Part shown: positions 1 through 64,000 of the stretch, piece after piece
Position numbering within the stretch: the stretch's first letter is position 1
How the letters are laid out: each line of letters starts with the position of its first letter
Source: Heterostelium album PN500
Lineage: Eukaryota > Evosea > Eumycetozoa > Acytosteliales > Acytosteliaceae
DNA: 64,000 nt
Direction: 5' to 3'
NCBI RefSeq assembly: GCF_000004825.1
Contig: NW_008805068.1
Location: forward strand, 372,001 to 436,000
The notes under the pieces: model-generated
Seen by the model: the letters and a program-made list of their open reading frames with translations, nothing else
The model's database searches: none
Told to the model about the DNA's origin: nothing
Made by a program: the position numbers and the translations under genes

Positions 1-205
1 TAGTTTAGTTTAGTTACAGCTCACAGCTCAGTCAATCAAACAGAATATAGATATAGTTTTTTTTTCAATTTAATTTATTTTCAATATCAGGTTATTTTCG
101 ATGTCTGCCAACTTTTATTGTTGTAACAACAAGTGTGGCAATAGTCAATAACAAAACAAACAAATACACATTCAATCAATCTCAGAATATATACTCATTT
201 TTGTA

Positions 206-2012
206 ATGATTCATTACAATAATTGCCAGTTTATGATTTGCAATACCTTTCGATTTGTAAATAGTGTCCGATTGATGACCTATAATTTCTCTAAACTTTT
301 ACTGCTATATGTCGTTGGCATATGGATAGTGGTGTCATGTAGCAGCTTTGCATCTGGCTACTTGATAGCATTGCCACCTATCATTGGATACATTGGTGGC
401 GTGGCAGTTCGATCCACCTCAAAGACTATTCAGCGAACTTGTACATTGGCCCGCTCTTGCACTCAATACTATGCAAGTTGCTGGTCGTCTGCTACATCAA
501 ATAACGACACCAACTACGACTATCCATCGTCCGACCAACTGTCGTCATCGAATTTCTTTGTTCCCTACAGTGAATATCATCAGGGTGGATTCTCTGATCA
601 TCATTCATCGATAAGCAGCGGAATCGGTGGAAACATTGATCACCAGCCCAACAACTACAGTCACTTGGGTATCTTTGATAACCAACAAGACCCACAGGTG
701 TGTAACAACGTTCAATACAACAACTATCATTATAGCCAATCACTGGCCACCAGGAAACTAAAGAATATAGCTAGAGTCTATCATCATATCAATGAGAATC
801 AACCAAGCGAATATTATGATTATGAAAATTTTATGTTATCTTGGAGGTAAGTTTATTGATTAATAGCGATCATCATCATTCATCTTTTATCATATCTCTC
901 ATATCCTAATAATATCATATATCTTTATAATCATTATATTAGTGCACCAGATAAATATGAATTGATAAACAAAGTTGGTAGAGGCAAATATAGTGAAGTG
1001 TTTTGTGGTGTGGATACGCACACTGAACAGGAAGTCGTCATTAAAATACTAAAGCCAGTGCAGAAGCAAAAGATTCAGAGAGAAATCAAGATTTTAGAGA
1101 ACTTAAAGGGTGGACCGAATATTATACCACTGCTAGATACAATCAGAGACCCACTGACAAGAACAAAGAGTTTAGTTTTTCCTTTTGTAAATAATATGGA
1201 TGTTAGAGAATTAGTAAACTATTTGAATGACCGTGATTTAAGATATTATATGTTTGAATTATTAAAGGTATGTTAATGATATCAAGTATAATAGTTGTAA
1301 AATGGATTTATTAATTGTTATGTTTGTAATTTTAAAGGCAATTGAATTCACTCATTCAAAAGGTATAATGCACAGAGATATAAAGCCACATAATATAGCA
1401 ATCGATCATTCTAAACGTAAATTATATCTATTGGATTGGGGTTTGGCAGAGTTTTATCATCCCTATAAGAACTACAATGTTAAAGTTGCATCCAGACACT
1501 ACAAACCACCAGAACTACTAGTAAATATGTACGACTATGATTATTCAATCGATATGTGGAGTCTAGGTTGTTTGTTTGCCGGTCTCATTCTCAACAGAGA
1601 TCCATTTTTCAATGGTGAGAACAACGATGACCAACTTGTAAAGATTGTAAAAGTATTAGGAACAGACGATTTCTATAAATATTTAGATAAATATGGTTTG
1701 GATCTAAGTCCGCATTTAAAAGATTTAATTAAACCGTATGTATATGAATGAATTAATAAAATAGATAATATGAAATTTTCAATGACTAATTTTACATATC
1801 TTTATTAATATAGATCTGTAAAAAAAGATTTCCAAAGATACATTCCATTTGCAAACGATGACATTGCTCACCCAACTGCAATTGACTTTTTAGATAAACT
1901 ACTGAGGTATGATCCTCAGGAAAGAATGACTGCTCAAGAGGCTATGAATCATCCTTACTTTTCTGAACTTAATGGTAATAGAGAATCTTCTTCTCTTTCC
2001 ACGAACCAATAA
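206..2012 (+). CDS. CK2 alpha-type protein kinase with hydrophobic N-terminal extension
   Basis: Serine/threonine kinase of the casein kinase 2 catalytic-subunit type. Exons are 206-846, 943-1267, 1338-1735 and 1814-2012, giving 520 residues. The catalytic part starts near residue 195 with a CK2-like [16 protein letters not shown] stretch. It then shows the glycine loop GRGKYSEVF, catalytic Lys about residue 248 (VVIKILKP), HRDIKPHN, the CK2-specific DWG in place of DFG, and the CK2 tail motif [15 protein letters not shown]. Oddities: about 190 extra residues lie in front, including a hydrophobic stretch ([13 protein letters not shown], residues 32-44) followed by a Ser/Asn/Tyr/His-rich linker. 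The basic KKKKIKR cluster of typical CK2 is reduced to KQKIQR, and the P+1 segment reads KPPELL instead of KGPELL. Family identity is clear. Whether it is the main CK2 or a membrane-bound paralogue is inference. A start at codon 24 (MTYNF) would keep the hydrophobic stretch. Confidence 0.9.
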
Positions 2013-2114
2013 ACAAATTTTATATATTTATTAAAACTTGCGAATGTTTGTTTATAACTTTGTGATTTCTTTGTGGACTAAAGTCAAAATTGAAAAATTT
2101 GTAAATATTATTAA

Positions 2115-3014
2115 ATCAAATTTAAATCAAGAAGATATTAATTTTAATGGTGAATTCAATTATGAATTTATTAATTCTTTTTTAAATCTTATTGATTATT
2201 TTGTTGTGGATCCAGTAGTTGAAGATTTAGTGGTTGATGGGAAGCTGGTGGGTTCTGGCCAAGGTGGAACAGTTTGAAAGGTTGTTGGTCTGTTACAATC
2301 AATGCAATTATATTGACATCTCTCATCATCCTCTCTACACGATTCACAACATGGTCTGGCTGTTATCATTGCCATCAAGAACATGACAATTAACATTATT
2401 GAGATAGTTTTAATAATATTCATTTTATTATCTACAATTTTTTTAATAGTATAAAAAAAGTATTAATTTTTTTTGCTTTTTAAAACAATTTTAACTTAAC
2501 AAAACTTACTTTTTTGTTTGTTTATTTAATATTTATTTGAATTACTTTGAATTTTAATTTGAATGATTTGAATGATTAATTTTTTAATCATTTATAGAAA
2601 TAATTCTATAACAATTTCTCTTTCATTTATTAATATTTTTTCTTTTCTAGTATAATTCATTGTTTCTAAAATGATCTTGAATTGGCTTCATCAAATTCCT
2701 TTTAGAATTCACATAAGAAAATCCTATTTTGACAAATTTGTAAGAAATTGATTGTATTTTCTCCAACAAAAAATAAGGTACAAAATTGATGACAGACAAA
2801 AAATAAAATAACAAACACATAAAAATTTTCATGAAATTATTTTCAAACTTTTTGGTTTTTTTTTATTCAAAAGTGTGTGGCGAAAAAAAACACAATAGTT
2901 TTAACAGAAGGATAAAACATTGCTCTTCATACACCAAGAGAATATTCCCAGTTAATGGAAGATCATTTGTCTCTTCATTCCACTTTTAAAAAGATGTGTA
3001 TACAAATAAATTTT
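2115..3014. repeat. Left arm of a ~0.9 kb inverted duplication
   Basis: The reverse complement of this stretch matches 8696-9580 with scattered substitutions and small indels. Similarity ends at the ATCAAATTTAAATC boundary on the outer side and near the ACACATCTTTTT block on the inner side. The arm holds a complete small gene on the minus strand plus about 600 bp of its upstream region, including an apparent 5'UTR intron of 78 nt (2432-2509) that is the same length in the other arm. Confidence 0.9.
2196..2423 (-). CDS. Small secreted Cys-rich peptide, copy 1
   Basis: This encodes 75 residues. A hydrophobic signal peptide (MLIVMFLMAMITA) is followed by a Cys-rich core with six cysteines spaced C-C-x2-C-x6-C-x3-C-x2-C (CCESCREDDERCQYNCIDC). 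The tail is Pro/Thr/Ser-rich and probably O-glycosylated. I do not recognise the family. The same protein, residue for residue, is encoded at 9269-9496 in the opposite arm of an inverted duplication. The two coding regions differ at four positions, all synonymous, which argues that both are translated and under selection. Upstream, an intron with GTAAGT donor and TTGTAG acceptor (2432-2509) lies in the presumed 5'UTR. Role unknown; secretion is inferred from the signal peptide. Confidence 0.75.
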   Translation of the reverse strand: MNIIKTISIMLIVMFLMAMITARPCCESCREDDERCQYNCIDCNRPTTFQTVPPWPEPTSFPSTTKSSTTGSTTK

Positions 3015-3299
3015 TTCTTGGTATTGTCTTTTGACAAAATCATTAAATAAACATTATCATAATCAGACTCTGGTATGAATTGCAAGACATTATAATTTAT
3101 AAAAATTAAAATAAAATATGATTTATCTAGTTCGAACAACATGTTGCTGCTGTTAAATAATAATTATAATAGAAATAAAAACATAACAATGAGTAAAAAC
3201 AGGAGTCAAGAATATATCCTTATGTGATGAACTTGATTGATTCATAATCGAAATATATTGGTTGACTATCGAAATTGACATGGAATTCCAGCCTGAAAT

Positions 3300-3873
3300 A
3301 ACTCTTGTTGTTGGTGGTCTTCGATGCTGTTTGTGGGTGTCAAGAATCTCTCCTTATGAATAATATGATGAGAGTACCCAGTATCTCATTCAATTATTTT
3401 CCAGAGTTGAACTATTTCAAATTTATTCTGATGAACTTGATGTCACTCCTGATAGAATAGTTGAATTGAGGATTCAATGTCGGTTGAAGACTATCGCTAT
3501 TCGATTACTAGACCAGGATATCTCACACACCTTCCTCTAATGCCAAATCTGAATAACATCTTTGTGAATGGTTACTACTGTTACAAAAAACAATTACAGC
3601 AACTTTCTGAATTCAGTATTCGAGAGTACACCAAATGGCAATGGAAATGGAATCGAATCATTCTATATTAGAATTTGCAAGGATATGAACGATGAACCAA
3701 CATACAATTGTATTGACTTCTTGAAACCACTGGTCATGTTGCATGCCAAAACATTGAAATCTATCGAACTCTACTATGGATATTATTTAATGGATATCCA
3801 AGACACACCTTGTGAGAGAATTGAAAGAGTTGGTTCCAACAATGAAACAACACAGCTATTCATTCATTTGTAG
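3300..3873 (+). pseudogene. Decayed LRR-like gene fragment
   Basis: Coding-like sequence is spread over two overlapping frames (3477-3671 and 3568-3873). It reads as leucine-rich-repeat-like segments such as LPLMPNLNNIFVNGYY and LKPLVMLHAKTLKSIELYYG. No single frame runs through and no start is apparent. The upstream part (3185-3370) repeats a short phrase containing GTCAAGAAT..CTCCTTATG. A second decayed relative lies at about 9650-10290 on the other strand: both share TATTGACTTCTTGAAACC and the following bases. It is best read as a dead member of a local LRR-like multigene family. The exact family is not recognised. Confidence 0.55.
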
Positions 3874-4106
3874 AAATTCTTGGAATAATTTAGATTCATT
3901 TTAAAAGTTGTGCAAAGAAAAAAATTGTCTTCTAGTATTTCAATATCTTACCAATCAGAAAAATATTTACTTCTATACCAATATTGTTAAAGATGAAGAT
4001 GAAGAGGATTATAACTATTTTATTGTCCATAAAAAAATAAAATTAAAAGTAAACTTTTTTTCGTTTTTTCATTTTTTTGTTGAATATTTTTATTTTTAAC
4101 TACGTA

Positions 4107-5801
4107 ATGGATAATACAGGTAGTTTATCTAATAAAGTAGTTTGTTGGATAGATTGGGAAGAGTGGAAAGATGTATATAGATGGATCTACTCAGAGGATA
4201 AAAATGAACAATTACGAGCTATAAATAGAGTGGCTGCTTGGAAGAGTCGTGGTCGTTTGCCTTTGGCGGTCGAAGCAACCTCTTCGTTCATAGAGATACT
4301 CTATCACAGCGATAGTCGCACAGAGAACGAGAGAGTACTCTGTCTATCGATGGCGATCAACAGGTTGGTGAACGGTGTTCTGGAATCCACTCAGAAAGGC
4401 GGTGCAGCAACGATGTTCTCGCGTGCCGCTCAGATGAATCTACCGTCGCACTTTGTTGAGATACGTCACGAGGCGGCACACGGTACACTCCCCTCGATTC
4501 GGCTACTGAAGAACGCTGCATCGACCGGTCTCAGCTGGCTCGACGACTTCTACTGGAAGACGCAAGCCGAGCAACTTGACGACTATCGCTCGCACCTGAA
4601 GCGCCTGCTGTCGCGCTTCGCCAAGGAGTTTCGCGCGCAAAAGTTCACCAACCTGACGACACAGATTCACTGGATGTCGCCACGCGTCCGTACACTGACA
4701 CAAGACATCTCTGCAGAGATAACTGCGGGACTGCTCGAGAGTGTCCTAGTGCCGATGTTGATCGACGACTGCTTTATCATACCGGCAGGCACCCAGCTGC
4801 AAAAGGGTGACTACCAACTTCCGGAATCGATACAGAATCAATGGTCACCACTGCTAAAGTCACTTCACACGAAATACGTTCATTTCCTAACGATCTTGTT
4901 GTATTTGATGGTCGATAGAATAGCATCGCCAAAGAAGAGTCAACCGAATCAATCGAGATTGATGACGGCATGGGTGATCTACCTCTTGCGAAACAAAGAT
5001 ATCTTTGACTTTAAGAAGCAGCTGGAAGCGAGTATGGAACTGCCTCATCGCTATCTGTTCGAGCGGTGTCTGAGGTCGCGTGCTACCGACGCGCCGGTGT
5101 TGGTCGAGGCGATAGGTCCGATGCTGTCGACACGCGATCAAAAGGCAATGGTGAAGAAGAAAGGCAACAAACTGATAGATCCACTGTCACAGTATGAAGC
5201 CAAGTCGTCGGCAGCAGGTCGTTGGCGTCTAATCGATATGTGGACACCTTGTCCTATTGGTGTGGCACCAACAGACAGCAGCATAACACAAGACAACCAA
5301 AAAGGTTTATTAGATCTACCAGAATCACTAAACAACAAAGATAACATCACACTAGTACAATGTATACAAGAAAAGAACATCGATAAAACATTACAGCAAA
5401 CACATTGGATAAATGAATTCAAAGAGTTATATCCTGATTTATTAAATAAGAATAATATAATACAACAACAACAACAACAACAACAATCAATAAATATAAA
5501 CAATAATAGTAATAATAATAATATAAATACACAAATAGAATCAAATTTATCAAATAATAATAATAGTATTAAAACAAAGAGAGAATGTAATCAAGTTGAA
5601 GATAGTGAAGAAAAGAGTAGTACACAAAGTGTTAATAAAGTAAAGAAACAAAGAATGGAATCTGTTATTGATAGCTCAAGTACCCAAGAACCTGTAGACA
5701 AAGAAACACCAACTAATAGCACAACAAAGTCAAAATCAAATACAACGAAAAAGAAGAAATCTGTTGGAAGTAAAGTAGATTTATTACAATTTTGGAAATA
5801 A
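4107..5801 (+). CDS. las1: Las1-type pre-rRNA processing endoribonuclease
   Basis: Single-exon gene of 564 residues. The N-terminal HEPN domain carries the Las1 signature RHEAAHGTLPS, with the R-x4-H catalytic pair at residues 120 and 125. It is preceded by the typical WKSRGRLPLAVEAT and LCLSMAINRLVNG helices. In known systems Las1 cuts the ITS2 spacer of pre-rRNA together with the Grc3 kinase, in the nucleus. The start was chosen at MDNTGSLSNK, just after an oligo(T) stretch; an upstream in-frame extension lacks conservation. The C-terminal third (from about residue 430) is Gln/Asn/Ser/Lys-rich low complexity ending in a basic tail (KSKSNTTKKKKS), plausibly a nuclear or nucleolar signal. The canonical RHxxTH is RHEAAH here, so Thr is replaced by Ala but both catalytic residues remain. 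Confidence 0.9.
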   Translation: MDNTGSLSNKVVCWIDWEEWKDVYRWIYSEDKNEQLRAINRVAAWKSRGRLPLAVEATSSFIEILYHSDSRTENERVLCLSMAINRLVNGVLESTQKGGAATMFSRAAQMNLPSHFVEIRHEAAHGTLPSIRLLKNAASTGLSWLDDFYWKTQAEQLDDYRSHLKRLLSRFAKEFRAQKFTNLTTQIHWMSPRVRTLTQDISAEITAGLLESVLVPMLIDDCFIIPAGTQLQKGDYQLPESIQNQWSPLLKSLHTKYVHFLTILLYLMVDRIASPKKSQPNQSRLMTAWVIYLLRNKDIFDFKKQLEASMELPHRYLFERCLRSRATDAPVLVEAIGPMLSTRDQKAMVKKKGNKLIDPLSQYEAKSSAAGRWRLIDMWTPCPIGVAPTDSSITQDNQKGLLDLPESLNNKDNITLVQCIQEKNIDKTLQQTHWINEFKELYPDLLNKNNIIQQQQQQQQSININNNSNNNNINTQIESNLSNNNNSIKTKRECNQVEDSEEKSSTQSVNKVKKQRMESVIDSSSTQEPVDKETPTNSTTKSKSNTTKKKKSVGSKVDLLQFWK

Positions 5802-5867
5802 ATAAATAAATAAATTTATAATAATAGTAATAGTAGTACATCCAATATATATATATATATCATTTGA

Positions 5868-6227
5868 TTATTTTTTAAAAAAAAAAAAAATCAAAGATTG
5901 TTTCTTCTTTTTTCCTAATGCATATCCACCTATCCAATGAACATTCAATACTATACTTATAGTATTGATAGATCTATGTCCAACTTTAACTAAATAAATG
6001 GAATTGCTGTACTTGTTTAGACCGACTAACCAAAAGAGATGATAGTTGAACAACATGTTGAGTTTTAGGATTACCAGTAACAAGTTTAAAACTGCCATGG
6101 TCGAATACCAACATGTTAAGCAGAGTTTGGTTGTGAAGAAATTAATAAATTCAGCTGAATTGCTAAATAACTGTATAACGACTATTGACAATGGTTGAGG
6201 ACCTAGTGATGTTCGTGCACTTGTTGT
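5868..6227 (-). other. Unassigned open frame encoding hydrophobic segments
   Basis: This open minus-strand frame of about 119 codons has no ATG near its beginning. It reads as a membrane-protein-like stretch: QPLSIVVIQLFSNSAEF, then MAVLNLLLVILKLNMLFNYH, then SINTISIVLNVHWIGGYALG and a Lys-rich end. It starts just where the acidic/coiled-coil frame at 6203-6676 stops, in another frame. It could be a last exon of that gene reached by splicing I cannot place, a separate small gene whose start I cannot see, or chance. No family is recognised. Confidence 0.3.
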
Positions 6228-6676
6228 TCAATTTGTTCTTGTTGTTTCTGTTGTTGTTCGAGTATCAGTTGTTTCTGCTGTTGTTCGAGGAACGATTCCT
6301 TATGTTGTTCTACCCTTTGTTTCCTTTTGAGCATCTCTAGATACAATTGTTGTTTTCTTTCTGACTCTGCCTGGTCTTTGGTTCTTTGGAATGGATGAGT
6401 ACCATCGATTGAACCAGAGCTTGACGATGAGGACGATGATGACGACGACGACAAATCCGATTCACTTTCAAACTCTGACGGTGTACATAGTTTCTCTTCG
6501 TAACACATATCATCACGTTTCTCTACAGATGAACTAACACTATCACCATCACTACCACCACCACCACCAGCAACATTACCAGTGTCACTCCTATCGTTCA
6601 AAGGATAATTATGATTCTGTAGCTTAATATCTTCTACCTCCTTCGATTTGATTGCCTCGTCAGCATTCTGTGACAT
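6203..6676 (-). CDS. Hypothetical acidic, Ser-rich, coiled-coil protein (3' part of gene)
   Basis: From MSQNADEAIK the frame gives 157 residues: an acidic/Gly/Ser-rich first half with a long serine run, then a charged Gln-rich coiled coil (residues about 105-155, RKQQLYLEMLKRKQRVEQH) that ends QVHEHH. The frame remains open upstream of this Met, through a strongly hydrophobic run (about 6705-6765, reading YLFLLFIVLCALFIVIL) without an ATG. The sequence just before that ends in AATAATAG, a plausible acceptor. So the real protein may begin in an upstream exon near 6850 and be a single-pass membrane protein with a cytosolic coiled coil. No family is recognised. Confidence 0.45.
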   Translation of the reverse strand: MSQNADEAIKSKEVEDIKLQNHNYPLNDRSDTGNVAGGGGGSDGDSVSSSVEKRDDMCYEEKLCTPSEFESESDLSSSSSSSSSSSSGSIDGTHPFQRTKDQAESERKQQLYLEMLKRKQRVEQHKESFLEQQQKQLILEQQQKQQEQIEQQVHEHH

Positions 6677-6712
6677 CTGTTGTTGTCTGTGCTCCAAAAT
6701 AACAATAAACAA

Positions 6713-7047
6713 TGCACATAATACAATAAATAATAAAAATAAATAAATTATTCTTTCTTCTATTATTCATTATTAAAATATATATAAATATAAATAAAAT
6801 AATATTGTTTTTCAGATAAAAATAAACACCACGACGATAGACATTAGTTAAATCTCCAATAGATTAAAACAAAACTCAAGACAAGACTTTGGATAAAAAA
6901 AATTTAATTTTTAAAATTATCTGTAAAAAAAAAAAAAAAATTTTGCAAAAACGATGTTTATTTAATTAATGTTTTTTTTTTTTTTAATTAACAAACTTGT
7001 AACTTCAATTATTATTATTTAGTTTGTTATAAGTTAGTTAGTTAGTT
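6713..7047. promoter_or_regulatory. Divergent upstream region between hypothetical gene and iwr1
   Basis: 335 bp of AT-rich sequence between two divergently transcribed genes. It contains long A and T homopolymer runs (6927-6940, 6970-6985) of the kind that precede dictyostelid transcription starts. It may also hold a short first exon of the minus-strand gene. No other coding signal is seen. Confidence 0.4.
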
Positions 7048-8603
7048 ATGTCTTCAATTGATAAAAATTATAATAATTTAAATAGTAATAATAATAATAA
7101 TAATAATAGTAATGATGTTCAAGATAAACCAACAACACCATTTTCGGCAGTGAAAGCTAAAAAGATATTTTCACCAAATATAACCAAACACAAGTTCAAA
7201 ACAGATAGTATCACTAATCCGACATCTGATTTTGTACAAAAGAATAAACGTGAGAGAGAAAGAGATTCAGGAGGAGATGCTACTGGAGAGAGACCGATGA
7301 ATCAAGAGGATGAAGATGCTCTACTAGCTTTGATGAATCAAAACATATCGAGTAACACAGTAAAGATAACTCCAAAGAATGAAGATATCAACAGCAATAA
7401 CAACAATAAGAAAGTATTCTTAAAGATAAAGAGAAAGATAGACGAAGAAACATTGACATCAATTGTAATTGAACGACCAAAGAAGAAAGCACTACTAGAT
7501 ACATTCAAACAGTTTTCATTGACTGCCATTGATGACAAACAAGATAATAACAATAATAATATAGAAGTAGAAGATGATGATGATGATGAAGATGAAAATA
7601 ATAATAATAAAAGAAATAAAAAGAATAGAAATAATAATATAGATGAAATATCTCAATCGATAAAAGAGTCGTCATCAGCAGCAGCAACAACAACAGCAGC
7701 AGCAGCAACAATTAAAACAGAAAAGAGTCTTTTTACATTGTTTACATCAATAGATGAAACAAACTTGATAAATAGTAAATCAAAGCTGGAAGTAAGTTAA
7801 CTTAACTATTGTTAAATCAAACACCAATCTAATCTCTACTGTTTCATTAATAGAAACGTTTTGAAGAGTTTAAAGAAAAGGGTACAATTTCATCACCAAA
7901 GATATTAAAAGCAAAACAAGAAAATACAATTGTAAATATTATTGAATATCATCTTCATTGTAAACAACTCACGAGTTTTATACTAACAGATGATGTTCAT
8001 CCTTTAATTTAGAAAAAGAGAAATGAAAATAGATATAGACAAATCAAATCGAATAGAGTTGGTTTAGGAAAAGAAGATAATATTATAGAACTAGAGAAAA
8101 CAGATGAGTATGTTATAACTAATTATTGTTAAAATATTTTGCAAAAGTGAGAAATTTCTAATACCAATCGTTTTGTTTTTTTTTTTTTTTTTTTCAATAA
8201 TTATTGTAGACTTGATGAAATAATGTCTGGTTTGACAAAGGAAGAAGAGAAACTAATATGTAACTTTAAACCGTTGTTGAGAGAGCAATTGGATAAGCGA
8301 CAGGAAGAGACAAAATATGTATATGATTACTACTACTTGGATCCAGTGCAGGCCAAGAATATTGATATATCGATGATTGAAACTGTGGTGTTGCCCCCAG
8401 ATGAAGACGATATCTACGATGGACTTGACTTGACCGACGATGACCAGAGCACAGACTCTGAGAATTGGTATGTCGACTATCCTGATGAAAGCAGCAACGG
8501 CAGTGATTCTTTGTTTGATGAAAATGAAGATGACGAAGACTATGACAATCACGATTATTACAACGATGGAAACTATGATGAAGATTATTTCGATGAATAT
8601 TAA
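7048..8603 (+). CDS. iwr1: Iwr1 / SLC7A6OS-like RNA polymerase II nuclear import factor
   Basis: Exons 7048-7791, 7854-7931, 8013-8107 and 8210-8603 give 436 residues. The family's N-terminal motif appears as VFLKIKRKIDEETLTSIVIE at about residues 118-137. The diagnostic C-terminal Iwr1 block reads KYVYDYYYLDPVQ, then EDDIYDGLDL, then NWYVDYPDE, followed by an Asp/Tyr-rich acidic tail. In yeast Iwr1 binds assembled Pol II in the cytoplasm and carries it to the nucleus. Low-complexity Asn runs and a basic region near the N terminus (KAKKIFSPNITKHKF) are lineage additions. All three introns are short and AT-rich with GTAAGT-like donors. The gene lies between the arms of the inverted duplication, with its stop about 90 bp before the right arm. 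Confidence 0.88.
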
Positions 8604-8695
8604 TAATAATCAATCATATCAATTTACATTAAATTATTTCCAGATCAAATTTTTTTTTTTTTCTTATTAAATCAAAATTATTAATAATTTTATGC

Positions 8696-9580
8696 AAAAT
8701 TTATTTTATACACATCTTTTTTAAAAGGTGGAATGAAGAGACAAATGATCTTCCATTAACTGTGAATATTCTCTTGGTGTATGAAGAGCAATGTTTTATC
8801 CTTCTGTTTAAACTATTGTGTTTTTTTCGCCACACACTTTTTAATAAAAAAAACCAAAAAGTTTGAAAATATTTTCATGAAAATTTTTATGTGTTTGTTA
8901 CTTTATTTTTTTGTAATTGTTTGGAGAAAATACAACTTGGTCAATTTCTTACAAATTTGTCAAAATAGGATTTTCTTATGTGAATTCTAAAAGGAATTTG
9001 ATGAAGCCAATTCAAGATCAATTTAGAAACAATGAATTATACTAGAAAAGAAAAAATATTAATAAATGAAAGAGAAATTGTTATAAAATTATTTCTATAA
9101 ATGATTAAAAAATTAATCATTCAAATCATTCAAATTAAAATTCAAAGTAATTCAAATAAATATTAAATAAACAAACAAAAAAGTAAGTTTTGTTAATTAA
9201 ATATTATTTTAAAAAGCAAAAAAAATTAATACGTTTTTTAAACTATTAAAAAAATTGCAGACAATAAAATGAATATTATCAAAACTATCTCAATAATGTT
9301 AATTGTCATGTTCTTGATGGCAATGATAACTGCCAGACCATGTTGTGAATCGTGTAGAGAGGATGATGAGAGATGTCAATATAATTGCATTGATTGTAAC
9401 AGACCAACAACTTTTCAAACTGTTCCACCTTGGCCAGAACCCACCAGCTTCCCATCAACCACTAAATCTTCAACTACTGGATCAACAACAAAATAATCAA
9501 TTCAATTTAAAATCAACAAATTAATAAATTCATAATTGAATTCACCATTAAAATTAATATCTTCTTGATTTAAATTTGAT
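8696..9580. repeat. Right arm of the ~0.9 kb inverted duplication
   Basis: Reverse-complement partner of 2115-3014. It contains the second copy of the secreted Cys-rich peptide gene with its upstream region. Differences from the left arm are mostly small indels and substitutions outside the coding region. The two arms enclose about 5.7 kb carrying las1, a hypothetical gene, iwr1 and an LRR-like pseudogene. Confidence 0.9.
9269..9496 (+). CDS. Small secreted Cys-rich peptide, copy 2
   Basis: 75 residues, identical in protein sequence to the copy at 2196-2423: signal peptide, six-Cys core CCESCREDDERCQYNCIDC, Pro/Thr/Ser tail. The coding sequences differ at four third-codon positions only (Ile ATT/ATC, Thr ACA/ACT, Thr ACC/ACT, Ser TCC/TCA). 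A 78-nt intron with GTAAGT donor and TTGCAG acceptor at 9183-9260 sits nine bases before the ATG, in the presumed 5'UTR, and is kept in both arms. Function unknown. The pattern of change indicates a working protein. No other gene resembling it is seen in the window. Confidence 0.75.
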   Translation: MNIIKTISIMLIVMFLMAMITARPCCESCREDDERCQYNCIDCNRPTTFQTVPPWPEPTSFPSTTKSSTTGSTTK

Positions 9581-9649
9581 ATCAAAAGTTAAAATACAAA
9601 TTTATTTGTATCAAAATTTTTATTGAATTTTCAGTTTATTCTTTCCTAT

Positions 9650-10290
9650 TTAAAATTATTGATAATATTTTAAAGGTAAGATATTGAAATACTTGAAGAT
9701 CTTTTTAATTCCAAGAAGAAATTAAAAATAAATATCTTTATTTATTTTTAGAACTATTTTCTTTCAAAGGAGAGTCTCATTTTTGGAAAGAATAATAATA
9801 CATATCATAAAAGATAAAATTAATTTTGAAGTAAATACTTCTACATTATGAAAATTGGAAAATATAAAACTTCATCTTTATTTTATTTAGAAATGATAAT
9901 AAAAATTTTTCTGATAGATAAGATATTGTAATACTTGAATATCATCTTCATCTACACACAACTTTTCAATTGAATCTAGTAAAATAAGAAAATGATAGTA
10001 TTGACAAATTTGGAATAGAAATTGATTCCTATATTGTTGAATAAAGATAAAAATTAAAAATCAATAGAAATTACATTTCTCTACCCGATTACTGAAAGAC
10101 AAGACAGACATATTACATCTCTAACATTATATTCTCCAGAAATAAAAATTCTATATATCGTCACCTTTCATGAAACAATTCTACTTTAGTTCGATTGATT
10201 TCAATTTTTTAGAATGAAAATTAACCAGTGGTTTCAAGAAGTCAATATTATTGTACATCAACTGTCACCATTCCGTACTAAATAATTGTC
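9650..10290 (-). pseudogene. Decayed relatives of the LRR-like fragment at 3.3-4.0 kb
   Basis: The reverse complement of 10200-10260 carries TATTGACTTCTTGAAACC and continues with AAATTGAAATCAATCGAACT, matching the pseudogene at 3.7 kb. The reverse complement of 9895-9975 matches 3890-3960 (CAATATCTTA followed by CAGAAAAAT). A further partial copy of the same piece lies at 9655-9700. No open frame of useful length survives. This is a degraded cluster of the same family, lying just outside the right inverted-duplication arm. Confidence 0.5.
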
Positions 10291-10338
10291 ATGTTTGAAT
10301 TTATAACTTTTTTTCTTTTTTATTTTTTTTTATTTTTT

Positions 10339-10415
10339 ATTTTTATTTTTTTAAATTAAGACTTATATATTTGAATACATCTTAATTTGTACTTATTGTT
10401 AATATATTGTTTAAC
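10339..10415. repeat. Dispersed ~80-bp repeat, copy 1
   Basis: AAATTAAGACTTATATATTT and its flanks recur at about 53152-53232 with only about three mismatches over roughly 80 bp. Read on the minus strand the unit ends in an A-rich tail (AAAAATAAAAATAAAAAATA), like the 3' end of a retroposed transcript. No gene overlaps it. Confidence 0.6.
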
Positions 10416-10978
10416 TTTAATAAATTAAAAGAATAAAAGATATAAACTAATCTTTAAGTTTGGTACTAGATGGTAAAAAAATAGTAATTTTACTGTATTA
10501 CTATCTTGATTATTATTATTTTTGTTGTTGTTGTTGTAATTTTCTTGTGCTAATATCATTATATATAAATCGTCAGTGGCTATCAGTACCTAATACGAAA
10601 CAAAATTCGTAATAGCGGTTTATTCTTTCATAAATATGATCTTCATAAACTCTTCATTATTAATAGATGAAATGTTATTTATTATTTCTTCTTTTTCTTT
10701 CTTTTTATAAAATCGATTTATCATTTTAAAAATAAAATTGACAAGCAAATAAATTAACATAAATTAAACACGAATGTGTTTTTATTGATATTTTTTCACC
10801 CTTTTTATTTCTTGGTTTCAACTTGAACCACAAGTGTGGATTAAGAAAATTATTGTTCATTTTAATTAAAGAGATTTGAGGATAATATAAAAAATTAAAA
10901 ATAAATCAAAAAAGAAATAAAAAATAAAATAAAATATATTTTGAATTTAAACTAATTTTATAATCATATCTTGATTTT
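10416..10978. other. Intergenic, no gene seen
   Basis: AT-rich spacer downstream of the minus-strand ADP-ribosylglycohydrolase gene. It contains a short GTTGTTGTTGTT run. I see no RNA gene or ORF. Confidence 0.5.
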
Positions 10979-12294
10979 CTATAATTTTTTGGATTTTTTA
11001 ATTTGGTCAATCAGTTTACACACTTTGATATCTAACCATTCTTTGTTTGGCAATTGTTGAATCCAATCTTTTGGTAGATGTGAATAACCAATCTTGCATC
11101 CCAAAAGACCACCAGCTATAGATCCATTTGAATCAGAGTCTCCACCTTCTTTTACTATCATATTTAATGTATCTTTAAAGGAGTAGTTTGATCTAAGACC
11201 CCAGAATCCAGCTCCCAAAGATTTAAATACATAACTATTAAAAAAATTAAAATTAATTTTAATAAAATATGTTTTAAAATAAAACAATTTATATTTAATT
11301 ATTAAAAAATACCTTATTGAATCAGGAGCAGATAAATTTAAAGATTCTAACGATGTATTATACATAATCTCTTCAAATTCAACTCTTTCTTGGAGAGTCA
11401 TAGAGTTTGCACACTTGGCAACTATTTCTTCAATGAGGTGATCAACTTCTTCATTTCTATTCAAGCTAGATCGTTTTGATTCTATATTATTGAGTAGTAT
11501 GGCAATTGCATAACTGATTGCATTGTTTGAGGTGATACATCTTTGATCAAAGTGTGTGGTTTTACAGAATGAAGTTGAATTGGTAGTAATGATATCCATT
11601 TTATCGTATTGGAATAATCCAGTAGCAATTGCTCTTGAAATAGCTCCATTATTTGAATTTCTTCTTCCTGAGGTCACCCAAGTTTTTTCACTTATATAAA
11701 ATGGATTGGTAACAAACTGTGATTGTAAAATAATTGAACTACTTGTAGATCCCAAACCTAAAAGTAAAATATTTTATATAAATATTATTAATTTTAAAAA
11801 ATATTAAAATTTAAAAATATTTACCACAAGTATCTCCAAGATCAGAAAATCCAGAGACAACCCATTTTTGTAATTTTTTGGCGAAATTAAGTTCACAGGC
11901 TTTTCCATTGGTTTCCAGCAGTGATTCTAAAGCAATTATCATTTGATCGGATTCATCTGTCCAATCACCTTTTGGCCATCTTGAATTATGTGAAGTTTTC
12001 AAAAATCCTGGAAAAGGAATTGGATTGGTACCGTAGGCCTTTAATATTTGTTCTTTATTTAAAAATTCAGTTGCTAAAAAATTAATGGTAAAACAAAAAA
12101 AAAAAAAAGTTAAATTTTTTTTTAAATTCAATAGAACAAGGTATATCACAAAATAAAATAAAAAAAGAATTCATACATAAACCAAAAGCATCACCCAATA
12201 CAGATCCGTAGATAGTACCCAGAATTCTATCGAATAGAGGGTCTTCCATTGTGGACTTATCTAGGCCTACAACTTGATATTTATCTCTGTCCAT
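10979..12294 (-). CDS. ADP-ribosylglycohydrolase (ARH/DraG) family protein
   Basis: Exons (minus strand) 12294-12177, 12073-11825, 11757-11313 and 11234-10979 give 355 residues. Members remove ADP-ribose from proteins or hydrolyse related ADP-ribose compounds using a two-Mg centre. The fold's first helix reads FDRILGTIYGSVLGDAFGL (residues about 21-39). The first metal motif is GDWTDESDQ (residues 75-83). The second is GGDSDSNGSIAGGLLG (from about residue 301), with the Asp residues kept at both sites. So the protein looks catalytically complete. Which ARH subclass and substrate is not evident. It follows a 2.6 kb gene-free stretch upstream. Confidence 0.88.
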
Positions 12295-14872
12295 GGTTGT
12301 TGATTTTGATTTTATTTTTTCTTAGTAGTAGTAGTAGTACTTGAATTACTATTGGTAACTTATACTATTTTTAATTTATTTCTAATATTACTTTATTTTT
12401 GTATATATAAATCTCTATGATATATAATCAAATAGGAGAATTGGTGTTTGGTTGTGATAAATGATTTTTTTTGTGATTAATAACACAAACTTGAGTAAGA
12501 CTAAATATGTATTTAATTTTAATTAATTTAAATTCTTTATTTTAATACATCCAAAAAAACAAAATATATTTTTTTTTATTGTATTGAGATGTTTGTCAAT
12601 CCAGAAAACACAATATAAAAATAACAAATGATAATACTAAAACAAAATTTGTCTGTTGAAATGAGTAACGCTAATTACTGATTAGTTTTTATTGTTGTTG
12701 TTGTTGTGTTTGTCAAAAACTACAATTATCCAAAACAATGTGAAAGGACATTAATTAAAAACAACAATACTATCTTCACTGATAGAAAAAAAAAACAAAA
12801 AAGTAAAACTTCGCTTTTTAAATAATTCAGTATTAGGAAAACAATTTGATCAGATAAAACAAAGGGGGTGATTTGATTTAAAACAATATCAAAATTCTAT
12901 TCGATTCCAATATGATATTGGATGAAAAGTAAAAAAAAAAAAAAAAAAACAAACTAACAAACTGCAGTAATTAATAAATCAATCAAATAATTAATATAAA
13001 AAATAAATTATGGACTGGTCATCCATTCAATCATCCATTAATTATTATGGATAGATATACGGTATATGAGTATCTATCCATCAAAACCCTACTATTTTCT
13101 ATTTTGTTTTTGATGATGTGTTTATTGTTTTATTGTTATTGTTGATGTTAATAATTTTTAATAGTAATAAAATGATTGAATGATCTGATAATAATTTTTC
13201 TCTATGTTAATTGACTCTTTAGGGATATATCACAGATTTAAATATTTTAATAATTAAAACTATAATTAATTGTTTGATTGGATGGAAAGTTTGAATAGTG
13301 AATGGGTGTTAGTTTTTGTTAATAAACTCGATTGATTAGAAAGAAAAGACAAGTGTGAGGATGTATTTGTTGCTGTTGTTTGATTAGTGTGATTTAAATC
13401 AATCACACTTGGGTTTTGGTATATTATTGATGAATACATCAAAGAGTTAATTAATTATATTGTGTAAATCAATTATTGATTAAGTGGTGTGTTGAGTATT
13501 TTAGAGATTAATTTTTAACTAACTAGGATAGGTAGCTAGTAATTAGGAATCAGTGATAGAGATAACTACTAAATATCAGTGGTGGTGGTGGTGGTTTTAG
13601 GTCAGTCTGACTATACTAACACCACTCGCTAAATGTATAGGAACCACAACAAACTAGTTGTTGTTTTTGTCAGTCAGCCATCTATCTATCAGAACATACA
13701 AACAAAAAACAACAACTGATATTTAAAGAATGATCTATAATACTATTCAATGGGATACAATTGGTAATGGAGTAAGGGGATGGGAGTGAGAGTGACTAAT
13801 GGATGGTTTAAGTTGTAATTATCAAGAAAAACAAAAACAATATTAAGATAACTGTCTTTTTCAATCTTCATATCTCTCACTCTATCACTTACTCTCACCT
13901 ATATTTCTTACTATTCTTTTTTTTTGTTTTGTCAATATTATTATACTAAAATATATAAATTAGAAAAAATCATAAAATAATTGGAATTGAATTAAAGGAT
14001 AAGGGAGATTTGCAAATAATATTTTTTTTCACCAGTGAGCAGTACTAATTTGATTGTGTGTTTATTGTTTTTTATGATGAGTGTGTGGATAAATGTGTTT
14101 AATTAATCTATGTTAATTTCCTTTTTAGAATTTTCAAGTGAGTGTGGTATTCATGAACTGGTAGTTTCATGAAAAAAAAAAAAAAACTCATGATCTACCA
14201 CCACACGTTCATTCATTTATAGATAATTATTTATAGATTTAACACTCGAAAATATTTTGTATTTTAAAAGATAAAATAAAAGAATCAATTGATATACAAT
14301 ATGTATAGTTCCCTTACTTTTGTTAACTTTTAAGAATTGAAATCAAACTGATTCAAAATGATTAAAATTTTATTTTATTTTATTTGATTAATTAGAAAAT
14401 TTTTTATTACTTTACAAATTTTAAATTAAATTAATTTCAACTTTCTTTTTATGTTTAAAAATTAAAATTAAAATTAAAATGATTGGTTGTAGTTTATATT
14501 ATTTAAAAAAATACCAATCGTAATAATTAATTTTTAAATCTCATAGATGAATACCCATTGAAAAAAAAAAGTATTATCTTTAAATTCCCAGTTTTACTGT
14601 TTCACTGCTGGGAATTGATATCTCATAGAAATACAAATAATTAACTATTTACTATTTATTATTTTTACTGATTCTACAAATAATATCCTATTATTTTTAA
14701 TATCCCATTAATTTATCAATAGATCAATCAACGACTGTTGGGTAAATAAATAATTGTAGTTTAAAAAGAATATAGTAAAATTAAAATTTAATAATAATAA
14801 TAATAATTGAATACAATACAATTATTATTTGTATGAATGAATCAAAGATTACTTTATTAAATATATGTTTAT
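12295..14872. other. 2.6 kb intergenic region with several hairpins
   Basis: Gene-free stretch upstream of the ADP-ribosylglycohydrolase gene and downstream of the CLU/TPR gene. It is very AT-rich with no coding signal. It holds perfect short palindromic hairpins: 13047-13057 with 13071-13081 (ATGGATAGATA), 13386-13394 with 13401-13409 (AGTGTGATT), and 14583-14591 with 14608-14616 (AATTCCCAG). It also has A runs at 12929-12948 and 14172-14185. It may contain regulatory elements or a small RNA, but nothing I can assign. Confidence 0.5.
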
Positions 14873-17800
14873 TTAAAGTGCTTGTTTTCTTTCTTGAAGC
14901 TTCTCCTTCAATAGACCAATAATACGATCTTTGTCAGATGTACGTAGTTGTTGAATACTTGGCCAGCTAACTTTGGAGTTGACATCTTTGTCGGTTGGTG
15001 AGTAAACTCCAGTCTGTTGTTGTGGGGAATTGCTCTGAGTTGGGCTGAATTCATCTTCAGCGTCATCGTCATCATCAGCATCATCACAGATATCAAACAT
15101 ATCGAATTCTCTTGATGGTTTGGTTTCTTGAAGTGGTGCTTGGTAGGCAGACGATAGATTTGATTGTGAGAGATGTGGATAGAGTTGAGACATTGTGAAT
15201 GGTGCTGGTGGTGGTGTGTACTGTTGACTTGGATACAATTGATAGCTTGGGAACTGTGTTTGCAATGGTAGATTGGTTTGGTATTGAGGTTGCAAAGGTT
15301 GGTTGATTGCTGGCAGTGGGTATTGTTGTGGTGGTAATTGTACTGGTATTGGTTGTTGTTGTTGTTGTACTGACTTTGATGGTTGGACGATTGCTGGTAA
15401 TGGTTTTTGTTGTGGTGGTAATTGTACTGGTTGTTGTTGTTGTTGTTGTTGTGGTTGTTGAGGTAATGGTGATGTTGGTGTTTGATAACGCACTGGTTGA
15501 TATTGATATTGAGGATTGTGAGGTTGAACTGGTTGATAGTGGTAGTTGGTTGGATATTGTTGATTGTATTGTTGTGGTGGTTGGTAGAGATAAGATGGTT
15601 GTGTTGGCATTTGGTAGTTTGGTCTTGGAACATTGGTGCCTGCTCCGAATGCATAGGATGGTGCGGGATAAGCACTGGTATGATAAGCTGCCGATCCAAC
15701 TCTTTGTGGAGTGGTTGGTTGAAGTTGATAGGAAGGAATGGGTTGTTGTTGTTGTTGAGGTTGTTGTGATTGTTGAGGTTGGACTCTTGGTGCGCTGTAT
15801 CCTTGTACTTGATAGGTCGTTGGATAAAGTTGAGAAGTCGAGGGATACAACGGTGCAATTGGACGTGGTGGAGCTTGTGGTAATGGTGTTGTTGTTGAAG
15901 CGTTGCTCGATGTGGTCGAGGGATAGTAACCACCGAATACACTTGGTTTCTGCAGTCCAGTTGGATATTGCTGTGGATAGGCTTGGTGAGTTGGGTAGTA
16001 TTGTTGTTGATTTGGGGTGGGAATGGTTGGAAGTGGTTTTGGAAGGAGGTACGACTGTTGTGGCTGTGTTATTGGGATGGTAACTGGTGCAGGTGGAGGA
16101 ATGATGGCTGGGGGTGGAGGTGGTGGACTTGGAAGTGAAGTGGCAAGAGGAGCGGGTGGTGACTTTGGAGTTGGCGATAGACTGGCGGATACAGTTAGAC
16201 GTGGTGGAGGTGTTGGTGGCAAATCCATTTCTGCCGACTCCAATGAATCCAATGAATTCGAGGCAAATCTCATCATTTCCATGTCGGGTGGTGGAGCGTG
16301 TGTCGATCTGCTCGCTGACTCTGACATACTCATGGAGTTCAATGAATCTGAGAGATTCGAAGCGTTTGACGATGACGAAGAACTGAGTGACGACGATAAC
16401 TTGGTGATCGATGATCGCTTCGATTGCATGAGTGGCGATGGAATTGGTGAGATATCGGATGGTGATTTCTGAGGGAAGAGCTGTGGAATAACAGAATCCG
16501 GTAGAGGAGGTGGTGCTGCACTTCCTCCGGGTGGCTCTTTACGCGAAAGCGTTGGTGACGACGATGGTGACGACGACGATTTCTTCTTTTCTTTCTTGGT
16601 GCTGATGCCAACGGCACGCTTGACATCGCTGGTGGACTTTTTGATATCCTTGTTGACATTCTGCAAGAGTCCAGCGATCTGGTGGGAAACACCGACACCT
16701 TTAACTGTGGAGTTCTTCTCAATGTTGAGAGTCGGTGCCGATGTATTCTTCTCGGTTTCTTTTTCTTTGGCGAATGCATTGGCATATTGCGATGATGACC
16801 ACGATCCACTCTTACAAGCGTCTTGTGTTTGTCTGGATCGTATCGAATTGAATTGGGTGATTGGATCACCCAACATCTTGAGTGCATCATTGAATATCTT
16901 TTGTTTGCCATCTTCATTCTTGTTCTTCATTTCCTCGACAATCAAAGCTTGCACTGTCAGCGCAAATGTTGGATCGTTGCTAATATCCTCAGTGATACCG
17001 GCTTCTTGGAGAATGGCTTGCCACTCGTCGGGAATGCTGGCATTAGTAGAATTGTTGTTGGTACGAGATGACATTTCCATGTGACCGGAGATGTGTTGCG
17101 AGATTTGAATGTGGTCGTTGTTGGCTCGCTTCACAGGTATGGACGGTGCGACGAACCACTCCTTGAACTTGGTGAAACCAGTCTTTTTGAGTTGTTCGAG
17201 ACGCGATCTGATCTTTGGTGTCAAATCAGTATTGATATTGTTGATCTCAAAGATCTGCAACGCCATATTCAAATATTCCGATTCCTTAGCCTTGTCTTTC
17301 TTTTTCTTAAAGAGTTTCGAGTAGTTGTATCTCAAGAAACCCTTGAGATACTGATCAGGGAATTTCTCACTGACACGAATACACTCTTGGAACAATCGAT
17401 CTGCCTCTGCATACTTGGACTTTGTTCCCCAGGAAACATACAGCTGTGCCAAATGATCTTTTGTCAACGCGACATATCTACTGTCCTCTCCAAACTGTTT
17501 AATTCTAATTGTAATTGTATCACTAAATAATAATAATTTGTTTTTAAATTAATAAGTTGTCAATCTTTTTTTTTTTTTTTTTGTTTTGATTTATAAACAC
17601 AACTTACTTGAAATATTTCTCAGCCATTGGATAGTTCTTCTTTTTGGCATAGACCAATGCAATGTTGTCAAGGGCAATGGCAACATCGGAATGGTCGGTA
17701 CCATATTGCTTAACAAAGATATCTTGTACATTCTTGAAAATCTCTAAACTCTTATCGAGTTCATTGTTTGACAATAGCAAATGTCCAAGATTATTAAGTG

Positions 17801-20800
17801 TTTTAGCAACACTCATTGAATTTCCACCTTTTTCCAACTATTGTTTGTTTTCAAAAAAATAAATTAGAATGAGCACAAATTAACTTTTTTCTTCTTTCTT
17901 TCTTTCTTATTACTAACCTTAATCTTTAACGCTTGATTATAATATGATAATGATTTTTCATATTCACCTTGTGATTGTAATGACCAAGCCAAATTATCAT
18001 AGGTATCAGCAACCTCTATACTCTCGTTTTGGAAAATCTTCTTTTTAATTGCCAAAACACTAGGAATTATTAATGTTCATTTTGTTAGTTTATAAACTTG
18101 ATTCACATTGATTCTACAATAAAATTAAAGTAGCTACTTACATTTCCAAATTTTCTGATGCTTCTTTATATTTCTTTTGTTTGATATTACACATTGCCAG
18201 TTTCTCTTTGAAGTTGGCAGTTCCAATATCGTCGTTTCCGAATCTCTGAATGTATACTACGATCGCTTCGTTGTAGTGATGTTCTGCGCTCGTCAGTACA
18301 GAGTAGGTTTCGTAGAGCTCTGCAAGATGAACGTGTGTGATTGCCACTTGACAATGGTCCTTGCCGAGCTGCTTCGACTTGAACTCCAACTCCTTGAGAT
18401 AATACATCTCGGCGTCGGTAAAGTTCTCAAAGGTTTTGAACGACGACGACACATCCATGTGCTTGACAGTGACTGCAATCTCACTGATGTCACTCATAAA
18501 CAGAGTGGTAACCTTCTTGTTCTTAAAGTTCTTCAGTGTCTTCTCGCTGAATACGAAACCGGTCAGTTGAATGATCTTCTTCAACAGCCGGTACTTGAAA
18601 TTCATCTCTCGCTTCACACCGTAGTAGGTATCGGGGAACGGTGAATTGTTGGCCTGTGGGGGTGGTGCTGCCGTCAAGAAACTCAACAGCCCATTGGACT
18701 TGCGAATCATTGTGTCGACCTGCTTCTCGACTTCGGGCAGCGTCGAGAGGGTGTAAGCGTACTTGGCAACCAGTGAATTGGCGATGTAGTACGACCAGTA
18801 CTGATCGTCCTCTGTCAACAGCATATTGAGATGATTGATTACGATCTCGAGATGTGGTCTGTCGTCCGGTGAATTGATAGATCTCATCTCTGAGAACAGA
18901 ATGAATCGCATCAGACGTGCCAACATCTCAACGGTGATCAAACCCTGCAGTCTGTAGCGATTGAGATCGTCGATATCAGCAAACTGTGTCAACTGCTGCA
19001 GTATCAGTCCTAAATATCGCAAATTCACACCCTTTTTGTGTAGCAACGCTTTTATATCCAACTTTTTCAACTCGCTATGTACGAAATTCTTTAAAAACAT
19101 TGGAATATATTCTTGTATCAAATAGTTATTCGCTTTCATTGCTTCATCATTTAATGGTTCCTAAGGTAAAATAGTTTGATTAGTTAATATATATATTATT
19201 ATTATTACTATATTCTCTTTTCCTTTCTTCAACTACTTACTTGATCTACAACATTGAACGCAGCGAAAGCATCTGCACACAACTGTGTTTCATATCTCTT
19301 TACAAACTCTGGTCTAAACAATCTATACAAATGACCACCTGTTATACCCAGGATTGGTGTTTCTGGAGGGAATAATCTTGCAGTATCTAAGTAGGTGAGA
19401 AGTGAATAACAATAACATGATGTTAGTTTGCGATCTTTTGATCAACTTTGATGATGATGAAGAAGAAAGTGCTACTTACCAACAACATAATATCTACCAT
19501 CATGACCAAAATGACCTTCAATATCGATTGCCAGTGGAATTGTAAACTTTGCGCTGTTGATTTTACCACGTTCCTCTACGAGATGTGTCTTGAGGTTGAG
19601 AATCTCACCGATCTTCACCATCATCTTAAAGACGGTGTCGTTCTCCTTGATGGTTTCACCGGCGTTCGAGCTACCAAAGACCAGTGTGTTGGAGTTGATC
19701 GGCAGCTCCGAGATTACAATGAGACGGAATCCACGATAGTTGAGCAGACACATCAGTGGGAAGTGCAGGTTGGGCACACCGCACGACACCAATGCGTTGA
19801 TGCTCTTCAACTCGTGGCCAGCTGCCTTATTGGCAAAGTAACTGACCGGGTTGTTTCGCTCGTAGATCTGATGCGGATTCAACGCGAACTTGATAAACAT
19901 ATTGTCGATACGAAACTTCTCGCCACCGGCAAATCCACCGGCTTCAAACGGCTTGATCGACTTTAACTCGGGCGCGATATGCACCTCCTGCACCAACGCC
20001 TTGACATACTTCTTGGCGGTGTTTGCCAAGATCTGAGAGAAGTGAGAGATGTTTAGATTTCTCACTCGTTCCTCTTCGTGCGAGTTGACAGGCCGGTCCA
20101 GCAACTCTTGGAAACTCTCGTTCCACGGCAGCGTTGATTTAGTGGTGATTCCCTGATCGTGTATTTGACTTGTAAGTTTCTGTAGCTCAGGATTATTCTG
20201 AAGATTGTTCTGTTGTTGCTGTGCTGTTGCTGATGGAGTGGTCGCCAGATAAGACTGAACGGCAGCAGCCTGATCTGCACCACTCTGATTCTTCCTGCTG
20301 TCTCTAAACGTCAGATCATAAGGTGATCCACCATACACCGACGAACCATTCGTATTCGACCCACTACTCGTCGATAGACCGCTAGTCAGATTACTACCGC
20401 TACTCGTCATACCGCTACTCGTCATACCGCTACTCGTCATACCGCCACTGCCATTCTGTTGCGGTGGAGTAGGAACATCACTAAATGTATCTATATATCC
20501 ACTTACAGATGTAGTATTATTACTATTATTATTATTATTATTATTATTACTAACAAATTGACTACTAGAGAGTGCAGCTGCACTACTTGGTATAGAATAT
20601 ATTGATGCTATAATAGTGATAATGAACAACAAGTTAGAATTGTTAATCATTACTAATTTTTCAGTGATATATATATATACTATACTTACCAGTGTTTGTA
20701 CTACCTCCATCTCGCCAGAATGAATCTTTTACGTAGGAATCGGCTGTTAGTGTGTTGGATGTGTAGAGTGATGAGATTTTGGTGTTGGAAGATGCACCGT

Positions 20801-21086
20801 ATACGCTGCTGTAGATGGATCCATTGGTGTTGGTGTTTTCCTGTACGCTTCCACCGTAGACAGAGACATAGCTGCCAGGCACCTCAGAGGTGGATGTCGC
20901 TGTCATGTCGACACTGGTTGCCAAGTACGAACCGGTGTTGGTATTATCGCCATCGAATGTACTGACTCCCGAGAAGATAGAGAATGAAGAGGTCAGCGAA
21001 TCTCTAATCGATTTCGATGAACTTGAATCTACACATTGTCTTTTAAGGTAATACCAAATATTCTCTTGTGGTTTATCTTGAAACAT
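14873..21086 (-). CDS. Large CLU-domain / TPR protein with Pro/Gln-rich tail
   Basis: Exons (minus strand) 21086-20690, 20607-19480, 19386-19241, 19160-18142, 18059-17918, 17837-17608 and 17522-14873 give 1903 residues. The N-terminal ~270 residues are Ser/Thr/Asn/Gly-rich, including a three-fold GMTSS repeat. A CLU-like domain follows: VPNLHFPLMCLLNYRGFRL, LVFGSSNAGETI, LKTHLVEE, then HFGHDGRYYVVDTARLFPPE and LYRLFRPEFVKRY (about residues 440-550). TPR helices span about residues 790-1130, for example VAKTLNNLGHLLLSNNELDK. The last ~700 residues are low complexity: polyproline, then Pro/Gln/Tyr-rich, an acidic patch, and a short charged end. CLU proteins bind mRNAs and affect mitochondrial distribution. 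This one lacks an obvious CLU_N start, so it is an atypical relative rather than plain CluA. Confidence 0.82.
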
Positions 21087-22270
21087 TTACTACTACTACC
21101 CAACTTATACTTTATTATTACTATACTATTATAAATATTTATTATTTTTACAAAAAAATTAATCTCAAAAAAACAAAAAAAAACAAAAAACAAAAACAAA
21201 ACAAAACTTTATATGTACTATGTATGTATTATGTATATATATGATTATTGATATTGATATTAAAACTAAATAAAACAAAAACAAAACAAAACAAAACAAA
21301 AAAGTACAAATTTAATATTACAAAATATATATATACTTTGAATTTACAAGTCAAACACAATAATAATCTATCTATATAAAGGTTGATATTATATTTTATT
21401 ATTATATTATAATTATTATTTTTATTGTATGATTTTTTTTTAATTCATTGACAATTCATGAAGATGATTAGGATGTTATATAGGATGTTAGATTGTTTTT
21501 ATTTATATTTATAATATTGATATTTATATTATTGAGATGAAAAAAGAGAAAGAAAAAACACAATAATGGTCAATAGTGTTGGTGTGTTTTGTGTGTTGTT
21601 ATCAAAGCTTAAGGTTAAAATTTGAGTTCTATGGTTTGTTGTTGTTATTTTGACTCTCTGGATGATGCTTTTTTAAAAAAAATAAAATAAAATAATAATT
21701 AAAATAAGATATTGTATTTATATGATATAAAAAAATACTATTAACTCTATTAAAAATACTCATTTACTTGTCAACAACATGAAAAAATGGTTTGGCAGTT
21801 CAAAAAAATAAAGAAAAACAAAAAAAAAAACCTATCATGCAATCATAGTGCTACAATCATTTTTGATGAGAAAAAAACTACCCTACCTATTTTAAAAGTG
21901 GTTTGTTTTTCACATAATTTTTTTTTATGAAAAACTTGAGATCGCAAGGAAGGGTTGTGTTTTTTTTTTTTGATTAAATAGTTATACAAGTGTTTTATTC
22001 ACTACTGACATTTTTTGGACCTCCAAAAAAAACAAAAAAAACTAATCTGAAAAAAAAAAAAAAAACAAAAAAAATGTTACAAATTTAGAAAAAAAAAAAA
22101 GATATTTAGACTTTTTGGTTGGTTGCTTGCTTTTAAAAAAAATTGCACAAATAATATTATCAAATAATATTACTGTTGTTTTTTTGTGACGATTTTATTA
22201 TATTATATTACTATGCTTATATCAACATCACGTTTGGTATTATATTATGATTATGATTATGATTGATTAA
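21087..22270. other. 1.2 kb intergenic spacer
   Basis: AT-rich sequence between the start of the CLU/TPR gene and the end of the inositol hexakisphosphate kinase gene, both on the minus strand. It contains AAAAC-type tandem units (21180-21300) and several A or T homopolymers. It presumably includes the promoter of the CLU/TPR gene. No gene is seen. Confidence 0.5.
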
Positions 22271-24236
22271 TTATATAGTATTTTGAGTGTTGGTTGAAAC
22301 TGAGAGTTGTATCAATGTATTGATTATTTTCAAGAGATTTCTCAAACCAAATAAATATCCTTCATCCAAATCACTGTTATTGTTATTATTATTATTATTA
22401 TTATTACTGTTATTATTTTCAGTTTCTTCATTGTTATTACTGTTGTTGTTGTTGCTGTGTGAATGTTTAGCGTTGGGACTGGCATGTGCAAAATCTACCA
22501 TTTTTATATTTAATTTCGAAGACTGCATGTTGTTACTCTGACCATCGTAGATGAAAAGTAGTGATCCACCATAAAACTTATAGCATTGTTGTTGCTCAAA
22601 GAGTGACACCAATTGATTCAATCGCTTTGCAATGGCTGTCAGTAGCTCAGTTCGCAATCTAATACCATTGTCCAAGAATTTACAAATAACCATTGGAATA
22701 TCACTGGGTTGCAATTTTCTTCCATAGTATTTATCAAATGTTTGATATTGTGATGTTCTCTGATCGAATATCTATAAATTATAATTACAATATATTAGTA
22801 AATCCATTCCTATTTGGAAAAAAAAAACTGTAGTCAAGTGACGAAAAACTTACTTTTAAACCACAGACTCTAAATCCAAGTGATGCTGAGGTTGTTGCTT
22901 TACACTTTGACTCCATATTATACATTTTTTCAGGGGGTGCATCGTTTCCATGTTGTCTTACACCCATCTTCAAATCTAAAATACATGGATATTTACATAA
23001 ATAGGTCAAGTCTTCTAATTTTATATACACTATATATTGTTAATGATAATATTATAATTAGTTTAAAGATGTTCACATAATTGATTGATTTTGTTGGTTG
23101 TGTTAACTTGATTACTTACAATTTTGATTTTCTTTTGGTAACTTTACAATTTTATTTCTCCAATGATTGTAATCAAAGATTGAAGATGATTGTTGATTGG
23201 ATTTGCACGATCTCTCGAGGTAGTCATGATCCAAACATTTCAAATCGATGGTACCATAAAACTTGGGAGTGAAATCTAAAAACTCTGCGTGAGATTCCAG
23301 TGATTTGTAGAATTGATACTCGGTAGAGACCAGCGGCTTCAAAATCTTGCCGTCCGGCAGCTTAAACAGAGGTGCCTGTCCAGCGACCTGATGCGACAAT
23401 AAGTTCAAATCCGGTATTGACATAGATATACTTCGCTTTCTCTGTGATTGAATCGATGATGGTGTTGTCGATTGTTGTTGTTCTGCAACTGCCGATGAAT
23501 CCAATGCCGGAGATGTTGATAAATTATCATAACCATTACTACTATTGTTAATCAATTCTTTGTTGTTGTTATTAAAACTACTAGTTGTTGTTTGTTGTTG
23601 TTGTTGATCTTCAAAAATACTACTTAATGTTTGATAGGGATTTGGTGGTGTTGATGTTGGTGTTGGTGTGGTTGACAGTGAAATTGGGTGGAAAGGTGAG
23701 CTTGACAGTGGAGATACCGGCGATTGTGGTGTGGCCGTACTACTGTTGTTGGGTTGTGCGAAAATAGAGAGTAGTGTAGGTGATGAATTGAGCGATCGAT
23801 TGAATTCAATCGACTTTTTGCTAAAGTTTGTATTGCATATGTGATATTCTTTATTTACATCGAGCAGTCTATTGGCAGTCGATGGAATCTCTATTGGTAA
23901 TGTTGATGATGATGTATTTAAACTATTATTATTATTACTACTACTATCACTACTACTATTAATACTATTACTACTACTTATAGCACTACTATTATTCAAT
24001 CTATGACTACTTATACCACCACTACTACTAAAATTATTATTATTATTATTATTATTATGACTTCCACTACTAATTCCAATATTAAATACACAACTACTGT
24101 TTGGCGTGGTTGTCGTCACATGACTACTACTACTACTACTACTATTACTATGAGTATCTATGTGATGATGGTGGTGATGGTGAAGGTGATTCGCAGTGTT
24201 GCCAAGCTCGTAAAGGCTTGTTATTGCAGGTATCAT
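22271..24236 (-). CDS. i6kA: Inositol hexakisphosphate kinase (IP6K/Kcs1 family)
   Basis: Exons (minus strand) 24236-23120, 23029-22854 and 22771-22271 give 597 residues. The enzyme makes diphosphoinositol (inositol pyrophosphate) from InsP6. Diagnostic features: the PxxxDxKxG catalytic motif as PCILDLKMGVRQHGNDA (Asp391, Lys393), TTSASLGFRVCGLK, GGSLLFIYDG, and the metal-binding IDF-like KMVDFAHA near the C terminus, followed by DEGYLFGLRNLL. The first ~260 residues are low-complexity His, Ser and Asn. An Asn/Ser run is inserted between KMVDFAHA and the last helix, where animal IP6Ks have a short loop. In dictyostelids this enzyme (I6KA) damps cAMP/PIP3 chemotactic signalling. Family is certain; orthology to I6KA is likely. 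Confidence 0.9.
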
Positions 24237-27200
24237 AGCTATATCTAACTCCAGTTTTGTTTTTTTTTAATTTAAAAATGACTAATTATAATCTAATTAT
24301 TAATAGTATGGTATGTATAATGAATTTCTTAAAGAGTTAGTTGTTGATATGATATGATATATATTATGAATAGATATAGATATAGATTTTATATATATAA
24401 GTTTAAATAGATTTATGAGAAATTTAAAATATGTATATAAATAAGTTTGTTCTTTTGCGTTTTTTTTTGTTTGTTTTATTTAATAATAAATCTGATACTA
24501 GTATTGTTGTTGTTGTTGATGGCTGTCGTGTTGTTTTTGCCAGTTAGAAAAAAACCTGTAAATTAAATAAAAAAATGTAAAAAAAATCTAGTTAATTTAT
24601 GCTTTTCTGTGTGTTTATCAGAAAAATAAAAAATCGATTAATTCGGATATGAATGACAGTATGGTTGGTGCAAATTTTAAAAAAACAAATTTTGGCACTG
24701 TTAATAATAGAACTGAAAAAAAGAAAAACAACTGAAAATACCAGCACTGGTATTTATAATTAGTGGTATTTCCGGTTTGTAAAGAAAAAAAATAAAATAA
24801 AAAATAAAAAAGTAGATTATTCTTATTTTTGAAAAATAATTTTTATTTTATTATTTTTTCTTAATTTCTTAAAAAAAGGAAAAACAATAAAAAAAACAAA
24901 TAAAAATTAATTAATTTGAGTAAATTTACTTTATATGTATATAAACAATTTGTTTTTGAAATTGAAAAAGAACAAAACAGTAAACAAAAAGAATAAAGTG
25001 AAGATCTTAGCAGAGAGTAAATTTAAGTTGCAATGAGAGTTTGTTTGTTTAATTTGAAAAATATTAAAAAAATGAAATTGAATTGAACGTGTTAAAAAAA
25101 TGTACATTGTGATTAAAAATTAATGTGGGGGTGTTTGTGTTTTATTTTAATTATCAACACACATATTAATTAAAAACAACAAGAAGAGTAATGAAAAAAT
25201 GGGGTGTATTAAATTAATATAATAGGTAATGGGAGATGGGTGGTGACTGAGTGTTTGTTTTGTTAGTTTTTGTGAACTGAACAGGTGTGCGGAGATATAT
25301 AATTAACACACACACACACACACACAGACATTAACCAAAGCAAGAAGTTGAGTGTTGAGTGTTTGTTCACATTAAATTTTATTTATTACTGATATCAATC
25401 GATGTTGTGTTTGTATATATGTATGTATGCTTATTCATTTATATCATACTATTCACTTCATATCATATTTTTAATAATATATAAACGAGAAATACAACAA
25501 CAACAACAACAAATTGACCATGACAATGTCAATGAAAGAAAGATGAAATGAATGACAAATACCAAAATTATTATAATTAATGTAATTTCTTAATAAAAGA
25601 TAATTTGATTATTTTTATTCTTCTTGTTAGTAGTTATTATTTAATATTATCTTTCTTTATTATTGGTCAATTTCTGATTTAGATTTATTAATACAGTTTT
25701 CTTTTTGTTATACTCTATTGGATTATTTTAATAATTATGTTTATTTTATTCTTTGATTATTATTAATGTTGTTATTGTTATTACTAATATTGTTTGTTGT
25801 TGTTATTGTTCAGTTGTTGTTCTCAAACTATTATTAGATAGTTAATTTTGAGATGTAAAAGAGGAATGAATGAATGGAAGGAAAATAAAATATAAAAATA
25901 GCTATATTATTTATTAATTACTCCAATAGTTATTTTTATATTGTTGTTGTTTTAATTCTTTTGTTTGTTGGTTTAATTACAAGCAATGATTATTTGTTTC
26001 GTTAGATGATCCACAATACATACAGGTTAGTGAACCAAATTCTTGATGATGATGGTGATGATGTTTGTGATGATTAATTTAGTGGGTTATTTATTGGACA
26101 AATTTGATTTATTTTTGTTTTGTTTTGTTTTGTTTTTTGAAGTATAATTAATTAATGCGAAAGAATTGCAATATAGAGTAAGAAAAAGAATATATATTTT
26201 TCTCGAAAATATGAATCAAAAATAGTAAAACAACAACAAATTATCATTACTTATTATTATTATTATCTATTTTTTTCTTTTTGTTTTCTTTTGAAATATA
26301 TATATATATATATATATTTAATTATTTATTCATTCTCACACTCTTATTAATCACTAATTTCACAAGACACACACTATTACATCGTATTACTTGAGTCACA
26401 CATATAATATAATCATGCATCCACAACTATAAAAAAAAATATGAATCAAAAATAGTGTGAGTGTGTGATTGTGTGAGATAGGAGCAGTGCTGTGTCCTTA
26501 ATTAATTTATACAAGCATATATAAACAATAAGGAAAGATGTGGATAGAGTAGCGTGAAGAGGTATCGTTTGGAATGAAGATAATTAAGAAGGTGAGGTGT
26601 GACATACAGACAGACATAAAATCACCTTTGAAAAACACATATTTTAGATGATACAACAATGATATATTATTTATAATTATTATGATCGTATTCTTTTATT
26701 TTCTTTTCTTTACAATAAATTCAATTCAATTTCATCACTACCCCCTTTAGCATCTCGTTGATAATTTTAAACATAATTAAATAAGTTAAAAAGTGATTGT
26801 GTGTGTGTGTGTTTTATTTTTTGAAATTGAATCACAAATGTGCTTTGATTTGATCATTTACTATTTGTGTATAATTTATTATATTAGAGGTGATTATATT
26901 ATATATTATATATAAATATATATATATGGGATTGTGTTTTGAAATAGCGATGTGATTGTGATTGTTTTTGTTATGATTGGGTTTGATTCACTCTATTTTG
27001 TTTTAAAAAACAGTTAGTACTTACACTAAATAAATAAATGATAAAAATAATAATAATAAAATAAAAAGAAGAAATAAACAATAAAAATGATAAGAAATTT
27101 CCAATTAGAAGATTTTATTAAGATGAGGAAGAAAAAAAAATATTCAAAAAGTGCAATTGTTTTATTTATTAATCAATCAACGGATAATTTTATCAAAATT

Positions 27201-27965
27201 AATTTTAATATTAAATTTTATGATGAAATGGGGTGGTATTTCTGATTGCTTGGGTTTTTTTTGCATTGATTTTTTTTCATTGAATTTAGTGAGTTGTTGA
27301 CTGGTCGATAATTTAAAGATTTGATTTGTTTGTTTTTTTTAAATGTATTATTTTTTTCTTTTATCTTTTTGAAATTTCATTTCGTTTATAATCATAATAT
27401 AATCTTACCCCTTTTGTCTTTAATAAGATTTTGTAACCTAATTAATCTAAAAAAATTAAAATATTTTTCAAATCCTATTAAATTATTGAAAATATATAAA
27501 AAGAAAGATCATAATAATTGTTAAGTTTAATTGTTGAATGACATATATTTAGTTCAAAGGTAAATGAAAAGAAAAGAAAGGAAATGAAAATAAATTTAAT
27601 GAAATAAATCATACTTCTTCTTCTTCTCCTTCTTTTTCAATTGTGAAACAAAATTGTTTTTTAATTTAAAAATGAGATATAATTGTATTTATAATTGTTT
27701 ATTTACATAAGTAAAAAAAAAAGAGATAGTTGCGACTTTGATATGTCATGATTGTTACCAACATAATAAAACTAACACTTTAAATCAATTTGCAAACAAC
27801 AAACAAACAAACAAACAATATCAATATTATTTTAATCAATTAAATCAATTACCCATCAAATTTACTTTCAATCAATTGGCAAACATATCAATTAATTAAT
27901 TGTGGTAAATTTGGATTATTGTATGTAGTAATATCATAAATAGTATAGGTTTTTTTTATTTTTAT
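24237..27965. other. 3.7 kb gene-free region upstream of i6kA
   Basis: Long AT-rich stretch between the start of the i6kA gene and the 3' end of tim22, both on the minus strand. It contains dinucleotide runs (CA)n at 25307-25325, (TA)n at 26297-26318 and (GT)n near 26799-26811. Other simple tracts are GATGATG at 26046-26062 and CTTCTTCTT at 27612-27624. No convincing ORF, tRNA or conserved RNA is seen. Most likely it is an extended promoter/5'UTR region; an unannotated non-coding RNA cannot be excluded. Confidence 0.5.
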
Positions 27966-29042
27966 TTAATCGTGACTCATAAAATGATCCATCATTGCTC
28001 CAAACAATGCAAAACCTACACATCCACCGGCTGCTGCTTTTGGTCCAGCTATTTATTATTATTTAATATTAGTAAATAAAAATCATTAAATTTAAAAATT
28101 GAATTTTGTTGATTGTTGTTATTGTTATTGTGTGGTTTGTGTGTTTTTGTTTATGTTTTGTATGTCATTAAATATGTTCTACTGATGTTGTTGTGATTGA
28201 TAATGATACTTAATATTTGCGATGTAAATTAACAAAACAATAACTCCTTTTAATACAATGTACTGCAAATTGAATGAATGAATGACTATTCAATTATTAT
28301 CTATTAAATAATTATGTAGATTGAATTTAGAGATAGATTGCAACCAAAAAAAAACAACAACAATAATAACAACAGTAACACAATAACAATAATAATATGA
28401 ATTTACATTCTCCGTTATTGTTATCGTTATGATATTTTATATTATATTATATTATAATTGTCATTCTTATTTGATTTGTTATGTTTTGATTTGATTTGAT
28501 TTGATTTGATTTGATTTGATTTGATTTGATTTACCTTTACTTGCTAATACACCACCGGTAACACAACCAGCGTAAAGTGAGTTCTTTTTATCTGATCTTC
28601 CTCTTGCCTTCTCTATGACACACTCTACACCACTGTATATCAGAGTGATGTAAGCGAACGATTTGGCACTACGCCAACCGTTTCTACCTTGATCTTTGAA
28701 TCCCTCTGCAACCTGCTTCCAAATGGGTGTGCCAGCGGCCGTTGCCTGTCCTGCACCGCTTCCTATGATGTCCGGGTTGGCCAGACCCATTCCACCCATA
28801 CTGTTCGCAGAGAACAGCGCACCAAACATGAAACCTAGAGCACCACCCATAACACCACCACGCACTGCATGTGTAATACACGAATTCATCAGGGCAGCAC
28901 CCATCGTATCGTGTGGTGGTATATTCTTTATAAACGAAACCGACAGTCCGACATCCAACTTAGGATCTATAATCAACTTTTTCTTATATTCATTCACTTG
29001 TTCTTGAAGTTCCTCTATTGATACATTTGGATCTATATTCAT
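27966..29042 (-). CDS. tim22: Tim22, inner-membrane carrier translocase channel
   Basis: Exons (minus strand) 29042-28535 and 28048-27966 give 196 residues. Tim17/22/23 family protein forming the TIM22 complex, which inserts carrier proteins into the mitochondrial inner membrane. Visible are MNSCITHAVRGGVMGGALGF (GxxxG-rich first segment), the DQGRNGWRSAKSFA loop typical of the family, SGVECVIEKARGRSDKKNSL, and the last segment YAGCVTGGVLASKAGPKAAA continuing to GGCVGFALFGAMMDHF. Four membrane segments are expected. The intron of 486 nt is much longer than the others in this window and carries a pentanucleotide repeat next to its donor. The last exon is only 27 codons. Confidence 0.9.
28486..28531. 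repeat. (TTGAT)n pentanucleotide tandem repeat
   Basis: About nine perfect TTGAT units lie in the tim22 intron, starting only two bases past the GTAAA donor on the coding strand. If unspliced, the same bases stay open and would add Lys-Ser-Asn-Gln-Ile-type repeats to the protein. Confidence 0.85.
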
Positions 29043-30194
29043 CTTTATATTGTTTGATTATTTATTTCTCTTTATATATGTTTAATAGCTAATATTTTAA
29101 TTAACTATTTTTGACAAACACTATCAGCATTCAAAGTCAGACCTCTCATAATCAAGTAAAAATTACGATTCGTTTTTTTTTTGTTTTTTTTTGTTTTTCA
29201 AATTGGTAAATTAACCGATTGTGTAATCATTACAACTTTGGTCGATGAAATGTGTTCACTCTTATTCAATTAAATTTAGAATTTTATTTATTTTTTATTA
29301 TATTAAAATAATAATTTTTTATATTATAACATATGTTCATACATTTAATATTAATGAAAAAAAAATAATTTCTTCTCTAGATTTTATTTGCAAAAAAATG
29401 TATTTGTTTGTTTTTAATAATGAAAATTATTTTGTGTATATATAAATCAATCAAAGATATTTATTTCTAAAAATAAAATAGAGATCATTGTTGTTTTGTT
29501 GTTGGGAAATCAGCCGAGTGATGTTTAAAAATAAAACAACAAATTTCTCATTTTTTTTTGATTTTTTAATTTTTTAATATGTTGTTCGGTTTTTTTATCT
29601 TTTGCAAAAATTAACAATTAGTTTGTTTTTGTTTTTTTTTTTCATCCTCATTTATATTTATTTTTGGTTTGGTTGAGAATCAATAACAACACCCTACGCA
29701 CTACCTTACACCCAATAACACAGATCTAACCTTTAAGTTGTTTTACTATAGTAATCAAAACAATAATATCAACACGCTTTTGATTTTATTTTTTGTTTTT
29801 GGTTTTAAGAGAGTTTGTGTGGGTATAACAATAATAGAATAGAAATTCATTCTTTCATTATCCAAACATTTTCATAATCGTTCAATCACTCAAAACACTC
29901 AAATCAATCAATCAATCAATCAAATAAAGTCAGAGTGAATAAATATTTAAAAATAATCAATAACTAATAAAGTAAGTTAAATTTATGAATGGTGGTGGTG
30001 TTAATACTTAATTAATATCAATCCGACTAAACCAAAACAAATCATAACCAAATCAAAATAAACTAACATTGTACTTTTATCATTTATAGTTTTTGATTAT
30101 TACCATTTTCGTTTCGTTTAGTTTAGTTTATTTTCTTTCAAAAATAATATAGTTTTAGAGTTTTTTCATCTTATATAAGAATTAAAAGTAAAAA
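29043..30194. promoter_or_regulatory. 1.15 kb divergent spacer between tim22 and the LRR gene
   Basis: Intergenic region between two divergent genes. It is AT-rich with T runs at 29175-29199 and a (TCAA)n tract at 29904-29922. It must contain the two promoters. No gene is seen. Confidence 0.4.
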
Positions 30195-31768
30195 ATGGTT
30201 TGGGGAACAGTCAATAGAGACGAACAAATAAAATCACAGATCAATGGATTGATTAAACAATTGGAGCAAAATACAATTGAATCTATGTTCTTGTTACAAT
30301 CATTTCTACCAATATCACCAGAGTCTGCCATATCAATTGGAGATGCCCTATTAAAGAATAAATCATTGGAAGAACTTTATCTTAGTGGACATGATCTTGG
30401 ATTAGGTAATGATAATTAATTATAGTTATAATTTAAAATTAATTTTCAATCCATTATCTAATAATTTTAATTATTTAATGAATTCCAGATGGATCGAAAT
30501 CAATTGGTAATGCATTGGCTCAACATACAGGTTTGAAAAGGGTGTCGGTTGGACACGCTGAAATTGGAAAGGACCATGTCCAGCTTTCACAGTTGTTGGG
30601 TGGACTGCTGTCGTCCAAGTCCATCGACCATATAGATCTCTCGAAGCGTTCCATCGATGCTTCAAGTTTGGAAGTGATGTACCAGTGTCTAGCCGCCACT
30701 GGCGTTGGCAGTCTTAACAGTCTCGATCTCTGTCAGAACGACATTGACGACGCCGCACTCCCAATTCTTGCTAAAATCTTGATTAAATCGACTGGTGTTC
30801 GTGTCTTGAATTTGGCATACAACACCTTCACACCCTCGGGATTCGCCGCTTTCATCGATACTCTGATCAGCTACCAGGTACGCCTGGAAAAACTGCAATT
30901 CACTGGCAATAATATTGGCGACGACGGTGCTGTGCAGCTGGCGCGAATGATCGCTCAGAATCACGGACTTAACAATATCGAGGTGAACGACTGCCAGATT
31001 GGCGAAGTGGGTGCGCGCGCGCTCGGATCGGCGCTGGTCGTCTGGAACGGTGACCACTTTGCCGCCTCGGACAATCCACGCTTCTCCAAAGCTTTTTCAG
31101 AGGGATTTATGTTGGCGGATTTCATCGGTGAGCACGAACACGCCAATCCCGACGGTGCTGCCCTCGCCACCGCCAATAATGGCTCACAACTTCGTAGTTT
31201 GGTGCTGCGAGGATGTCACATCGGTGACGAAGGAATCAGTCTCATTGTAGAGGCAATTATGAGTGGACGTCTGCCCAGTTTGAATCTGCTCGATGTCGCT
31301 GTCAACTCGCTGACGATCCGCTCGCTTGAGATGCTCGCCGGCATCTTGACCGTGGCGAACGGCGCCAAGCTAAAGATACTGGACGTCAGCTGCAACGAGC
31401 TCGGCTCAGAGGCAGTCGAAATCATTGCCAACTGCTTGCAATCCGGCAAGCTGACAACCCTGACATGTCTGTCGATCAACAACATCAACATCGGTCTGAC
31501 ACAACTCAAACAACTCTGTAAATATCTCATTCAATTCCCAAACTCATCGCTTCACGTCATTGAAACCATGGGTAACAACGGCGATGACAAAGACAAAGAA
31601 AAAGAACAACAAAACAACAAAAATAACAACAACAACAACAACAATAATACACCAGATCAACATGAAGATGAGGAAGAGGAAGAAGGACAAGCAATAGTCG
31701 ACGATGAATTCTTAGATTTATTGGATCAACTTTATGAAGATACAGAGATTGATCTTAAATGGAAATAA
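30195..31768 (+). CDS. Leucine-rich repeat protein (ribonuclease-inhibitor-type LRRs)
   Basis: Exons 30195-30405 and 30489-31768 give 496 residues. About ten RI-type repeats run from residue 45 to 420. Examples are NKSLEELYLSGHDLG, VGSLNSLDLCQNDIDDAAL, GVRVLNLAYNTFTPSGF, LEKLQFTGNNIGDDGAVQLA, LRSLVLRGCHIGDEGISLIV and LKILDVSCNELGSEAVEIIA. The repeats are interrupted by a loop around residues 240-270. The C-terminal 75 residues are an Asn run, an acidic Glu/Asp stretch and a short helix ending DLKWK. Such proteins are usually binding scaffolds, for example RanGAP- or tropomodulin-like. I see no Ran-GAP arginine finger that would settle a role. It starts with MVWGTV right after an oligo(A/T) leader. 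Confidence 0.85.
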
Positions 31769-32123
31769 ATAATACAATAAAATTATTATTAGCTAAATTT
31801 TAAATATTCAAAATTATATATAATATAATTATAAATGTACACTAATAATATCCAAATTTTAATTATTTTAATTTATTTATTTTTTAGTTTTCTTTGCAAA
31901 ACTTGGACGTTTTTTTTTTTATTTTTACTTTTTCAATAATCATTACACACTTTTTTTTTCATTTCAAAATTGCAATTTATTTATTATTTTTATTTAATTG
32001 TTATTATTATTTATTTTTATATAGATATATTGTATTTGTGTTCTATTTATATTATTTTTGCTAATCTATATATTTCTTTTTGAATTTATTTTATTTTAGT
32101 TACTATTGATTATATTATTATAG
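31769..32123. other. Spacer between LRR gene and rbm39
   Basis: 355 bp of AT-rich sequence with T runs (31911-31921, 31951-31960), carrying the LRR gene's 3' end and the rbm39 promoter. No gene is seen. Confidence 0.4.
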
Positions 32124-34338
32124 ATGACAGAAAGTAATATAGATGATGTCGATGCTTTACTAGAAGCATCTTTCAATTCAAAGGTATGTATATTTAACTT
32201 TCTATTGATACTGTATCACACAAGAATCGATCAATAAAACATGTATTAATATTAAATTGTTTTTATATTTATATTTATTTTGTTTTTTTTTTTTGTAGAA
32301 AGATGATAATGGAACTGGTTCAAATGGTACATCGAATGCTTCAGATAAAGAAATAAAGAAATCTTCATCCGAGAGAGATTCAAAGGAGAAAGAATCACGT
32401 GATAAAGATAGAGATAGAGATCGCGATAGAGACAGGGACAGAGATAGAGACCGCGATAGAGATAGAGATCGCGACAGAGACAGAGACTACAGAGATCGTG
32501 ATCGCGATAGAAGAGACAGAGACCGTGATTATAGAGATCGTGATCGTGATCGCGATCGTGACAGAGACAGAGACTACAGGGATCGTGATCGTGATCGTGA
32601 CTATAGAGATCGTGATAGAGATCGCGATAGAGACAGAGACAGAGACTACAGAGATCGCGATCGTGATCGTGATAGATATAGAGACCGTGATAGAGACTAC
32701 GATCGCTACGGCAATAGAAGTTCCTACGAGAGAGACCGAAGAAGTAGCAGTGGAAAATACGAAAAAGAAAGTCGATATCCTGAGAAACCCTACGATAAAC
32801 CAATTTCTCGACGATCGCCAGAGAAACCGGCAGCAGCCGAACCCGTACTCCCGGAGATCTCACCGGAGGAACAAGAGGAATCCGACTCGAGAACAGTGTT
32901 TGTATCAAAACTATCACCTAAAATTACTGAAAATGACCTTTACGAATTCTTTGCACAAGCAGGAAAAGTACTCAAAGTTAGTTTGGTAATCGATAAAATA
33001 ACTAAAAGATTAAAAGGGTAACTATATAACAATAAAACCAACCTATATATATCATTACTAACAATCAATCCATCTATTTATCTATCTATCTATCAATCAA
33101 AGAGTTGGGTATGTAGAGTTTTCAGAAAGAGAGATGGTCGAAAAAGCAGTTCTACTTACAGGTCAAAAAGTACTCAATCAATCGATATTAGTACATGGTA
33201 TTCATTCTGAAAAGAAAGCAACTCCTGTGTAAGTATAAATATAGATACTTTTTTTTTGTCTTTAGAACTATCAATGACTAACTTGCGAATTCCTATTCAT
33301 AATATGTTTATGTAGTACAAAAATACCAGTACATACAAATAATAGTAGATTATATGTAGGATATTTAAATCTCTCGATTACAGAGGATCAAATCAGAACG
33401 ATATTCTCACAGCACGGTGATTTGGAATTTGTAAAGTTGCATGTTAAGCCTGGTCTATATAAGTATGCGTTCGTCCAGTTCAAAGCGTCAGAGTCTGCAC
33501 AAAAGGCACTCGATGCACTCAACGGTGTTGAGGTGATGGGTAAGAACTTAAAGGTTGTCTTTGTCAATGAGAACGGTACCAACAAAGATCTCAGTCAATC
33601 AAACATGAACAACCCCAACAACATCCACAACAACAACAATCATCATCATCAAAGAAACATGCATTTCCAACAAAACAACCAAAACAATCTAAACAACCAG
33701 AACAATCAAAACAACATTGCCAGAGTAATGCAACAAGTATATCATCAACCAATGGGTTCATTAGATGAAGAAGGTAAGAGAAAAACTAACAACAACAGAC
33801 ATTCATTCTCACAATCAAAAACCAACTTACTAACTAAACTATTCGTTCATTACTACTACTACTACTACTACTATTAATAGATGGAAGTATTCCTTTGACA
33901 CCTCAAGCACAATCGATTTTGTCGGCCAAGCTAATGGGTATACCAATTGCAAGCAATGGAGCACACAATGTAGCCGCTGCCAATGTTCTGGCAAATACAG
34001 TTTACAATCAGATTCCACCGGCACCGCCTGTAACCATCACCAGTACCTGTATTGTGTTGAAGAATATGTTTGATCCAGACACTGAAACCGGTGACGACTG
34101 GGACAAGGAGATCGAGCGAGACGTCGAGTTGGAGTGTTCTACTTACGGTAATGTTAAACATATATTTTTAGATAAGAACAGCCAAGGCTATATTTATCTT
34201 TGTTACGATTCAATTGAAGGTGCCTCGACTGCCATCAACAAGCTAAACAGACGTTGGTTCGCCGGAAAGATGCTATCAGCCGAATCCATTCCCGAGAACA
34301 TCTATTTCGCAAAGTTCCCAGTTGCCAAAGCTCAATAG
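32124..34338 (+). CDS. rbm39: RBM39/CAPER-type splicing factor
   Basis: Exons 32124-32183, 32299-33017, 33103-33228, 33316-33773 and 33881-34338 give 606 residues. It has an N-terminal RD-dipeptide repeat (about residues 45-160), taking the place of the RS domain. RRM1 starts at SRTVFVSKLSPKITENDLYE, with VGYVEFSERE as RNP1-like strand. RRM2 starts at SRLYVGYLNLSITEDQIRTI with KYAFVQFKASESAQKAL. A linker contains the family's LTPQAQSILSAKLMG. A C-terminal U2AF-homology RRM runs from STCIVLKNMFDPDTETGDDW to GYIYLCYDSIEGA and NRRWFAGKML. The order matches the CC1/RBM39 family, which links U2AF and U2 snRNP components during splice-site choice. The Asn/His/Gln linker after RRM2 is a lineage insertion. 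Confidence 0.9.
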
Positions 34339-36284
34339 TAGTAATAACGCCGCCCAGTAGATAACAACTATCTACACTCTCTAAATATATATATCGTAAC
34401 CAATTTATTCAAAACCAACCAATAGCAAAACAACCAACCAAAACAACAACAACAACGACAACGACACAATAACTATTATTTTTAAAACAACAACCAACAA
34501 TAACAACAAACGAACAAACAATCTTCCTCCCATTTAGATTAACTATTTGTTATATTATTATTACTTTTTCATTAATCCAATACTTCCAATCAATTAATTA
34601 TTAGATTTAAACACTTTACTTTACTATTCAAAAAAAAACTAAACAAAACAAAAACAAACCAACCAACTATTACTGGAAATGGAGTGCTCTTTACCGTTAA
34701 CGAAATAGCATACATACCTGATATTCAATGGATTGGGTTTAAACCGCAAGATTCTCTTTACTCTCTCTACTCTTATCTCTATCTTCTATCTATTACTTTC
34801 TACCTATCCACTCTTGTACTCGCTTTCTCTGGTTTTAACGCTCTTTTTTTTCTTTATATATCAAAAAGCTCTAGGTAATCAATTACCATATCATCATTAT
34901 TATTTAGGTGTTGTTAAATATTCCCAAATACTCTATTATCTACCCTCTTAACCAAAAAATCAACAACAAAACAAAAGTATACTTTTTTTTTCTTATTTTG
35001 AATAAAATTTTAATATCTATGACCATTAACTTTAATTATAATCATTAGAATGACTGAGCAGTCATCAAACTTTATTTTAGATCTCTAAACTCATTTGAAT
35101 CAAAAATCTGAACTTGGAAGTATGATTACTATCATCATAACGAGTATTATTAACACTCTCCTCTTTTTTTTTTTTTTTTGTATTACTCATAGTTAAGTTA
35201 AGTTTACTCTTAAATATAAATACTACTATTAAGTATATTCAAAAAAATAAAGTTTTATTATTTTCTATTGTTAAATATTTACAAATACACAAGTTATATC
35301 TAATATTATGATTCTAACATATATTATAATATCTAATCTATGCTTTAAAGATATGATATCGTCTGACAATATTAATCGATTTCGATTGGTATCATTCGAA
35401 AGAGTAATGTCTTAAAAAAAACGATAACAATCGATACTATTTAGAATGCTATTGATAACACCAAAAGAAAGAGTGCAATTGCCAACAGTTGCTTTGCAAA
35501 CAATGTGTTATTCTTGTGATAGTTTCTAGTTTGTTGGAATCCTAAGTCATCTTCCTATTATATTAATGTTTCTTTCTAATTAGTATTGATTCAAAGTGGT
35601 ACCAATCGTACTAATTATTACATACAATATATGTTGGTTTAGATACTGATGAAGAGTTCCATTTATTCTGATAGATATAATGTGAAATCCAACTGTTGTC
35701 TTTCATCTTTGTTTTAATCAAAATTGATCAAAATCGAACTACAACTTCAAAAAAAACATATAACAAAAAATATGATCGCAATTTTAATTGATCAAGATTT
35801 ACAAAAAACAAAACAAAAAAAGTTTTATTAAAAATTGGTATTATTATTTATTTATTTATATAAAACAATGTAACCTCTTTTGTTGAATGTCTTTTACTCG
35901 GATGGTCTGTTCGGATTGCATCATCATCATCATCATAGACTAAACTAGAAAATATAAATATATTTTATTCTTGTACCGATTTTTGCACACATAATTTTTT
36001 GTTTCGAAATCAAATAATTCCTTTTTTATTTTTTCGAGTGGAACTATGTTCATGATGAACTTTTTTGGGGTTAGAACCCAGCTGATGAACACTCTAAAAA
36101 GATTCCATTTTGAAATCTGCAAAGTTTAAAAGTGATTTTTATTAATTTTGTTTTTTCTATAAATAAACCATTTTCATTTCCAAGAAATCAATATATCGAT
36201 AGTATTAGTAATTACACAAATAAATACAATATCTTTATTTATTTTATCTTTATTAATTAAACAATAATATATAATATTAGTAAA
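34339..36284. other. 1.9 kb intergenic region
   Basis: Holds the rbm39 3' region (AAC-rich to about 34660), a pyrimidine-rich stretch 34750-34860 with a 64-codon open frame I cannot assign, and AT-rich sequence with the FAXC-like promoter. A CAT repeat lies at 35919-35936. An imperfect hairpin at 36036-36094 is listed separately. No tRNA or protein gene is recognised. Confidence 0.4.
36036..36094. other. Imperfect hairpin in intergenic DNA
   Basis: GAGTG at 36036 pairs with CACTC at 36090, GTTCAT with ATGAAC inside it, and GGGTT with AACCC at the centre. The element contains the palindrome GTTCATGATGAAC. It could fold as an RNA or be a degenerate inverted-repeat element. It is not matched elsewhere in the window. 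Confidence 0.3.
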
Positions 36285-37263
36285 ATGGAATCTATTATTC
36301 AAACAATAGTAAACAATAAAGTACAAGTATTGACTTCCACAATTGTAGTACTTGCTGGTGCCAAACTTTTAAGTTCATTCTTCAAAAAAGAACCTGTAAA
36401 TGTCCTTTTATTCGATCATTATAATTTAAACTAATTTATTTTTTTGAAAAAAACAAAGGTTTACGAAAGAGATATTGTCTATATTTATGACTTCCCACAG
36501 TCATCGATGCCAGTGATTCATTCTTCACCTTTCGTATTGAAAGTAATCACTTTCATGAGATATGCTAATATTCCATACAAAGTAATCAGTATGTTAATGA
36601 TCATTTTTATTCAAATTCATTTGTAAATATATTAACATTTGACCTCTGACAGATTCAATGGAGAATGGACCAAGAGCTAAGAAACCATTCATCAGATACA
36701 ATGGAGAGTTGGTTTCAGATTCACAGAATATCATTGAATTCCTCACAGAGAAGTTCAATGTTACATCGTTGAAGCTGAAGGATGAGCAACAAGAAGCAGA
36801 GGCACATTTATTGAGACGTTACATAGACGATGCTTTCTATTGGAGCTTGGTTTACTCTCGTTGGTGTGATCCAGTGTTCTCACCGGTTGCCGTTAGAGGT
36901 ATGTTGGCCGGTGTACCACCGATGTTGTTCGGTATCATTTCGAGAATTGCCAAGTCAGCCGTCGGCAAACAGTTGTACAATGCCGGAATTGGACGTTGCC
37001 CACGCGAGGAAATCTACAGTGTCGCCGTCAAGGATGTCAATAGCATTGCCAAACGTCTTGGTGACAGCCAGTTCCTCTTCAACGACAAACTCTCGGTTGT
37101 GGACATCTCTTTATTCTCAATGTTGGTGCAACTCTACTATGCAATCGAACCGACACCAATCTCCAAAGCAATCAAATCCAACAAGAACTTGGTTGACTAT
37201 ATCGAAAGAATTCAAAACATTTTCAAGCCATGCGATTTCGTATGCTCGAGCAGATCTGCTTAA
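36285..37263 (+). CDS. FAXC/metaxin-like GST-fold membrane protein
   Basis: Exons 36285-36395, 36459-36588 and 36653-37263 give 283 residues. An N-terminal hydrophobic segment (VLTSTIVVLAGAKLLSSF, residues 15-32) precedes a thioredoxin-like GST N domain of the failed-axon-connections type. That domain reads VYIYDFPQSSMPVIHSSPFV, MRYANIPYKV, RAKKPFIRYNGELVSDSQNI and IEFLTEKF. The all-helical C domain contains RYIDDAFYWSLVYSRW, CPREEIYSVAVKDVNSIAKR, and FNDKLSVVDISLFSML. The family is widespread and poorly characterised. Animal members act in axon development, and related forms sit on mitochondrial or other membranes. Catalytic GST activity is not assured. Confidence 0.85.
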
Positions 37264-37394
37264 ATAAAGTACCTATTTATTTTGATAATGAATGAATGAA
37301 TCATCATTGTTTTTTTTAATTGTTAAACATATATTTGATATAAATATATAATTTTTTTTCTTTCCGCTTCCTCCAAGAGGAAATAACTAGTGTT

Positions 37395-39335
37395 TTATGA
37401 TTTGGAATTGACGTCGACCGATGGTGGAAGATAAAGTCCAATGATAGCCAATATTAAATAGGTAAAACTCAATATGGCAAACAGGAGGAATGGAATCGAG
37501 TTGGTGACGGACAATGTGAAGATTGCACCGGATATTGCCGGTCCAAATGAACGGAGCAGTGAGTTCAACGATTGTGAAGTACCCTGAGTCAGTCCCTGGA
37601 GTTCAGGCTTGGCGGCATTTGCGACCATTCCACCGACGATCGGCAAACACTGCATGAAGCCAATAGAGGTGAGCGGCACAATAATGCAGATAAGTACCCA
37701 AACCATTGCTTTACCTTGCATCAAATATCCAGTGTAAGTGAGTGGGAATACCATCATACCGATACAGAGTAGAACCGTTCCAAGTAGATATTGTTTCTTC
37801 AGTCCGATACTCTTGGAAAGTCGCTTAAAGAATGTTATTTGGAATAGGAATCCAACGAATCCGAGAATCGTAAAGATGATACCATTCTCTGATGCATCCA
37901 TTCCCAGACCACGGTGTTCAATGCTGAGTGAAGCAAACAAGACAAACGAGAGGAGAAGACCTCCATTGCTGAAACTATTGACACTTCCAAGCAGCAGGAG
38001 CATCATAATCTTTTTGTCCTTTGAGAGAATTCTCAGACCTTCGATCAACGAGAAATCCTTTTGAGTCTTTGAGATTTCCACGGCGGAAATGCCTGCCTTG
38101 GCAAACTTTGGATGAGTCTCTGGATGCAAGAAAAACATGAGAATCGCAGAGCACATGACAATTCCACCACCAATAATACAAGGATAGATATAGGGATTCG
38201 GTTGATTCTGTGCCAGCTTCACAACGAAACCACCCAACGACGAACTTAAGCATCTCGACAACGCGAAAATCGCACCAAGGTATGCAAAAATAGTGGGTCT
38301 ATTTCGTTTGTCAATCATGTCGGCAAGCGTCGCCTGACACAATGCTGTCGTATTACTGAATATACCCTCTGCAAATCTAACCAACATTGCCAAATAAACA
38401 TTTGGCATAAATGCAAAAATAATTGTACCAATCGAAGTTGATATTAAACTTAATAATAAAAATGGTTTTCTACCGAATCTATCTGAGAGATGACTATTTT
38501 CAGGAAATGATATTAATTTAGTTGGTTAGTTAGTTAGTTTGTTTGTTTGATTGTTTTTTATCCAATATTCTTTGGAAAGAGTTATAATATCTTACCCCAA
38601 TGTAAATGAAGAAAAGAAACGCGCCAATGAATAAATTCCAATGAGTAAACCAGATACGAAACCGGTTTGACTCTCGGTGAATCCCCAACGCTCCTTTAGG
38701 ATCTCTGGAAGAAAAGGTTGCACCAATGTGAGTGATAGACCGTCGGAGAGCACCGCTGCATAGACAACGGCAACACGAATCCATTGCTGACGTGTTATTC
38801 CTGGATTTTCACCTGTCGATTGATTCAACTTGTTTGATTCTTCGTCTCTCAGGCTGATCTCTTCGATTGACGATGCCAACGATTTCTTGTTGGCAGCAGG
38901 TTCTGAATCGTTGTCAGAGAAGGAGTCGGAGGCTGGAGATCTCGGTGAGTTCGTCATCGATGGCGAACGACTGAGATTGGATTTCGGTGACAATGCAGAG
39001 TCAAAAGTCTTTGGTGAGTTTGGAGTGAGACTGATATCCTGCAGTTCAATGTCAATATTGGTGTTGATGTCACCATCGCTGTTGTCATTGCCATTGGTTG
39101 CATCGCTTATCAACATTTCTTTTTCCAATTTTTTCGTCGATTTCTTTTTCGACGGACTGTTGTCATCGCCATCGTCATAGCCATTTTCATTGGTGAGAAT
39201 GATCGATCCAAGATTGTTGTTCAACGCCTCCTCATAGGAATCTGTCAAGTTGTTATTGTCATTGTCGTTATCTTCATTGGTGATATTGTTATAATCTGGA
39301 CTATCTTTCATTGATCTGGATTCATTCAAAAACAA
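37395..39335 (-). CDS. Major facilitator superfamily transporter
   Basis: Exons (minus strand) 39335-38596 and 38493-37395 give 612 residues. A long acidic, Ser-rich cytosolic N terminus (about 170 residues) has many SP sites (SPKT, SPRSP, SPSM), suggesting phosphorylation. Then come twelve predicted membrane segments: VAVVYAAVLSDGLSLTLVQPF as TM1, the MFS signature GHLSDRFGRKP in loop 2-3, RFAEGIFSNTTALCQATLAD around TM4-5, and SLLRSFGPAISGAIFTLSV near TM11. Overall arrangement resembles the ZIFL/TetA-like or MFSD10/14 branch. Substrate is unknown. The start at MFLNESRSM was taken because it opens the frame; Met9 is an alternative. Confidence 0.87.
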
Positions 39336-40651
39336 CTAATTTTAGTTTTTGCTAGATAAATAAACAAACATGAAACTATTTAAATAATATAAGATTTTAA
39401 TTGTTGAAATAAGTTAATTATAAATAAATGAAAAAAAAGTAATAAATTAAATAGGATGCATTCAAATATTTGAATGAATATTAAATAAATAAATAATAAA
39501 TATGTGAAAAACTAAAAAAACTATAATAATATAATATATTTATTTTATTAATAAAATTAATTAATTAATAGATAAATTTAAATTTAGAAATTCGTTTTAT
39601 CTGGATAAATATTTAAAGAAGAAGTAGAAAATTAAGTATATAAGTAAAGTTAAGTTTAAGTTATATTACTTGTATTTTGATGATGATGATGATTCAACAA
39701 AAGTGGTTGTTGGTGTTGTTGTTATTAAAAGAGAGTGAAGACAACAATGACATGATTACTATTCTGTCTGTGTGTGTTTCATGGGAAAAAGAAAAAAAAA
39801 AAAAAAGCAAATTAAATTAACTATTTTTTTTTGTTTTTTTTTGGCAATATTCTGTTCTATTGTTCTATTTTCTTGCTTTTTATTAATTATCACACTTTTT
39901 GAGTAAACGATGTTTTGCTTTTATCAGCATTGATAAGCTTACACACACTTGCCCATGACAAACAAATTTTGTGTGTTTTATTGTCGAAACCAAAATTAGA
40001 GATTTAATTATATGATGACCACCATACCAGGTCAGTTTTTGGTTTTGTTGTAAAACTTTTTCGTGAAACCACAAAAAATTCATTTTTTTTATTTTTATTT
40101 TTCTTCACCATATATAATGAGCTTTAGGAGATCTGCAATAAAAACAAAAAAAAAAAAACAAGTGATTTCATTTTTCATTTTCATTTCATTTCATCTGATC
40201 AATTATTAATTCCAATGTATCTTATCACACATATCAAAATGTCTTATAAGACATTTCCACAAACTACAGTTTGTTTTTAATAGTATAGTTGGTAAACAAT
40301 TCAATTAACTAGTTTTCTCAAATCAATCTATCAATCAATCCAAAGAGTCGACTTTAAGATTAATTGAATGGTATTTTGCAAGTCCCAGTTTGTTTTTGTT
40401 GATATCACACAATAGTCAGAAAAGATATTTATATTTTAGTATGAAAATCAGTAAATCAGTTTATTTATATACATTTTTTTCTTGATTGTCTGGGATTGTT
40501 TGTTGATTCAATTATGGATCGAAGTCAGTTAGCCAGCTAGCTAGTTGACGTTTGGAAATTTACAATATTGTTGTTATGTTATTAGTTGTTATTGTTGTTT
40601 TTGTGTTAAAGATATAACTATAAATTATAAATATATATATATATATATTAA
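39336..40651. other. 1.3 kb intergenic region
   Basis: Between the MFS gene start and the syntaxin gene end, both minus strand. AT-rich with homopolymers (39788-39805, 39826-39841, 40144-40160). A 66-codon minus-strand frame at 39883-40083 looks unremarkable and has no recognisable relative. No gene is called. Confidence 0.45.
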
Positions 40652-41815
40652 TCATTTTCTAAGAGATAAGTATAGAATAAGAGCAAGTACACCAGCTACT
40701 ATAAAGAGAATGAGTGCAAGCCAACATAGTTTGGTTCTGGCGGATCTCTGATATTGAGAGGCCTTCTTTATCTGCATTACACCTTCATGAGTGTTCTCCG
40801 ATGCAGCGTAGATGTTTGATTCTATGTTATTCAATAGATAGCCATCGTTTATCACCATAGTATGAAGATCGGCAAAGATTTCACCGATCTCCTGGATTGA
40901 CTTCTCGATCTCTCGAATGCCTTGCTCTCGCTCCTGAATGATCGAGTATTGATATTCACGTTCCGATTCGATCTGTGCCAATTGTTGTCTTCTAGTTGCT
41001 TCCATCAAACTCTGGGTTTCTTCCAACTTGTCAGCTTCTTCATAGTATGGGATCTGTTGTTGATTACCTCTATATTGTTGTTGTTGTTGATGTGGTGAAA
41101 TAACATTGCTACTTTGCTGTTGATGTTGCGTAGTTGAAAATGGAATTGGTGTCTCTCTCTCTTTCTTTGTTACTACTTGAGCTAGTTCTTTAAATTGTTT
41201 TAATCCATTGTTAAACTCTTTAACCAATTTTTGGTATGCTAGTTTCTTAAAGATAAAAAAATTAGTAAAAACAAACAACGAAAATGATAAGAAATTAAAC
41301 AACTATAAAACTTTAACAACATACTGTTCTTTGATCTTGTGATTTAATTGCAAGAGAATTCAATGTTTTTGCTTTTGGTGATTCTTTTGATATTAATTGT
41401 GTTGTCGTAGATACACATGATCGACTTTTTATATAATTAGTAATTAAAATCAATATTAATATTAATTTTTATCAATTTTATCAATATTAGATATATTAAA
41501 AAATAATTACATTTTTTGTCTTGTTTCTTGATTATCTCTTTGGGTACCGATTTGTTGAACAAGGTATGAAAGGTTCGATATTGAATTATTAATTTGTTGG
41601 ATTGCTTTTGTTAAGTCTTGATACTCTATACATTTATATATATCGTTACTTCCACCTCCACTTCTATCTTGTTGGTATCCATTTGAATTTCCTACTCCTG
41701 AATTTGGATATCCATTGTTATATTGATAACTTCCACCATGTTCATATCCTGATCTATTATAATTATTATTATAATTATTATAATTATTGTTATAACTACT
41801 ATTATTATTATTCAT
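40652..41815 (-). CDS. Syntaxin (Qa-SNARE, syntaxin-7-like)
   Basis: Exons (minus strand) 41815-41511, 41424-41325 and 41245-40652 give 332 residues. After an Asn/Tyr/Gly-rich head (1-60) comes an Habc-like domain (IYKCIEYQDLTKAIQQINNS, LNSLAIKSQDQRT, KLAYQKLVKEFNNGLKQF). The SNARE motif follows: IIQEREQGIREIEKSIQEIG then EIFADLHTMVINDGYLLNNI, with the zero-layer Gln. A C-terminal anchor WLALILFIVAGVLALILYLS ends in LRK. The sequence is closest in form to endosomal/late-endosomal syntaxin 7, which drives endolysosomal fusion in amoebae. The head and the His/Gln linker before the SNARE motif are low-complexity additions. Confidence 0.9.
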
Positions 41816-42501
41816 TTTTTAATAAAATAAATATAATTATTTCTTTCAAATTTAATAAAATAAAAGTAAAAAATTAATAATTTTAAAAAATTTAGTATTT
41901 AATTGAATAATAATTGGATGTAGATACATATTACATAAATACACCCAAATAAAATTCCAAAGAATAATTCATTTTATTATTTTTTGAAATAAATTCAATA
42001 AATTGGTGTATTTAAACGAAAAAATATGAGAAACCACTTCTATTTTTTTAAGATTATCTCTCATGAGAATTATAAGATTCATTGGACTGTTCTTACGAAT
42101 TTTTTGATCTTACAAAAAAAAAAAATGAGAAACTGAACAATTTAATCTAGATTTTATTTATATTAGAAAAATTAATTAAATAAGTTATTTATTTTTTGGA
42201 AATCCCTAATGTTTAATAATATGTTAAAGATTATCTATCTTAAATGGCGCTCTAATGTACATAAGAGAGAGAGATTCGCCTAAAAATCAAAATTTATCAT
42301 TAATTTGGAAAATAAATTTATTTTTATATCTTTTTTGATTATAATCATTTTATATCTTTTTAAGTTTTTCAACATAATAGTATATTGTTGTTTGTTTTAA
42401 TATTAAAGTTTTTAGTTAGTGTTAGTTTAGTTATATAGTTTTAGTATATACAACTATATACTACAACTACTACTAAAAAAAAAAAAGGTTGTTTTTATTG
42501 T
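41816..42501. promoter_or_regulatory. Divergent spacer between syntaxin and codanin-like genes
   Basis: 686 bp of AT-rich sequence between divergent genes. TATATACA-like boxes near 42444 and an A run just before the downstream ATG fit a promoter. No gene is seen. Confidence 0.4.
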
Positions 42502-45500
42502 ATGGATAACAACAGTGGAAGTAGTAATACAAATATTCAAAAAGGGAAACCAATACCAACGATATCACAAACACCCACCACTTCATCATCATCAATAGCA
42601 ACAACAATAGCAACTGAAGAACAACAACAGCAACAACAACAACAACAACAACAATTCGATTCAAACAATGATTTTAAATCAATAGTTTCATTAATTTTTA
42701 GTGGTAAGATTCCATTGACTTTAGCGGTTCAATGGTTATCATCAACTAAATCAACGAAATACTCTATTTCAAATGATGTATGTTTAACTTTAATAAATAA
42801 TATATTAATATATGTTAATATGTACTAATTATTTATTATTTAATGTAATAATAATAATAATAGTATACATCAATTAGAGAACTTAATCAAAGATCACCAT
42901 TACAATTCTCACACTACTTGGTAGATGAACTTAGAAATGCATATAATCATCTATTCACAAGTAATAATACTATATTAAGTAATAGTATTACTGGTAGTGG
43001 TGTTAGTGTTAGTGGTGGAAGAAGTAATCTTCAACAACAACAACAACAACAGATACCAAAGATAGTCAATGATTTCCCTCCATTACCAAGTAAACCAACA
43101 AACAAAGATAAAGATAAAGAAAAAGATAAAGAAAATAGTAATCAACATCAGCAACAACAACAACAACAATCAGGTTTAAAACTAAATAATTTACCAATAA
43201 TAACAAAGATTGAATCAGATCAAATAGATTCTATAGTTGAATTATACTCTAATATCTTATTTAATAGATTGTATCGTAGTAGCTTGATGTCAGAGTTAAA
43301 CTTTCTCATAAAGATACTCAGCTCTCTTCAGAAACTGTTACATCTACTTTCACAATGGCATCAGTTATCGGCCACACCAGAACAACAACAACAACAACAA
43401 CCATACCAACTATTTACCAACTTATCATGGACACTTCATTTTGTATTGCGAACACTCTTTGCCATACGACCACTACTAAATACATTGAACCCAAGATTAC
43501 TATTACAACTATCTGATAATCAAATGTAACTAACCATAAACTAAATAACTAATAATAGTTACTTATTACTAATAACATTTAACTTTCGAAATTCAATTGA
43601 AAAAGTATTGACAAGTTCGATAAGATGTTATCGAGTAGTTTGAAAATGACAGGTCAGAGACTGCTGGATGATTATAAGGTGTTGCTGGGTGCAGGCGAAA
43701 GCAAGAAGAATATCAGTCGTATCACGTCGCCCTTTAGATCGTTGGGCGAGCTCGATAATCCCTATCATAAGAAGCTGAGAAAGTCAGAGGATACGCAGAT
43801 CTACACCAATCGTGAGAAGTCGCTCGATTCATTCCACGAGTTGCTCAGGGTGTTCCAAGTGGATCCGAGGTCGCTCAACCCCAATCTGACAGCCAGCATC
43901 AATGTGGGTTCGCTCAACGCCAAGACCCGCGAGTTCTTTGCCAACTTGAATCGCAACAATCTCTGGTGGTTCTGTGACTTGTTCATCGATCAGTACCAGC
44001 AGTGCAAGCAGTCGGAGATCGACGACAAACTGAGTGCATCGCGTCAACAACAGCACACCATGGGTGGTTCCGCTGCCGCTGCAGTGCTGTCGTCATCCTC
44101 CATCGATTCCTCTCTGAATCAATGGAGTCAGGGTGCACCCGACAAAATGGCATTACTCCAGAAGCGTATGGAACAAGGTTCATCTAATAACAACCAATCG
44201 CAACAACAACAACAACAACAACAAGCACAACATCAACAACAACAACAACAATCTATTAATACAGTTAATACTACATCAACAGAGAAGATGAAACTATTAC
44301 AAAGTAGAATGGAAACACCTAATTCAACACCGACACCAACATCTACACATACTTCAAAGCCAAAGAAGACTGTCATTCCATTTGGTATTACTTCACCATC
44401 TAAACATCAGAATCAACATCAACAACATCAGCATCAGCATCAACATCAACATCATCATACTCATAGTCATAATCATAGTCAACAACAGCAACAACATACT
44501 ATGAATATTAATCATAATCAACAGCAGCAACAGCAACATCATCAACAACAACAACAATCTTCAACTATATCATTATCATCAACATTATCACATAATACAA
44601 ATACATCTTCATCTTCAACAACCACAGCATCATCATCATCATCATTAGCAGGTTTAAATAATCAATATAGTAGATTAATGTCATTCTTTGGTATTAGAGA
44701 ACATTTCTTTCTATATTTTATATTGGCTTATGATAATCATCAGTTCTATCATCATCTGCAATCATCGTTGGTCGAAAAGATAACAATACTTCAAAGCTGT
44801 CAATGCAGTAACAATCATAATCATTCGGACTACCACGAGCGTGTCACTCATCTCAAGAGTCTAATGAGGTTGTTGGCATTCATCTATATGCTGCCTACCG
44901 AGAACTACCAGAAACACTCGATGGCGCTGCAATCACCGTCGTTCGCCGAGATAACAACGCGTACCGGCTTGTTACCACCGCCTTTCGATGTACGTGCGAT
45001 GCTAATGAGTGCAATCTCCTCAGAGTCACTGGCAGTGGCGGTGCCGTGTGTCATCGAGTTTGTGAGGATGGCCGACAACGTCACACGCGAAACCAGCTAC
45101 TTCCAGGAGCTGATAAACATCCTCAAGAACATCTATATGCTACCGACGATAATACCGACTGCGACACAGCCATTCTTCAACTACACATCGATATTCATCC
45201 AGCTCGAGCTGGAGCAATACTTTGAGTCGTCGAACCAGTCACCTTTCAACTCGACACACATCGCACTGCCTTTTGCCGGTTCATCGATGTTCTCCGTTGG
45301 TAACTCACCGACAACCGGCAATACACCGAGAACACCTACAACTCCATCGAAAAACAACAACAACAACAACAACAGCAATAACAATAACAATACACCTACA
45401 TCACCAACACATACGAAAACACCATCGAAATCAAACAGTAGTACAACTAATAATCTATCGGCTATCGATTTGAATCCAAATGTTGGGTATTCATTGCTTT

Positions 45501-47725
45501 GGTCATATCCAAGCAATAGTTATCTTCAAGACATTCAAAGATTGTTGAGTGAATCGGCAGAGTTTGCAAATGCTCTAGCTACTGCTTCCGCTGCTTCTTC
45601 GTCGACTGGTTCACCTGGAAATCTGAGTGAATCAAATACACCGGTTTCTTCACCATCCAAACAACTGCTGTCTAACAAACGCAAACAAATCGTTCCAGTC
45701 AAAAAGATTACACCTTTGGCTTCACAACCAAGTGGTTCGGATAGCAGTGAAAACAGTCATCTACAGAATCAACTAGAGTGGTGGTTCTTCTGGAGTCATC
45801 CCGGTCTTGCAAAGCTCTCGAATCTTCTTCAAGATACACTGCTCCCGTTCTTCACAGAGATGATATTCAATCTATCGATACCGATAACCATTAAGCTGTC
45901 GAATAGCTATCTTGAAGACAATAGGAAGTTGGTATCACCGACTTCGTCACCTTCCAAACCAGCTGGTGCTACTCAGCAACAACAACAACAACAAGACGGT
46001 GGATCTACACAGCAACAGCAACAACAACAGCCAGTTGAGAGTCAATCGTTGATAATCGAAGGTTCAAGACTACAAGAATTGGTGATATCGGTGCAACAAA
46101 GACTGAGAAGTCAAGCATCGGAGAAGGTTATGCTCTACTGCCAGAACAATGTTAGATCGCTCATTTCCATGTTGACACCGATCGATATTGACGACTCGGT
46201 GCTGTCGGTTGCGACATCGATGATCAGCCGAAGATTGATGCGACAAGCCGACTCTATATGCTTGCCTGAAGTGTTGCAAAAGGCAAGAGTGTTGGCAATC
46301 GAGATCATCGCCAAGAAGCAGACGGTATCGCTCAACAAGACGTCGCTGCAACTTCTCAACATGTCGATGTCCGATGTGACAAAGAACAACCAGCAGAACT
46401 ACACAGTGGTTGGCGTTGCACAGAGTCACTTGGCTGTGCTCGAGGAGGTGTTGGATCTACGTGGAGTCTGCACCAAGCTGGAGCAATACACTGAACAGAT
46501 ATCGACTTTGTTGGATGCCGAACATCAACATCTCGACGACAATGATAATCTAATTGCATTTGCACTGACTCCACTCGAACCCAAGCTTCTGAGTGACATA
46601 ATGACAGCTCTTCTCAAAGCGAATTCACTTCTTGGCATCGAAGTATTCGGTGTTATCGTTGAGAATCCATCGACACAACTAAAGAATACTCTACCGATTC
46701 TTTTCAAACTTGTCGTTCATCTCCTATCCAATATAATGATGTACGAATACAAGTTGAATCCACCACAACTTCCACCACTTCCATTGGATAACAATAACCT
46801 AGGTAATTCAACAACAACAATAACAACAACAACATCATCGTCATCGTCATCATCAATAGCAACAACAACAACATCATTATCATCGAGCCAAAACACTACT
46901 GTACAACAACAGCAGCAACAACAGCAAGAGGTTACAATGGCACTGGAGGAGTTACAACAACCATTGCCTATCAATCGACTTACAGGTCACAAACTCGGAG
47001 GTGTATTCGTTGATCTCATTAAGAAGATGGTTAAACTACATTCTGATTTTAGTGTCTTGATTCCACAGTATCTACTATCACACAGCCGTGTCTTTACCAT
47101 CGTAACACAATCGTCTACCTTCACATTGGAATGGTTGCATTCCTATGACTGGATACTCTTAACACTCCTACAAGACAATGTAATCGATTGTATCTCAATT
47201 GAAGGTTGTTGGAATAATCTATTCGATCGTTGTTTTACATTTTTAATTGAACTATCATCAGCATCAACATCAACATCATCTTCTACCTCTTCATCAACAG
47301 AAATAATAGATAATAATAATAATAATAATATTGATAACAATAGTAAATTACTTCAAATTCAAACATTACAATCACTTTTGAAAGTAATTTGTGAATTTAT
47401 AAAGTTATATCATTTCCATTTCCAAGCACAACAACAACAACTACCAATTATTATTACCTCAACAACAACTGTCATAACAATAAGTGAAGACACAACAACA
47501 ACAACTAATAACAATAACAATAATAGTAATAGTAGTGGTAATAAGCATCCATATAGTAAATTAGATTTCAATCTTTGTCTCGAGAGTTTCCTTCAGAGAC
47601 TAATGAAAATCAAATCATCCGATAGATTCAAATCGATAACTGATCTATCGATCACCATTGACCAATCGATACAATACCTAAACAATCAGATTCAATCAAT
47701 ATTTAAACAACAGCAACAAAAATAA
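42502..47725 (+). CDS. Probable codanin-1 (CDAN1 / discs-lost) homologue
   Basis: Exons 42502-42777, 42864-43525 and 43606-47725 give 1685 residues. It is an all-helical protein broken by Gln, His, Ser and Asn runs. Parts that resemble codanin: the N-terminal FSGKIPLTLAVQWLSS helix, a FPPLPSK motif, NREKSLDSFHELLRVFQ, then NLWWFCDLFIDQY. Late in the protein LFKLVVHLLSNIM and VDLIKKMVKLHSDFSVLIPQ precede EWLHSYDWILLTLLQDNVID and ISIEGCW, which line up with the human C-terminal REWDLLLFLLRELVEKG..EIEACL. Codanin-1 binds the histone chaperone ASF1 and is mutated in congenital dyserythropoietic anaemia. The assignment rests on remembered sequence and domain order, so it is moderately sure. Confidence 0.65.
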
Positions 47726-47892
47726 TAATAATAACAATAATAATAATATTAATAATAATAATAACAAAGTTTTCTTTCTATTTAAAAGTAAATTAATTAA
47801 ACTAATATATAAGTTTTAAAGAAGAGTAAAATAAACAAGTACTTTTCTAAATATATATAATTTATCATTTTTATATTATTGTTGTTATTGTT

Positions 47893-48680
47893 TTAATTTA
47901 TATATTCAGTTGGCATCTTGAATGAATATGATCCTTCTTTGTGTCTTGTAATCAATCCACTTATTGGTATTACATTGTAGTTGAATGTCAAAGTTACATT
48001 TTGTCCTCTAAAAGTTATTAATTAGAAATGATTATTAATAAATATATATATATATTAGTTTTGAAGTTCAATTCAATCTTTTTGTTCCTTAATGAGAATC
48101 AATAAAACATACCTTAAGTCACCAGAATGATCGATCAACAAATATTTAATTAAATCTTTCTCTTTGAGTACTGCTTTTGATTTATCTTTTAATATATAAT
48201 CCCACAAAACAACTTGACTTACAACCTAATTCAATGATTATGATATTTATTAATAATCAATACTGTGAACATACTTACTATATAGGTTAAAGTTTATTTA
48301 ATATAACTTACAGTTTCTTTAGTTTGATATTCAGCGGTTATATATAAAAACAATTGCTTTGTATTCCAATTGAATAGAGGTGTAAGATCTGCTTGTAAAC
48401 TCATGTGTACCTGTGCAAGTTCGACTGGGTTTCTCTTTACACTATATAATTATAAGTAATCAAAATAAAAGGTAATTACTATGATGATGATGATGATGAG
48501 ATGATGATTATTACAATCTTATTCATGATAAACTTACAACTTTATAGTTGAACCAGTCAAGTTAACATCTATATGGTCAGGGAAGAATGATCTACTCAGT
48601 ACATTCAATAAAAGTACACCAAACAATACAACACCTCCAAAGCAAACAATGAGATTTGCTCTCTGTGATACTGAATGCAT
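47893..48680 (-). CDS. spcs3: Signal peptidase complex subunit 3 (SPC22/23)
   Basis: Exons (minus strand) 48680-48538, 48441-48312, 48225-48113 and 48007-47893 give 166 residues. All four exons are short, so no single frame shows the gene. It begins MHSVSQRANLIVCFGGVVLF, an N-terminal anchor like that of SPC3. The luminal domain shows ADLTPLFNWNTKQLFLYITA followed by EYQTKE, VVLWDYIL, then GQNVTLTFNYNVIPISGLI and the end SYSFKMPTEYIN. These match the family landmarks FNWN.KQLF.Y..AEY, QVVLWD and the closing N-P-G-like strand. SPC3 is an essential ER-membrane subunit that supports signal peptide cleavage. Confidence 0.88.
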
Positions 48681-49314
48681 ATTTCTTAATTAAAAACAAC
48701 AATTACAACTATATAATAGTGTAGATATATAAAAATATAAAATATTAATTTAAATTGTTAAAAATTAATTAGTGTTTTTGTTAATCAAAAAATGACTCAC
48801 CAAAAAAACTTTTTTAAGTTCATTTTTATTTTTAACTTTATTTATTTAGTTGAAATTCTAACTGTTGTCGATATAACAAAAGCTTTTATAATATTTCTTT
48901 GTGTTTGAGAATAAATAAATAAAATAAATAAATAAAATAAATAACTTAAATTAAACTAAAATTAAAATAATTTTTTATTATTTAAATTTGTTTTAAAAAG
49001 GAGAGTTCATTCAATTCAATATCTTAGATATATATATACTTAAAAGTATGCTATTCATATCTTACCTATACTACTACTGAATTAGAAATCATTTTGATAT
49101 CAATATTGATTTGTTAAAGATCTTATAAGAGAATTTTGGAATGATGATGTAGTTTATTTTTTTTTTTAAAAAAAAATGATTGGTGTGGTTGTGGTGTAAT
49201 TAATTTAACTCAATTCATCATATTCATTAACCAAAAACATATATATATGTTCACCATCATTTCAGTTTATTTTTATTATTATCATGATAGGATTATTATT
49301 ACAAACTTGAGATA
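48681..49314. promoter_or_regulatory. Divergent spacer between spcs3 and F-box-like gene 1
   Basis: 634 bp of AT-rich sequence with (AATA)n at 48911-48945 and T/A runs at 49149-49176. It contains the promoters of both neighbours. No gene is seen. Confidence 0.4.
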
Positions 49315-51042
49315 ATGGGATCTACTATTTCAAAATCAAATAATGATAATGATGTTATTAATGAACAAAAGATAGTTTGTAATCAAACTAGATTAACTGA
49401 TTTATTATGGCGAAAAATCATTAGTTTGCTATCGAATGACCGATGTAGATATCATAGATGTCGGTGGAATCCTCTGTCACTCTCGCTAGTATCGCACTAC
49501 TGGCTTGTAAACATCGTCGCTAGAGCACCTCTAAGAATTACAACCGCAGATTCCAAATCACAATTCCTATTAAACTTTCATAAATCATATAGACGTTCTT
49601 TTATAAATTTATATAAAACAAATAATAATAATAATAATAACAACAGCAATAGCAATAGCAATAATAATAATAATAATAATAATAATATTTTAGAAATAGA
49701 TAGAAAGTTTAATATTATAAAATTAACAGTAATATTCAATCATAGTGATTTTCAATTGAAATTCGTATCGATGCCATTCCGAGAGAATAGGAAGTTGTAC
49801 AATAGACATCTTTGGTTGGAGATGTACAACGATGCGCTAATTAGATATTGGTCATTCGATTCACTGACGCTTGTCAATCCACCGAGAAACTTTGAACCAG
49901 AGAAACTGTTGGTGGCAGCTCAACTACGAACGCTAAGAATCTACCACGAAAACCCAAGAGCAATCGATATGTCAGCATTTCAGAATGTTGTTACATTTTC
50001 TCTGCGTCAGAACAATCAAGCTACAAAGTCACTTTCATTTACTATTCCAAACAAATCATCGTTGCTCACTTCATTATCTCTAACAATACCATTCAAATCA
50101 AACAACAACAACAACAACAACAATGATATTAATAGATATCCATTTAAAGACAATTCTTTCCAACCTTGGTTTGAAGGTGTTACAAAACTAGAGTTGAATC
50201 ATATTCATATTACAGAATGGAAGAATGTTGCTTCGGAACACATCAACATTGACTTTACAAAGCAATTTGCGAATCTAACATCTCTAAAGTTGAATCATAT
50301 CTATCATAGATTGGTAAATACTCTTCATTCAAATAGTATTGTCATTGCTCAGCAGCAACAGGAGATAACACAACCAGCGACAACAACATTGGTTTCAGTT
50401 TTAGGTGGATTAAAACAATTGAGTTGTTTGTGTATATCTAATGTTAGTGCACCTTTTCAATTCTATGGTGGTGGTGGTGGTGAGCAGCAAGACGAAAGGG
50501 ATGTTGATGCAAAAGAAGAGTATCGGAATGGTCTGACTGTATCGGTTTTCCAAAGAGATTTGTCATTGATTGGTGTACAGATTAATACATTGAAACTCAA
50601 GGGTAAATACACTCTGTTCAATCAGCTACTGATGTCATTGGAGCTACTACCATACATGAATAGACTCTCACTGACAGATCCTCTAGAGAATACACATCAT
50701 ATCGATAGGATTCTACAATCAAAATCACTCGTTAGATTATCTGCAAATTTCAATAATAATAATAGTAATATAAAGTACTTCTTACAGATCAATTCTACAA
50801 TCAAATATTTAAAAGTATATCATTCAGATCATTTCAACAATACAACAAATGATGATCATCATACAGATTCACTACAGCCAATCTTACAAAAAAATAGATA
50901 TTACTACAATGAAATATTAGATAAACACTATTTGGGACCGCAATTCAATAATCTAATCATAATATTTCAACCAAATAAAAGAGATGATCCTAAACATGAA
51001 AAAAAGAGTCATCGATCAAGATATATGTCTTTCTTGATGTAA
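49315..51042 (+). CDS. F-box-like protein with N-myristoylation-type start, member 1
   Basis: Single exon, 575 residues. It starts MGSTISK, with Gly2, Ser6 and Lys7 fitting the N-myristoyltransferase consensus. An F-box-like helix bundle follows: LTDLLWRKIISLLS, YHRCRWNPLSLSLVSHYWLV, NIVARAPLRITT (residues 27-77). The rest carries irregular leucine-rich segments such as FANLTSLKLNHIYHRLV, LNTLKLKGKYTLFNQLL and SLVRLSANFN, plus Asn runs. Members at 51291 and 60938 share all of these. No catalytic motif is seen. Such a protein could serve as a membrane-tethered substrate receptor of an SCF-type ubiquitin ligase, which is inference. It ends in a basic tail (KHEKKSHRSRY). Confidence 0.75.
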   Translation: MGSTISKSNNDNDVINEQKIVCNQTRLTDLLWRKIISLLSNDRCRYHRCRWNPLSLSLVSHYWLVNIVARAPLRITTADSKSQFLLNFHKSYRRSFINLYKTNNNNNNNNSNSNSNNNNNNNNNILEIDRKFNIIKLTVIFNHSDFQLKFVSMPFRENRKLYNRHLWLEMYNDALIRYWSFDSLTLVNPPRNFEPEKLLVAAQLRTLRIYHENPRAIDMSAFQNVVTFSLRQNNQATKSLSFTIPNKSSLLTSLSLTIPFKSNNNNNNNNDINRYPFKDNSFQPWFEGVTKLELNHIHITEWKNVASEHINIDFTKQFANLTSLKLNHIYHRLVNTLHSNSIVIAQQQQEITQPATTTLVSVLGGLKQLSCLCISNVSAPFQFYGGGGGEQQDERDVDAKEEYRNGLTVSVFQRDLSLIGVQINTLKLKGKYTLFNQLLMSLELLPYMNRLSLTDPLENTHHIDRILQSKSLVRLSANFNNNNSNIKYFLQINSTIKYLKVYHSDHFNNTTNDDHHTDSLQPILQKNRYYYNEILDKHYLGPQFNNLIIIFQPNKRDDPKHEKKSHRSRYMSFLM

Positions 51043-51290
51043 ATATAAAATAAAATATAATTTTCTAACGTTACATAAAATTAAATAACCTCTGTAGAGA
51101 GCCAACACTTTACTTTGTAGTCTAACAATCAAACCAGGTGAAACCTTGAAAAATAGTTTGGCTGGCAAATAAATTGTTTGATATTTATTTTCAATAAATC
51201 GTTTTTACAATTTTATTTCCCCAATATTAGTATTTATGTATATAAAATTTGTTGTGTGTTTATTATTATTATTATTATTATAGATAAAAG

Positions 51291-52955
51291 ATGGGTTTGA
51301 CAACAAGTAGATCTTATATAAATATTGATGGTGAAAGATCTGTTAGTGGAGAAATTAGTGTAATAAATAATAATCAAACGAAATTAACTGATTTAATATG
51401 GAGGAATATCATTAGGTTACTATCAGAGTATGAATGTAGATATCATAGGTATGAGTGGAATCCACTATCGTTGTCATTGATATCACACTATTGGTTGGTG
51501 AATATCATTGCTAGATCAACACTTAGAATAACAACATTAGATATCGACTCTTCATTTATTATCAACTATCCACTGGCATACCAAAGATCACACAATAAGC
51601 TGTTAGATCAACAACAACAACAACAACAACAACATTCAACAGCTATAGATAAGAAGACATTCAATATTAGTAAATTAACATTAATATACAAACAGATGAG
51701 TTACACCGAGTCACTTATAAATAGTTTACAGTTACATAGACAACAACAACAACAACACAAACAAAGACAGCAACAGAAACGTAAAACTATCAATTGGGTA
51801 ATGACTTACAATCAACCGCTAGAGACACACTGGTCGGTAGATTCAATGACCGTTGTCAATCCCAATCTATTCCATATGATTGAGACACTGGCTATTGCCA
51901 AGCAACTAAGGTGTATGAGAATCTATCAGACGTGTCAACATCAGTTGATTACCAAGCTCTTCCCGAATATCGAACGACTGACAATCAAACAAACTAGTTT
52001 ACCATATAAACCGGCTGTTCCAGAAGATCTGCCTTTACATTTGAAGACACTCTCGATTGCCGCGCCATTCAACAACGACAATCCATTCAAAGTCGTCGAA
52101 AATCCCGATTGGTTCAAGAATATCGAAGCGCTAACACTCGACTACCTTCACAAACCTTTTTATACACCTTGGGAAAGAACTAGTCCCGACCACAGAATAC
52201 CGATTGATCTTGCTAAATTCCAAAACATTTCAAAGCTAAAGTTGAATCATGTTTATCATAGAATAGTTCATGCAATGAATACAACCGATCAATCAACAAC
52301 AACAGCAACCAATAATAACATTAATGCATTCCAGCAACAAGAAGATAGTCATTTAAATACCATTCCAATATTAATCAACCTAAAACGATTGGCTTACTTA
52401 TCGATCAATAATATCGATATGATGAGTCAATCGGATTCAGAAAGCAACGACGATTTACTCGCAGAGTACGATCACGGTAAAACAGCGGTGGCATTCTCAA
52501 TCGATCTCGAAGCTATCGGATATCAACTACATACTCTTAAGCTAAAAGGCAAATATACATTGTTCAGCCATCTGTTCAGTAGCGGCTCGACAGTACTCAC
52601 CGATCAGCTGATAAACTTGAAGCGATTATCAATTACAACCAGACTCGATAAAGAGCACATCGATCTGATTCATCAATGTAAATCACTGGTGCGACTCTCT
52701 GCTAGCTTCAACGATACTCTGGCATATTTCATAGAGAACAACAAACATATTAGATATTTGAAGGTCTACAGTTTCGATACTTTTTTTCAAATCCTAGCGC
52801 TAACAAAGCTTCTTGCATCTGATAGAATCGCACATGACAAGTCACTCGATAAACACTACTTGGGTTCAAGTTTCAACTATTTAGAAATTACTTTCCAGTC
52901 ATCTCGAAACCACTACAAGAATCAAAAGAGAGAAATTAAAGATCAATATTCATAA
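51291..52955 (+). CDS. F-box-like protein with N-myristoylation-type start, member 2
   Basis: Single exon, 554 residues, a tandem paralogue only 248 bp after member 1. The N terminus MGLTTSRS again gives Gly2, Ser6, Arg7. The F-box-like part reads LTDLIWRNIIRLLS, YHRYEWNPLSLSLISHYWLV, NIIARSTLRITT. Later conserved pieces are FQNISKLKLNHVYHRIVH, LHTLKLKGKYTLFSHLF and SLVRLSASFN. The C-terminal signature HYLGSSFNYLEITFQ parallels member 1. Gln runs (residues about 107-115, and around 150) replace the Asn runs of member 1. The start context is an ATT trinucleotide run followed by TAGATAAAAG. Function is unknown beyond the family reasoning. Confidence 0.75.
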   Translation: MGLTTSRSYINIDGERSVSGEISVINNNQTKLTDLIWRNIIRLLSEYECRYHRYEWNPLSLSLISHYWLVNIIARSTLRITTLDIDSSFIINYPLAYQRSHNKLLDQQQQQQQQHSTAIDKKTFNISKLTLIYKQMSYTESLINSLQLHRQQQQQHKQRQQQKRKTINWVMTYNQPLETHWSVDSMTVVNPNLFHMIETLAIAKQLRCMRIYQTCQHQLITKLFPNIERLTIKQTSLPYKPAVPEDLPLHLKTLSIAAPFNNDNPFKVVENPDWFKNIEALTLDYLHKPFYTPWERTSPDHRIPIDLAKFQNISKLKLNHVYHRIVHAMNTTDQSTTTATNNNINAFQQQEDSHLNTIPILINLKRLAYLSINNIDMMSQSDSESNDDLLAEYDHGKTAVAFSIDLEAIGYQLHTLKLKGKYTLFSHLFSSGSTVLTDQLINLKRLSITTRLDKEHIDLIHQCKSLVRLSASFNDTLAYFIENNKHIRYLKVYSFDTFFQILALTKLLASDRIAHDKSLDKHYLGSSFNYLEITFQSSRNHYKNQKREIKDQYS

Positions 52956-53251
52956 ATATTTTATTGACAAAAATAATACATTGTAATTTCTGAATATGAT
53001 TATTAAAACAAATCAATAAATACAATGTATATATTCTCACACAGGCCGTGAGAAATAGCCAATAAAATATTATTATTATTATTTTTTATAGTTATTATTA
53101 ATTAATAAGTTGTGATAGCAGTAGTTGCGTGTTTTTTTTTTTATTTTTATTTTTTATTTTTATTTTTTTTAAATTAAGACTTATATATTTGAATACATCT
53201 TACTTTGTACTTATTGCTAATATATTATTTAATAATCCGAAATTATAAATA
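52956..53251. other. Spacer with dispersed ~80-bp repeat, copy 2
   Basis: Positions about 53152-53232 match the repeat at 10339-10415. The rest is AT-rich 3' flank of F-box-like member 2. The last six bases, 53246-53251 (TAAATA), are the left target duplication of the adjacent transposon. Confidence 0.55.
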
Positions 53252-54814
53252 CAGCAAAAATCTGTGAAAAACCGGACAGAGGTTTCAAAATATCAAACAG
53301 TAAATACATTTATTTGTTTATAGAAACTAATAAATATATTCTAAGATAGATCTTTGTAAATGATTAATAATTAAAAAGAAATGAATCATTTATCATTTTA
53401 AAAAAAAAATAAAAAAAATAAAAGATAAAATTAATTTGTGCAATATTTCTGAAGTAATAAAATATTTTTTATTATAGTACTTTTAAATTTATTTTGAAAT
53501 ACTTAATTATATTATATATAAGAATGATACCAAGTAAAATGTTAACAGAAAGATAAAAGATTTTTGGAATACTTGATTTGGATTACTGAACGGAACAAGA
53601 AGTTATTGGTTTAAAATACAATTCTAATTTTCAACAGTTTCAAGACTAAAGAAAAACTAAGCAAAAACAAACTCAGCACTGAACACAAATACCATATGTA
53701 TAAAAAGGATATAAATTTAAAAGATTACAATTATATTTAAAATAAAATTTAAATTGTTTTTTAAAAAACAATTATATCATTAAAAAAAAAAAGGACAACA
53801 ATACATTTTTAAAAAGATAAATCAATAACATTATTAGAAGAATAATAAAGGATTAAGGAATTACTTTCAGAAATAATACAAAAAAAAACCTTTTAGACTC
53901 TTCTTCATATTCAAAATGTAAAGGTTTTGAACTGATTTTACAATAAATAAGGATATTGTTTTTTTAGAAAAGTAATTTAACAGATGAAACGAAAATAAAA
54001 CAAGGAGAGTATAGTATAAAGAAAGGTTATTCTTTAAAGGAGTTCCCGATTATAGAACAAATAATATTCTATCATTTAGTTGAAAGTGGTAGATTCAAAT
54101 TCAATCTTTTCTCTAATTAATTTAATATGGAACTGGATACTTAGACAATCTATCTTAAGCTCTAGATTCCCAGATTTTTTAGAAATTTTAGAGTATGATA
54201 TAGATCGACGAATAAATAATATTGTTTAACTAATTTTAGTATATTCCTCAACTGTACAAGATATCTCACTTGTCATCAATATACTAAAACTCATAATATT
54301 TTTTACTTAAAATGTATTCTTAACTAAATTTGATATATAAACAAACCAGTCAGGACCTGAATGTTTTTTAAAATTCTTGGGTATTGTTGAGATAAATATA
54401 TATACTAGATGCCATTCATTCTAAACTCAATAGAGCTCTTAAATGATGCATTTATAGTGGTGATATGAAATGACACCGGAGTACTGCCAATCACTATATG
54501 AATCAATGCCAAACAGATTGAATCAAGTAATCCTCAACCAAGGCTATTGGACATCCTATTAATTGTTTTCTTTTAAATCAATTTAAATGTATATAAATAA
54601 AAAATATTTTATCACTTCAGAAATATTGCACAGTTAATTTTAGTTTTTTTATTTTTTTTATTTTTTTTTAAAATGGTAAATATTTCAATATTTTTCTAAT
54701 AATTAATCTTTAACAAAGATCTATCTTAGAATATATTTATTAGTTTCTATAACAAATAAATGTATTACTGTTTGATATTTTGAAACCTCTGTCCGGTTTC
54801 ATAGATTTTTGCTG
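53252..54814. mobile_element. Non-autonomous DNA transposon with long terminal inverted repeats
   Basis: A 1563-bp element. Its ends are inverted repeats of about 220 bp beginning CAGCAAAAATCT, with imperfect pairing along 53252-53470 and 54595-54814. Both copies contain the blocks CCGGACAGAGGTTTC and TGCAATATTTCTGAAGT. It is flanked by a perfect 6-bp target duplication TAAATA (53246-53251 and 54815-54820). The interior has no useful reading frame, so it must have relied on a transposase elsewhere. I cannot name the superfamily; a 6-bp duplication is not one of the commonest sizes. The two inverted repeats differ at several percent of positions, so it is not a very recent arrival. Confidence 0.82.
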
Positions 54815-54830
54815 TAAATAATCCTCACTC

Positions 54831-54878
54831 CAATCTGTTCATTTTTTTTTTTTTTTTTTTTTTTTTTCAATCCGTTCA
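54831..54878. repeat. Poly(T) tract between short direct repeats
   Basis: A run of 26 T (54842-54867) is flanked by CAATCTGTTCA (54831-54841) and CAATCCGTTCA (54868-54878), which are alike at 10 of 11 positions. This is what a severely 5'-truncated retroposon reduced to its poly(A) tail would leave, with its target duplication. Confidence 0.5.
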
Positions 54879-55196
54879 TAGACTCCAAGAAATATAAAAA
54901 CACAATGAAAAAGACCATGGAAAACCAATTTTGTTCCATTTTCAGAAATAATCAGGAACTCGATAAGGAATCCACTTCCAGAAATAACCAGGAATTCTGT
55001 AAGGAATCAAAATAAAGAACTATATAAACAATTCACAGAGTCACAATTATTAATCAAAACTCTCAAGGTAAATATAACTGATATTCAATACATTAAATAA
55101 AGCACAATTATTAATCAAAACTCTCAAGTGTTCTCTCTTTGATTGTATTATATACATACTCTGATTTATTCTAAATAAATCCATCTTGTTACAAAT
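54879..55196. repeat. Repeat-rich spacer
   Basis: Contains a 26-bp perfect direct repeat beginning CACAATTATTAATCAAAAC at 55042-55067 and 55103-55128. It also has an imperfect tandem pair of about 30 bp (54943-54972 and 54979-55009, sharing AGGAA and GTAAGGAATC-like ends). No gene is seen. The source of the repeats is unknown. Confidence 0.5.
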
Positions 55197-55206
55197 TTGG
55201 TTACAA

Positions 55207-55208
<2 letters not shown>

Positions 55209-55250
<42 letters not shown>

Positions 55251-55453
55251 AGCGCAATGGACCGCACTAAGGAGGTGTTTTTTATCACCTCCTCACGAGT
55301 TGGTGTCAATGTATTGCCCCATGGGCTCTTAGGACATCAGTTTTATTATATACGTTCCGGTAGCGGGGAAACTTAGTCATTACCGAGCCTCGAACCCGGG
55401 TCGAAGTAGTGAAGGCCCACGAATGAACCATTTCACTAACTACGTCCTTCGAC
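55209..55453 (-). mobile_element. tRNA-derived SINE-like retroposon
   Basis: Read on the minus strand the element starts GTCGAAGGACG at 55453. It carries a pol III A box-like TAGTTAGTGAAATGG (55442-55428) and a B box GGTTCGAGGC (55396-55387), about 31 bp apart as in a tRNA. A body of about 135 bp follows, with two hairpins (CGGTA/TACCG and AGGAGGTG/CACCTCCT). It ends in a 38-nt poly(A) tail (55249-55212). The same 12-bp sequence TTGGTTACAAAA flanks it at 55197-55208 and 55454-55465, a typical target duplication of LINE-type retrotransposition. Base composition is much richer in G and C than the surroundings. It sits about 50 bp downstream of a tRNA-Lys gene in the same orientation. Confidence 0.85.
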
Positions 55454-55511
55454 TTGGTTACAAAATGTTTTACTTGATGCGCGCATCAAGGATATTAATT
55501 AAAAAAGAAAG

Positions 55512-55584
55512 CGCCCAATGTGGGGCTCGAACCCACGACCACACGGTTAAGAGCCGTGCGCTCTACCGACTGAGCTAACCGGGC
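55512..55584 (-). tRNA. tRNA-Lys (CTT anticodon)
   Basis: A 73-nt cloverleaf on the minus strand. The acceptor stem is GCCCGGT/ATTGGGC with two G-T pairs and discriminator G. The A box is TTAGCTCAGTCGG. The anticodon stem-loop is CGGCTCTTAACCG, with anticodon CTT in the loop CTCTTAA. The T arm is GTGGGTTCGAGCCCCAC. There is no intron, and CCA is not encoded. tRNA genes are preferred integration landmarks for retrotransposons in dictyostelids. Confidence 0.97.
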
Positions 55585-56048
55585 TTTGATGTTGCTAATT
55601 TCGCGATTAAAAATTTTCAATTTTTTTTATTTTGTTATTATTATATTCGTCGAACTCAAATTAATGTGTGGTGAAACATACACATAAAATCTCTGTCCAC
55701 ATGTTATAGCCGCAGCCAACTCTATCTTTATCACAGTGATTCCTGTTCATACCGATCTCAATATCTACAAGATAAAACATATTCACAACAAACTTGGTAT
55801 CATCTATTCAAATTGCAGAAGCACCAAGCAGTGGTACTGCTACACGTCATCGAACAGTTTTCAGCCACCACTACATCCAAGAAGAGATCGAACGTAATGT
55901 AAACAAAGAACAGATTTTAAATAAATTAGATCTGAGGATAATTTTTAAAAGATTTATGAAATCATACTCTTCTTTTATTGAGATCTCAATTCCACTTTAA
56001 TTCTACCTTGTATTTGAAATTATTAAAACGAATTTTATTTATTCAAAC
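55585..56048. other. Spacer upstream of the tRNA gene with unassigned open segments
   Basis: Between the tRNA and P450 copy 1. Positions about 55694-55900 have an unusually balanced base composition and open frames in two registers (one reading HVIAAANSIFITVIPVHTDL, the other SSGTATRHRTVFSHHYIQEE). This suggests a fragment of a decayed coding sequence I cannot identify. The remainder is AT-rich. Confidence 0.4.
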
Positions 56049-57700
56049 TTATCTTATTTGAATATTACATTTGAAGGGAGTTGGAGATAGTGCTAAACCA
56101 TATACCATTGATTCTTCAATAAATTCAGAATTTGGTGAAGTAAATTTAAATGATTTGATCAATTGTGTAACCAAAACATAAATCTCCACTTCAGCAAGAT
56201 TCATTCCAACACAATTTCTTGGTCCACTTCCATAAATTATTTTGACTCTATTAGAATTCTTTTGTGCATCCACACCAATAAATCTCTCTGGTTTGAACTC
56301 CATTGGATCATCCCAATACTGTTCTGATAACAGAGAACTGTGAATATTTTGAAATACTTGAATCTAATAAATTTTTAATTAATTAAAATAAAATATAAAA
56401 TAAAATATTAAAATATATTATTAAAATAAACTATATATATTACATATTAAATACATACACCTTTCTTTACATAATAACCACGGAAATAGCCATCTCTAAT
56501 TGCTTCATGTGAGTTACCAAATCCATTAATTGGATATCTTCTCATTGTTTCTCTAATCACAGCGTTGGTGTATGGTGTTGATATTTTTGAAGGTATTCTA
56601 TTCTCAACACTTGTGAGTTCTAAATATAACTTTTCTTGAACCTCTGGATAATTACAACAAACTCTGATTAAACATAATATAACTAAAGACTTTCAATATT
56701 TATAAAATATTAATTAATACTCAATCAAAATAACTTTTTTTCTTTTTTTTGTTTTTACAGTAGTTCAGATTCCGAAAGATTGAATTCGGCATTAGTAAAA
56801 AAAAAGTCCAATATTTTGAAATATTTCCCAGCCTTTAACTTCCATGAATATATGAATCTGCTATGTTATTGGGTGACTCTGAACCTGATATTCTATCTTC
56901 AACTAGTTTGCCAATATAGTCTTCATATTGCTCATTAATTCTTTTAAATCTGTTGAAGATGTTGATGATTTCTTAAACTTTTATTAAAGAAGAGTATTCT
57001 GATATCATAGGACGTCCTAAAATAGGTTGATTTCCTTGGATTATATTTAATATTTCAATAGCTTGACCATCCAACTCATATGGAAATTGTTTGTCGAATA
57101 GTTTGGTTAATAAGATATTCAGAGTACATATCTTTACAAATGGAAATAAATTAATTGGTTCACCTGATTTCGATTGAACTTTTAAACATTCATAGAGTTT
57201 TGAAATCTCTTCCACCATTGATTCCTCTGATTTTTTCAATTTACTTGGTGTAAGGTGTTGAAGAAGAATCGATCTTAGATATGTATTATATTCACCATTG
57301 GATGATGTCATACTCTCTCCACGATTGATATCGGTTCTTTCTTTCTTTTGAAATCGATTAACAAATAGATCATTGTAAGTAAATGCTTCTTGAATAGTTT
57401 CCGGACCTGTTAAAACTATTCCTTCGACCGATCCCATTTTAAATCTAAACACTTCACCATATCTCCTGAAAAGACGATCCAAATCATTATTAATATTTTC
57501 ACCAAGTAAATGTAAATGACCAATCAAAGGTATTGCCAATGGTGATGGTGGACATTTTTTATAAGGATTCTAAAATAAAAACAAACAATATTAAATTTAA
57601 TTTTGTAGTATTTAAAATATCTAAAGTTATAAATTACGTATCATACCTTTTCATATAAAATCCATAAGATAAAAACAATAACTATTGATATTAAAATCAT
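56049..57700 (-). pseudogene. Cytochrome P450 (CYP508-like) pseudogene, copy 1
   Basis: Exon 1 (57700-57647) encodes the membrane anchor MILISIVIVFILWILYEK. Exon 2 starts at 57569 with NPYKKCPPSPLAIPLIGHLH and contains NINRGES-type and HLTPSKLKKSEESM blocks of dictyostelid P450s. After about 57000 the frame is lost (SSLIKV then stop), where copy 2 still reads the expected helix start. The K-helix ETMRR and PEVQEKLYLELTSVENR lie near 56560-56660, and the heme loop reads YGSGPRNCVGMNLAEVE (56049-56303), with Tyr where P450s have Phe. The I-helix region is garbled. It is a host gene decaying by several frameshifts. In its working form such an enzyme would be an ER mono-oxygenase. Confidence 0.8.
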
Positions 57701-58139
57701 AGTTTTAAAACAAAAATTTGACAAATTTAATTATTTGTCGATAATGATAAAATTGATTTGGTTTTCAAAATACTAAAATAAATACTGATGAAAATAAATA
57801 AAAGAATAAATTTATATGCGGATAAATGTTATTGTTATAATTTAAATACGCAGGTTAAAATTTAAATCTCAAACTAGCTCTTACCTCCTGTAACCCTATT
57901 TTGAATAAATTTAAAAAAAAAAACTCCAATGATATTAATCCATCTAATTTTTAGACCATGAAATAACAATATTTGCGACAGAGGTGAAAAGTAACAAGAA
58001 ACCACACTATTTTCATCATAAAGATATAAAAAATTAATGAGTTAAAGTGGTTGGAGCTAGTTATATTTAGTCACTGGAGAATAAATTTTCTCACAACACA
58101 CTTTTTTTTTTATTTAATTACAATAGCAGAAATCATCTA
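57701..58139. other. Spacer between P450 copy 1 and the F-box-like pseudogene
   Basis: AT-rich intergenic DNA. Near 58080-58135 it matches the sequence upstream of F-box-like member 3 (ACACACTTTTTTTTTTATTT), as expected for the duplicated divergent promoter. The middle part, 57840-58070, has no counterpart in the other copy. Confidence 0.45.
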
Positions 58140-59110
58140 GTATTACAGTAGGGTTATCAATAAGAAAAATAAACATATTTCACATTAGTGGAAAAAAGTA
58201 ATCATATTATCGACAGATTAAATATGGAGGAAAATATTAAGTTTGTTGTCAGAGTTTGAATGTAGATATCATATGTATGAGTGGAATCAACTATCGTTGT
58301 CATTGATATGTGTAATAATGTGAGGATACAAAAACACGTGTGCAAAAATAACCAATAAAATGAAATAACAAATCACACTATTGGTGGGTGAATATCTTAG
58401 CGAAATCAACACTTAGAATAACAATTAATCAACATTAGATCGTTATTTCTTATCAACTATCCAATATCATATCAAAGATCTTTTAAAAGTTGAAAAGCAC
58501 TAGTTTAAATAATAATAAGATCATGATAAGATACTGTCGGGTTTAAACTCAATAGATTTAATTTAATATTTGATAATGATTATCAATATAGATTAGCAAT
58601 AAAGGAATTCAATCAATTGGTATCATGATAACTATTGGATCGATTATTATAATAAGGCATTGCTAGATAATTAGTAAATCAACTCTGGACCTTTGTAAAC
58701 CTACAGGTATTCCTACTATATATTCACGCAATCAACTAGATACACTCAAACTCAAGGGAGTTACAACATTTCCAATATTACTGACATCGATCTCGTCTAT
58801 CCATATCAGATTACCTTGAGAATCATCATATCGATTCGATTCTCAGTTGTGAATCACTGATAAGGTTATCTGTTTACTTTAAATTCGGCAAAGTATTATT
58901 TGCCAGGATTTTGCTATGATTCTAAAGTAAAATTTAATTATTTCTTAAAAAAAAAAAAAGTAATTAAAATATTTAAAGATAACAGATTTTCTGGCTCCGA
59001 TACCAACTCTTTAATCGAAACACTAGGTGCTAATATTGTAGTGGCAAAAATAATTAAATTTTACTTTAGAATCATAGCAAAATCCTGGCAAATAAACATA
59101 AATAATTGAA
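58140..59110 (+). pseudogene. Broken copy of F-box-like member 3
   Basis: Nucleotide alignment with 60938-62400 is clear along its length (GGAGGAAAATATTAAGTTTG, GAGTTTGAATGTAGATATCA, TACACTCAAACTCAAGGGAG). The ATG-Gly start is lost and there are many stops and frameshifts. About 66 bp are inserted at 58308-58373 within the F-box-like region. Roughly 0.5 kb between the HWQINSM and LDIHTIG regions is missing near 58700. A 47-bp inverted repeat occupies its 3' end (listed separately). It pairs with P450 copy 1 as the older half of a tandem duplication. Confidence 0.85.
58897..59094. repeat. 47-bp perfect inverted repeat inside the F-box-like pseudogene
   Basis: Positions 58897-58943 (starting TATTTGCCAGGATTTTGCTA) are the exact reverse complement of 59048-59094, separated by 104 bp. 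The spacer is F-box-like gene sequence also present in member 3, but the arms (about 40 of the 47 bases) are absent from member 3. So they were added to this copy. Confidence 0.85.
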
Positions 59111-59143
59111 AATCAAAAAGATTCTATACAACCTTTTTTATTT

Positions 59144-60778
59144 TCAAACTTCTCTTATTTGAATATTACATTTGAAGGGAGTTGGAGATACAGCTAAACC
59201 ATATACCATTGATTCTTCAATAAATTCAGAATTTGGTGAAGTAAATTTAAATGATTTGATCAATTGTGTAACCACTAAATAAACCTCCAGCTCAGCAAGA
59301 TTCATTCCAACACAATTTCTTGGTCCACTTCCAAAAATTATTTTGACTCTATTAGAATTCTTTTGTGCATCCACACCAATAAATCTCTCTGGTTTGAACT
59401 CCATTGGATCATCCCAATACTGTTCTGATAACATTGAACTGTGAATATTTTGAAATACTTGAGTCTATTAAATTTTTAATATAATTTTTACTTAATTAAA
59501 ATATTATATAATAATAAACTATATATATTACATATTAAATACATACACCTTTCTTTACATAATAACCACGGAAATAGCCATCTCTAATTGCTTCATGTGA
59601 GTTACCAAATCCATTTATAGTATATCTTCTCATTGTTTCTCTAATCACAGCGTTGGTGTATGGTGTTGATATTTTTGAAGGTATTCTATTCTCAACACTT
59701 GTGAGTTCTAAATATAACTTTTCTTGAACCTCTGGATAATTACAACAAACTCTGATTAAACATAATATAACTAAAGACTTTCAATTTTTATAAAATATTA
59801 ATTAATACTCAATCAAAATAATTTTTTTTCTTTTTTTTTGTTTTGTTACAAGTAGTTTCAGATCCAGCAAAGATGAAATCGGCAATAGTAAAAAAAGTCC
59901 AATATTTGAAATATTTCCAGCTTTAAATTCATGAATATATGAATCTGCTATGATATTGGGTGACTCTGAACCTGATATTCTATCTTCAACTAGTTTTCCA
60001 ATTATAGTCTTCAACTTAGTCATTAATTCATTATAATCTGTTGAAGATGTTGATGAATTCTTAAACTTTTTATAAAAGAAGAGTAGTCTGATATCATAGG
60101 ACGTCCTAAAATCAATTGAATACCTTGGATTATATCACATGTTTCCATAGCTTGACCATCCAACTCATATGGAAATTGTTTGTCGAATAGTTTGGTTAAT
60201 AAGATATTCAGAGTACATATCTTTACAAATGGAAATAAATTAATTGGTTCACCTGATTTCGATTGAACTTTTAAACATTCATAGAGTTTTGAAATCTCTT
60301 CCACCATTGATTCCTCTGATTTTTTCAATTTACTTGGTGTAAGGTGTTGAAGAAGAATCGATCTTAGATATGTATTATATTCACCATTGGATGATGTCAT
60401 ACTCTCTCCACGATTGATATCGGTTCTTCCTTCTCTTTGAAAATCGATTAACAAATAGATCATTGTAAGTAAATGCTTCTTGAATAGTTCCCCCGGACCT
60501 GTTAAAACTATTCCTTCGACCGATCCCATTTTAAATCTAAACACTTCACCATATCTCCTGAAAAGAAGATCCATATCATTATTAATATTTTCACCAAGTA
60601 AATGTAAATGACCAATCAAAGGTATTGCCAATGGTGATGGTGGACATTTTTTATAAGGATTCTAAAATAAAAAAAAACAATATTAAATTTAATTTTGTAG
60701 TATTTAAAATATCTAAAGTTATACCTTTTCATATAAAATCCATAAGATAAAAACAATAACTATTGATAATATAATCAT
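59144..60778 (-). pseudogene. Cytochrome P450 (CYP508-like) pseudogene, copy 2
   Basis: Same layout as copy 1. Exon 1 is 60778-60725 (anchor MIILSIVIVFILWILYEK). Exon 2 from 60661 contains PLAIPLIGHLHLLGEN and a long shared block. The C-terminal exon runs from about 59460 to 59144, with the intact heme motif FGSGPRNCVGMNLAELE (Cys kept). It is less decayed than copy 1, yet several defects remain. A two-base gain after VLTGP garbles about 20 residues before the frame is regained at RTDINRGES. A one-base loss follows SSFIK near 60070. The I-helix (AGSETT, visible in another frame near 59860) is out of register. It lies head-to-head with F-box-like member 3. Confidence 0.8.
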
Positions 60779-60937
60779 AGTTTTAATAAAATAAACAGAG
60801 TACAATTTAATGATTCTGTTTAATTTTTTTGTTTTTAAACATTCTAAAAAATTAGTGTTGAAAATAAAAAATGAATTTTGAACCTTACTGAACAATGATT
60901 TTTCACAAAACACACTTTTTTTTTTTATTTAACTACA

Positions 60938-61282
60938 ATGGGTCAGAAATCATCACGTATTAGCAGCAGTAGGGTTATCAATAAGAATAATAATAATAAT
61001 ATAGATTATTCACAATTTTTGGAAAAGAGTAATCAAACTATATTGCCAGATTTAATATGGAGGAAAATATTAAGTTTGTTGTCAGAGTTTGAATGTGGAT
61101 ATCATAGGTATGAGTGGAATCCTCTATCGTTGTCATTGATATCACACTATTGGTTGGTGAATATCTTAGCGAAATCAACACTTAGAATAACAGTAACCAA
61201 TCATCGATCATTATTTCTTATCAACTATCCATTCTCATATCAAAGATCTTTTAAAAAGTTTAATAGTTATAGTTTAAATAAT

Positions 61283-61321
<39 letters not shown>

Positions 61322-62629
61322 GATATCAAGTTTAAAATCAATAGATTTACATTGATATTTGATAATGATAATAGATTAGAAATAAAGGAATTTTTTCAAA
61401 TGGTAAGCGATTACTATTGGATCGATTATTATAATGAGGTATTGCTCGATCATTGGCAAATCAACTCGATGACCATTGTAAACCTACCGGATTCACTGAA
61501 GCTTCATTCTCTTGCGATTGCTCCAACTCTAAAGAGACTTACCGTTTACTCGATGAATGCCAATAGAGTACAAGTCAGATATTTCACCAGTCTCGAGAGA
61601 TTCCACTTGGAACAGAGTCATTCTTCACACACCGAACTACTGCCACCGGTACTGAATGCCAACGAGTTAAAGTCGCTCACTTCTCTCTCGATAGCATCTT
61701 GTTTCAACAATAGGTTACCATGGCAATCAAATGATAGTGTTAGCGCTCTAGTGAATCTAAAAACATTGGAATTGAATCATATTCATATATACCAATGGAT
61801 ACGAAACCAAGTAAACGACCTACCTATTCAACTCTCGCGACTATGTCCGAATGTAACAAAGTTAAAGTTGAATCATGTATATCATAGAATGGTGCATACC
61901 TATAACTTAACAGATAGGCCATCCTCCTTGTTAGGTGATTTGAAACATCTAAGCTATCTATCGATTACCAATAAGTCTCCAATTACTAGCTATCGTGACA
62001 GAGACAACCATACACTCAACCAGGAATACACTGCCGACGTCGGACTTACCAATAGAGTATTCCTACTAGATATTCACACAATAGGTCAACAACTAGATAC
62101 ACTCAAACTCAAGGGAGTTACACCATTTCAATCACTGCTGACATCGATCAACCATCTAAGCAGACTTCGTCGTCTATCGATATCAGATTACCTCGAGAAA
62201 CATCATGTCGATTCGATTCTCAGTTGCGAATCACTGATAAGGCTATCTGTTAACTTTAAATTCGGCAATGTATTATTATATTTCTTGAAAAACAACAAAC
62301 ATATTAAAATAATTAAAGATAACAGATTCTCTGGCTGCGATACCAACTCTTTAATCGAAACTCTAGGTGCTATCAAAACAAACAACAAAGATAATAATAA
62401 TCAAACAATAATAGAAGAACTTAAATTGATTTGTCACCCTGATGATTATAATACAATACAACAACAACAATTGAACCAACTTGCTACCAACTACTTTGTA
62501 ACAACCAATTTTAAAATATCAATCATTAATCATCAATATTATAAACAACCAAGAAAAATGAATCAATCACAATACTTTATTAATCCTGTACCACTAAATG
62601 ATCCTAATGAAAGTATTATATTACTTTAA
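60938..62629 (+). CDS. F-box-like protein with N-myristoylation-type start, member 3
   Basis: Single exon, 563 residues. Starts MGQKSSR (Gly2, Ser6, Arg7). The F-box-like block is LPDLIWRKILSLLS, YHRYEWNPLSLSLISHYWLV, NILAKSTLRITV. Later blocks are CPNVTKLKLNHVYHRMVH, LDTLKLKGVTPFQSLLT and SLIRLSVNFKFGNVL. After these the C terminus diverges from members 1 and 2: it lacks HYLG...F and instead has NRFSGCDTNSLIETLGA and an Asn/Gln-rich tail ending SIILL. It is transcribed away from P450 copy 2 with about 160 bp between the starts, so the two share a promoter. A decayed duplicate sits at 58140-59110. Confidence 0.75.
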
Positions 62630-63129
62630 TCTTAACATTTACAATAAAAAAAATTGTTTTAAACCCAAAGAGATAGATTCCATTGTTCTTTAAGTTTTAA
62701 AAGATAAAAGAGCGAAATATCTGTATAACAATAAGATCTTATCTTTCCAGAATATGAAACTAGTTGTTTGAGAATAAGAGTATTACCTTTACTTTTCACA
62801 ATTATTTATTCTAAGATAAGATTTTAGTTTTTTTAAAATTTAAAAAGATATTTAATTCTGTTTGTTTCAATTAAAATAGTTAGATTTTTTTAAAAAAAAA
62901 AAAATTGTTTGATCAATTTTTTGATCGATTTAGGGGTTTGAAGATTCTTCCTATGTTCTGGAACACCTTTTTTTTTATTCATGAATAAAACTTAAAAAAA
63001 TGGAACATATAGGATTTTATATAAATAGAATGAAAAAAAAATGATATTTCATTCAATCAACAATTAAACAAAAAATTAAATAAATAAATAAAAAATTTTA
63101 TTATTAATATAAATTCATATATTTTCAAA
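62630..63129. other. 500-bp spacer before the GST gene
   Basis: AT-rich sequence. The palindromic TTGATCAATTTTTTGATCGA near 62910 and a TATA-like TTTTATATAAATAG near 63013 followed by an A-rich leader fit a promoter for the downstream gene. No gene is seen. Confidence 0.4.
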
Positions 63130-63789
63130 ATGATTACCTCTCAAATTCCAACTTTACATTATGTATGTATTAATAATAATTTTCAAATAATTTTTTATAT
63201 TAAAAAAATATATTTTTAGTTTAACGGACGTGGAAGAGCTGAAACTAGTAGAGTATTATTTGTAGTGGCAGGAGTTGAATTCAACGATGTAAAAAATCCA
63301 TTTGATAATGCTGAAATCAAACAAAGAGCAACCTACAAACAACTTCCTTACTTGATCGATGGTGATTTCGAAATTTCTCAATCGATTGCGATTGAAAATT
63401 ATATTGCCAACAAATATAATTTGGCTGGTGATTCATTGGTGGACAGAACCAGAATTCTCTCTATTGCTCAGGCATCCTATGACATTTCCATTCCAATCTT
63501 CACCAATGATACAGATGAAAAGAAAGCGTTATACAAGAATGAAACACTTCCTCGTTTCCTTAGTGCTTGGGAGAAGATTTTAACAGAAAATGGTGGAAAA
63601 CATTTTGTTGGTTCAAAATTGAGTGCTGCCGATGTCAGTGCCTATACAACTCTTGAGAATCTATATTCCAAAAACTATAAAGAAGTTGTTGACAAATATC
63701 CAACATTGACCAATTTTAAATCAACTTTTGAAGCCATTCCATCAATTTCCGATTATTTGTCAAAGAGACCAAAAGATTTATTTTTCTAG
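63130..63789 (+). CDS. Glutathione S-transferase, sigma-type
   Basis: Exons 63130-63162 and 63220-63789 give 200 residues, the usual length for a cytosolic GST. The thioredoxin-fold N domain begins IPTLHYFNGRGRAETSRVLF, where the Tyr of LHYFN is the glutathione-activating residue. The cis-Pro and Gln/Ser glutathione-binding motif is visible as KQLPYLIDGDFEISQSIAIE. The helical C domain contains LPRFLSAWEKILTENGGKHF and the N-capping box KLSAADVSAYTTLENLY. It conjugates glutathione to electrophiles, or acts as a prostaglandin-D-synthase-like isomerase in related forms. It begins with an 11-codon first exon (MITSQIPTLHY), common in this family. Confidence 0.9.
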
Positions 63790-63924
63790 AAGAACTTTTC
63801 ATTCAATGTAGTTTAAAAAATGAATAATATAATTGGAAAAAAAGAAAAAAAAATATTAAATAAAAAAGAATTACCAAATTTTTAAAAGCAATATCATTTA
63901 TTCGTTATATTTTCAAACTGTTGA

Positions 63925-64000
63925 TTATTGCAAGTCTTGAATTGTATCCAATACAAAGGCTATTCTGTTCAACTCTATATGAATCTGTATGGCTTTTTTG
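63925..64000 (-). CDS. Possible 3' end of a minus-strand gene (partial)
   Basis: At the window edge the minus strand is open, reading AIQIHIELNRIAFVLDTIQD then LQ and TAA at 63927-63925. The composition looks like the last helix of a real protein. Only about 24 codons are visible, so this is a weak call. Confidence 0.3.
   Translation of the reverse strand, partial: KKAIQIHIELNRIAFVLDTIQDLQ

Follow-up and report, generated by a model that had tools for sequence, protein, structure and literature searches.

A SINE family found preferentially downstream of tRNA and other small-RNA genes in Heterostelium album PN500

The genome of Heterostelium album PN500 contains a SINE family whose members are found preferentially on the 3' side of small-RNA genes. 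We consider it probable that these SINEs carry a pol III promoter, are mobilised by a TRE3-like LINE and are targeted to the ends of pol III-transcribed genes. SINEs are well known as such and are usually scattered; what is new here is a SINE family with a target choice for pol III genes. The description starts from a single copy in the window, i.e. the whole stretch of 64,000 nucleotides analysed here (contig NW_008805068.1, 372,001 to 436,000), to which all positions given without a contig name refer.

Structure of the element

The copy lies on the minus strand of the 64-kb window between 55212 and 55453. Listed in its own direction of reading, the locus comprises the following features:

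55511..55584, minus strand: tRNA-Lys(CTT), the target gene of the SINE (RF00005, 67.1 bits)
55477..55486, no strand assigned: GC-rich palindromic box ATGCGCGCAT, about 25 bp downstream of tRNA-Lys, of a type seen behind most tRNA genes examined
55454..55465, no strand assigned: target duplication at the 5' end, TTGGTTACAAAA on the plus strand, exact over 12 bp
55212..55453, minus strand: SINE copy, 204-nt body plus A38 tail (from the sequence and genome matches)
55453-55250, minus strand: the 204-nt body (from the sequence)
55428..55438, minus strand: A box TAGTGAAATGG, fitting TRGYNNANNNG (pattern match)
55386..55396, minus strand: B box GGTTCGAGGCT (pattern match, one of two sites in the window)
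55270..55293, minus strand: 3' hairpin of the body, AGGAGGTG...CACCTCCT (from the sequence and RNAalifold)
55212..55249, minus strand: poly(A) tail of 38 nt, the longest A run among the 21 loci of the family
55197..55208, no strand assigned: target duplication at the 3' (tail) end, TTGGTTACAAAA on the plus strand, exact over 12 bp

As tRNA-Lys(CTT) is encoded on the minus strand at 55511-55584, the SINE is located downstream of it in the same orientation, at about 57 bp (56 in the distances compiled below). Three extra bases separate the A38 tail from the 12-bp repeat. The initial annotation had described pol III boxes at tRNA spacing, a poly(A) of 38 nt and exact 12-bp duplications at a place downstream of this tRNA gene, and each of these features was read again from the letters. 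The longest stop-free stretch in six frames has 48 codons; the element thus has no long frame of the kind that distinguishes TRE3 (ORF1 and ORF2 with APE endonuclease and reverse transcriptase). Its final 14 nt before the tail are unlike the family: other copies read AATGGACC there, and in the window copy this 8-mer is present at 55256-55263 as the reverse complement, i.e. as a local inversion at the 3' end.

The A and B boxes of the window copy start 42 nt apart, which corresponds to tRNA spacing. The former fits the A-box consensus TRGYNNANNNG. The B-box pattern GGTTCGANNCY has two sites in the 64-kb window (the SINE and tRNA-Lys) with 0.20 expected by chance, and two such sites were attained in 2 of 100 shuffles. 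No TTTT occurs in the body. In the family, both boxes are intact in L001, L002, L004, L005 and L006, nearly intact in L003 and damaged in L007, L010 and L012. Judged from these motifs, the SINE carries a putative internal type-2 pol III promoter.

The designation of the element as tRNA-derived, in contrast, is not supported. The boxes are present, but there is no cloverleaf: cmscan gave no match between the tRNA profile RF00005 and the SINE even at E≤10, and a loose ARAGORN match was not above chance as it was equalled by 342 of 500 shuffles. The best alignments with six tRNA genes span 8-36 nt, mostly in the T arm, and the likeness to tRNA goes no further than the two boxes and T-arm-like letters. 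A tRNA origin of the SINE head was consequently rejected as not shown. RNAalifold on 15 copies predicts most of the AGGAGGTG/CACCTCCT hairpin and a 3-pair hairpin at CCG..CGG, but two-sided changes are found in only 1 of 24 predicted pairs, so that the structure remains a prediction.

A TGTAACAAGATGGATTTAT-like repeat, perhaps an LTR, occurs behind tRNA genes (window ~55000-55197, minus strand; L002, L078), and the SINE copies L001 and L002 lie at or within it. Another repeat (..CTTGTGGAACAGATCATAATTAGTTAAC..) was found again in L004, L018, L089, L104, L120 and L125. Near the tRNA locus there are also long direct repeats (56033-57631 and 59134-60723) with 94-99% identity in four stretches about 3.1 kb apart, which are perhaps tandem gene copies.

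A dispersed family with marks of reverse transcription

With the window copy as query, the 32.9-Mb assembly (39 contigs) yielded 23 matches that represent 21 distinct loci, two of them split into two matches each. As repeat counts from this search are lower bounds, the family has at least 21 loci. Queries with the 3' part and the 5' part gave 17 and 16 matches, respectively, all of them at loci already among the 21. One short fragment at a class I RNA gene (L034) was excluded from all counts because it was found through its target. The copies fall into two subtypes set apart mainly by short indels, and several are identical across the compared part, which suggests that the family was recently active.

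A run of at least seven A within 60 nt of the match end is present at 19 of the 21 loci but at only 4.1% of 6300 control places; for at least ten A the values are 17 of 21 and 1.4%. Within this distance no A tail was found at L012 and L021, and the tail of L016 was measured at the end of its LINE part (see below). For target duplications 17 loci were compared (L012, L020, L021 and L022 were left out; L021 and L022 are short head fragments). Flanking repeats of at least 10 bp (11-18 bp) occur in 8 of these 17 and in 8 of 272 mismatched flank pairs, while at the other nine copies no repeat of 10 bp was found. Seven copies are truncated at the 5' end (L008, L011, L013-L015, L018 and L019). Tails, duplications and 5' truncations together are marks of target-primed reverse transcription, and a short non-coding element with dispersed copies of this kind is a SINE family. 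The check proposed in the initial annotation, a genome-wide count of copies with poly(A) and target duplications, thus shows that the element is not single-copy.

Two loci are composite. The first, L016, lies behind the RNase P RNA gene; here SINE nt 1-73 are followed by about 50 nt of other sequence, a LINE A piece (nt 3597-3964 of the LINE A cut, with a gap) and poly(A), the whole being bounded by an exact 14-bp repeat. This arrangement fits a template switch during reverse transcription by the LINE machinery; it can also be a LINE nested in the SINE with subsequent deletion, since the LINE part has no 3' end of its own. An interpretation of the ~50 nt as an inverted LINE segment was rejected (alignment score 23 against a shuffle mean of 26). 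The other composite locus, at C30:231644, is a SINE that is flanked by a 14-bp repeat and lies 69 bp behind an intron-containing tRNA-Tyr; it is interrupted by a LINE C 3' end that has its own 8-bp repeat (by eye). In this region (C30:231630-232364, L017/L009) the LINE C 3' end and a further insert of about 350 bp in the B-box region all lie inside the 14-bp repeat.

Target genes and insertion distances

At 13 of the 21 loci a small-RNA gene on the same strand ends 19-157 bp upstream of the SINE. These genes are seven tRNA genes (one of them tRNA-Sec; RF01852, 66.5 bits), RNase P RNA (RF00009, 99.7 bits) and five class I RNA genes, two of which are sub-threshold. The distances from the 3' end of the tRNA gene to the SINE are 56 bp (Lys), 77 (Leu), 65 (Val), 77 (Glu), 79 (Sec), 59 (Gly) and 69 bp (Tyr), so that 7 of 21 loci are in the position of TRE3-like elements (same orientation, 40-150 bp downstream of a tRNA gene) within a range of only 56-79 bp. 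Behind RNase P RNA (L016) the distance is 49 bp. The class I RNA loci (RF01414, Rfam cut-off 41.5 bits) are:

L014: 43.8 bits, 42 bp to the SINE
L020: 53.8 bits, 37 bp to the SINE
L021: 52.4 bits, 157 bp to the SINE, with a LINE A 3' end between gene and SINE piece
L022: 32.0 bits, sub-threshold, 60 bp to the SINE
L015: 38.2 bits, sub-threshold, 19 bp to the SINE

Most class I RNA genes have a AACCATAA-like box about 60-70 nt upstream. Of the two sub-threshold calls, that at L015 has an ACCATAA box at the usual distance and that at L022 has none upstream. As RNase P RNA and class I RNA genes are also followed by copies, the target is wider than tRNA genes: the tRNA targeting assumed at the outset holds for seven loci and was too narrow for the family as a whole.

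A comparison with random sites, as initially proposed, supports a site preference. As 63 of 1916 candidate tRNA genes were scored, 1977 target genes were assumed. With this number and a 200-bp zone, chosen after the data had been seen, the probability of random insertion into a target zone is 0.006, which gives P(≥12 of 21)=6e-22 and P(≥13)=3e-24. The chance bound, which we call generous, is below 1e-20.

At the remaining eight loci (L003, L005, L006, L007, L010, L012, L018 and L019) neither ARAGORN nor Rfam at E≤5 revealed a pol III gene on the SINE strand in the 200 bp upstream. Among them L003 is a young copy with an 11-bp duplication, and a search for repeats in its surroundings yielded just three, all partial and local, at a distance of about 3-5 kb; at L005 a tRNA-Glu is situated about 205 bp off in opposite orientation. 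Not every small-RNA gene is a target: the ~300 bp downstream of two U6 matches contain neither a SINE nor LINE A or a LINE C tail. The second of these U6-like genes (L129, C27:1433655-1433795, minus strand) has about 35 extra nt beside the ACAGA box and no AACCATAA box in the 110 nt upstream, where the other U6 gene has one. Behind two SRP RNA matches (one below the cut-off) LINE A pieces begin only at about 0.8-0.9 kb downstream; they were not counted as targets because of this distance and because the flanks are common to both.

It could be argued that insertion occurs more or less anywhere and that copies survive mainly behind pol III genes because these are gene-free safe sites, which would mean selection and not targeting. 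The eight copies located elsewhere would agree with this, as would the compact genomes of dictyostelids (PMC5006619, excerpt). Selection alone, however, hardly accounts for a window as narrow as 49-79 bp with fixed orientation behind tRNA and RNase P RNA genes, and the window of LINE A overlaps that of the SINE. Moreover, among the seven copies at least 98% identical to the family (L001-L004, L008, L009 and L013) six are at tRNA genes and only L003 is not. We thus regard selective survival as quite unlikely to be the explanation.

The variety of hosts bears also on the possibility that the copies are tRNA pseudogenes or segmental duplicates of tRNA loci together with their flanks. Such an origin would account for A and B boxes at tRNA spacing and for the position beside tRNA genes. 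It is hardly compatible with the missing cloverleaf or with hosts that comprise seven tRNA species, RNase P RNA and class I genes with differing flanks, and it is contradicted by poly(A), 5' truncation and target duplications at unrelated sites; its probability appears to be minimal.

Candidate targeting cues

Behind the tRNA genes of this species a GC-rich palindromic box of the CCGCATGCGG, CCGGATGCGG or ATGCGCGCAT type is common, typically about 15-40 bp downstream of the genes examined. With up to two mismatches, 55 of 60 tRNA 3' flanks (L069-L128) contain it in their first 60 bp, against 0, 1, 0 and 0 of 60 flanks for the four 60-bp stretches that follow. The core words were chosen after the flanks had been seen, so the evidence is this positional control and not the count. 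The box may be a 3' element of the tRNA genes of this species. It accompanies six of the seven SINE-linked tRNA genes and is absent behind tRNA-Sec, RNase P RNA and 15 of 16 class I genes, from which it follows that SINE targeting does not need it. A separate idea, that the SINE itself carries the GC box of tRNA 3' flanks (CCGCTACCGG), was rejected because 25% of shuffles match equally well.

The B box of the target gene is another candidate. At L014, L016, L020 and L022 a loose B-box pattern, with which a degenerate box could be missed, has no site in the upstream 600 bp, and at L015 (-333) and L021 (-564) its sites are distant. Since RNase P RNA and most class I targets show no pattern match, the B box is probably not the sole cue. 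Common features that are left for pol III targets are pol III itself, TFIIIB or the termination zone. That the SINE and its helper LINEs recognise the pol III machinery itself and not the B box, so that insertions mark pol III units, is a tentative proposal with nearly even prospects.

Resident LINEs and the proposed way of mobilisation

The initial annotation had pointed to the zone used by TRE3-type elements, and a resident TRE3-like LINE does occupy it at overlapping distances. This LINE A was read at C16:177700-183600, where frames of 259 aa (ORF1-like) and 1107 aa (ORF2) are found. The latter matches RVT_1 (2e-33) and Exo_endo_phos (8e-9), the former has no match in Pfam. The C16 copy has poly(A) and a 14-bp target repeat (by eye) and lies about 50-65 bp downstream of the SINE L005 in the same orientation. 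In a scan of the 3' flanks of 60 tRNA genes (of 63 listed) the first aligned base of LINE A is 53, 54, 63 and 75 nt behind the gene at L108, L090, L111 and L091; it is also present at 138 nt (L073) and, reversed, at 38 nt (L084). Behind a class I RNA gene (L028) it follows at 32 nt. Altogether, 7 of 37 LINE A 3' ends are within 3 kb of one of the 63 listed tRNA genes (five downstream on the same strand, one downstream reversed and one upstream), and 3 of 37 are near the 16 class I genes, all downstream on the same strand. The LINE A fragment of L073 (C25:5500-5930) is preceded by a stretch that by eye resembles class I RNA and is located about 50-100 bp behind tRNA-Lys(TTT).

A second 3' end with a higher copy number, LINE C, probably belongs to a LINE too, as a reverse transcriptase match precedes one copy by 1.4 kb. 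Among 40 scored tails (of 106 candidates) ten lie within 3 kb of one of the 63 listed tRNA genes, all ten downstream on the same strand, and none is near the 16 listed class I genes; at L039 a LINE C tail stands about 36 nt behind a class I gene. The SINE and LINEs A and C have a common landing zone.

What they do not have in common is sequence. The 3' end of the SINE body, which the initial annotation proposed to compare with resident TRE elements, matches neither the LINE A nor the LINE C tail, the two LINEs compared, and a common SINE/LINE tail was rejected for both. The body as a whole likewise has no sequence in common with LINE A or the LINE C tail. If a LINE moves the SINE, recognition of its RNA would therefore probably proceed via poly(A).

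These comparisons are also relevant for the possibility that the element is a fragment or an internally deleted derivative of a LINE, similar to TRE5-A.2, and not a SINE with its own pol III promoter. Poly(A) and a landing zone common to LINE A and LINE C would be in line with such a derivative, and non-autonomous derivatives of TREs have been described for D. discoideum (PMC5391098, excerpt). Yet the body is unlike LINE A and the LINE C tail (the only LINEs compared), all 17 of 17 genome matches of the SINE tail are at known SINE loci, and the A and B boxes are preserved in the copies named above. A LINE derivative is thus unlikely.

For the SINE with its own promoter the following pathway is proposed. 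Transcription by pol III would be driven by the internal A and B boxes, and the resulting poly(A) RNA would be taken by the endonuclease/reverse transcriptase (ORF2 protein) of a TRE3-like LINE, for which LINE A and the high-copy LINE C are candidates. The pol III complex or its termination zone would presumably guide this RNA and protein to the 3' flank of pol III units, and insertion by target-primed reverse transcription would occur mostly 40-80 bp behind pol III-transcribed genes. Mobilisation of the SINE by a LINE in trans would fit the overlapping LINE A sites and one of the two readings of the L016 chimera.

Relation to known elements and significance

The tRNA-derived poly(A) SINEs of rodents and primates are moved by L1 and are dispersed. 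The family described here resembles them in A and B boxes, in a poly(A) instead of a common LINE tail, in target duplications and in 5' truncations; it differs in its clustering behind pol III genes, and its tRNA origin is not demonstrated. LTR elements of the Skipper-2 type have, unlike the SINE, no poly(A) tail. The zone downstream of tRNA genes is used by Skipper-2 and other LTR elements as well (excerpts of PMC5006619 and PMC5911963). With TRE3 of dictyostelids, including TRE3-like elements of Polysphondylium pallidum, the SINE has the oligo(A) end in common (excerpts of PMC5911963 and PMC5006619), but TRE3 is a coding LINE, whereas the SINE body has 204 nt and contains A and B boxes. In D. 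discoideum an internal or external B box has been linked to TRE3 targeting (PMC5911963, excerpt), whereas the SINE is found also behind RNase P RNA and class I genes, most of them without a B-box match.

A functional parallel to the proposed mobilisation is TRE5-A.2, which has no ORF2 and is mobilised in trans by TRE5-A.1 with its target choice kept; as proposed for the SINE, it is non-autonomous and uses the ORF2 protein of a TRE (PMC5391098, excerpt). TRE5-A.2, however, is a derivative of its own LINE with insertion sites upstream of tRNA genes, while the SINE contains no sequence of LINE A or the LINE C tail. A word search in a survey of dictyostelid elements (PMC5006619) found no mention of a SINE. 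Among the open-licence papers listed by literature searches, titles and abstract openings described neither a dictyostelid SINE nor site-specific SINEs near tRNA genes.

A SINE behind genes without a detected B box would separate two models of TRE3-type target finding. For the abundant class I RNAs of dictyostelids the polymerase is described only as possibly pol III. If it is true that the pol III machinery itself is recognised, the class I insertions would provide an independent genomic argument that these RNAs are pol III products. Each SINE copy would then point to a pol III unit, and the eight loci without a recognised gene would hold unannotated ones. With its preference for the zone behind pol III genes, the SINE would represent a parasite of a parasite that keeps the safe-site strategy.
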